Under the pieces are notes generated by a model. It made no database searches. It was not told where the DNA came from and saw only the letters and a list, made by a program, of their open reading frames with translations. This document shows, in pieces, positions 1-45,781 of a DNA stretch of 45,781 nt (positions are counted from its first letter, which is position 1; every line of letters begins with the position of its first letter). This DNA is from Kofleriaceae bacterium. GTDB lineage: Bacteria > Myxococcota_A > Polyangia > Haliangiales > Haliangiaceae. The stretch is taken from the NCBI GenBank assembly GCA_022842285.1, contig JALHPV010000018.1, forward strand, positions 1 through 45,781. The letters run 5' to 3'. Made by a program: the position numbers and the translations under genes.

Positions 1-28
1 CGGCAAAGGTCCCGACGTCATCACCCAT
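1..28 (-). CDS. possible 5' end of a minus-strand gene leaving the window
   Basis: On the minus strand an ATG at 28 opens a frame (MGDDVGTFA) that runs off the left edge. A purine-rich GAGAGG lies just before it. It would follow the TPR/HEAT gene (stop at 97) in the same direction after 68 bases, so it could be the next gene of that operon. Nine codons are too few to name a family, and a second ATG at 21 is also possible. Confidence 0.25.
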
Positions 29-96
29 CGCCTCTCGATGCTCTCACGGTGCGCCGACGCCACCGTGACGAAATCGACTGCGAGAAACTCCGGCGA

Positions 97-1907
97 TCAG
101 GCGCGGCGGAGGAGCTCGCCCAGCGACTCGCGGACCTGCGGGTTCGTCTCGATCTCGTGGTGCTGGCGAAGGATGGGCAGCACGTCGGCGTTGTCCATCT
201 GCGCGAGTGCGCTGTGGGCGGCGTCGCGGAGATTGCCCGTCTCCTGGCGGAGGACCATCACGAGGAACTCGCCTGCCTCGACGGTCTGGATCTTCCCGAT
301 CGACTGCAACGCGGCGGCGCGGACGCGGGGGTCGTTGCTCTCGCGGTAGATGCGCGCGAGCGGGTTGAAGGCGTGCGGGAAGTGGAGGCCCGCGATCGCG
401 ACGAGCGCGGCTTCGCGGACCTGCGCGTCACCGTCGGCGAGCGCCTTGCGGACGATGACGAACGAGCGCTTGAAGTAGAGGAAGCGGAGGGCGCGTACGG
501 CGGCGCGCCGGATGATGGGATCCGGCGAGGCGAACAGCTTCTCGAGCGGAGAGAGCGCGGCGTACGACTGCAGCTCGCCGAGGAGCTCGGCGATGTTGAC
601 CAGGGTCTCGGTGGAACCGGCGGCGTTGCGGGCCTGCGCATCGGCGAGCGTGAGGAGCACGACGAGCGCGCGGCGGCGGATGCCATTCGGGTAGCGCAGA
701 TCGCCGACGATCGACGCGGCCACGGAGTACGGATCGCCTTCCATCTCCCACTCGAGGAGATCGACGAACCAGATGTCCGCGTAGGCGTGCTGCTGCTTCA
801 GGTAGTCCGGCAAGCCCGGCAGCTCGACCGGCGGCGCGGCCAGACCCTTGTAGCGCTGCGCGATCGTGGAGAAGCGCTTCTTCGCGCGGTCGGTGAGCTC
901 GAGCCCGGCGAGCTTCTCGAAGCACTCGCGCACCGCCGGGTAGTCACCGACGGCCGAGTGCTGCGACGCAGCCGCCAGGAGGGCGTTCTCCGTCATCTGT
1001 ACGGGCACGCCGGTCTCGGCGAACTTGTCGGCGCAGCGCATCCAGGTGAGCGCGCTCTTGTGCTGGTAGTGGCGGTCGTACGGCAGGCCCGCGCGTGCGG
1101 CGAAGGCGGCGGCCTCCGAGTACAGCGTGGCCGCGGCGTGGAGCTCGCTGCGCTCGAGAGCGAGCTTGATGAAGTCCTCGTAGTACTGGAGGACGTAGAA
1201 CTTGAGGTTGTCCTCGCGCAGCACGCGGATGCAGTTCACGTAGCCCTCGGCGAGGTTCTCGAACTGCGAGCTCTCCTTGCCGAGCTTCAGGAGGATCTGG
1301 AAGCAGTCGAAGGCGCGCTCGAGCTCGCCGGCCATCTCGAAGTCATCGGCGACCTGCTCGAGCTTGCGCTGGCTCTCGATGAGCGCGCGCCTCGCCTCGC
1401 TCGAGCCCGCCTCGAGGCGCACCGCGGCGAGGCCGTAGTTGAAGTGCACGAGCGCGGCCTCGTAGGGGCGCTGCGCGAGGCCGCTCGCATGCACGAGGCC
1501 CTTCCACGCGGCCGATGCCTCCGTGTACTGCTTCGCGCGTTCGAACGACACGGCGGCGTGCACCGGGAGCTTCGCCTGCTGGTAGAGCACCGCCGCCTCG
1601 GACCACTTCTTCTCGGTCTCGGCGAGGCGAGCCCGCAGCGCGAGGTGCTCCGTGCCGCCGAGCTGGGTCCGCGCGAGGTCGAAGTAGTGGAGGTAGAGGT
1701 AGACGAACGCGGCCTCGCGGGGCCGCACGAGCTGGCGATAGATCTCGCCGAGCCGGCGCAACCAGTCGTCGTACTCGTAGTTGATGACGTGGGTCTGACC
1801 GATGAGCTCGCGGTAGTGCCGCTCGGCATCGGCCCAGCGGCCCTGCTGGACGAACGCCTCGGCCTGGTCCGCCGTCGACTCGATCGAGTTGAACGTCCGG
1901 CGCGCCA

Positions 1908-1908
<1 letters not shown>
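97..1908 (-). CDS. TPR/HEAT-repeat scaffold protein
   Basis: The protein has 603 residues. The first half is helical and TPR-like, with repeated A-x-x-x-Y/F patterns in the order QGRWADAERHY, KKWSEAAVLYQQA and KQYTEASAAW. From about residue 440 to the end there are HEAT-like repeats (DPIIRRAAVRALRFL, DAQVREAALVAIAGL, DPRVRAAALQSIGKI, NLRDAAHSALAQM). It has no signal peptide or membrane segment, so it is probably a cytoplasmic protein-protein scaffold. The start at 1908 was chosen because it overlaps the stop of the VWA gene by one base (TGATG); the open frame extends upstream, but only as Arg-rich shadow of that gene. Translational coupling suggests the two proteins act together. The function is unknown. 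TPR and HEAT content is clear; partners are inferred. Confidence 0.85.
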
Positions 1909-3437
<1,529 letters not shown>

Positions 3438-3443
3438 GTCGTC

Positions 3444-3449
3444 ACGCTA
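3444..3449 (-). promoter_or_regulatory. -10-like TAGCGT upstream of the VWA gene
   Basis: TAGCGT is followed by GACGAC and then the GTG start, a spacing of six bases. No Shine-Dalgarno is visible. This fits a -10 box of a leaderless transcript (inference). Confidence 0.4.
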
Positions 3450-3456
3450 GCATCTT

Positions 3457-4302
3457 TTACCGGCTGACGACGCGCGCGGCGGGCAGAGCAGCGTGACGAG
3501 ACGAAGCCTCGCGCAGGGTCGCGAGCGTGGCGACGGGGACGAACATGCCCGCCGACGGCTCGACGATGAGGCCGCGCTCGCCGAGGAGCTCGCAGAGCAG
3601 GAGGCTGTTCTTGATGCGCGCCATGCCGGCGCGGGCCCAGGCGAGGCGCTTGCCACGCTTGTGCACCGCGAAGCCGCTGCCGTTCGCGACGACCTTCTCG
3701 ATCTCCGCGAGGGCGAGCGTGCCCTTGCGGTCGTGCTCGACCTCGGCAGCGCCGAGCTTAAACGGCGCGAAGTCGAGCGCGCCGCGTGCGCGCAGCCGGC
3801 GGTGCACCTCGGGGAAGATGCGCTGGAGGGCGCGCGCGACATCCTTGAATTGCGGATCGATCGAGATGCGCTTGCCGTCGGTGCCGACGAGCTTCAGCGC
3901 CCCCATCGAGAACCGTGCGTGCTCCTGGCCCTTCTTCTTGCGCGAGCGGGCGACCGCGCCGGCCACGAGCGCGACGACGAGGACACCGATGAGGCCGCCC
4001 TGCACGCCGGCCGCATACGCGTAGGTCTGATCCTGCGACCAGTACTTGTAGTGGTCGATCTCGTCCCACCCGAGATGCTTCGTCGTGATCAGGCCCTTGC
4101 ACGTGATCCCGTCGGGGGCGATCGTCAGCCGACGCCGCGCATACGCGATCGCGACCCAGCCGAACAGGAGCGCGAGCGCACCGAACAGGAGTTGCGCCTC
4201 CACGTACGGAATCGCCGCGGCCGCCAGTACCATCAGGACAGCGAACAGGCCCACCACGATGGGCGTACCCACGGTCGCGCGCAGCTCGACGCGGTCATCC
4301 AT
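3457..4302 (-). CDS. membrane protein with a PH-like domain (DUF6585-like)
   Basis: The protein has 281 residues. Two hydrophobic stretches at about 13-33 and 38-56 form an N-terminal hairpin, followed by a PH-like strand pattern (RRLTIAPDGITCKGL, then LGWDEIDHYKYW). A third hydrophobic stretch at about 97-118 ends in RSRKKKG. The rest is soluble and looks like a second PH-like unit (FSMGALKLVGTDGKRISIDP). The layout resembles the DUF6585 family of unknown function; I am fairly sure of the architecture and unsure of the family. The ATG at 4302 gives a start just before the first membrane helix. It sits 18 bases after the FG-GAP lipoprotein stop on the same strand. Confidence 0.75.
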   Translation of the reverse strand: MDDRVELRATVGTPIVVGLFAVLMVLAAAAIPYVEAQLLFGALALLFGWVAIAYARRRLTIAPDGITCKGLITTKHLGWDEIDHYKYWSQDQTYAYAAGVQGGLIGVLVVALVAGAVARSRKKKGQEHARFSMGALKLVGTDGKRISIDPQFKDVARALQRIFPEVHRRLRARGALDFAPFKLGAAEVEHDRKGTLALAEIEKVVANGSGFAVHKRGKRLAWARAGMARIKNSLLLCELLGERGLIVEPSAGMFVPVATLATLREASSRHAALPAARVVSR

Positions 4303-4309
4303 GCCCGCG

Positions 4310-4315
4310 ATGGTA
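4310..4315 (-). promoter_or_regulatory. -10-like TACCAT upstream of the PH-like gene
   Basis: TACCAT lies seven bases before the ATG at 4302. There is no Shine-Dalgarno. It has the same geometry as the other TAnnnT sites in this window. Confidence 0.4.
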
Positions 4316-4320
4316 GCAGC

Positions 4321-5616
4321 TCAGCGGTGGCAGTCGCGGCCCAGAAGAATCACGACCTCATCGGGCCGGCCGTTCCCGAGCCCCACCACCGCATCCATGT
4401 GGCCATCCCCATCGAGATCACCCATCGCGAGCTCGGTGACCTCCCCGCCGGTCCCTGGAAATCCGATGTTCTCTCGCACCGCGAATGCCCCTGTTCCGTC
4501 GCCCGTCGCGAGCGCGAGCAACGCGCCGGACTCCCCGTGCGGGGCGAGGATGTCCGGGTGCCCATCGCCCGTGAAGTCCGCACTGACGATGCTCTCGTGG
4601 GCCGCACCGCCGAAGGGCACCTTCACCATGCGGAACGTGCCCTTGCCCTCGTTGAGCTGGAGCTCCATGCCGTCGGCGCACGTGTACGCAGCATCGCGAT
4701 CGCCGTCGCCATCGAGATCCGCATCGGCCAGGAACGCGGGCGAGCCACACGTGGTGGTGAGCTGGTTCGCCGTGAACCTTCCCTTCTGATTCAGCACGCT
4801 GAAGAAGAAGCTCTCGTCGTTCGACACGTAGGCGAGGTCGTTCAGCTTGTCGCCGTCGAGGTCGGTGATGAGCGGACCGTCGGGCGCCTGGCCGGTCTTC
4901 ACGATCGCCTTGCGTTTGAAGGTGAACGGCCCCGTGCCGCGATAGACCTCGACATGAGTGAACGTATCGACGACGAGGTCGACTCGTCGGTCGCCATCGA
5001 TGTCGCTCAGCGACGCGCTGTAGGGCTTACGCGCGGTGACGAGCGGGGGCTTGGCCCCGAACGTGCCGTCGCCGGCGCCCCTGAAGAGCTCGATGCGCTT
5101 CTCGTCCGGGTTTGCGATCGACACGTCGAGGATGCCATCGCCATCGAGGTCGGCCGTTGACACCGCGTAGACGAAGCGGCTCTCCGTGGGCGTCCACGCC
5201 TTGGGAGCCTCGATCGTCCCGTCACCCGCGCCGCGAAAGACGCCGATCCTCCCCCCCGGCGTGTCCCACATCGTCGCGAGAACATCGACCTTGCCGTCCC
5301 CGTCGAAGTCCGCGACCACGAGCGCACTCAGCGACTCCTCCATCGCGTAGGTGGCACCCGACACGAAGCAGCTAGGCGGGGGCGGGGGCGGTGGTTTGGG
5401 ACGCGAGTCGTCGGGGCGCTCGGCGGGGGCGGGGCCGTCGATGACGGCATCGCGAGGGGACGCATCGATCGGGGCGGGGCCGTCGATGACGGCATCGCGC
5501 GGGGACGCATCGATCGGCGGCGGTGCGTCGCGCGGCGACACGTGGTCGGGCTGGATGCGGCGCCACGCATCCTCGTCGTGACAGCCCACGAGCGCAACCA
5601 GGATCAGCCAGCGCAT
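4321..5616 (-). CDS. FG-GAP/VCBS-repeat lipoprotein
   Basis: The protein has 431 residues. The N-terminus MRWLILVALVGC is a short lipoprotein signal with a lipobox (LVGC), so the mature protein is lipid-anchored. Next comes a low-complexity linker of about 65 residues, rich in Pro, Asp and Ala, containing two copies of a 15-residue unit (PIDASPRDAVIDGPA) and a Pro-8 run. From about residue 90 to the end there are FG-GAP/VCBS repeats with Ca-binding loops D-x-D-G-D-G (DFDGDGKVDVL, DLDGDGILDVS, DIDGDRRVDLV, DLDGDKLNDLA, DLDGDGDRDAA, DLDGDGHMDAV). These fold as a beta-propeller of the integrin type and usually bind ligands at the cell surface; the ligand is unknown. Confidence 0.9.
   Translation of the reverse strand: MRWLILVALVGCHDEDAWRRIQPDHVSPRDAPPPIDASPRDAVIDGPAPIDASPRDAVIDGPAPAERPDDSRPKPPPPPPPSCFVSGATYAMEESLSALVVADFDGDGKVDVLATMWDTPGGRIGVFRGAGDGTIEAPKAWTPTESRFVYAVSTADLDGDGILDVSIANPDEKRIELFRGAGDGTFGAKPPLVTARKPYSASLSDIDGDRRVDLVVDTFTHVEVYRGTGPFTFKRKAIVKTGQAPDGPLITDLDGDKLNDLAYVSNDESFFFSVLNQKGRFTANQLTTTCGSPAFLADADLDGDGDRDAAYTCADGMELQLNEGKGTFRMVKVPFGGAAHESIVSADFTGDGHPDILAPHGESGALLALATGDGTGAFAVRENIGFPGTGGEVTELAMGDLDGDGHMDAVVGLGNGRPDEVVILLGRDCHR
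5426..5515 (-). repeat. two 45-bp tandem copies within the lipoprotein linker
   Basis: Units 5426-5470 and 5471-5515 are identical apart from one visible base change near the middle (gcgaggggac versus gcgcggggac). Each codes for 15 residues, so the reading frame is kept. The repeat can expand or contract without breaking the protein. Confidence 0.85.
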
Positions 5617-5623
5617 CGCGGAT

Positions 5624-5629
5624 AGCGTA
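5624..5629 (-). promoter_or_regulatory. -10-like TACGCT upstream of the FG-GAP lipoprotein
   Basis: TACGCT lies seven bases before the ATG at 5616, with no Shine-Dalgarno. It lies in the 65-base divergent gap shared with the phosphotransferase gene. Confidence 0.4.
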
Positions 5630-5658
5630 GTCCGTCAGGTCACGGTTTGCAGGCGTTC

Positions 5659-5668
5659 GTTCGCGAAC
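5659..5668. promoter_or_regulatory. 10-bp palindrome GTTCGCGAAC in a divergent promoter gap
   Basis: GTTCGCGAAC is a perfect dyad 14 bases before the phosphotransferase start and 43 bases before the lipoprotein start. It could be an operator for either gene. A palindrome of this length can also occur by chance in GC-rich DNA. Confidence 0.25.
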
Positions 5669-5681
5669 CAGCAGGCATACG

Positions 5682-6512
5682 ATGTGCCTCGTGACACCTG
5701 CATGGATCGCCGAGGCGCTGGGGGCAAATTCCGCTCGCCGCGGCGATCGCATCCAGGCGCTCTGGAACGGCTACGGCGAGCTCTACCGGGTGCACCTCGA
5801 CGACGGCCGCACCGTGGTGGTGAAGGAGGCGCGTCCGCCGCCGGGTGTCGTCGACGATGTCTCGTTCCGGCGCAAGTGCGGCTCGTACGATGTCGAGCTC
5901 GCGTTCTACCGGACCGTCGCCGCCCGCTGCGACGACTCGTGCCGCGTGCCGCGCTTGCTCGCGAGCCGGAGCGAGGGTCGCTCCTGGCTGCTCGTGCTCG
6001 AGGACCTCGACGCCGCGGGGTTCACGGTGCGCGTCGACGATGCCGACGACGACCAGCTCGCGACGGCCCTCCGCTGGCTCGCGTCGTTCCACGCCCGCTT
6101 CCTCGGGGAACGGCTCCCCGGCGTCTGGCCGCGGGGCTCGTACTGGCACCTCGAGACCCGGCGCGACGAGCTCGCCCGTTTGCGACCGGAGCTCCACGCC
6201 GACGCGGAGATGCTCGCGCGGGTGCTTGCCGAGACGCGCTTCCAGACGCTCCTCCATGGTGATCCGAAGGAGGCGAACTTTCTCTTCACGCCCGACGGTG
6301 CACGTGTGGCCGCCGTCGACTTCCAGTACACCGGACATGGCTGCGGCATGGTCGACGTCGCGTACCTCCTGCATCCGCGGACGGATGCACCGCTCCTCGA
6401 TACGTACTTCGCCGCGCTGGGCCGGCCCGACGTCGAGGCCGAGTGGCGCCCGCTATTCCCCATCGCGCGGCGCGACTTCCAGCGCTTCCTCGCGGGCTGG
6501 CTCAGGGGCTGA
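5682..6512 (+). CDS. APH/ecdysteroid-kinase-like phosphotransferase
   Basis: The protein has 276 residues with a protein-kinase-like fold of the aminoglycoside phosphotransferase superfamily. The catalytic loop is L-H-G-D-P-K-E-A-N (Brenner motif H-x-D-x4-N) near residue 195, followed by AVDFQ as the metal-binding D of the DFG equivalent. An ATP-binding Lys is likely in TVVVKEAR near residue 48. The lack of partner genes leaves the small-molecule substrate open; CHK/EcKinase-like and hydroxyl kinases share this architecture. The ATG at 5682 has AGG eight bases upstream, and a GTG at 5691 is an alternative. The 3' end overlaps the ComEA-like gene on the opposite strand by 11 bases. Confidence 0.8.
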   Translation: MCLVTPAWIAEALGANSARRGDRIQALWNGYGELYRVHLDDGRTVVVKEARPPPGVVDDVSFRRKCGSYDVELAFYRTVAARCDDSCRVPRLLASRSEGRSWLLVLEDLDAAGFTVRVDDADDDQLATALRWLASFHARFLGERLPGVWPRGSYWHLETRRDELARLRPELHADAEMLARVLAETRFQTLLHGDPKEANFLFTPDGARVAAVDFQYTGHGCGMVDVAYLLHPRTDAPLLDTYFAALGRPDVEAEWRPLFPIARRDFQRFLAGWLRG

Positions 6513-6768
6513 CGACGACGTAGGGCCGGATGGTCTCGAGCGTGTCCGGCCCGATGCCGTCGATGGCGAGCAGCTGCTCGACGCTGTCGAAGTGACCGCC
6601 GCGCGCATTGCGGGACGCCATGATGCTGCGCGCGCGCTTCGGGCCGATGCCGGGCAGCGCCTCGAGCTGCTTCACCGTCGCGGTGTTGAGGTCGATCACG
6701 TCGAGGTTGGCGCGCGTACCGTCCTGACAGCCGAGCAGGAGGGTCAGGAACAGCGCCGCGATCCGCAT
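6502..6768 (-). CDS. ComEA-like helix-hairpin-helix lipoprotein
   Basis: The protein has 88 residues. The N-terminus MRIAALFLTLLLGC is a lipoprotein signal with lipobox LLGC. It is followed by a ComEA-type (HhH)2 domain: IDLNTATVKQLEALPGIGP, then FDSVEQLLAIDGIGPDTLE, with the two G-I-G-P hairpins that contact the DNA backbone. ComEA proteins bind DNA in the periplasm or on the outer face of the membrane during natural transformation. Most have a membrane helix, whereas this one would be lipid-anchored. It starts five bases after the LysR stop, so the two may be co-transcribed. No other competence gene is nearby, and a role in DNA uptake is inferred from the family. Confidence 0.85.
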   Translation of the reverse strand: MRIAALFLTLLLGCQDGTRANLDVIDLNTATVKQLEALPGIGPKRARSIMASRNARGGHFDSVEQLLAIDGIGPDTLETIRPYVVVSP

Positions 6769-6772
6769 CGCT

Positions 6773-7702
6773 CTACGCTACCTCGGTTGCGACGGCGATG
6801 ACTTGCTCGCGGAGCCAGCGATGCCGTCGATCGGCGTGCTTGCGCTCGTGCCACCCCATGCTCATCGCGAACGGGGCCAGCTCGATGGGCGGCCGGGCGC
6901 GGACAAGCCCCACCGAGGGCGCGAGGACCTCGGCGACGCGGGTCGGGAGCGTGGCGATCAGGTCGGTGCTCCTCACGATGTAGGGCACGACGAGGAAGTG
7001 CGGGACCGCGACGGCCACGCGCCGCGTCTTGCCCTCCCGCGCGAGCACATCGTCGACGAGGCTGCCGGGCGTGCCGCGCGGCGCCACCATCAGGTGCTCG
7101 GCGCTCGTGTAGCGCGCGAGGGTGAGTCGCTGGTCCGCGAGCGGATGACCGGGCCGCATCACGCACGTGAACGTGTCCTGGAAGAGCACGCGCTCGTACG
7201 CCCCGGCGGGGCGGGGGCCTTGGCGGGGCGGCCCGATCACGAGGTCGAACGTCCCGGCCGCCAGCTCCTCGTCGCCCCAGGTCGGGTACGAGTGCATCCA
7301 GAGGTCGAGCTTCGGCGCGAGCTCCGCGAGCCGCGCGACCAGGCGGGGGAGCATCACCAGCTCGACGTAGTCGGCGCCGCCGATATGCACCGACCCGGTC
7401 GCCACCGCCGGATCGAAGGCATCCTGGCCGCGGAGCACACCGGCGAGGTCATCGAGCACGCGCTGGACGCTCGGGCCGAGCTCGCTGGCGAGTGGCGTCG
7501 GCAGCATCACGCCCTTGGGGCCGCGCACGAGCAACGGGTCACCGAAGAGCTCGCGCAGGCGCGCGAGAGCGTGGCTCGCCGCGGACTGCGTGATGCCGAG
7601 CCGCTGGGCGGCCCGCGTGACGTGCTGCTCGGAGAGCAGGGCCGCGAGGGCGAGCACCAGATTCAGGTCGACGCCTCGGAGAGCATCATGACTCGCGTGC
7701 AT
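6773..7702 (-). CDS. LysR-family transcriptional regulator
   Basis: The protein has 309 residues. The N-terminal winged helix-turn-helix (about 11-70) reads VDLNLVLALAALLSEQHVTR, then LGITQSAASHALARLRELFGDPLLVRG, a classical LysR signature. The remainder is the periplasmic-binding-protein-like effector domain (about 95-300). It is divergently arranged with the NmrA-like oxidoreductase gene across 72 bases, the usual arrangement for a LysR regulator and its target. A perfect dyad with the LysR spacing (T-N11-A) lies in that gap. The effector is unknown, possibly a quinone or electrophile given the target family. Confidence 0.93.
   Translation of the reverse strand: MHASHDALRGVDLNLVLALAALLSEQHVTRAAQRLGITQSAASHALARLRELFGDPLLVRGPKGVMLPTPLASELGPSVQRVLDDLAGVLRGQDAFDPAVATGSVHIGGADYVELVMLPRLVARLAELAPKLDLWMHSYPTWGDEELAAGTFDLVIGPPRQGPRPAGAYERVLFQDTFTCVMRPGHPLADQRLTLARYTSAEHLMVAPRGTPGSLVDDVLAREGKTRRVAVAVPHFLVVPYIVRSTDLIATLPTRVAEVLAPSVGLVRARPPIELAPFAMSMGWHERKHADRRHRWLREQVIAVATEVA
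6775..6780 (-). promoter_or_regulatory. -10-like TAGCGT upstream of the ComEA-like gene
   Basis: TAGCGT overlaps the end of the LysR gene and lies six bases before the ATG at 6768. No Shine-Dalgarno is visible. It may allow separate, leaderless transcription of the ComEA-like gene. Confidence 0.35.
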
Positions 7703-7749
7703 GATGACTAGTACCTTAATCGATTTCCCACATCAGGCCGCCAGGCGCA

Positions 7750-7764
7750 TTGTGGGTTCCACAA
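7750..7764. promoter_or_regulatory. candidate LysR-type operator (perfect dyad, T-N11-A)
   Basis: TTGTGG-GTT-CCACAA is a perfect 6-bp inverted repeat with a 3-base spacer, and it contains T-N11-A (7751 and 7763). It lies 10 bases before the NmrA-like start and directly touches the GGAG Shine-Dalgarno at 7765. It is 48 bases from the LysR start. The position near the enzyme start would suit repression. Confidence 0.5.
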
Positions 7765-7774
7765 GGAGCTCGCC

Positions 7775-8644
7775 ATGTACGCAATCGCTGGAGTAACTGG
7801 AAACACTGGTTCGGTCGTCGCCGAGACCCTGCTCGCGCAGGGGAAGGCCGTTCGCGTCATCGTCCGCGATGCCGCCAAGGGCGAGGCCTGGAAGCAGAAG
7901 GGGGCCGAGGTCGCTGTGGCCGCCCTCGACGATGCAGCCGCGCTCGGGAAGGCGCTGACCGGCGTCCAGGGCGCGTACCTGCTCATTCCGTCGGATCTGC
8001 GGAGCCCCGATCCGCTCGCCAATGCGGCCCGCTTCACCCGGGCGTACGTCGACGCGATCACGGCGGCCAAGGTCCCGCACGTGGTGCTCCTGTCATCGAT
8101 CGGCGCCCAGCACGCGGACGGCACGGGGCCGATCCAGTCCCTCCATCACGCCGAAGCCGCGCTCGCCGCCACCGGCACCGCGCTGACCGCCCTGCGACCG
8201 GCGTACTTCCAGGAGAATATCGGGGCGTCGCTCGGCACCCTCGCCACGGGGACGGTCTACACGTTCCTCCCCAACGAGCTCGCGTTCCCGCAGATCGCGA
8301 CGAAGGACATCGGGCGGGCCGCCGCGGTAGCCCTCGTCGAAGGCCAGCCCGCCGGGACCAAGCGTGTCATCGAGCTCGCCGGTCCCTCGGACGTGAGTGG
8401 CCACGACATCCAGGCCGCCCTCCGCCGCGTCACGGGCAAGGACGTGTCGGTCGTCGTCGGGCCGCTCGACGCGGTCGTCCCCACGTTCACCAGCTTCGGC
8501 ATCTCCGCGGCGATGGCCGGCCTCTACCAGGAGATGTACGCCGGCATCATCTCGGGACGCGTGGCGTACGAGGGCAGCGCGGCCCGCGGCGTGACGACGT
8601 TCGAGGAGACGCTGCGCAAGCTCCTCTCTGCAAACGCTTCCTAG
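7775..8644 (+). CDS. NmrA-like NAD(P)-binding oxidoreductase
   Basis: The protein has 289 residues. It opens with a Rossmann dinucleotide-binding motif of the NmrA/atypical SDR type (AIAGVTGNTGSVVAETLL, G-x-T-G-x-x-G), then VRVIVRDAAKG and a conserved LLSSIGAQ strand. The family includes NAD(P)H-dependent quinone or azo reductases and redox-sensing regulators; the chemistry here cannot be fixed. It is preceded by GGAG seven bases before the ATG. It is divergent from a LysR regulator, which probably controls it. Confidence 0.88.
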   Translation: MYAIAGVTGNTGSVVAETLLAQGKAVRVIVRDAAKGEAWKQKGAEVAVAALDDAAALGKALTGVQGAYLLIPSDLRSPDPLANAARFTRAYVDAITAAKVPHVVLLSSIGAQHADGTGPIQSLHHAEAALAATGTALTALRPAYFQENIGASLGTLATGTVYTFLPNELAFPQIATKDIGRAAAVALVEGQPAGTKRVIELAGPSDVSGHDIQAALRRVTGKDVSVVVGPLDAVVPTFTSFGISAAMAGLYQEMYAGIISGRVAYEGSAARGVTTFEETLRKLLSANAS

Positions 8645-8661
8645 CTGCCACGGCTCACGGC

Positions 8662-8757
8662 GTCGGAGGCGGAGGACGTGTCGGGAGCAGCGGAGAGGTG
8701 ATCGACGTCGGCGGCTCGGATCACCGGCCGGTCGTGGTCACCATCGCAAAGCCCTGA
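8662..8757 (+). pseudogene. remnant of an endonuclease/exonuclease/phosphatase (EEP) gene
   Basis: In the plus frame ending in TGA at 8757, the last residues read EVIDVGGSDHRPVVVTIAKP. The S-D-H-R-P-V-V string is the C-terminal catalytic signature of EEP-family nucleases and phosphatases (His that contacts the scissile phosphate). The rest of the domain is absent: upstream in this frame lies only the antisense-like shadow of the NmrA-like gene. This looks like the 3' stub of a gene whose body was replaced. The match is short, so chance similarity is not excluded. Confidence 0.45.
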
Positions 8758-8759
8758 GG

Positions 8760-8765
8760 TAGCCT
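8760..8765 (+). promoter_or_regulatory. -10-like TAGCCT upstream of the DUF1993 gene
   Basis: TAGCCT lies seven bases before the ATG at 8773, right after the stop of the EEP remnant. There is no clear Shine-Dalgarno. Confidence 0.4.
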
Positions 8766-8772
8766 GGCGCGC

Positions 8773-9282
8773 ATGAACCTGTACGACGCGACAGTTCCGG
8801 TCTTCACCAAGCTCCTGAAGAACATGGATCGCTGGCTCGACAAGGCGATCGCCCACGGCGAGGCGAAGAAGTTCGACCCCGAGGTGCTGCTCGTGGCGCG
8901 CCTCGCGCCCGACCAGTACGCCTTCACGCGTCAGGTCCAGGCCGCGTGCGACCAGGTGAAGTTCACCGTCGCGAAGCTCGCGGGCAAGGACGCCCCGAGC
9001 CACCCCGACACCGAGAAGACGATCCCCGAGCTCCGCGCCCGGCTGAAGGCGGTGATCGAGTACCTCGGCACCTTCAAGCGCGAGGACTTCAATGGCGCCG
9101 AGGAGCGCGCCTGCGGCCACTCGTGGATGGGCGGCAAGACGATGCGGGGTGGCGACTACCTCGACCACTTCGCCCTGCCGAACCTGCACTTCCACCTGAC
9201 GACGGCCTACGCCATCCTGCGCCACAACGGCGTGCCGGTCGGCAAGATGGACTACACCGGCGAGCTGCCGTTCTCGAACTGA
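8773..9282 (+). CDS. DUF1993 family protein (DinB-like helical bundle)
   Basis: The protein has 169 residues and is soluble. It shows the DUF1993 pattern: MNLYDATVPVFTKLLKNMDRWLDKA at the start, LAPDQYAFTRQVQAACDQVKF, and FNGAEERACGHSWMGGKTM, ending with LDHFALPNLHFHLTTAYAILRHNGVPVGKMDY. The family folds like DinB/YfiT four-helix bundles; the HFHLTTAY segment probably supplies the conserved His. The function is unknown. The stop at 9282 directly abuts the stop of ndk on the other strand, with no room for a terminator. Confidence 0.9.
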   Translation: MNLYDATVPVFTKLLKNMDRWLDKAIAHGEAKKFDPEVLLVARLAPDQYAFTRQVQAACDQVKFTVAKLAGKDAPSHPDTEKTIPELRARLKAVIEYLGTFKREDFNGAEERACGHSWMGGKTMRGGDYLDHFALPNLHFHLTTAYAILRHNGVPVGKMDYTGELPFSN

Positions 9283-9714
9283 CTAGCGAGCGAGCGACGC
9301 CAGCTCGGCGGTCGAGAAGAAGAACGCGATCTCTTCCTTCGCGGTCTCGGGGGCGTCGGAGCCGTGCACGGCGTTGCGCTCGATGTTGGTCGCAAACTCC
9401 TTGCGGATCGTGCCCGCGTCGGCCTTCTCGGGGTTCGTCGCGCCCATCACCGCGCGATTCGCGGCGACGGCGTTCTCGCCCTCGAGCACCTGCACGACGA
9501 CCGGACCCTCGGTCATGAACTTCACGAGGTCGCCGTAGAACGGACGGTCCTTGTGGACCGCGTAGAAGGCCTTGGCCTGCGCCTCGGTGAGGCGGACCAT
9601 CTTCGACGCGAGAATACGGAGGCCCGCGGCCTCGAGCTTCGCCGTGACGCCACCGATCGCGTTCTTCGCGACGGCATCCGGCTTGATGATCGAAAACGTA
9701 CGTTCGATTGCCAT
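9283..9714 (-). CDS. ndk: nucleoside diphosphate kinase
   Basis: The protein has 143 residues, the normal length. It transfers the terminal phosphate between nucleoside tri- and diphosphates through a phospho-histidine. The catalytic His is H117 in the signature NAVHGSD; K11 (SIIKPDAV) and the GATNPEKA loop bind the nucleotide phosphates. It starts with [15 protein letters not shown], as usual. It stands alone, in convergent orientation to the DUF1993 gene and upstream of the surface-protein cluster on the other side. A TAGGGT ten bases before the ATG may be its -10 box. Confidence 0.98.
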
Positions 9715-9724
9715 GATGCCGCGG

Positions 9725-9730
9725 ACCCTA
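9725..9730 (-). promoter_or_regulatory. -10-like TAGGGT upstream of ndk
   Basis: TAGGGT is ten bases before the ATG of ndk. The longer spacing would leave a leader of only a few bases. Confidence 0.3.
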
Positions 9731-9750
9731 CACTGCGGGCGGTCGGGGCG

Positions 9751-12700
9751 CTATCGATTCACACGCACGTAGATGTCGCCGTTGATGTTCGGCGCCGTGC
9801 GGAAGTCGGTCCACCCGACGGTGGCAGCGAAGTCCGCGCCCGGACGCGACGCGGTGATGACCGGCGCGAGGGCAGGGCCGACCCCGCCGTCGAGCTGCGT
9901 CACGTTGACGGTCCAGGTGGCGCCGCTGTCGATCGAGCTCGCCGTGAACACGTGTGGGCGTTGGTTCGTGAGCTGGTTCTGGTAGGCCACCACGATGACG
10001 CCACTACCCGCGGCCGCGACCACGGGCAGGCTCGTCGTGCCCGCGACCGGTCCCGAGTTGGTCGACGTCGCGCGCACCGCGGTGCCGAAGGCGGCGCCGT
10101 TGTTGGTCGAGGTACGCGTGAACACCTGCGTGCCCTGACGGCGATCCTCCCACGCGATCGTGACGAGGTTCGTGGCCGTGTCGATCGCCATGGCGGGCGT
10201 GAACGACGAGCTCACTTCGGCGGCGGGGTCGTCGATGATCGCCTCGGCGCTCCACGCCGCACCGCCGTTGGTCGAGCGTGCAAAGACGACGTCCGAGCCG
10301 CCGTTCGCCTGCGTCGAGGTGTCCTGCCAGACGAGGAACACGTTGGCCCCGTTGGCGAGCATGACGGGGAAGTCGCTGTCCCGGAAGTCGGAGGCCGGAG
10401 CGCCCGCGCCGTCGACGCGAACCTCGCCCGTCGGAGCATCCGTCAGGGTCGCTGCCGACGCCGCGAAGATGTCGCGAGTCGCCCCCGCGCGCTGCTCGCG
10501 CCACGCCCACACGACGCGTGTACCCGAGAACACCACCGTGGGACGGCCCGCGAACCGGGTGCCCGTGCTGGTGTTGACCTTCGCCTCGGTGTTGTAGGTG
10601 TCGCCACCATTCGTCGACGAGCGCGTCTGGATGTCGCGGTTGAGGGTGGCCGTGTCGAGCTTCTCCCACGTGATGACGATGTTCGACGTGCCGCTGACCG
10701 CCACCGCGTGCTTGAACGAGTCGCCGGTCGCGTCGAGGTTCTGGCGGTTGCGGTTGGCGGGGAACGTCGCGCCGCTGTCCTGCGAGACGGCGACCGCGAT
10801 ATCGCGCTCGTCGCTGGCGTTCACCGTCTGATACGCGACGACGACCGTGTCGTTGGCGGCGCCGGGGGTCACGGCGATGACCGGCTTGACGGCCGCGTTG
10901 GCCACGGCCGAAGTGATGTTGACGGTGTTCGCGGCCGGCCACGTGAGACCGCCGTCGGTGGACCTGCGGACGATGATGTCCGTGTTGCCCGCGTTGAGCT
11001 CGCTGTACGCCGCGTACACGGTGCGGCCCACCGGAGAACCGCCGCGCGCGAGCACGACGTCGTACGTGTGGAACTGGCCCGCGTTGCCGCCGTCGATGCG
11101 GAGCTCGGCCGCGAGCGTGAGGCAGCCTTCGGCCGCATCGTCGTTCGCGTCGCAGTCGGTGTTCTGGTTATCGCCGCACACCTCGGTGGTCGGCAGGACC
11201 TCACCGACACAGGTGCCGAACGAACCGAACGCACACGTCTGGGTGCCGGAGCGGCAGATGCCGACCCCCGCCGTCCCGACCGGACCGCTGTAGCAGGTCT
11301 GCTGGAGCGGGTTGCCGGCGGCATCGCGGTTGTCGATGCGGCCGTCGCAGTTGTCGTCCTGGTTGTTGCAGGCCTCGGCCACCGGCGTGACCTGCCCCAC
11401 GCAGGTCCCGAACATGCCGTTGGTGCCACAGGTCTGCGTGCCGGGCCGGCAGAGCCCGACGCCGCTCGTGCCCGCCGTGCCCGTGTAGCAGCCTTGCGTG
11501 ACGCCGTCGTTGACCGTGCCGTTGCAGTCCTGATCGACGAGGTCACAGACCTCTGCTGTCGGCTGGGTGGCGTTGGCGCAGATGAGGGTCCCGCCGGAGC
11601 AGACCGTCATGCCGTTCGCCACGCACGCACCCCGCGGCGGTGTCGTCGCCGCGCACGCCACCCCGACGCCCGTCGCGTTGTCGTCCGCGACGCCATCGCA
11701 GTCATTGTCCACGCCGTCGCACGACTCGGTACCGCCGTTGGTGACGGTGCACGAGTACTCGCAGCCGTTCAGCGGGTTGCCGTCGGCATCGGTGAAGCCG
11801 GGCGCGCAGTCCGTGGCGGGGTTGAACCCGCACACGCCGGCCGTACACGTCTCGTTCGCGTTGGGGATGTTGCAGACGTTGCCGCAGCGGCCGCAGTTCT
11901 GCTCGTCCATGGTGAGGTCGAAGCCCTCGTCGACGCGGCCGTCGCAATCGTTGTCGCGCACATCGCACGTCTCGGCGCCGGTCGGGGTGCACTGATACTC
12001 GCAGCCGTCGGCCTGCATGTTGTTGGCATCGATGAAGCCGGGGTCGCAGTCCGTGGCCGGATCGAACGAGCACATGCCGTTCGAGCACGTCTCGTCGGCG
12101 GCGAAGAAGTCGCACTCGCGGCCGCACATGCCGCAGTTCTGGACATCGGTCGAGACGTCGATGCCCTCGTCGAACAGGTTGTCGCAATCGTTGTCGAGCG
12201 TGTCGCATGCCTCGACGCCGCCGTTGCTCTGGAAGCACTGGTACTCGCAGCCGTTCGACGTCGTGTAGTCGTCGATGTCGTCGTCGGCGTCGTTGAAGCC
12301 GGGGAAGCAACCCGTGATCACGCACGAGCCCGTCTGGCACTGCGTCACCGCGCCGGGCTTGTTGCACTGGTTGCCGCACGTGCCGCAGTTCAGCTCGTCG
12401 GTGTCCTTGATGCCTTCGTCGATGAGCTCGTCGCAGTCGTCATCGAGGTTGTTACAGACCTCGGGCCGCGCCGTCGCCGGATCGCAGGCGGGGATGCCGC
12501 CGTCGTCCATCGTGCCGCCATCGCCATCGCTCGTACCGCCATCGCCATCATCGCTGCCGCCGTCGCCATTGGCGATCTTGCAGCCCTCGCCGAGGCAGTA
12601 GTCGTTCACGCCACAGCCCGATGCGCCGAGCGCCGTCGCCAGCACCGCGGACGTCGCCACGGTCACGAGCTGGCGGCGGCGCACCGCGCGGAGACCGAAG

Positions 12701-14385
12701 ATGATCATGAGCGCGAGCGCCGCACCATACGGCGGCTCGTCGCTCCCCGCCGCGTTGCAGCCGCCGCCACCACCGGTGGTGACGAGCTCGCCCTCGCGGG
12801 TGTCGCCGCACTGGCCGCCGTTACACATCTGGCCGGCCGGGCACTCGACGCCGGTGCACGGATCGGAGATGCAGTCGCCGCTGAGCGGCTCGCAGATCAT
12901 GCCCGGACCGCACACGATGCTGCCGTCGCACCGCGTGGGCTGGCAGTTGCCGGTCTCCGGGTTGCAGACATCGGTGCCCGTGCAGGCCTGATCGCAGCCC
13001 GTGCTCTCGCACACGCCGTCGCGGCACTCCTGGTTCGCGGGGCACTGGACGCCCTGGCAGCTACCGACGCACGCGCCCTCGCGGCAGAACTGGTTCGCCT
13101 CGCACGTCACACCGATGCACGGATCGACGACGCACTGCATGTTGATACAGAGCTCGTTATCGGCGCACTTCTCGGGGAGGTACTGACACGTATCGGGGAC
13201 GCAGATGCCATCCGTGCCCCGGCACACCGTGCCGTTGTTGCAGGGCGGCAGCGTCGAGCAGAGCGACACGCACACGCCCGCGCCGCCTTGATCGATGCAG
13301 GTCTGCGCGTTGCCCTCGGCATCGTTCGGACAGGGCGTGTTCGCGCACGGATCGGTCACGCAGAAGTCGTTCGGCGGCGTGCCTTGGCACTTCGTGCCGG
13401 GCGGGCAGGGGAACTCGCCCGGGATGCAGCGGCTCGCGCAGGTGCCGTTCTGGCAGATGCCACCGTCGCAGAGGTCGCCTTCGTCGATGTCGCCGTCGCA
13501 ATCGTCATCGGCGGCGTTGCACGTCTCCGTACCGCCGCTCGTACCGCCGACACACTCGAGCATGCCGGAGATGCACTGGATGCTGCCGGCGCTACACGAG
13601 CCCATGCCGCCCGTGCCGCACGTGTCACCGACCGTCGGGACCTCCTCGTCGACGCTCGCGTCGCAGTCGTTGTTGAGGCCATCGCAGGTCTCGGGCACCG
13701 GACCCTGACCGCCGGTGCACATCAACATGCCCATCACGCACTGCGTGACGCCCGGCTCGCACTCGCCCGTGCCGGAGCCGCACGGCTGTCCAGCGTCGAC
13801 CACCATCTCGTCGACCGTGCCGTCGCAGTCGTCATCGAGCATGTTGCACCGCTCGGGCGTCGGGCCGAGCTCGCCGGCGCACTGGAGCGAGCCGTTCAAG
13901 CAGACCGTCTGGCCGAGGGAGCACTCGCCGGTGCCCGTCACGCCACAGCTCGCGCCGACGTCGGTGGGCATGTTGTCGATGACACCGTTGCAGTCATCGT
14001 CGAGGCCGTTACAGATCTCGGGCGTGCCTGTCGTCTGCCCGACGCACTGGAACCCGCCCATCACGCAGCGGAGCGTGCCGGGGTTGCACTCGCCGGTGCC
14101 GGTGCCGCACGAGCCCATGTCGGCAACACCCTCGTCGATGCGCGTGTCGCAGTCCTCGTCGAGGCCGTTGCAGATCTCGATGTTCGTGCCCGTCGTGTCA
14201 CTGCACTGGGTGGTGCCGTTGACGCACTGGAAGAAGCCTTCGTTGCAGAGGTCGCCGTCGGGACCGTCGCAGGCCGCGCCGTTCGGGATCCCGTTGTCGA
14301 CGGTGCCGTCGCAGTTGTCGTCCTCGAGGTTGCACGTCTCGGCCGTCGGGCTCGTCGTGCTCACGCAGACGAGCGCGCCACTCAC
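9751..14385 (-). CDS. MopE-motif surface protein fused in frame to a BNR-repeat lipoprotein
   Basis: As sequenced, one open frame holds what looks like two proteins. The first (about 14385-12672) has six MopE motifs (for example ETCNLEDDNCDGTVDN), a Cys-rich EGF-like region with repeated C-x-G-V-x-C, then a MYXO-CTERM-like tail: GGGGGCNAAG, hydrophobic ALALMIIFGL, then RAVRRR. Instead of stopping, it continues with LVTVATSAVLATALGASGC, which is a lipoprotein signal and lipobox (Cys codon 12613-12615). The second part (977 residues if it starts at GTG 12684) has an Asp/Gly-rich linker, six or seven MopE motifs and, from about 11100 down to 9751, BNR/Asp-box repeats (STDGGLTW, SQDSGATF, STNGGAAW, SIDSGATW). 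BNR repeats form beta-propellers as in sialidases; the catalytic Arg triad is not evident. The frame also lacks its proper N-terminus because of a frameshift at 14387. Confidence 0.75.
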   Translation of the reverse strand: MSGALVCVSTTSPTAETCNLEDDNCDGTVDNGIPNGAACDGPDGDLCNEGFFQCVNGTTQCSDTTGTNIEICNGLDEDCDTRIDEGVADMGSCGTGTGECNPGTLRCVMGGFQCVGQTTGTPEICNGLDDDCNGVIDNMPTDVGASCGVTGTGECSLGQTVCLNGSLQCAGELGPTPERCNMLDDDCDGTVDEMVVDAGQPCGSGTGECEPGVTQCVMGMLMCTGGQGPVPETCDGLNNDCDASVDEEVPTVGDTCGTGGMGSCSAGSIQCISGMLECVGGTSGGTETCNAADDDCDGDIDEGDLCDGGICQNGTCASRCIPGEFPCPPGTKCQGTPPNDFCVTDPCANTPCPNDAEGNAQTCIDQGGAGVCVSLCSTLPPCNNGTVCRGTDGICVPDTCQYLPEKCADNELCINMQCVVDPCIGVTCEANQFCREGACVGSCQGVQCPANQECRDGVCESTGCDQACTGTDVCNPETGNCQPTRCDGSIVCGPGMICEPLSGDCISDPCTGVECPAGQMCNGGQCGDTREGELVTTGGGGGCNAAGSDEPPYGAALALMIIFGLRAVRRRQLVTVATSAVLATALGASGCGVNDYCLGEGCKIANGDGGSDDGDGGTSDGDGGTMDDGGIPACDPATARPEVCNNLDDDCDELIDEGIKDTDELNCGTCGNQCNKPGAVTQCQTGSCVITGCFPGFNDADDDIDDYTTSNGCEYQCFQSNGGVEACDTLDNDCDNLFDEGIDVSTDVQNCGMCGRECDFFAADETCSNGMCSFDPATDCDPGFIDANNMQADGCEYQCTPTGAETCDVRDNDCDGRVDEGFDLTMDEQNCGRCGNVCNIPNANETCTAGVCGFNPATDCAPGFTDADGNPLNGCEYSCTVTNGGTESCDGVDNDCDGVADDNATGVGVACAATTPPRGACVANGMTVCSGGTLICANATQPTAEVCDLVDQDCNGTVNDGVTQGCYTGTAGTSGVGLCRPGTQTCGTNGMFGTCVGQVTPVAEACNNQDDNCDGRIDNRDAAGNPLQQTCYSGPVGTAGVGICRSGTQTCAFGSFGTCVGEVLPTTEVCGDNQNTDCDANDDAAEGCLTLAAELRIDGGNAGQFHTYDVVLARGGSPVGRTVYAAYSELNAGNTDIIVRRSTDGGLTWPAANTVNITSAVANAAVKPVIAVTPGAANDTVVVAYQTVNASDERDIAVAVSQDSGATFPANRNRQNLDATGDSFKHAVAVSGTSNIVITWEKLDTATLNRDIQTRSSTNGGDTYNTEAKVNTSTGTRFAGRPTVVFSGTRVVWAWREQRAGATRDIFAASAATLTDAPTGEVRVDGAGAPASDFRDSDFPVMLANGANVFLVWQDTSTQANGGSDVVFARSTNGGAAWSAEAIIDDPAAEVSSSFTPAMAIDTATNLVTIAWEDRRQGTQVFTRTSTNNGAAFGTAVRATSTNSGPVAGTTSLPVVAAAGSGVIVVAYQNQLTNQRPHVFTASSIDSGATWTVNVTQLDGGVGPALAPVITASRPGADFAATVGWTDFRTAPNINGDIYVRVNR
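12606..12775 (-). other. junction of a MYXO-CTERM tail and a lipoprotein signal
   Basis: The C-terminal anchor (Gly5-Cys, 18-residue hydrophobic stretch, Arg3) ends at about 12674 and the lipoprotein signal begins at once. The shared element is the RRRQ stretch (about 12672-12683), coded by CGC CGC CGC CAG. No stop codon lies between the two. A GTG at 12684 would give MRRRQLVTVATSAVLATALG as a normal lipoprotein start, but no Shine-Dalgarno precedes it. Confidence 0.7.
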
Positions 14386-15370
14386 GCCACTGCGTCTGGC
14401 CCGCCCGGCAGTCACCCTGGCGCGGACCACCCTGACACGTGATCCCGACGCCATCGCAGAGACACGCGACTTCATCGCCCGTGAGGTCCGGGTCGGCCGC
14501 ATCGACGAGACCGTCGCAATCGTTGTCCTGACCGTCGCAGACCTCGGCCTGGGGCACGCACGGCGGCGCGAGCCCGACGGTCTGGATCGCCATGTCCTCG
14601 AAGTCGTTGTCGCCACCGCGGAAGAGGTCTTCGAAGCCGAAGTAGAAGCGGTTCGCGACGACCTTCGACGAATAGACGAGGTGGTGGACGAAGTCGCCGT
14701 CGTTGTTCAGGTCGCGCTGCGTGAAGTAGATGCGGCCGAAGAGCGAGTTGCCGTCGGAGCCGTTCTTGAAGTCACCGCAGTTGTCAGACGATGGGTTGCC
14801 TTCGGGGGTGATGAGGTAGAAGGCGATGAAGCCGCCCTTGTAGCGGCCGGCGGCTTGCTCGGAGGCGAAGTTGACGCTCGCCGTCGATGCGTTGCTCGAC
14901 TCGGCGTTGACGACGTAGAACGCCGGGTTGCCGGTGTGCGTCGTCGCGTTGCCGGATGCCATCATCGGGACGCCGCAGCCGAGGATCGGGTGCAAGTTCA
15001 CGGCTCGGCCCGCCGGTGTGAGGACGTCGTCGCCGACGTTGTACCAACCGAAGCTGTTCTCGAAGCCGGCGCCCTCGGCGATGTCGCGGAACGTGACGTT
15101 GATCGTCAGGTTCGGAACGAACACCTCGGGAAACTGCGCGGCATCGACGACCGCGTCGATCGCGGTGGCCATGGGGGGCGCCACGCCTTCGAGCAGGTTG
15201 AAGCAGGTCTGCAGGTCATCGGAGCCTGCGCCATCGCATTCGTTCGTGTCGTTGATGACCGGGACGATCGTCCCGTCCACTTGCGTGACGGTCGCGGTTG
15301 CTTGCGCCCCAGCTACGACGAACGCAAATACAGCCGCGCGACGCGCGTAGATCGAGCCCCTGCTCCTCAT
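14198..15370 (-). CDS. secreted DUF4114-domain protein, N-terminal part (frameshifted)
   Basis: As sequenced, 390 residues, of which about the first 328 are genuine. The signal peptide is MRSRGSIYARRAAVFAFVVAGAQA. The body ends in a DUF4114-type motif (YFGFEDLFRGGDNDFEDMAI), a Ca-binding jelly-roll-like domain seen in bacterial surface and spore-like coat proteins. A first MopE motif follows (EVCDGQDNDCDGLVDA). After residue about 328 (TQW) the frame is wrong, and the Arg-rich tail to 14198 is not real protein. With the extra base removed the gene would extend to the MYXO-CTERM region at about 12672, giving roughly 900 residues. The ATG at 15370 lies 24 bases from the stop of the FGE-domain gene, so it belongs to the same transcription unit. 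Confidence 0.8.
   Translation of the reverse strand: MRSRGSIYARRAAVFAFVVAGAQATATVTQVDGTIVPVINDTNECDGAGSDDLQTCFNLLEGVAPPMATAIDAVVDAAQFPEVFVPNLTINVTFRDIAEGAGFENSFGWYNVGDDVLTPAGRAVNLHPILGCGVPMMASGNATTHTGNPAFYVVNAESSNASTASVNFASEQAAGRYKGGFIAFYLITPEGNPSSDNCGDFKNGSDGNSLFGRIYFTQRDLNNDGDFVHHLVYSSKVVANRFYFGFEDLFRGGDNDFEDMAIQTVGLAPPCVPQAEVCDGQDNDCDGLVDAADPDLTGDEVACLCDGVGITCQGGPRQGDCRAGQTQWREWRARLREHDEPDGRDVQPRGRQLRRHRRQRDPERRGLRRSRRRPLQRRLLPVRQRHHPVQ
14387..14388 (-). other. single-base frameshift in the DUF4114/MopE gene
   Basis: The frame from 15370 reads GDCRAGQTQW and then leaves the MopE pattern. Removing one base of the CC at 14387-14388 gives GQTQCVSGALVCV, restores a Cys of the repeat and joins the frame that continues with ETCNLEDDNCDGTVDN. 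The extra base may be a sequencing error or a real mutation. Confidence 0.85.
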
Positions 15371-15393
15371 TAGGGAGCATCGTAACTGAAGTG

Positions 15394-16874
15394 CTATGGC
15401 GCCGTCGCCTTGCAGCAGCGGAAGCCGTTCGTCGCCTCGATCACATTGGCGGCGCCACGGGACAGTCGGAAATCGCACGCCGCACCTACAGCGGGCGTGT
15501 CGTACGCACCACCGCGCAGGACGACGATGCTCTGGCCCCCCGACATGCCCGTGATGTCGTCCGTCCACTCGCGCAAGTTGCCCGACAGGTCCTGGACCCC
15601 GGTCGAGGCCTCACACGTGGCGCTGCCGGTTGGCACCATCACGTCGTCGTTGTCGCCGCCGGGCACGGGGTCGTACGGCTCCGTGTTGCACTGGGCCCCC
15701 GAGAACATGTTTCCGTAGGGGTACGTGGTGTTTGCGGCCCCCTCGCAGGCGGTCTGCCACTGCGGACCCGTGCATAGAACCTTGCCCGCTGCCGCGCAGG
15801 CCGCCTGGGCCGCTTGGAAGGTCACGCTGCGCCAGGGCAGGACGCCGGGCTTGGAGCACGCCCGGGCCGCCGAGACGCCCGTCGCCGTGGCCGTCGAGTC
15901 CGGGTGAGACGCCTCGTATGTATCGATGTAGTAGTCCTGGCCGCCGACCGTGATGTGGCTCATCGCGTCGATCACGCGGTCCGGTCCGGTCGCGTTGTCG
16001 ACCGTTCCGTCGCAGTTGTTGTCGAGTCCGTCACACGCCTCGACGCCCGGCGCCTGGGCGTCGGGGAGCACCGAGAGGTCGCAGGTGGTCTGGGCCGGGT
16101 TCGCCGTGTCGCACCGCCGCACCCCGACATCGCGGCACACCCCGATGCCGCCGTTGTCGCATTCCTGTCCGAGGTCCACGAAGCTGTTGTCGACGAGCCC
16201 ATCGCAGTTGCCGTCCTCGCCATCGCAGCGCTGCTCGACGAGGACGATCCCGTTCGGAACGCTCGGGTCGAACTCGACCTCGTCGCTGTAGTTGCACCAC
16301 CACCGCGTCTCGGTGCCGCGGGTCTCGCAGACCATCGTCGTTCCCGCACAGGGTGTCCCGGCCGTCACGCGGCATTGGCCCGTCGGCGGGGCGGGGAGAT
16401 CCTCGTCGATGACACCGTCACAGTCCTCGTCGAAGCCGTTGCAGTCCTCCGCGCGCGGCGGGAACAACGGGCACTGGTACTCGCAGGTCAGCGGGTTGGC
16501 ATCGAGATCCGCGAAGCCCGGGAGGCACGCCTCGAACATGCACGCGCCGCTTTCGCAGGTCAGGGTCGAGCCGTCGCCGATACAGCGGTTGTTGCAAACG
16601 CCGCAGTTGTTCGGGTCGTTCAGCTTGTCGAAGTTGTCGTCGACGACGCCGTTACAGTCGTCGTCGATCTCGTTGCAGGTGTCGTCGGGGCCGAGCTCCG
16701 TGCACGTTGGACCATCGATGACGCCGCCGTCGCCGGTGCCATCCATCCCCGCGTCGCCGGTGGCGTCACCCATGTCATCGCTATCGCTGCCATCCCCGTC
16801 GGTTTCGCCGGACAGGTCGTACGGGTTCAGCTTGCACGCTCCGAGGAGCGCCAGTGCGATCACGAGGGCGCGCA

Positions 16875-16875
<1 letters not shown>
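15394..16875 (-). CDS. MopE-motif lipoprotein with an FGE/SUMF1-type domain
   Basis: The protein has 493 residues. The start ATG at 16875 gives MRALVIALALLGAC, a lipoprotein signal with lipobox LGAC, and overlaps the previous stop by one base. An Asp/Gly-rich linker is followed by four MopE motifs (DTCNEIDDDCNGVVDD, EDCNGFDEDCDGVIDE, QRCDGEDGNCDGLVDN, EACDGLDNNCDGTVDN). From about residue 310 there is a formylglycine-generating-enzyme fold: YYIDTYEAS, then LCTGPQWQTACEG, then DLSGNLREWTDD, then VVLRGGAYD and GFRCCKA. True FGE enzymes have a Cys pair as a copper site in the G-G-S-x-x-C...C region; here the first is replaced (GGAYDTPAVGAAC), so it is probably a binding domain rather than an active FGE. 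Confidence 0.88.
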
Positions 16876-20303
<3,428 letters not shown>

Positions 20304-20311
20304 TGCCGTCG

Positions 20312-20317
20312 ATACTA
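20312..20317 (-). promoter_or_regulatory. -10-like TAGTAT upstream of the VWA/MopE gene
   Basis: TGATAGTATC has TAGTAT eight bases before the ATG at 20303, the best match to a -10 box among these sites. There is no Shine-Dalgarno. It lies in a 21-base gap after the histidine-kinase stop, so the surface cluster may have its own promoter. Confidence 0.45.
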
Positions 20318-20324
20318 TCAGACG

Positions 20325-22523
20325 TCACTTGGCGAGCGGGGGCCGGCCCAGCGTCACGTTCTTCGCGACTCGTCGGAGGTCAGCAACCGACACAGGCTTG
20401 GCCAGCCATCGGTCCTTCGCGATCGTGGCGAGGAACTCTGCCGACTCGTCGGAGAGGGCCCCTCCGGTCATGAAGACGAACCGGTCCGCGATGGGATTGC
20501 CCTCCGCGCTGAGGATCCGATGGAGCTCCATCCCCGTGATGTCCGGCATCATCAGGTCGCATACAGCCAGGTCGAAGGTGTGCTGCTTGAGCTCCGTGAG
20601 GGCGTGTCGCCCACTGTGCACCACATGGACCGTGTGTGACTGCAACGCACGCGCGAAGCCTTTCGCGACCATCTCCTCGTCGTCGATGACGAGAACCATC
20701 AGGCGGGCACCTTCGACCGTGCTCGTCGTCGGCGATGGCACCCGCTCGGTGACGTGGGAGACCGGCACGGCGCGGAGTGTCACCCGGATGGTCGTGCCCT
20801 GACCCGGGGCGCTCGTCACGTCGATGCGTCCGCCCATGCCCTCGACCAACGTATGGCTGATCGAGAGGCCAAGCCCGGTGCCGCGTCCGACATCCTTGGT
20901 GGTGAAGAACGGCGTGAAGATACGCGAGAGGGTGGTCGCATCCATGCCGCAGCCGGTATCGGTGACGGAGAGGACCACGTCGTCGCCCTCGTCGCGGGTC
21001 GAGAGGGTGATCGCGTTCGTGTCGTAGTTGCCTTCGGGAATCGCCTGCGCGGCGTTCACGATCAGGTTCAGGCACACCTGAAAGAGCCGGCTCTCGTTCG
21101 CGACCACCCGCCGCTGGCTCTCGTATTGCCTGACGATGCGCGCCCGGTGGCGCAGCTGCGGGTTGGCCATGACGACGCAGTTGTCGAGGGTCACGGCGAG
21201 GTCGGCTTCGCCTGTCGCATCGTCCTTCTCGCGGGCCAGCGTGGAGAGGTCTTCGACCACGCGCTTGATGCGGCCCGCACCGGCGACGATGTCGCTCGAT
21301 TGCTCGGCCCAGCGCTGGAGCTTCTCGCGGGTCGGCATCGTCTCGCTCGACCCGAGCTCGTCACACATGAGCTCGGCGTTCGTGAGCACGAACGCCAGTG
21401 GATTGTTGATCTCGTGGGCCGTGCCCGCGGCGAGCGTTCCGATCGCGGCCAACCGATCGGCGACCGCGAGTCGCGATTGCATGGCTCGCTCCGCGGTCAC
21501 GTCACGGAGCAGCACGATCTTCGCGGACTCACTACCGGTCGGCGGTGCCACCGCACGCATCTCGCCGCGCAACGCGGCCCCGGCGCGGGGAATGGTGACC
21601 TCGATGGGCTCGCGCTCGCCCGCGAGCAAGGCATCTACGCGCGGTCGGCTCTCGGGGGCGACCGCATCGCGCAGCTCGACGTCGATGACCTCGGCGTCGG
21701 TGAGCCCGAGCATCAGCTGCGCGGCCCGATTCGCATCGATGACGCGTCCGCCGACACAGACGAAGACGCCCTCCTGCGTGGCGTCGGCGAGCTGCTGGTA
21801 CCGCTCTCGCGAGCGCTGGAGCTCGCTGTCGAGCTTGGTCTGGTAGCCCGCATAGACACGTGTCTCGAGCGACGCCGCCATCCAGCCGAAGATCACGTAG
21901 ACGTACTCGAGGAGGAAGACGGAGCGGACAGCGCCAAGGCCCACCAGCACGTCGTGCATCCCGACGAGGAGGAACAGCAGGACACCGACCCGGAGCGTGA
22001 TGCGATCGCGGCGGGGGACGTTCTCGGAGCTCCGGATCTTCTGCCGCAGGGTCCACAACATCCACCCCGCGAGTGGCGCGAGGATCAGCGCGAACCAGCC
22101 CGCCCGCCCGCCGATGTAGGGGTGTCCGAAGGCGTCGTACTTGACCGTGCCGGGTCCGGCGATCAGCCAGGGCGTCACGACGCCAAGGGGGATGGAGACG
22201 AGACCCGCGAGGAGCGCGACCTTGGTCTCCTTCGTGAAACGGCGGGCGTGGAGGCGATCGATCGTTGCCAGGGCGAAGCCCGGAAGCAGCAGGGACGCGG
22301 CGTACTTGAGGCGGACCGTGAAGAGCGCGAGCTCGGGGTCGAGGGTGCTCAGGTGAACGATGCGGGCGCAGGCGAAGCCGAGCCCGACGATCGTGATACC
22401 GGCCCACGGCACGTACGTCCGATCCGGGGAGACACGCCATACGATGATCTGACGGATCGCGAGAAAGAACAGCGCGCCTGCGATCGCAAAAGTCCCCAGG
22501 AGCTCGGGGTGCAGAAGGACCAC
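20325..22523 (-). CDS. hybrid sensor histidine kinase with 7-helix N-terminus, PAS and REC
   Basis: The protein has 732 residues. About seven hydrophobic segments in the first 220 residues (at 10-30, 38-58, 72-90, 101-122, 141-160, 176-198 and 200-220) match the histidine-kinase N-terminal 7TM region. A PAS domain covers about 240-345. HisKA carries the phospho-acceptor H370 (GTAHEINNPLAF). The HATPase has N490 (NLIVNAAQAI), the G1 box DTGCGMD and the G2 box GRGTGLGL. A receiver domain (607-725) has D656 (VCDLMMPD) and the acidic DDEE. The start GTG at 22523 is the first in-frame start. It lies 45 bases after the epimerase stop and may sense a lipid or surface signal and control the adjoining surface cluster, but this is only inferred from position. 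Confidence 0.93.
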   Translation of the reverse strand: MVLLHPELLGTFAIAGALFFLAIRQIIVWRVSPDRTYVPWAGITIVGLGFACARIVHLSTLDPELALFTVRLKYAASLLLPGFALATIDRLHARRFTKETKVALLAGLVSIPLGVVTPWLIAGPGTVKYDAFGHPYIGGRAGWFALILAPLAGWMLWTLRQKIRSSENVPRRDRITLRVGVLLFLLVGMHDVLVGLGAVRSVFLLEYVYVIFGWMAASLETRVYAGYQTKLDSELQRSRERYQQLADATQEGVFVCVGGRVIDANRAAQLMLGLTDAEVIDVELRDAVAPESRPRVDALLAGEREPIEVTIPRAGAALRGEMRAVAPPTGSESAKIVLLRDVTAERAMQSRLAVADRLAAIGTLAAGTAHEINNPLAFVLTNAELMCDELGSSETMPTREKLQRWAEQSSDIVAGAGRIKRVVEDLSTLAREKDDATGEADLAVTLDNCVVMANPQLRHRARIVRQYESQRRVVANESRLFQVCLNLIVNAAQAIPEGNYDTNAITLSTRDEGDDVVLSVTDTGCGMDATTLSRIFTPFFTTKDVGRGTGLGLSISHTLVEGMGGRIDVTSAPGQGTTIRVTLRAVPVSHVTERVPSPTTSTVEGARLMVLVIDDEEMVAKGFARALQSHTVHVVHSGRHALTELKQHTFDLAVCDLMMPDITGMELHRILSAEGNPIADRFVFMTGGALSDESAEFLATIAKDRWLAKPVSVADLRRVAKNVTLGRPPLAK

Positions 22524-22568
22524 CGGGGAAATATCGGCCAGTTCCTGCCCCTGTCCAGGGGCAATCGC

Positions 22569-23615
22569 TCACGCGCGCGCGCTGGATCGCCGCGGGAACG
22601 CGAGCTTCGCGAGCGCGAGCGCTCCCTGCTTCCACGGCACGCGGTGCGTCACGCCGGCGGCGCCGAGCTTGTCGACGTTCTCCAGGTACCACTCGTAGTT
22701 CCGCACGAGCGCGTCCTGATTGGAGAACTTCGGCACCCAGCCGAGCTTCTGCTTCGCCTTGTCGATCGAGACGAAGGAGTCCTCCGTGACCGTCTCGTAG
22801 ATCCACGGATAGAGGGGGGAGAGCTTCACCTTCTCGAGTGCGCGCAACGCCCACAGTGCGGGCGCGATGGGGAGCCCGCGCATCTTCCCGCCATGCCCGG
22901 CGCGGTCGAGGACGGACTGGAAGTCCTGCTTCAGCGTGGTGAACTCGGCCGCCCCGAGGTTGAACGTGTCGTTGACCCGGGCGTCGGGCAGGGTGCCCGC
23001 GAGGATGATCGCGTCGCACAGGTCCTCCACGTCGAGGAGCTGGTACCGGTTCGTGCCCTTGCCGAGGATCGGGAAATCGCGGCCCTCGCGCGCCCACTCG
23101 TACATCAGGGCGAACACGCCGAGGCGCTCCTTGCCCACGAACGACTTGGGGCGGAGGATCGGCACGATGCGGCCCTTCGCGCGCGCGGCGAGGCAGACGT
23201 GCTCCGCCTCGACCTTCGCGATGCCGTAGGGGCCGACACCCGTCATCTGGTCTTCCTCGACGAGCGGATGGTGATCCGGAACGCCGTAGACCGCCGTCGA
23301 GGAGATGTGGACGAAGCGGCGGTTGCCCGTCGTCTCGAGCACCATCTTCGTGCCGTCGACGTCGATCGACATGATCTCCTCGGGGGAGTACAGCGGCAAC
23401 GCGGCCGCGGCGTGCACGACGATGTCGCAGTTGGCGACGGCGCGCTCGACGTCGGCGCGGTTGCGGATGTCGCCGCGCACCTCGGTGATCTTGCTGCGCT
23501 CGGGATAGTCGAACGGCTCGCGATCGAGCGAGGTCACCTCATCGCCGCGCGACAGCAGCGAGCGGATGAGGTTGATGCCGAGGAAGCCAGCGCCACCGGT
23601 AACGAGCCAACGCAT
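22569..23615 (-). CDS. NAD-dependent epimerase/dehydratase (extended SDR)
   Basis: The protein has 348 residues. The start ATG at 23615 gives [20 protein letters not shown] with the NAD-binding T-G-G-x-G-F-x-G. The family residues are SSTAVYG (catalytic Ser/Thr region) and the Y-x3-K pair in YGIAKVEAE. The middle contains [13 protein letters not shown] and [15 protein letters not shown], typical of nucleotide-sugar epimerases and 3-beta-HSD-like enzymes. The substrate is not shown; sugar-nucleotide or steroid-type is possible. It lies 35 bases after sucD on the same strand. The start codon sits in the loop of a strong hairpin, which could control its translation. Confidence 0.88.
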
Positions 23616-23629
23616 GGCGCTCGTTACCG
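23597..23629 (-). promoter_or_regulatory. 11-bp perfect stem with the start codon in its loop
   Basis: CGGTAACGAGC at 23597-23607 pairs exactly with GCTCGTTACCG at 23619-23629; the 11-base loop holds the ATG (23613-23615) of the epimerase gene. On the mRNA the start codon would lie in the loop of an 11-bp hairpin. It also lies 22 bases downstream of the sucD stop, so it could act as a transcription barrier, but no U-run follows. Confidence 0.6.
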
Positions 23630-23650
23630 TGCGAGCGCGGGCAGTGTCAA

Positions 23651-24535
23651 TTACGCCAGGACCTTCGCCAGCGTCTTGCCCATCTCGGCCGGGGTCGGAG
23701 AGACCGCGATCCCGGCCTCCTTGAGGGCCGCGATCTTGTCCGCGGCCGCACCCTTGCCACCCGAGATGATCGCGCCGGCGTGACCCATGCGCTTGCCCGG
23801 AGGGGCCGTCTGGCCACCGATGAAGGCGGCGACCGGCTTCTTCACGTGCTCCTTGATGAACGCAGCGGCGCGCTCCTCGGAGTCCCCCCCGATCTCGCCG
23901 ATCATGAAGATCGACGAGGTCCCGGGATCCTCGGCGAACAGCATGAGTGCGTCGATGAAGTCCGTGCCCTTGACCGGATCGCCACCGATGCCGATGGCCG
24001 TCGACTGGCCCAGGCCGAGCGCCGTGAGCTGATGCACGACTTCGTACGTCAGCGTGCCGGAGCGCGACACGACGCCGACGCCGCCCGGCTTGTGGATGTA
24101 GCCCGGCATGATGCCGACCTTGCACTGACCCGGCGTGATGACCCCCGGGCAGTTCGGACCGACGAGCACGACGTGCGGGAAGTCGCGGTCGAGCACGTAC
24201 TTCACCTTGATCATGTCGCGGGCCGGAATGCCCTCGGTGATCGCGATGATCGTGTCGATGCCGGCGGCGGCCGCCTCGAGGATCGAGTCGGCGGCGGCGG
24301 GGGGCGGCACGTAGATGACGCTCGTGTTGGCGCCCGCCAGCGTCACGGCCTCCGCGACCGTGTCGTACATCGGGACCTGCTCGAGGCCCGGCACCTTGAA
24401 GCCGCCCTTGCCCGGCGTCATGCCGGCGACGACCTTCGTGCCGTATTCGACCATCTGCTTGGCGTGGAACGAGCCCGCCGAGCCGGACATACCGTGCACG
24501 ACGAGTCGCGTGTCGTAACCGACGAGGACCGACAT
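23651..24535 (-). CDS. sucD: succinate-CoA ligase, alpha subunit
   Basis: The protein has 294 residues, the normal length. With SucC it makes succinate and a nucleoside triphosphate from succinyl-CoA. The CoA-binding N-terminus ([15 protein letters not shown], GxxG) is followed by the catalytic phospho-histidine H252 in [12 protein letters not shown] and the NPCPGVITP loop (here [12 protein letters not shown]). The ATG at 24535 follows the sucC stop directly (TAAATG), so the two are translationally coupled. The usual order sucC-sucD is kept. Confidence 0.98.
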
Positions 24536-25717
<1,182 letters not shown>

Positions 25718-25737
25718 GGCCAGGGGTGTACCACCGC

Positions 25738-27006
25738 TCAGGTCGCTTCGGATCGTCGAGGGAACCAGATGTACGTGGCGATGGCGAAGCCGACGGGGAG
25801 CAGCATCATCGCGAGGGTGATGGGCAGGGTCTCCTGGAGCATCCCCAGCACGGTCGGGGACCAGAGGTCACCGAGGAGGTGGATCATGAAGATGCCGACC
25901 GCCATGGCGCTGGCGCGCAGGAAGGCGGGAGCGGTGCGCAACATGATGGCGTTGATGGGCGCGGTGGACATGAACAGCCCCACCTCCGCGATGCCGGCGC
26001 ACGTGAAGAACAGCGCCTGGGACGGCATGAAGAAGGCGAGGGCGGTCATCGGCGCGGCGATGGCGACGCCGATCATGCAGACCCGCAGCTGTGCGTTCGC
26101 GGCCACGCGATTCGCGAGGTCCTCGTGGCCGGCGGACGGGTCGACCGACGGCAAGCCGCGCACCGAGCGGTCCGAGAGGTAGCCGCCGAGGAACGTGCCG
26201 ATGGCGCCGGCGACGACGGTGACGGTGCCGAACAGGAAGCTCGCGCTGGCGAGCGCCGCCTTGCCCGCCTCGCTGGCGATGGAGGCCCCGCTGTAGCGGT
26301 CGACGAGGAAGGTGGGCGCCCAGTGCGAGAAGGCGCCGATCGCGCCCGTGTGCGCGCAGTAGCCGAGGACGGCGCGGCGATAGAGCGGGATCCGCATCAG
26401 CGTGCCGATCGTGGCCGCGATGGAGCTCTTCACAACATCGTGGACCTTGCGCACCGGCTCGTCGATCAGGAGCACGGTGAACGCGAGGAGGATGCCCGGG
26501 CCCCCACCGACGAAGAATGCCTCGCGCCAGCCCCAGTGCGCCTGGATCTGTCCGCCGAGCACGTAGCCGAGCGCGGAGCCAAGCGGCGTGGCGAGGAAGA
26601 AGATGGCGAGCGCCTTGCCCTTCTTCTCGGGCGGGGTGATGTCGTCGATGATCGTCGGCGCGAGGGTCGCGTAGCTCGCCTCGCCGATGCCGACGAACGC
26701 CCGCGCGGTCACGAGCGTCCAGAAGTCGGTGGCGAGGCCCGAGCAGATGGTCGCGGCGCTCCACACGAACACGCCGGCGGCGATGAGCCGCTTGCGCGAC
26801 ATGCGATCGCCGAGCGAGCCGAAGATCGGCGACGTGACGAAGTAGCCGAGGAGGAACACGGTCGCGAGCAGGCCGCCCTCGGTGGGCGACAGCAGGAGCT
26901 CCTCGCGGAGCGGCGGCAGCACGGCCGCCACGATGTAGCGGTCGAGGTAGTTGATGAAGTTGAGAGCCGTGAGCAGCGCGATGATCGCGGTGCGGTTGCG
27001 AATCAT
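25738..27006 (-). CDS. MFS transporter, spinster-like
   Basis: The protein has 422 residues with about 12 hydrophobic segments, an inner-membrane secondary transporter. The start ATG at 27006 gives [20 protein letters not shown]-type N-terminus with the LDRYIVA motif. Signature A between helices 2 and 3 is [11 protein letters not shown], and G-W-R-E-A-F-F is the spinster-type motif between halves. Spinster-type carriers move lipids, sphingolipids or related organic anions, but the substrate here is unknown. It overlaps the TPR/PEGA gene by four bases (ATGA), so the two are probably coupled. It is not an ethanolamine permease of the Eat type. Confidence 0.9.
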
Positions 27007-28112
27007 CGACGCATCTCGAGGAACGCGAGCACCGGAAACACCCGCGTCGACTGCGAGCTGTCGTTCTGGCTTTCGTAGAGCCGCCCATTGTAGAAGCGTG
27101 CGCCCGATTCGATCGTGAGCGCCCAGGTTCGCGTCTCGTTCTCGCTGAGGTCGAAGCGTAGGCCCACGGGGAAGCCGAGGCCGCCGATCGATCCGATGTA
27201 GTTCACGAGGAACCCGGCATACATCGCGAACTTGCCGGCGTTGATGAACCGCCACCGGAGGCCGCCCTCGAACCCGAGGTTGCGACGCGCATCGCCGACT
27301 CGTACGACGACGTCGCTCTGGCCGACCTGCAGGCCCGCCGTCGCGAACGCGTACTCGTGAGTCGATTCGCCGAAGCCCGCGCCGGCCCCGCCTCCCATGA
27401 ACCACTTGACGACGCGGGGAGGGCTGGGAGGTTCGCCGGTGAGGATCACTTGCTCAGGCGTACGAGCGGTGGTCGCGCCCGGCCCAACCGCCGGGGGATC
27501 ATTCACGGAGCCCAGCTCCGGACCGATCGCGCTCGAGTGCGTCGACTGCGGCGTGGCGCCCGACCCGGGAGTGGCGGTCGGAGCCTCCCAGCTCACGTCG
27601 ATGACGATGCGCTCGCCAAACTCTGCGAGGTGCCGGCGTTCGTCACGCTTCGTGTCGTTGATCTTGACGACGATCGTGCGCGAGCCCTCGTTGACCTCGC
27701 CCCGGTACGGCGTGGTGCCGACCTTGTTGCCGTCGATGATCACGAGCGCGCCGGTGGGCTTGCTCGTCACGACGATCGGCGAGGGCTTGGCGCGGAGCTG
27801 CTCCATCTTGCCCTCGACGCGCTCCCGCTCCTTCTGGTCGCCCGTCATGTCGACGAACGTGCCGTACCACTCGTACGCCTCCCGGAGCTTGCCAAGTCGC
27901 TCGTAGTCGAGCGCGATGTTGTAGGCCGTGTTCTCGTGCTGGACGAGCTTGAACGCGAGGACGTACTGGTCGATGGCCTTCGCGTACTGCTTCTTCTTGT
28001 CGAGCGCCTGACCGGCCGCGAACGCCTTGCCGGCGTCTTCGCGATCACCGGCCTGCGCCGGCGCCGCGCCGAGTACCAGCACGAGGAGAAGTGAGAGCCA
28101 CCGCGCCGTCAC
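27003..28112 (-). CDS. secreted TPR/PEGA-domain protein with outer-membrane-like C-terminus
   Basis: The protein has 369 residues. The signal peptide is MTARWLSLLLVLVLGAAPAQA. A TPR unit (about 30-105) is followed by a PEGA domain (about 110-175: IVVTSKPTGALVIIDGNKVGTTPYRGEV). A linker rich in Pro, Ser and Thr follows. The last 140 residues alternate Gly and aromatic strands (GFEGGLRWRFINAGKFAMYAGFLVNY) and end in [11 protein letters not shown], as in small beta-barrels or OmpA-like barrels. The start is a GTG at 28112, with the TAGAAC hexamer six bases before. It lies 12 bases after the kinase stop; the PEGA domain in both proteins suggests a common function at the envelope. Confidence 0.85.
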   Translation of the reverse strand: MTARWLSLLLVLVLGAAPAQAGDREDAGKAFAAGQALDKKKQYAKAIDQYVLAFKLVQHENTAYNIALDYERLGKLREAYEWYGTFVDMTGDQKERERVEGKMEQLRAKPSPIVVTSKPTGALVIIDGNKVGTTPYRGEVNEGSRTIVVKINDTKRDERRHLAEFGERIVIDVSWEAPTATPGSGATPQSTHSSAIGPELGSVNDPPAVGPGATTARTPEQVILTGEPPSPPRVVKWFMGGGAGAGFGESTHEYAFATAGLQVGQSDVVVRVGDARRNLGFEGGLRWRFINAGKFAMYAGFLVNYIGSIGGLGFPVGLRFDLSENETRTWALTIESGARFYNGRLYESQNDSSQSTRVFPVLAFLEMRR

Positions 28113-28124
28113 GGGACCGTTCTA

Positions 28125-29732
28125 TCAGCTTTTCTGGAACGGATTCGGCTTGCCGCCGCCGCTGCCGGGCTTCTTCTTCGGCGTCTTGTTGTCCGTCGGC
28201 AACACGGTGGGATTCGGGGGAGTGGGATTCGTCTGGGGAGTTGGCGGCTGGGCGCTACCACTGGCCTCGAACGGATTGGGGTCTGACACCTTGGTGGGGG
28301 TCGTGGTCGTCCCCCCCGGCTTCTTCGCCGCGGTCGTCGTCCCGGGCCGGGGCTGGGGCAGGAGCGGCAGCTGCATCGCGACCTTCGTCTCTTCGCCAGC
28401 CCGCACCTCGCGTACGAACGTCACGAGCTCGTGGCCTTGGGCCGAGAGGACGACCTTGTGATCGCCCGCGGCGAGCGTGACCTCGGCGGGGGAGGGGCCG
28501 CGCCCGACATCGTCGACGGTGACCAGCGCGCCCTCGGGCTTCACGTCGATGACCAGCCGGCCGAGCGCGGGCACGACGGCGGAGCCAGGGGTCGGCGCAG
28601 ATGGCCTCGCGGCCGGCTCGACGGGCGAGGCGGTTGCCTGCGTCGGCAACTCCGGCCGGGCCTTCGGCTCCTTGGTCAGGTAAACGCCGACCGCGCCGGC
28701 GGCGGCGACGACGAATCCGACGCCCGCGATCCACGGCCACTTCGCGCTCTTGCGACGTGTCGCCCGGGGCCGATCGATCGATGCGGGCGTCTGTAGCGCC
28801 GGCGCCGAGCTCGAGGCGTGCTTCCCGCTCTGCATCGTGCCCGCGAGCTCCATCTGCGAGGGACTCTTGCCGGCGGGGAGGGCGGCGGCGAAGTCCTCGG
28901 CGGAGCTGAAGCGCGCGCGCGGATCCTTCTCGAGCGCGCGGTGCACGGTGGCCACGAGCCGGGGCGACAGCCCAGCGCGCACGTCGCTGAGGAGCGGGGG
29001 CTCCGTCGTGAGCAGCTTGGAGATCAAGACCGCGTACGTGGCGCCCTCGAACGGCGGCTTGCCGGCGAGCATCTCGTAGAGGATCACGCCGCAGGCGTAG
29101 ATGTCGGCGTAGCGCTCGACGGGCTCGCCCATCGCCTGCTCGGGCGCCATGTACAGCGGCGTGCCGATCACGACGCCCGTGGTGGTGAGCTTCGTCGCGG
29201 CGACGGCCTCGTCGGCGCCCACGACCTTCGAGATGCCGAAGTCGAGGAGCTTGACGAAGTCCTCGCCGTCCTCGTTCTGGAGCAGGAAGATGTTGTCGGG
29301 CTTCAGGTCGCGGTGAACGATGCCCTTGCCGTGAGCGGCTCCGACGGCACGGAGCACCTGCCGCATGATGACGGTCGCCCGCGGCGGCGGGATGGGGCCC
29401 TGCTCGATCAGGTGCGCCAGGGGCATGCCCTTGGAGAGCAGCTCCATCACGACGAACGAGCGGCCATCGGGGGCGGTGCCGATGTCGTTGACGTCGATGA
29501 TGTGTGGGTTGCCGATCTTGCTGGCGGCGAGCGCCTCGCGCTGGAACCGCGCCATGGCCTCGGAGTCGTCCGAGTACTTCTCGAGCATCAGCTTGACGGC
29601 CACGCGCTTGCCAAGCGTCGTGTGCTCGCACTCGTAGACCACACCCATGCCGCCGCGCCCGATCTCACGGATCACGCGATACTTGTCGGCGAGGACGACC
29701 CCGACCAATGTGTCCCGAACCGCGGCGTTCAC
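28125..29732 (-). CDS. Ser/Thr protein kinase with a PEGA domain
   Basis: The protein has 535 residues. A Hanks-type kinase fills about 1-285: GRGGMG (25-30), the ATP-binding K47 in AVKLM, the catalytic loop H140-R-D142-L-K-P-D-N, DFG (164-166), and the APE segment MAPEQA. A single membrane helix is at about 332-352 (WIAGVGFVVAAAGAVGVYL), after a basic stretch. The extracytoplasmic part has a PEGA domain (about 400-470: RLVIDVKPEGALVTVDDVG) and a Pro/Thr-rich tail. The start GTG at 29732 was chosen because it gives a 16-base gap to eutL; a longer frame from ATG 29792 would overlap eutL. It could sense a periplasmic signal and regulate the ethanolamine genes, but this is an inference. Confidence 0.93.
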   Translation of the reverse strand: MNAAVRDTLVGVVLADKYRVIREIGRGGMGVVYECEHTTLGKRVAVKLMLEKYSDDSEAMARFQREALAASKIGNPHIIDVNDIGTAPDGRSFVVMELLSKGMPLAHLIEQGPIPPPRATVIMRQVLRAVGAAHGKGIVHRDLKPDNIFLLQNEDGEDFVKLLDFGISKVVGADEAVAATKLTTTGVVIGTPLYMAPEQAMGEPVERYADIYACGVILYEMLAGKPPFEGATYAVLISKLLTTEPPLLSDVRAGLSPRLVATVHRALEKDPRARFSSAEDFAAALPAGKSPSQMELAGTMQSGKHASSSAPALQTPASIDRPRATRRKSAKWPWIAGVGFVVAAAGAVGVYLTKEPKARPELPTQATASPVEPAARPSAPTPGSAVVPALGRLVIDVKPEGALVTVDDVGRGPSPAEVTLAAGDHKVVLSAQGHELVTFVREVRAGEETKVAMQLPLLPQPRPGTTTAAKKPGGTTTTPTKVSDPNPFEASGSAQPPTPQTNPTPPNPTVLPTDNKTPKKKPGSGGGKPNPFQKS

Positions 29733-29748
29733 AGGCCGCCTGAATGTA

Positions 29749-30438
29749 TCAGCGGCGGGGGGCCCCTGCCACGTCGACCACCGCCGCGGCATAGGCCGTC
29801 GCGGCCGCCTCGCAGGCGTCCAGGGACCCCGTCAGCCAGGCGCAGGCGAAGTTGGTCTCGGTCGGCGGGGGCGTGACCCGTACGGCCCGGACGTCCGCGG
29901 CCTTCAGGGCCGCATCGAGGGCGATCGTGGCCTCGAGCGGTGGCGCCACCAGGTATGCCATGGACGTACCTGGCGTGAGCCCCGACTCCCGGGACAGGTA
30001 CTCGCCGAGGGCGGAGATCACATGAGGGAACACCGTGACCGTGCGCTTGCCGTCGGCGTCGTAGAAGCACGCATCATGCTGGAGGCAGGCCAGCAGCGCC
30101 GTGAGCCCGTCCTCGATCGCCTGCGGCTCGGCCGCTGCGATCACGCCGAGGATCTCGCCCGACAGGCGACCGCTCGCGTGCGCGGCCCCGGCATAGAAGC
30201 TCTTCGCGAAGATGACGTCGATCCGCGCGTGCTTCGTGGCCTCGTCGAGGGCGACGTACAGCGCGTCGTCCTGGTCACAGGTCACGAGGCCGAGCGAGAC
30301 GTGCTTGCTCGGATCGCCGCCATACGCCGTGACGAGGGCGGGATCGGCGTGCGGGAGGCGGCGCACGGAGAGCACCGTCGGAACGATCGGCTCGAGGATG
30401 CCCATCCGAGGCGAAGGCGGGGCGGTTGGATGACTCAT
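29749..30438 (-). CDS. eutL: ethanolamine microcompartment shell protein EutL
   Basis: The protein has 229 residues; EutL is about 219. The matching blocks are GILEPIVPTVLSVRRLPHAD, HVSLGLVTCDQDDALYVALD, ATKHARIDVIFAKSFYAGAAH and GRLSGEILGVIAAAEP. EutL is a trimeric double-BMC-domain shell protein with a large gated pore through which cofactor B12 or substrate is thought to pass. Its start overlaps the eutC stop by four bases (ATGA), so it is made together with the lyase subunit. No EutM, EutK, EutN, EutS, EutG, EutE or EutD is present in the window, so either the shell is encoded elsewhere or EutL works outside a typical shell. Confidence 0.93.
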   Translation of the reverse strand: MSHPTAPPSPRMGILEPIVPTVLSVRRLPHADPALVTAYGGDPSKHVSLGLVTCDQDDALYVALDEATKHARIDVIFAKSFYAGAAHASGRLSGEILGVIAAAEPQAIEDGLTALLACLQHDACFYDADGKRTVTVFPHVISALGEYLSRESGLTPGTSMAYLVAPPLEATIALDAALKAADVRAVRVTPPPTETNFACAWLTGSLDACEAAATAYAAAVVDVAGAPRR

Positions 30439-31334
30439 GGATTGACCAGGCGCTGGCGGACTTGCGGAGCGCGATAGCCGCGCCCCCCGGCGACCTCCCC
30501 GAGCTTGCCGAGGTCGAGCGTCACGCCCGACGTCTGCTGCGCGATCATCGCAGCAGCGAGCGCGGCGAGGCGCTGCGCGGCATCAGACGGCACGATGCCG
30601 CGCTCGTGGATGTTCGAGATCATGTTGCGCTCGCCGTCGGTGTTGCCGATCTTGGGCCCGTAGACGACATAGGCCGAGAGGCCATCGCCGGTGCCGAGTC
30701 CCGGCCGCTCGCCGAGGAGGATCATGGAGACCTTGGCGCGCGTCTCCTGCCCGATCTCGTCCTCGAGCCAGACCCGAGCAAAGCGCGCGCAGACGGGGGT
30801 GCCGATCGTGAGGCCGCGCGCGGTGCAGGCGGCGGCGACCGCATCGTGGAGCGCCTTCCCCGTCTGCATGCAGGCCACGGCGGAGAGACCGTCGGCCACG
30901 ATGAGCTGGACGTCGACCTGCTTGGTGCACTGCGCCCGCACCACCGCGAGCGACTCGTCGGAGAGCCGCCGGCCGAGGTCGGGCCGCAGCAGGAACTCGC
31001 GGTGCGACGTCACGCGCGTGACGAGCGGGACGAACCCGTTCTGGGCCGCCCACTCGGGCGGGAGCTCGGTGTCGACGGCGGCGTGGGCGACAGCCAGCTC
31101 CGCCTGGAACTGGAGGACGACATCGGTCGCGTAGCGCGTGCCCACGTGGCCAATTCCGACGAGTGCCGTGGTGTGCCGCGCGGCCTCGGCCGCGAAGGCA
31201 TGCTTCTCCGGGCGCGGCGTGTAGACGCGGGCCGGTGGTGCGGGGATCGGCGGCAGCGGCTCGCGAGGCGGCAGGGGGGCGGCCCCACCGAGGGCGGCAC
31301 GCAGCTCGTCCATGATCTGCCGGGTCCGCGACAC
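30435..31334 (-). CDS. eutC: ethanolamine ammonia-lyase, light chain
   Basis: The protein has 299 residues, normal for EutC (about 295). It binds the lower face of adenosylcobalamin together with EutB. Conserved blocks are VGIGHVGTRY, SHREFLLRPDLGRRLS, DVQLIVADGLSA and VILLGERPGLG-like (MILLGERPGLGTGDGLSAYV). The C-terminus YGPKIGNTDGERNMISNIH also matches. The start is a GTG at 31334, and the ATG at 31313 (MDELRAALGG) is an alternative that better matches other EutC proteins. It is separated from eutB by three genes. It is divergent from the radical SAM gene across 104 bases. Confidence 0.95.
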   Translation of the reverse strand: MSRTRQIMDELRAALGGAAPLPPREPLPPIPAPPARVYTPRPEKHAFAAEAARHTTALVGIGHVGTRYATDVVLQFQAELAVAHAAVDTELPPEWAAQNGFVPLVTRVTSHREFLLRPDLGRRLSDESLAVVRAQCTKQVDVQLIVADGLSAVACMQTGKALHDAVAAACTARGLTIGTPVCARFARVWLEDEIGQETRAKVSMILLGERPGLGTGDGLSAYVVYGPKIGNTDGERNMISNIHERGIVPSDAAQRLAALAAAMIAQQTSGVTLDLGKLGEVAGGRGYRAPQVRQRLVNP

Positions 31335-31438
31335 GCGTAGGCGGACAGTACGTCGAGGCTTGAACAGCGTCTACCACCACCTCCACCCGGGAATCGCGGA
31401 GTTACCGCCCGGCACACAGCTCGCACTTGCGGCCGGGC

Positions 31439-32488
31439 ATGGACAGCACGCCGCGGCTCCGTCGCTCGTTTCACTGGGAAGACCTTCGCGTTGCCGGCAA
31501 GATCGCCAAGGCCGTCGTCGATCGCGATCGCCCGCTGATCACGCACCTCGTGATCACACGCCGCTGCAACCTGTCCTGCGGTTACTGCTTCGAGTACGAC
31601 AAGGTCAGCCCGCCCGTGCCGACGGAGGTGCTCGAACAGCGCCTGGCGCACATGGCGGCGTTGAAGAGCGTGTTCGTCACCCTGACCGGCGGGGAGTCGC
31701 TGCTGCATCCAGACGCCGCCCACCTCGTTCGCCATGCGCGCACCCTGGGGATGATCCCGTTCCTCAACACGAACGGCTATCTGCTCACGAAGCAGTGGAT
31801 CGATGCGCTGAACCAGGCCGGCCTCTACGGCATGCAGATCAGCATCGACAACGTCGAGCCGAACGAGACCTCGAAGAAGTCGCTGAGGTTGCTACTTCCA
31901 AAGCTCCGCCTGCTCGCGCGCGAGGCGAAGTTCCGCGTCCGCATCAACACCGTGCTCGGCTCGTCGGCGCCCGAGGAAGCGCTGGAGGTCGGGCGGGCAG
32001 CGGTCGCGCTGGGCTTTGACACCAACTGCTCGCTCGTGCGCGACGATAGCGGCGCGCTCGTGGAGCCGAGCGAGCGGACACGCGAGGTGTACGAGCAGAT
32101 CCGCGGCCTCGGCCGCCGCCTCCCGTCGTTCATGGATGACTCGTTCACGCAGACGCTCCTCGACGAGGGCGCGATCGACTGGAAGTGCCGCGCCGGAGCT
32201 CGCACCTTCATGGTCTGCGAGAACGGCCTCGTTCATCTCTGCCAGCCGCGCATGGGCGTGAATGCCCGCCCGCTCCTCGAGTACACGACCGAGGACATCC
32301 GCGCGGCCTTCGACGAGGTCAAGCCGTGCGCGAAGCACTGCCCCATCGCGTACGCGCATCACGCCAGCAAGTTCGATGGCTGGCGCTCGCAGCGGGGGCC
32401 GAAGCTCCTCGTCGCCCCGCCGGTCCCGCCGCCGCCTGCGATCGCGACGGCCGCGCGCCGGAGTAGCGCGCTCGCCGTCCTGTTCTGA
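31439..32488 (+). CDS. radical SAM protein with auxiliary Cys-rich C-terminus
   Basis: The protein has 349 residues. The iron-sulfur motif C43-x3-C47-x2-C50 (ITRRCNLSCGYC) binds the [4Fe-4S] cluster that cleaves S-adenosylmethionine. VTLTGGES is the GGE motif for the SAM amino group. In the C-terminal third there are six more Cys (WKC, then MVCENGLVHLC, then CAKHC), the pattern of a SPASM or twitch auxiliary cluster, often found in peptide-modifying enzymes. No precursor peptide is obvious next to it, apart from a small secreted protein 10 bases away in convergent orientation. The function is unknown. The ATG at 31439 was preferred to a TTG at 31427. Confidence 0.85.
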   Translation: MDSTPRLRRSFHWEDLRVAGKIAKAVVDRDRPLITHLVITRRCNLSCGYCFEYDKVSPPVPTEVLEQRLAHMAALKSVFVTLTGGESLLHPDAAHLVRHARTLGMIPFLNTNGYLLTKQWIDALNQAGLYGMQISIDNVEPNETSKKSLRLLLPKLRLLAREAKFRVRINTVLGSSAPEEALEVGRAAVALGFDTNCSLVRDDSGALVEPSERTREVYEQIRGLGRRLPSFMDDSFTQTLLDEGAIDWKCRAGARTFMVCENGLVHLCQPRMGVNARPLLEYTTEDIRAAFDEVKPCAKHCPIAYAHHASKFDGWRSQRGPKLLVAPPVPPPPAIATAARRSSALAVLF

Positions 32489-32497
32489 TCAGGGAAC

Positions 32498-32881
32498 CTA
32501 CGCCTTCTTGATCGAGTTGCTCTTGCCGTTCGACGACGTCTTGGGCTTCTTCAGCTTCGCGTCGAGCGCCTTCTTCCAGGTGACCGTGTTCTTCGAACCG
32601 TTCACGGAGATCTTGTTCACGCCATCGAGCTCGGCGGTGTTGTCGTTGCCGTTCACGCTGATGCTCTTCACCGAGCCGATGACCTTCACGTCGTTGCCGT
32701 TGATGGTCACCAACTCGCATACGCCCGTGAGCGTGACGGTGTTCTTGTTCCCCATCACGGTGACGCTCGAGTCCTTCGCGCAGTCGACCGTCTGCGTCTT
32801 GTCGTTGTCCATCATGGTCACGTCCGCCGACGCGCTCGACACGAGGAGGGCCACACCCAGCACACCGAAGATATTCTTCAT
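32498..32881 (-). CDS. small secreted DUF3060 protein
   Basis: The protein has 127 residues. The signal peptide is MKNIFGVLGVALLVSSASA. The mature part has the DUF3060 repeat: short turns of N-G-N/S-x-N-x-V (VMGNKNTVTLTG, TINGNDVKVIG, SVNGNDNTAELDG, SVNGSKNTVTW), suggesting a small beta-helix. It ends in a Lys-rich tail (KALDAKLKKPKTSSNGKSNSIKKA). The function is unknown, perhaps at the surface or in the periplasm. The ATG at 32881 has a GAGG nearby. It shares a 26-base divergent gap with the VOC gene. Confidence 0.85.
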   Translation of the reverse strand: MKNIFGVLGVALLVSSASADVTMMDNDKTQTVDCAKDSSVTVMGNKNTVTLTGVCELVTINGNDVKVIGSVKSISVNGNDNTAELDGVNKISVNGSKNTVTWKKALDAKLKKPKTSSNGKSNSIKKA

Positions 32882-32887
32882 GTCCTC

Positions 32888-32899
32888 GATACTAGTATC
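32888..32899. promoter_or_regulatory. 12-bp perfect palindrome GATACTAGTATC with two -10-like hexamers
   Basis: The dyad fills the centre of a 26-base divergent gap. Read leftward it contains TAGTAT seven bases before the DUF3060 start; read rightward it contains TAGTAT nine bases before the VOC start. It may therefore be the -10 region of both genes, an operator, or both. Confidence 0.5.
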
Positions 32900-32907
32900 T
32901 TCGGCGG

Positions 32908-33705
32908 GTGTCGTCCCCGGAAACTCACGGTCACCTTGCCTGGTACGAGCTGATGTCGATCGACCCGAAAGGCTCCCTCGCGTTTTATTCAAATCTATTT
33001 GGATGGACGAGCCAGGCGTTCGGCGACGAGGGCTACGTGATGTTCGTCTCTCCGCAGGGACCACTCGGGGGCGTGACCGAGACCACACCGGAGGCGAAGG
33101 CGATGGGGGCCACGTCGTTCTGGATGGCGCACATCGAGGTCGCCGATGTCGAGTCCGCGGTGGCGAAGGTGACCGCCGGCGGCGGGTCCGTGGTGCATCG
33201 CGAGAACGTGCCGACGGTCGGCGACTTCGCGGTCATTCGCGATCCGCAGTCGGCGGTGATCTCGGTGTTCAAGCCGGCGACCTCGATGAAGCCCCACGAT
33301 CCGGCCCGGGCCGGCGAGTTCTGCTGGGCCGAGCTCTACACGACCGATGCCCCGAAGGCGCTCGCCTTCTTCAGCGACCTCGTTGGCTGGACCCAGATCC
33401 AGAAGCTCCCGATTCCGCCGCTGGGCGACTACTACATCTTCGGCAGCGGGGCCGTCGGCAAGGGCGGGATGATGAACCTGCCGCCGGGCGCGCAGACGCC
33501 CGACGGTCGCGCGGTACCGCCCTCGTGGATGTTCTACGTGCGCGTTGCCGATCTGGATGCGTCGCTCGAGCGTGCGACGACCCTCGGCTCGACGGTGATC
33601 AACGGCCCGCTGTCGATGCCGGGGGGGCAGCGCGTCGTGCAGATGATCGATCCCTTCGGCGCCGCGTTCGCGATGGCGTCGATGCCGGTCTCACCGAACG
33701 GCTGA
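32908..33705 (+). CDS. two-domain VOC (glyoxalase/bleomycin-resistance fold) protein
   Basis: The protein has 265 residues with two tandem VOC domains, about 7-125 and 138-258. Each starts with a beta-strand-helix pattern (HGHLAWYELMSIDPKGSLAFYSNLFGW; then GEFCWAELYTTDAPKALAFFSDLVGW). VOC proteins are metalloenzymes or binding proteins; the usual metal ligands are His/Glu at the strand ends (H8, E14-like positions), but the substrate is unknown. The start is a GTG at 32908. The 3' end overlaps eutB on the other strand by 15 bases. Confidence 0.85.
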   Translation: MSSPETHGHLAWYELMSIDPKGSLAFYSNLFGWTSQAFGDEGYVMFVSPQGPLGGVTETTPEAKAMGATSFWMAHIEVADVESAVAKVTAGGGSVVHRENVPTVGDFAVIRDPQSAVISVFKPATSMKPHDPARAGEFCWAELYTTDAPKALAFFSDLVGWTQIQKLPIPPLGDYYIFGSGAVGKGGMMNLPPGAQTPDGRAVPPSWMFYVRVADLDASLERATTLGSTVINGPLSMPGGQRVVQMIDPFGAAFAMASMPVSPNG

Positions 33706-35052
33706 GACGTCGCCGAAGCGCGGCCCCGGGGCATCGTCACGCCAGATACCGGTGCGTTCGAGCCACGCATCGAACTCCGGCGTGGGGCGCTTGTGCAGCA
33801 GGCGGCGTAGCGTCGGGATGTCGTGATAGCTCGTCGACTGGTAGTTCAGCATGATGTCGTCGCCGACGGGCAGGGACATCAGATACGTGCAGCCGGCGGC
33901 ACCGAGGAGGACCTTCAGGCTCTCCAGCTCGTCCTGTGACATGCGCGCGTGATAGGTGAAACACGCGTCACAGCCCATGGGCAGGCCCAGGAGCTTGCCC
34001 ATGCAGTGGTCCTCGAGGGCCGCGCGCGAGATCTGCGGGCCATCCTCGAGGTACTCGGGCCCGATGAAGCCGACGACGGTGTTCACGAGGAACGGGTCGT
34101 ACCGGCGTGCGAAGCCGTAGGCCCGCGCTTCGATCGTGACCTGATCCGCGCCGTGGTGCGTCTGCGAGGACAGCGCCGAGCCCTGGCCCGTCTCGAAGTA
34201 CATCCGATTTGGACCCTTCGCCGTGCCCTTCTGCTTCATCAGCGCCCACGCGTCGTCGATGAGCTTCAGGCTGATGCCGAACGCGGCGTTCGCAGCCTGC
34301 GTGCCGGCGACGGACTGGAACATCAGATCCATCGGACAGCCGAGCTCGAGCGCCTTCATCTGCACGGTCACGTGCGAGAGCACGCAGTGCTGGGTGGGGA
34401 TGCCATTGCGCTTCAGGAGGTCATCGATGGCGCGCAGGATCTCGGCGGTCGACTCGGCCGTATCGGTCGCGGGGTTGATGCCGATGACGGCATCGCCGCA
34501 GCCATATGCCAGACCCTCGCGTGCGGACGCGAGGATGCCGGCGACATCGTCGGTCGGGTGATTCGGCTGGCAGCGCGAGGAGAGTCGACCGGGGAGCCCG
34601 AGCGTGTTGTTCGCGCGCACGACAACCTGGCACTTCGCGCCGACCGTCATGAGATCGAAGTTCGACATGAGCTTCGCGGCCGCCGCCACCATCTCCGGGG
34701 TCAGGCCCGGCGCGACCGCCCGCAGCGTGGGCCCGGTCGTCTCGATGTCGAGCAGCCACTCGCGGAACTGCCCGACGGTGAGATGCCCCACGGCCTTGAA
34801 CGCACTCTCGTCGAGCTCGTCCTCGACCACCCGCGTGAGCTCGTCTTGCTCGTACGGGACGACGGGATGCTCGCGCAGATCGCGGAGCGTCAGATCCGCG
34901 AGGACGGCACGGGCCGCGACCCGCTCGACCGCATCACGCGCCGACACGCCAGCGAGGTCATCGCCGCTCTTCGGCGAATTCGCCTTCGCGAGCACCTCCT
35001 TGACGCTCGTGAACGCATAGCGCGTCCCTCGAATCGTCGCGGCGAGCTGCAT
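33691..35052 (-). CDS. eutB: ethanolamine ammonia-lyase, heavy chain
   Basis: The protein has 453 residues, the same as E. coli EutB. With EutC and adenosylcobalamin it converts ethanolamine to acetaldehyde and ammonia. All substrate-contact residues known for E. coli are present at the same numbers: R160 and Q162 (SSRCQPN), N193 (GINPATD), E287 (YFETGQ), D362 (GCDACF) and M392 (YLMSLP). The protein is therefore expected to be fully active. It begins MQLAATIRGTRYAFTSVKEVL. It is on the same strand as eutC but about 2.4 kb away, separated by the radical SAM, DUF3060 and VOC genes, an unusual arrangement. TAGTGT lies nine bases before the ATG. Confidence 0.97.
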   Translation of the reverse strand: MQLAATIRGTRYAFTSVKEVLAKANSPKSGDDLAGVSARDAVERVAARAVLADLTLRDLREHPVVPYEQDELTRVVEDELDESAFKAVGHLTVGQFREWLLDIETTGPTLRAVAPGLTPEMVAAAAKLMSNFDLMTVGAKCQVVVRANNTLGLPGRLSSRCQPNHPTDDVAGILASAREGLAYGCGDAVIGINPATDTAESTAEILRAIDDLLKRNGIPTQHCVLSHVTVQMKALELGCPMDLMFQSVAGTQAANAAFGISLKLIDDAWALMKQKGTAKGPNRMYFETGQGSALSSQTHHGADQVTIEARAYGFARRYDPFLVNTVVGFIGPEYLEDGPQISRAALEDHCMGKLLGLPMGCDACFTYHARMSQDELESLKVLLGAAGCTYLMSLPVGDDIMLNYQSTSYHDIPTLRRLLHKRPTPEFDAWLERTGIWRDDAPGPRFGDVSAVR

Positions 35053-35309
35053 GACCCGCCGACACTAGCCCAGGACTGCAGGGCGTGCTGGGCAGGTCGG
35101 GCGCCGGCTCGATGCCGACCCGAGGAGGGTGGCCCGTGGGGCGATAGGCGGGGCTCGACCCCCACCGCAGATCTCGGAATTCGTCGAAATCACTCTACAA
35201 AGTTGCCGACATCGTGCACCTCGCTGCACACCGCGCGCAGGTGCCGGCTCGACGCAGTCCAGCCGGTGCGCAACCGCATGCCGGTACGACCGTTGCTTTG
35301 GAGCGGAGC
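35053..35309. other. 257-base divergent gap, eutB to first protease
   Basis: The largest gap in the window. It holds the putative eutB promoter at the left edge and an AT-richer stretch (about 35185-35210, ctctacaaagttgccgac) in the middle. At 35281-35297 the bases resemble a sigma-54 site. GGAG at 35301 and 35306 gives a Shine-Dalgarno for the protease start. Short inverted repeats (GTGCA/TGCAC near 35214) are too weak to name. I see no gene. Confidence 0.6.
35062..35067 (-). promoter_or_regulatory. -10-like TAGTGT upstream of eutB
   Basis: TAGTGT lies nine bases before the ATG at 35052. The gene would have a leader of only a few bases if this is the -10 box. Confidence 0.35.
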
Positions 35310-36293
35310 ATGACGCGCACCTCGCTCTACTCCGTCGCGCTCCTTCTCGGGTCGTCGGCCGCGCTCGCCGATTCGGCCAGCGTCATCGGCGGGACCCAGG
35401 TGCCCGCCGGCAAGTGGCCCGATGCGGTCGCCGTCCTCGGCGCGCAGGGCTCGTGCACCGGGACGCTCATCGCCCCCGACGTCGTCCTCACGGCCGGCCA
35501 CTGCGCCGACGCCAACCCGACCCAGGTCATCGCCGACACGACCGACTACAACGGCGGCGGCGGCACGCGCGCGACCGTCGAGTCGATCACTGCGTACCCC
35601 AACTGGGAGACCTCGTACGACGTCGCCGTCATCGTGCTCTCCACCCCCATCACCAGCGTCGAGCCGCGCCCGGTCGGCACGGACTACACGTTCGCGAGCT
35701 TCAGCGCGAACATGAGCGTCCACCTCGTCGGCTTTGGCTCGACCGATATTCAGGGGATGGGCGCCAACTCCCAGCTCCACGAGGTCACCGCGCCCGTGAC
35801 GGATGCCAACTGCACCAACACCGCCGCCGGCTGCCAGGCGTCGGTCTCGCCGGGCGGCGAGTTCATCGCAGGGGGCAACAACCGCGACTCGTGCTTCGGT
35901 GACTCGGGCGGGCCCGTCTATCTCGACACCCCGCGCGGTCCGGTCGTCATCGGTGCCGTCTCCCGCGGGGTGGAGACCGCCCAGAACCCGTGCGGTGGTG
36001 GTGGCATCTACGTTCGCACCGACGCCATCGTCGACTGGATCGAGCAGACCACGGGCAAGACCATCTCCAAGGACAGCAACGCCGGTCCTGACGAGGACCC
36101 CATCGGCGAAGACCCCACCGAGGATCCGACGGGCGACAATGGGGAGCCGGCCGGCGACGACGACTCGATCGGTGAGATCCCCGAGGTCACGGGCGGCTGC
36201 TCCACGTCTGGCGGCTCGTCGGGCCTGGCGCTGGGTGCGCTCGGCCTCGCGTTCGCGCTGCGCCGCCGCCGCGATCAGAAGGCGCAGGACTAG
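35310..36293 (+). CDS. secreted trypsin-like serine protease with MYXO-CTERM tail
   Basis: The protein has 327 residues. The signal peptide is MTRTSLYSVALLLGSSAALA. The catalytic triad is H64 (TAGHC), D104 (SYDVAVI) and S199 (GDSGGP), and D193 sits six residues before the Ser, so the specificity is trypsin-like (after Lys/Arg). Mature activation would be at VIGG. Residues about 255-295 are acidic and Pro/Asp-rich with D-P-x-x-E repeats. The end is a MYXO-CTERM (GGCSTSGGSSGLALGALGLA then RRRRD). It is anchored to the outer membrane after processing. A very similar second copy follows after 199 bases. Confidence 0.93.
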   Translation: MTRTSLYSVALLLGSSAALADSASVIGGTQVPAGKWPDAVAVLGAQGSCTGTLIAPDVVLTAGHCADANPTQVIADTTDYNGGGGTRATVESITAYPNWETSYDVAVIVLSTPITSVEPRPVGTDYTFASFSANMSVHLVGFGSTDIQGMGANSQLHEVTAPVTDANCTNTAAGCQASVSPGGEFIAGGNNRDSCFGDSGGPVYLDTPRGPVVIGAVSRGVETAQNPCGGGGIYVRTDAIVDWIEQTTGKTISKDSNAGPDEDPIGEDPTEDPTGDNGEPAGDDDSIGEIPEVTGGCSTSGGSSGLALGALGLAFALRRRRDQKAQD

Positions 36294-36492
36294 CTCAGCC
36301 TCGTTCGCGCGCGGCTTGCGGGGGGGGGCGCAGGGGGCGGACCCCTGCGACACCGGATGCCCTGGTGATGAGTCGTCCGGGTTTTGTCCGGACGCCGGAC
36401 GCGTGGGCCGGACGTCGGACGGACAAGCGGGGACAAGCACGCGAGATCAGTGAGCTCGGGGGGTGGTCCAGGGCCTGCTGAAGGGCTCGGGC
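36294..36492. other. 199-base gap between the proteases, with hairpin and CGGACG cluster
   Basis: It begins with a G8 run, then an 8-bp perfect hairpin (36329-36349). From 36374 to 36425 it holds repeated GTCCGG, GTCCGGAC, GCCGGACG and GTCGGAC motifs. No start codon with a family-like product lies in it. Confidence 0.6.
36329..36349 (+). terminator. possible terminator hairpin after the first protease
   Basis: CGCAGGGG and CCCCTGCG form an 8-bp perfect stem with a 5-base loop, 36 bases after the stop. No T-run follows, so intrinsic termination would be imperfect. Confidence 0.35.
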
Positions 36493-37425
36493 ATGACGAA
36501 TCTCAGCGCGTTGTGTCTGGTTCTGGTGTCCACCGCGGCGAGCGCCGCTCCGTCCGAAGTCGTCGGCGGCACCCCCGTCGCCAAGGGCGAGTGGCCCGAT
36601 GTCGTGGCTGTCATGCTCGAGGACGGGGCGTGTAGTGGGACGCTGATCGCGAAGGATGTCGTGCTCACGGCCGGCCATTGCATCGAAGGGGCGAGGTCGG
36701 TGGTCGTCGACACGATCGACTACGGGAAGCCCGGCGGCGAGCGCGTGCTGGTCGAGGAGGCGATCGCGTATCCCGAGTGGTGGCGGACGTACGACGTGGG
36801 TGTGCTGCGATTGCAGCGGCCGGTGACGGTGAAGCCGCGGACGGTCGCGGCGCTATGCACGGCGAGCAAGGCGCTCGTGCGTGGCGCGCAGGTGGAGATC
36901 GTCGGATTCGGAGCGACGACGGAGGAGGGCTGGGACCCGAACTCGCAGTTGCGGCGCGCGGAGATCACCATCACCGATCCGACCTGCGAGCTGGATGCGG
37001 CGTGCCAGGAGGTGATCGCACCGCGCGGCGAGTTCGCGGCGGGCGGGATGGGGCGCGATAGCTGCTTTGGCGATTCGGGGGGGCCCGTGTTCATGCCGAC
37101 GGACGATGGACCGGTGCTGCTCGGCGTGGTGTCGCGCGGACTCGCGACGGCGGCGGCGCCGTGCGGCGGCGGCGGCGTGTACGTGCGCGCGGACCGCGTG
37201 ATGGCGTGGGTTCGCTCGGTCACGGGGCGCATCCCCACGCGGACGCGATGCACGGGCAACGCGGATGGTTACGAGCTGGGCGGCGACGCCGAGGAGGTTG
37301 GCGCGGAGAATGCGGACGCGATCGACGGCGCGGGCGGGTGCAGTGCCGGCGGCGCGGCGGGTGGGGTGGCCGGGCTGGGTGCGATCAGCGCGGTCCTGGC
37401 GATGCGTCGCCGTCGGCGCCGGTGA
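36493..37425 (+). CDS. secreted trypsin-like serine protease, second copy
   Basis: The protein has 310 residues and is a paralogue of the preceding protease. The ATG at 36493 gives the signal peptide [20 protein letters not shown]. The triad is H62 (TAGHC), D101 (TYDVGV) and S195 (GDSGGP), with D189 as the trypsin-type specificity residue. Activation would be at VVGG. The C-terminus is a MYXO-CTERM ([20 protein letters not shown] then RRRRRR). It differs from the first copy in lacking the acidic repeat. Tandem duplication is likely. It ends 14 bases before icd on the same strand. Confidence 0.93.
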
Positions 37426-37439
37426 TACAACCCGAGCAC

Positions 37440-38663
37440 ATGGCCACGAAGATCAAGGTGAAGAATCCCGTCGTCGAGATGGACGGCGACGAGATGACTC
37501 GCATCATCTGGAAGTTCATCAAGGACAAGCTGATCCTTCCGTACCTCGACATCGATCTGAAGTACTTCGATCTCGGCGTCGAGTATCGCGATCAGACGAA
37601 CGACCAGGTCACGATCGACTCGGCGAACGCGACGAAGCAGTACGGCGTCGCCGTGAAGTGCGCGACCATCACGCCCGACGAAGCGCGCGTGAAGGAGTTC
37701 AACCTGAAGGAGATGTGGAAGTCTCCCAACGGGACGATCCGCAACATCATCGGCGGCACGATCTTCCGCGAGCCGATCATCTGCAAGAACGTGCCGCGGC
37801 TCGTGCCGGGCTGGACGCGGCCGATCGTGGTCGGTCGTCATGCATTCGGTGACCAGTACCGCGCCACGGATTTCCTCGTGCCGGGCCCCGGCACGCTGAC
37901 CATGACGTACACGCCGAAGGACGGCGGCAAGCCGGTCGAATACAAGGTGTTCGACTTCCAGGCATCGGGCGTCGCGATGGGGATGTACAACCTCGATGAC
38001 TCGATCATCGGCTTCGCGCGCAGCTGCATGAACTACGGCCTGAACCGCAAGTGGCCGGTCTACCTCTCGACGAAGAACACGATCCTCAAGAAGTACGACG
38101 GTCGGTTCAAGGACCTCTTCCAGAAGGTCTTCGATGAAGAGTTCGCGACCAAGTTCAAGGATGCGGGCATCGTGTACGAGCACCGCCTCATCGACGACAT
38201 GGTCGCCTCGGCCATGAAGTGGGACGGCGGCTTCGTGTGGGCCTGCAAGAACTACGACGGTGACGTGCAGTCGGACTCGGTCGCGCAGGGCTTCGGCTCG
38301 CTGGGGCTGATGACGTCCGTGCTGCTCACGCCTGATGGCAAGACCGTCGAGGCCGAGGCCGCGCACGGCACGGTCACGCGTCACTACCGCGAGCACCAGA
38401 AGGGCAAGCCGACGTCGACGAACCCGATCGCGTCGATCTTCGCGTGGACCCAGGGCCTCAAGTACCGCGGTCAGTTCGACGAGACGCCGGACGTCGTGAA
38501 GTTCGCTGATGCGCTCGAGGCCGTGTGCGTCGAGACCGTCGAGAGCGGCAAGATGACGAAGGACCTCGCGGTGCTCATCGATCCCAAGGCTCCGTGGCTC
38601 ACCACCGAGCAGTTCCTCGACGCGCTCGATCAAGGCCTCCAGGCCAAGATGGCAACCTGGTGA
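37440..38663 (+). CDS. icd: NADP-dependent isocitrate dehydrogenase
   Basis: The protein has 407 residues and belongs to the eukaryote-like (type II) subfamily rather than the E. coli type. It converts isocitrate to 2-oxoglutarate with CO2 and NADPH. Signatures are [14 protein letters not shown] at the start, [10 protein letters not shown], and [14 protein letters not shown] near 205-220. The metal-binding aspartates follow in LIDDMVAS and YDGDVQSD, and NADP is bound by [14 protein letters not shown]. It begins at ATG 37440; TACAAC eight bases before it overlaps the stop of the protease. The DUF481 gene follows 13 bases later. Confidence 0.97.
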
Positions 38664-38676
38664 ACCCCGCGTTCTG

Positions 38677-39447
38677 ATGCGAGCGGCGCTTGTCGCCGGC
38701 ATCGTCATCGCCGGCACGCGGATCGCCTCGGCGCAGATCGTGAACGTTCAGGGTGCGCTCGCGAAGCCACCCGAGGAAGACGGCGTCACCGGCGACGTTT
38801 CCCTCAAGCTCAACTGGCGCACGGGCAACAACCCCATCTTCGATGTCGGCGGGGCTGCAACCGTCGTCCTGAAGAAAGGGCGCTGGCTCGGCCTCGCCGT
38901 GGCCCGCGGCGGCTACGGAACGAGTCGTGGCCTGACCCTCACCCGCAAGACGTTCGAGCATCTGCGGGCGCGGGTGAGCATCGCAGGCCGCTGGCGCTGG
39001 GAAGCCTTCATCCAGCACGAGTACGACCAGTTTCGCCGGCTCCTGCTGCGCGGGCTCGCCGGCACCGGTCCGGCCTACAAGCTCGTGGAGCAGGACACCG
39101 TCGGCGTCCTCGTCGGCGTCGCCTACATGGCCGAGCTCGAGGAGCTCGACAATCGCATGGGCACGATCGACGCCGGCGAGGATGCGTTCGCGCACCGCGC
39201 CTCGGCCTACATCACCGGGCACCAGGACCTCTCGGACAAGGTGGCCATCGTCCAGACGCTCTACGTCCAGCCGCGCCTCGACCAGCCGAGTGACCTGCGC
39301 ATCTTCGGCGAGCTCGCCGTGCAGACGAAGCTCACGACCCACATCGCCCTGCGCAACAGCTTCACCGTTGCCTACGACGCCAGCCCGCCGGACCAGGTGG
39401 AGACCCTGGACACCGCGCTCGAGCTGGCGCTGATCGTGACCTGGTAA
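38677..39447 (+). CDS. DUF481-like outer-membrane beta-barrel protein
   Basis: The protein has 256 residues. The signal peptide is MRAALVAGIVIAGTRIASA. The rest alternates hydrophobic and polar residues in strands with DUF481 features (TGDVSLKLNWRTGNNPIFDVGG, then RRWRWEAFIQHEYDQFRRLLLRG-like WEAFIQHEYDQ). It ends with a barrel-closing strand (DTALELALIVTW), where the C-terminal aromatic W is the outer-membrane targeting residue. A porin-like or structural role is likely, but the cargo is unknown. It follows icd by 13 bases; its stop is one base from mdh's stop on the opposite strand. Confidence 0.8.
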   Translation: MRAALVAGIVIAGTRIASAQIVNVQGALAKPPEEDGVTGDVSLKLNWRTGNNPIFDVGGAATVVLKKGRWLGLAVARGGYGTSRGLTLTRKTFEHLRARVSIAGRWRWEAFIQHEYDQFRRLLLRGLAGTGPAYKLVEQDTVGVLVGVAYMAELEELDNRMGTIDAGEDAFAHRASAYITGHQDLSDKVAIVQTLYVQPRLDQPSDLRIFGELAVQTKLTTHIALRNSFTVAYDASPPDQVETLDTALELALIVTW

Positions 39448-39448
39448 C

Positions 39449-40393
39449 TCAGCCCAGGAAGCCGCGAGCGATTTCCATCAGCTCGGTGTTGGCCTTCACC
39501 GAGGCCGCAAACGCGTCCTTCTCGGCCGCCGACAGCTCGAACTCGTGCACCGACTCGGCGCCCTTCGCCGTCAGCTTCACCGGGACGCCCACGAACGCGC
39601 CGGTCACGCCGAACTCGCCGTTGAGCTCGACGGAGCAGGGGAGGATGCGGCCCTGGTTGCGGACGATCGCCTCGACCATGAGGCACGTGCCGGCACCCGG
39701 GGCGAGCCAGGCCGACGTCCCGATGAGGCCGGTGAGCGTCGCGCCGCCCTTCTTCGTGTTCTCGACGACTTCCTTGAGCTTCTCCGGGGAGAGGAACTTG
39801 GCCACCGGCACGTTGCCGATCATCGCCGTCGACGTCACGGGGACCATGTCCTTGTCCGTGTGCGCGCCGAGCACGATCGCCTGGACGTCCTCGACCGACA
39901 CGCCCGCGGCGAGCGCGAGGTAGGTCCGGAAGCGGGCGCTATCGAGCACGCCGGCCGAGCCGATGACGCGCTCGCGCGGGAAGCCCGTGACCTGCTTGGC
40001 GACGAACACCATCGCGTCGAGCGGGTTCGACACGACGATCAGCACCGAGTCCGGCGCGTGCTTCTTCACGTCGGCGCAGATGCCCTTGACGATGCCAGCG
40101 TTGATGTTGATGAGCTCTTCGCGCGACTGGCCCGGCTTGCGCGGGACACCGGCGGTCATCACGACCACGTCCGCGCCGGCGATCTTCTCGATGTTGTCCG
40201 ACGCGACGAAGTTGTTGTTGAAGCCCTCCCAGGGGCCGCACTGCGTCAGGTCGAGGGCGCGGCCTTCGGCGGGGCCCGCCTTGAGGTCGATGAGAACGAG
40301 GTCGCCCAGCTCCTTCACCACGGCCCACTGAGCGACGGCAGCACCGACGTTACCGCCGGCGCCGATGATTGCGATCTTCGGACGCTTGATCAT
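39449..40393 (-). CDS. mdh: malate dehydrogenase, LDH-like
   Basis: The protein has 314 residues and the lactate/malate dehydrogenase fold. The NAD motif is G-x-G-x-x-G (IIGAGGNVG at 9-17) and D36 fixes NAD rather than NADP. R85 and R91 (AGVPRKPGQSR) hold the substrate, with R85 the malate-type residue, and R154 (LDSARFR) is the third. The catalytic region is GAH178TDKDMVP, one residue longer than the usual G-H-G-D-x-M-V-P, while the His and Asp pair (D151 and H178) are in place. It reduces oxaloacetate in the TCA cycle. It is alone on its strand, convergent with the DUF481 gene. Confidence 0.95.
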   Translation of the reverse strand: MIKRPKIAIIGAGGNVGAAVAQWAVVKELGDLVLIDLKAGPAEGRALDLTQCGPWEGFNNNFVASDNIEKIAGADVVVMTAGVPRKPGQSREELININAGIVKGICADVKKHAPDSVLIVVSNPLDAMVFVAKQVTGFPRERVIGSAGVLDSARFRTYLALAAGVSVEDVQAIVLGAHTDKDMVPVTSTAMIGNVPVAKFLSPEKLKEVVENTKKGGATLTGLIGTSAWLAPGAGTCLMVEAIVRNQGRILPCSVELNGEFGVTGAFVGVPVKLTAKGAESVHEFELSAAEKDAFAASVKANTELMEIARGFLG

Positions 40394-40432
40394 GGTGGCC
40401 GAGGCATACCACCTCGCGCGCCTGTCGAGATC

Positions 40433-43018
40433 TTACGGTTCGACGAAGATCGGGTTCGTCACCCCGAACGGCAGCCGTCCCGGGTGAACCGGTTCCAGCG
40501 CGCTGTCGCCATACGCGGCCACGACGACGAAGCTGCCCGCCGCGGCCGTCGCGATGTCGACCACTCCCGTCCAGCGCGTGGCGGGGTTGTCAGGGTCCGC
40601 GTCCTCCGGCATGACCGGGATCGTATCGACCGTCTCGCCATCGACGACCACGTCGATGGCATCGACATCGACCCACTGCGGGGCGCGCACGATGATCGCG
40701 ACCTGCTGGGGATTCCCCGCCCCCGTCGTCGACTCCCCGGGACCCTTGCCAGCGATGCGCGCGATCACCGAGATACCGCCATTGATCGCGGCCTTGCCAG
40801 CGCCAAGGGCATCCCGCACTTGTTCCTTCGACACCAGGCGCGGGTCGTCGGTCCCGAGCTCCATGCACGTACGCGGATACCCCACCGGCGACGACGAGAG
40901 CCGATGGCTATCCGACGAGCCGACGGCGAAGACCTTGCGGCCTGCGCGCAGGAGGCCGAACCAGTCGTCGACCACGCCGTCGCGGTTCTGGAGCCAGCCC
41001 GAATTGTTGAACACCTCGATCAGCGTGAACTTCGTATCCCAGGCCGCGGCCTGTTCGACCATCCCCGTGGCCGGGTCGTAGCCGACGTACTCGAAGTAGT
41101 TCACGCCACCGCGCGGGTGATTGATGATGACGAGCGGCTGCTCGGCGCGCGCACGCACCATGTCGAAGACGGCGGGCGGCGGCATCGTCTCGAACGGCGT
41201 GTCGGGCGAGGCCGCGGTCGGGAACCGCTGCCACTGGGGGGCGCCGTTGTTGCGCCGGGCGGGATCGGCCACGAGCGGAAACACGCCCATGTGGCCCCAC
41301 GTCTCGAACGACGTCAGCTCGACCGAACCGAACCCGGCCATGTACGGCTGCGCGTTCAGGCGCGCGATCTCGGCGGAGAAGTCTTCGACCCACTCGTGCT
41401 CCGAGCGCACGGGAAGTTCGAGCCCATCGGCGAGCGCCTGCCGCACCTTCTCGACGGCATCGTCGCCGGAGTCGCTCGAGCGCCACGTGTGGATGTGGAA
41501 GTCACCGCACAGCTCGGTCGGCGACGGTACGGAGTGGTCGACGACGAGCGGGACCTGCACGAGCTCGCCCGCGGGGACGGCGACGGTGCTCTCGCCAATC
41601 TCGTACTCGTAGCCGCGTGATGCAACCACGCGCCAGGTGCCGGGCGGCGTGGACAGGGTGACATCCCCCAGCACCGCGAACACCGTCTGCAACCGGCCGT
41701 TGAGACCGGTCTCGCCGTAGTTGGCGGGGACGGTCTCGACCGTCTGCCCGGCGGCCGGGAACAGCTGGATGCGAGCCGGCACGCCCCGCGCCTGCTCGTC
41801 GCGCACGACGACGCGGATGGTCCCGATAGGGGGCATGTCGACGGTGAACGGCCCGATCTCGGTCGCGCCCACGTCCAGGCGCCCGAACGGCTCTCCGCGA
41901 ATCGTGGCGATGAGCTTCACGTCGGTGTCGGGGGGAACGTGCGCCACGAACGTGCCATTCACGTTGGTGCGCGCCCGCGTGAGATAGGCGCCCGTCGTCG
42001 CATCCACGACGTGGACGTTCACGTTGTTGATGAGCGCTGGCCCCCGCGCCACCGTGCCTCCGATCGTGCGGAGCTCCTCGCCTCGGGTCCGGGCCACGGC
42101 GGCGACGATTCCGTCCGTGCCGGGGCCTCCGATGACGATCTGCGCGTGCTCGTGCGTCGTGGTCGTGCACCCCGCGATCGTGAAGCCAGCTCCGAAGGCG
42201 CCGATGAAGCCACCGGTCGCGATGCCCGTCTCGAGATCGCTGTTCGCGGCGATGTAGGCCCAGCCGGTCGCGCGCTCCGTCGTGAACGCGATGTACGGCG
42301 TGTCGGTGAACTGGTCGGTGAAGCCCTGGCCGGGCACGAACGCCGGCATGCGGTCCGCGAACATCGAACCGTGGAACAGGGCCGGGACCTCCGTCGCCTC
42401 GAGGCGCGGCGACAGGTACGTCAGCGCGATGTCCACGTGATCGCTATCGGGCTGCAGCGTGTAATCGATGGCGACCTCGATATCGGTGAACGCGTCGGGG
42501 AACACGCCCGACGTGATCGACTCGAAGAACGGCGTGGGCGACAGCTTGCCGCGTACACGGATCGTCGCCGCGCCGGGCTCGCTTCCATCCGCCACGATGC
42601 TGACAACTTCGGTCACCACCGAGGAGCGGCCGGTCAAGAGAAACACTTCGCCGAACGGCGACGGCTCGACCATCATGCCGCCCTGGACGCGCGCGACACC
42701 GACGGGACGACCGCCCCACGGATCGTAGAGGTCGCTGTCTCCGACGTCCTCGATCACGAGCGCCACCCGGTCGTTCGCCAGCACGTAGTCGCCTGCGCGC
42801 CAGAGCAAGAGACCCGTCGGATCGGTCGGCAACATCTCGGCGGTGACGCGTCCCGCGCGCGCTTCACCGGCGGAGGAGAGCAACGGTGAGGCATGCCCGA
42901 GGGCCGTCCCATCCTCGAGCGCGACGCTCAGCTCGCACGTCGCGGGAGCATCACCATCGCCATCGTCATCGCCGCAGGCTGCGAGAACACCGAGCAGGAG
43001 CAGGACGCGTGAAGTCAT
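40433..43018 (-). CDS. PHP-domain (CehA/McbA-like) lipoprotein
   Basis: The protein has 861 residues. The ATG at 43018 gives MTSRVLLLLGVLAAC, a lipoprotein signal with lipobox LAAC, followed by a Gly/Asp linker. The middle has two or three Ig-like/carboxypeptidase-regulatory units (about 330-500; VHVVDATTGAYLTRARTNVN, VVVRDEQARGVPARIQLFP). The C-terminal PHP metallohydrolase domain (about 520-760) has FHIHTW (H-x-H), RSEHEW, INHPRGG and GSSDSHR, the metal ligands of the CehA/McbA family. The likely reaction is phosphoester or carbamate hydrolysis; the substrate is not known. It overlaps the kinase stop by four bases (ATGA), so expression is coupled. Confidence 0.88.
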   Translation of the reverse strand: MTSRVLLLLGVLAACGDDDGDGDAPATCELSVALEDGTALGHASPLLSSAGEARAGRVTAEMLPTDPTGLLLWRAGDYVLANDRVALVIEDVGDSDLYDPWGGRPVGVARVQGGMMVEPSPFGEVFLLTGRSSVVTEVVSIVADGSEPGAATIRVRGKLSPTPFFESITSGVFPDAFTDIEVAIDYTLQPDSDHVDIALTYLSPRLEATEVPALFHGSMFADRMPAFVPGQGFTDQFTDTPYIAFTTERATGWAYIAANSDLETGIATGGFIGAFGAGFTIAGCTTTTHEHAQIVIGGPGTDGIVAAVARTRGEELRTIGGTVARGPALINNVNVHVVDATTGAYLTRARTNVNGTFVAHVPPDTDVKLIATIRGEPFGRLDVGATEIGPFTVDMPPIGTIRVVVRDEQARGVPARIQLFPAAGQTVETVPANYGETGLNGRLQTVFAVLGDVTLSTPPGTWRVVASRGYEYEIGESTVAVPAGELVQVPLVVDHSVPSPTELCGDFHIHTWRSSDSGDDAVEKVRQALADGLELPVRSEHEWVEDFSAEIARLNAQPYMAGFGSVELTSFETWGHMGVFPLVADPARRNNGAPQWQRFPTAASPDTPFETMPPPAVFDMVRARAEQPLVIINHPRGGVNYFEYVGYDPATGMVEQAAAWDTKFTLIEVFNNSGWLQNRDGVVDDWFGLLRAGRKVFAVGSSDSHRLSSSPVGYPRTCMELGTDDPRLVSKEQVRDALGAGKAAINGGISVIARIAGKGPGESTTGAGNPQQVAIIVRAPQWVDVDAIDVVVDGETVDTIPVMPEDADPDNPATRWTGVVDIATAAAGSFVVVAAYGDSALEPVHPGRLPFGVTNPIFVEP

Positions 43019-44883
43019 CGGGCCTTGACGGCAACGATAGACCAAGGCGCGTCTCGTCCGGGTAACGTTCCTGTGGCCTCGCCCCGATCGGTTCGTTCGA
43101 TCCTCACGAGCTGACCGGGTGTGAGTGTGAGCGTTGCCGCACCCGGGGTTCGAGGCTTGTCACCCGCGAGGCTCCAGGCGAGCGGGACCCCGTCGGCGCG
43201 CACGACAACGCTGTAGGTGCCGGCCTCGCCGCCGAACCGCAGGAGGTCGATATCGAGCCGCGCATCCAGGTAGCCATGCAGCTCGGCCCCCGGCACCCAG
43301 GCGGTGGCATCGGCCTCGCTGTTGTTGGGCTCCACCTCGCCGGTATCCGCGCGCTCCTCGGTCACGACGAGCGTGTACGGGTCGCTCACGTTCTCCGTCA
43401 CGAAGGTGGTGCCCGGCGCCACGGTCTGCGTGACGGTGACGATGATCGCGCCATCGATGCGCCGCCGATGAATCGCCTCGGCGCCGCCGAGCGGGGCCTC
43501 GTCGGTGACCGCGCGCCTGATGCCTCCCGCGTCCTCGATGGTGAGGTTCACGTCGATGTTCGGTGGCGACGTGACGGTGGCGGTGACCACGCGGCGCTGT
43601 CCGGTGCTCGGCACGATGTACGTGTCGATGTCCGGGGCCCTCGGCCCGATCCGCTTGCCCAGGTACCCCGTCACCTCGGTGTTGATGTCGATGCGGTTCG
43701 CGTCCGAGCGACCGTTGTTCGGCTCGTGCTCCTCCGTGACGGCCTTGGGTGGGCGCAGCATCAACCACACCCCGGCGGCGATGCCGCCGAGCACGGCGAG
43801 CGTCACCGTGGATGTGACGACGGCCCGGCGCACCTTCAACGAGCGTTCGTACGCGTCGATATCGGAGCGGCGAAGCCGGATCTCGCTCGGGTCGTGGAGC
43901 TCCTCGTCCGTGATGATCAGCGTCGGGCGGAGCTGCGTGCTGCCCTGGCGTCGGCGCTGGCCCGTCGCTTCGACCACGGTCTCGTGGAACGCTTCCTCGA
44001 TCGCCTCACCGAGCTGGGCCGCCGATTGCCACCGCTCCGACGGGTCGCGGGCGAGGGCGCGCCGGCAGATGTGGTCGGCCTGAGGCGGAATCCCGAGCTT
44101 CGGCGTGCGATTGCTGGGCGCGTCCGGTTCCGCGGTCAGGTGCTTCGTGAGCACGCCCACGGACGATTGAGCGTCATAGAGGTGCTGCCCGGTCAGCAGC
44201 TCGAACATGAGCGCGCCGAACGAGTAGATGTCGGTGCGGGCGTCGACGTCCTCGCCGCGGATCTGCTCCGGCGCCATGAAGTACGGTGTTCCGACGATCT
44301 GGCGATCGCTATCCAACGCCGGCGTGGTGCGCTCGTCGAGCTTGGCGAGGCCGAAGTCGAGCACCTTGGCGTAGTCGCGCCCGCCCGTCGAGCGCGTGAT
44401 GAGCACGTTCTCGGGCTTCAGATCACGATGCACGATGCCGAGCTCGTGGGCCTCCTGGAGGGCGCCGCAGATCTGCGCGAGGATCGGAGCGGCGCGCTCC
44501 CACTTCATCGGACCATCGCGGCCGAGCACGCGCGCGAGGTCGGCGCCCCGCACGAACTCCATGATGAGGTAGAGGGCTCCCTGCGCGGTGCCAAAGTCGA
44601 AGACCTGCACCGTGTGCGGGTGGTGGAGCTTCGAGACCGCGGCCGCCTCGCGCTCGAACCGCGCGATGACCTCCGCATCTCCGGCGAGGTCGCGGTGCAG
44701 GACCTTCATCGCCGCGACCTTGCCCATGCGGAGGTGCTGGACGCGGTAGACGACACCCATGCCGCCGCGCCCGATCACCTCGAGGACGCGGTAGCGGCCG
44801 TCGACGATCTTGTCGAGCCACGCGCGATTCGAATCCGAGAGGCGGCGATCGAGGGATTCCCCCGCGTCGGTCTCCGAGCCCAC
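43015..44883 (-). CDS. Ser/Thr protein kinase with two PPC domains
   Basis: The protein has 622 residues. The kinase domain (about 30-300) has GRGGMG (38-43), K60 (AAMKVL), H152-R-D154-L-K-P-E-N, DFG (176-178) and MAPEQI. A membrane helix is at about 353-376. Outside it are two PPC (pre-peptidase C-terminal-like) domains that begin with E-x-N-N (EHEPNNGRSDAN near 387 and GEVEPNNSEADA near 518). The second gives YSVVVRADG and LRFGGEAG strands. PPC domains help with secretion or binding of carbohydrate-like ligands, so the kinase may sense an envelope or surface cue. The start is a GTG at 44883 with TAGGAT six bases before. It is followed by the PHP lipoprotein, which it overlaps by four bases. 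Confidence 0.93.
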   Translation of the reverse strand: MGSETDAGESLDRRLSDSNRAWLDKIVDGRYRVLEVIGRGGMGVVYRVQHLRMGKVAAMKVLHRDLAGDAEVIARFEREAAAVSKLHHPHTVQVFDFGTAQGALYLIMEFVRGADLARVLGRDGPMKWERAAPILAQICGALQEAHELGIVHRDLKPENVLITRSTGGRDYAKVLDFGLAKLDERTTPALDSDRQIVGTPYFMAPEQIRGEDVDARTDIYSFGALMFELLTGQHLYDAQSSVGVLTKHLTAEPDAPSNRTPKLGIPPQADHICRRALARDPSERWQSAAQLGEAIEEAFHETVVEATGQRRRQGSTQLRPTLIITDEELHDPSEIRLRRSDIDAYERSLKVRRAVVTSTVTLAVLGGIAAGVWLMLRPPKAVTEEHEPNNGRSDANRIDINTEVTGYLGKRIGPRAPDIDTYIVPSTGQRRVVTATVTSPPNIDVNLTIEDAGGIRRAVTDEAPLGGAEAIHRRRIDGAIIVTVTQTVAPGTTFVTENVSDPYTLVVTEERADTGEVEPNNSEADATAWVPGAELHGYLDARLDIDLLRFGGEAGTYSVVVRADGVPLAWSLAGDKPRTPGAATLTLTPGQLVRIERTDRGEATGTLPGRDAPWSIVAVKAR

Positions 44884-44889
44884 GACGCT

Positions 44890-44895
44890 ATCCTA
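44890..44895 (-). promoter_or_regulatory. -10-like TAGGAT upstream of the PPC kinase
   Basis: TAGGAT spans the stop codon (TAG) of the preceding gene and lies six bases before the GTG start. No Shine-Dalgarno is visible. Confidence 0.4.
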
Positions 44896-45781
44896 CTCTG
44901 CCGTCACGGGGCGCCACCTCCATGTGGTGCCAGTGATCGTCAGGATGCCGGCGTTCGGAATGCCGCGGCCGTCGGGGAGCCGGGTGGTCGCGTCGGCGAT
45001 CCCGGGGGAGAGGGTGACGGACTTGCCATCACGCCCGCCGGTCTGGGCGCGCGTGGCGCGCGGAGCAAGTGGGGGGTGGAGCGCGAGGTCGTAGCCGCCG
45101 ACGAGCCCGACCTCGCCCGTGGCTTCACGATCGACGAGGTGCCGGGGCGCCGCGGTGGTGGCGAGGATGCGCAGCCCCTCGCGCGCGACCAGCTCGGTCA
45201 CGACGTTCTCGACGACGAGGGGGCTGTACACGCAGCCATCGGCACCTGCGACCAGGCGCTGCGGATGCGGGGCTCCGGTCACGAGCGCGATGCTCGTCGT
45301 GGGCAGCTCGATACGGCGGGCCAGCCGTCCGTCGACGACCGAGGCGCCCTTGGTCCGGAGGGCGACCACGGCGGCCGACAGCGCCCCGGCTCCTTCGAGC
45401 TCGCCCGGGAGCGCGACGACGAGCCAGGGCGCGCCGTCGGCGAGCGCACCGAGGGTCGCCTCGAGCTCGGCCTGGGTCGTTCCCATGCCACCGAGCGTGA
45501 GGAGGAGGTCCACGCCTGCGAGCTTGCCGCGGAGCTGGCCGAGCGCGGCGAGGGTTGGGGAGGCGGGGCCGCCCGCATCCGCGAGCACGCCGATCACGAG
45601 CGGCGACTTCTCGACCGTGATGACGTGGCCGGCGAGCTGGAACGTGGCGCCGCTCTCGGTCGTGATGGACTCCGACGCGAGCCCGGGGCCGGTCGGGAGC
45701 CCACAGCGCCACGGGGCGCGGGCGCGATCGGCGGCATCGAGGCTGGCGGCGAGGGCCGCGCCGATCTTCGCGCCGGCGGGC
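44893..45781 (-). CDS. partial protein of unknown function, possibly degenerate metallophosphoesterase-like
   Basis: The frame is open from the stop at 44893 to the right edge, so at least 295 residues, with the true N-terminus outside the window. The middle alternates strand and helix: VIGVLADAGG, then LLLTLGGMGTT, WLVVALPGELE, and SIALVTGAPHPQRL. The order resembles the D-x-H, G-D-x-x-D, G-N-H-D order of calcineurin-like phosphoesterases, but the metal ligands are mostly replaced, so an inactive or different enzyme is likely. Nothing firmer can be said. It ends nine bases before the PPC kinase start and probably shares its operon. Confidence 0.75.
   Translation of the reverse strand, partial: PAGAKIGAALAASLDAADRARAPWRCGLPTGPGLASESITTESGATFQLAGHVITVEKSPLVIGVLADAGGPASPTLAALGQLRGKLAGVDLLLTLGGMGTTQAELEATLGALADGAPWLVVALPGELEGAGALSAAVVALRTKGASVVDGRLARRIELPTTSIALVTGAPHPQRLVAGADGCVYSPLVVENVVTELVAREGLRILATTAAPRHLVDREATGEVGLVGGYDLALHPPLAPRATRAQTGGRDGKSVTLSPGIADATTRLPDGRGIPNAGILTITGTTWRWRPVTAE

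What the first reader, a model, noticed from the sequence alone, without database searches (positions are those of the whole stretch)
29749..35052. EutL and EutC tied to a PEGA kinase, with EutB split off
eutC, eutL, a PEGA Ser/Thr kinase, a TPR/PEGA envelope protein and an MFS transporter form a tight minus-strand run (gaps 16, 12 and overlaps of 4 bases). eutB lies 2.4 kb away behind a radical SAM, a DUF3060 and a VOC gene. EutB keeps all the catalytic residues. No other shell or pathway gene is here. A lone EutL with EutBC, and a kinase next to the lyase, differ from the enterobacterial eut operon and from EutBC-only (permease-linked) types.
Basis: partly seen in the sequence, partly recalled or inferred. 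Interest (0 to 1): 0.6.

Follow-up and report, generated by a model that had tools for sequence, protein, structure and literature searches.

The report
Ethanolamine add-on for scattered bacterial microcompartment
This myxobacterium has no classical ethanolamine operon; it carries a small ethanolamine-splitting add-on (EutB, EutC and one shell protein, EutL) that most likely plugs into a Haliangium-type protein compartment encoded elsewhere in its genome, an arrangement already described and here shown to be widespread in Myxococcota, but lacking the usual repair enzyme EutA.

Summary
In detail: EutL, EutC and EutB are intact, and the neighbouring kinase, TPR/PEGA and MFS genes are spaced as stated. 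"No other shell gene" is true only of the window. The same genome encodes a Haliangium ochraceum (HO)-type shell on three other contigs, an EutE/PduP-type aldehyde dehydrogenase, and PduL fused to acetate kinase. The locus is best read as a satellite "EUT module" of an HO-type microcompartment, a kind reported by Sutter et al. 2021 (PMC8217296). In 377 genomes of the phylum EutL occurs in 95; all 95 have vertex proteins and 93 have EutB. The usual order is a compact eutB-eutC-eutL; the split from EutB is an insertion within the window's genus. The kinase-TPR/PEGA-MFS tail (MFS closest to spinster lysolipid transporters) accompanies eutL in the window and five related genomes (MFS seen in four of the five) but not elsewhere: a clade-level association of unknown function. 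One departure from the published module: EutA, the reactivating factor, is missing here and from all EutL-positive genomes sampled. In passing: EutL fused to an EutT-like adenosyltransferase in other Myxococcota.

The parts
33691..35052 (-). eutB, ethanolamine ammonia-lyase large subunit, 453 aa
   Evidence: PF06751 663 bits; NF011649 646 bits, cut-off 554; only EutB in the genome
31335..33690 (.). 2,356-base insertion between eutB and eutC, holding a radical SAM gene (31427-32488 +), a small secreted-protein ORF (32319-32720 -) and a VOC gene (32908-33705 +)
   Evidence: absent in compact relatives and different from the insert in L079/L118/L078
30435..31334 (-). eutC, ethanolamine ammonia-lyase small subunit, 299 aa, with a 45-residue N-terminal extension (short helix plus Pro-rich linker) that may be an encapsulation peptide
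   Evidence: PF05985 222 bits; NF003971 234 bits, cut-off 230; extension recurs in relatives
29749..30438 (-). eutL, BMC-Tsp shell protein, 229 aa
   Evidence: TIGR04502 260 bits, NF011934 250 bits with cut-off 198; full-length match to solved EutL chains; alignment A1
28125..29732 (-). Ser/Thr kinase with C-terminal PEGA domain, catalytic motifs present; clade-level neighbour of eutL
   Evidence: PF00069 163 bits, PF08308 39.5 bits; motifs GRGGMG, VAVK, HRDLKPDN, DFG, APE; orthologues beside eutL in L079, L118, L120, L121, L142
27003..28112 (-). TPR/PEGA protein, same clade-level block
   Evidence: PF08308 31 bits; same order in L079, L118, L120, L121, L142
25738..27006 (-). MFS transporter, spinster-like, same clade-level block
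   Evidence: PF07690 174 bits; SPNS1/SPNS2 159-172 bits against 63 for the next family in the PDB list; same order in L118, L120, L121, L142

Best explanation
The locus is a satellite EUT module of a Haliangium-type (HO) microcompartment whose other genes lie on other contigs. EutBC, an adenosylcobalamin enzyme, is carried into the HO shell, probably by the EutC N-terminal extension, and EutL inserts into that shell as a trimeric tile that lets ethanolamine in. EutBC splits ethanolamine into ammonia and acetaldehyde; the HO aldehyde dehydrogenase, which has its own helix of encapsulation-peptide type, makes acetyl-CoA inside; the PduL-acetate kinase fusion can make acetate and ATP, probably outside. 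Shown: gene content, intact enzymes, conservation, co-occurrence with the shell. Inferred: co-assembly, cargo targeting and flux. The eutB-eutC insertion is a late event in the genus. The kinase, TPR/PEGA and spinster-type transporter block is a clade-specific neighbour; regulation and supply of a lipid-derived substrate are its likeliest roles if linked, but that is inference.
For: HO-type shell set: BMC-H nearest HO-5815, BMC-Ts nearest 5dih, BMC-Tdp nearest 5v76 at 319 bits, three BMC-P, main locus order. AldDH of the PRK15398 type, 643 bits, cut-off 403, with an N-terminal helix that is more amphipathic than 96% of shuffles. PduL-AckA fusion. All 95 EutL-positive genomes have BMC-P, 93 have EutB; none of 223 genomes lacking BMC-P has EutL. 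Published precedent: EUT modules as HO, SPU3 and SPU6 satellites.
Against: No EutA in the genome although the published module is given as EutA/B/C. The EutC extension is not significantly amphipathic by itself (12% of shuffles reach it). No EutH. 59 genomes have BMC-P without EutL, so the shell has another primary job. The co-occurrence test ignores relatedness.
Confidence: 0.82

Rival explanations
1. EutBC works free in the cytosol and EutL is a vestige; the HO compartment has an unrelated job such as deoxyribose or nucleic-acid breakdown.
For: No EutA or EutH; the HO function in the literature is called enigmatic and linked to sugar-phosphate catabolism; the genome lacks other Eut accessory genes that were searched.
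Against: EutL is intact, with invariant D57, D58, E95 and E169 across 15 relatives, and has been kept next to eutBC in over 70 genomes, always with a shell.
Confidence: 0.1
2. The kinase, TPR/PEGA and MFS genes belong to the ethanolamine system itself: the kinase regulates it and the spinster-type MFS supplies a lipid-derived substrate such as lysophosphatidylethanolamine or moves ethanolamine.
For: The block follows eutL in the window, L118, L120, L121 and L142, with kinase and TPR/PEGA also in L079, where the contig ends; no EutH is present; the MFS protein is far closer to SPNS1/SPNS2 than to other solved MFS proteins; SPNS1 acts in lysosomal lipid transport (PMC10115416).
Against: The block is missing beside eutL in the sister genus and in the other lineages examined, and in G366 and G298 of the same genus. 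Protein kinases are very common here, at least 150 in the genome. Substrate and direction of the MFS protein are unknown.
Confidence: 0.2
3. The kinase block is only a chance neighbour preserved by short divergence time.
For: All genomes with the block fall in one EutL clade of 13 rows; at least 150 kinases make chance adjacency easy.
Against: The order kinase, TPR/PEGA, MFS survives kinase divergence to about 50% identity and insertions between eutL and the kinase in L079 and L118.
Confidence: 0.5

Closest known systems
Satellite 'EUT module' of HO, SPU3 and SPU6 microcompartments (Sutter et al. 2021, PMC8217296)
   Same: Ethanolamine ammonia-lyase genes and a EutL-type BMC-Tsp away from an HO main locus
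   Different: No EutA here or in any EutL-positive genome sampled; eutB separated by an insertion; kinase, TPR/PEGA and MFS tail
HO microcompartment of Haliangium ochraceum (model shell)
   Same: BMC-H, BMC-Ts, BMC-Tdp and three BMC-P, AldDH in the main locus, two BMC-P on a satellite
   Different: H. ochraceum is listed with only three BMC-T genes (PMC4207490), whereas this genome has EutL as a further one
EUT1 operon of enterobacteria and EUT2 loci
   Same: EutB, EutC and EutL homologues
   Different: No operon, no EutA, no EutH, HO-type shell instead of the Eut shell set
EutBC-only, permease-linked ethanolamine degradation
   Same: EutB and EutC
   Different: A shell protein sits beside eutC and a full shell is in the genome

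Membership tests
EUT module satellite of an HO BMC | EutB and EutC present away from the main shell locus | tested here: met
EUT module satellite of an HO BMC | EutL-type BMC-Tsp beside them | tested here: met
EUT module satellite of an HO BMC | EutA in the module | tested here: not met
   No PF06277 match at E 0.001 in the genome; the published wording is EutA/B/C and 'some satellite loci resemble', so it is unclear whether EutA is required for HO; filed as a EutA-less variant
HO BMC | BMC-P triplet | tested here: met
HO BMC | Main locus with BMC-H, BMC-P, AldDH, BMC-Ts and BMC-Tdp of HO type | tested here: met
   BMC-Tdp on C307; the BMC-Tdp of C103 was read from sequence only, since the frame sent was wrong
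HO BMC | pfam01791 aldolase elsewhere in the genome | not tested
   contig C310 ends just after the two BMC-P genes
EUT1/EUT2 locus | Shell genes, EutA and core enzymes in one locus with EutBC | tested here: not met
EutBC-only (permease-linked) | No BMC shell protein in the genome | tested here: not met
Functional microcompartment | EutL and EutBC physically in the HO shell | not testable with these tools
   needs purification and proteomics or microscopy

The most novel reading that the evidence does not exclude
Myxococcota run a EutA-less, microcompartment-bound ethanolamine lyase with a different way of keeping the B12 enzyme active, and one clade has coupled it to a PEGA kinase and a spinster-type lysolipid transporter, giving a lipid-scavenging organelle under kinase control.
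Probability: 0.12. Interest if true: 0.7.

Novelty: new variant of a known kind. Interest (0 to 1): 0.4.

Why it matters
The HO shell is a main structural model of microcompartments, yet its natural substrate is called enigmatic in the literature. A quarter of the sampled genomes of the phylum carry EutBC with EutL, and always together with vertex proteins, so ethanolamine becomes a directly testable substrate for many of them. The phylum-wide absence of EutA next to an intact B12 lyase makes enzyme reactivation a clear open question.

Tried and rejected
Complete eut operon elsewhere: not found. PduG-type reactivase as a EutA substitute: none. A general kinase-eutL association across Myxococcota: rejected; kinases next to eutL in L102, L133 and L139 have other architectures. 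My first view that the kinase was mere coincidence, drawn from the phylum sample, was overturned by named relatives. A common origin of the eutB-eutC inserts: L079, L118 and L078 share one, the window's has no blastn match to it. One BMC-T frame that I queried was wrong and gave no match; the right frame ends at L008:2659. A blastp of the window kinase was done in a wrong frame and is not used; kinase kinship rests on tblastn. Two Pfam calls were rejected for bad references. Literature searches for EutA-less EAL, EutL-EutT fusion and spinster links gave nothing decisive.

Full report
What is there. The window is contig C18 of a 7.9 Mb, 550-contig assembly. On the minus strand it holds eutB 33691-35052, a 2.4 kb insertion, eutC 30435-31334, eutL 29749-30438, a PEGA Ser/Thr kinase 28125-29732, a TPR/PEGA protein 27003-28112 and an MFS transporter 25738-27006. 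Family scores are far above chance. EutL aligns over its whole length to solved EutL chains. Its D57, D58, E95 and E169 line up, by a constant offset of 12, with D45, D46, E83 and E157 of the E. coli chain and are invariant in 15 relatives; that these residues line the pore or bind metal is from memory. EutB keeps the recalled active-site residues; position 257 is Ala, as in the aligned chain 2qez.

The rest of the organelle is elsewhere in the genome. Searches for BMC domains and vertex proteins find an HO-type main locus on C103 (BMC-Tdp ending at 2659, BMC-H 2686-2976, BMC-P 2983-3273, AldDH 3277-4827, BMC-Ts 4824-5504), two BMC-P at the end of C310 and a BMC-Tdp on C307. The nearest solved relatives are HO shell proteins. 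The AldDH fits the EutE/PduP-like model PRK15398. PduL is fused to acetate kinase on C251, a fusion type already noted in PMC4784909. There is one EutB, no EutA, no DDR reactivase and no EutH.

Comparative evidence. In 377 genomes of the phylum EutL is in 95; all 95 have a vertex protein and 93 have EutB. The converse does not hold: 59 genomes have vertex proteins without EutL. Where eutB and eutL share a contig, eutB lies upstream with 0.9-1.3 kb between them, room for eutC, in all but the four genomes of the window's genus, which show gaps of 3346, 2744 and 1426 bases and one inversion. The sister genus keeps 956-986 bases. L120, whose EutL is 86% identical to the window's, keeps a 91-base eutB-eutC gap. 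The split is therefore derived and recent. EutA occurs in only four sampled genomes, which have EutBC but neither EutL nor vertex proteins. That phylum search used a strict threshold (1e-30); the own-genome search used 0.001.

The kinase block. In the phylum sample only one other genome (G369) had the kinase and TPR/PEGA genes near eutL. Named genomes added L118, L120, L121 and L142, all with kinase, TPR/PEGA and MFS in the same order; in L120 the six genes form one compact run. The EutL tree puts these genomes in one clade of 13 rows (97/95 support) that also contains the sister genus without the block. G366 has an amidase-like ORF on the other strand after eutL, and G298 has eutB there. Kinases next to eutL in three other lineages have different domains. 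The genome holds at least 150 protein kinases. I conclude that the block is a true but clade-limited association. The MFS protein is closest to SPNS1/SPNS2, which opens a lipid-supply reading that is untested.

What is known. Sutter et al. [quoted passage not shown] The window fits this apart from EutA. The finding is therefore a variant of a known kind. What is added here: the phylum-wide linkage to the shell, the absence of EutA, the explanation of the split, and the clade-specific tail.

Limits. All evidence is from sequence; co-assembly, targeting and flux are inferred. The Fisher test ignores relatedness. The supplement of the 2021 paper could not be read. The EutC N-terminal helix was not significantly more amphipathic than shuffles; its case rests on position, the Pro-rich linker and recurrence in relatives. 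The genome is a fragmented draft with 4% contamination, so absence of EutA or EutH in it alone is weak; the phylum sample makes the EutA absence firmer.

Noticed in passing
L105:5613-6953 (-); also L091, L093, L099, L110, L112, L151, L154, L158, L162: EutL fused in one frame to a C-terminal EutT-like cobalamin adenosyltransferase domain (PF01923; NF011595 67-103 bits) in at least 16 genomes of the phylum sample. No paper found that describes it; it would place B12 adenosylation on the shell. The window's EutL is not fused.
   Followed up: partly
Phylum sample; G292, G339, G368, G370: EutA is absent from every EutL-positive genome sampled; the only four EutA-positive genomes have EutBC without EutL or vertex proteins.
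   Followed up: partly
L117:9194-11116 (-), contig C251 of the window's genome: Acetate kinase fused to PduL in one 640-aa frame; such fusions were noted before in PMC4784909.
   Followed up: partly
window 31427-32488 (+) and 32319-32720 (-): The radical SAM frame overlaps an opposite-strand small secreted-protein ORF by about 170 bases; the end of one of the two frames may be wrong.
   Followed up: no
G004, G020, G025, G044, G049, G059 (f23), G076, G263, G322, G351 (f7): eutB lies on a different contig from eutL, so eutB has separated from eutL in other lineages too.
   Followed up: no
L137, L141, L143: Contigs binned as Planctomycetota carry eutB-eutC-eutL similar to the myxobacterial ones (58-63% EutL identity); transfer or mis-binning not examined.
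   Followed up: no
window 43015-44883 (-): A second Ser/Thr kinase in the same window, unrelated in its C-terminal half.
   Followed up: no
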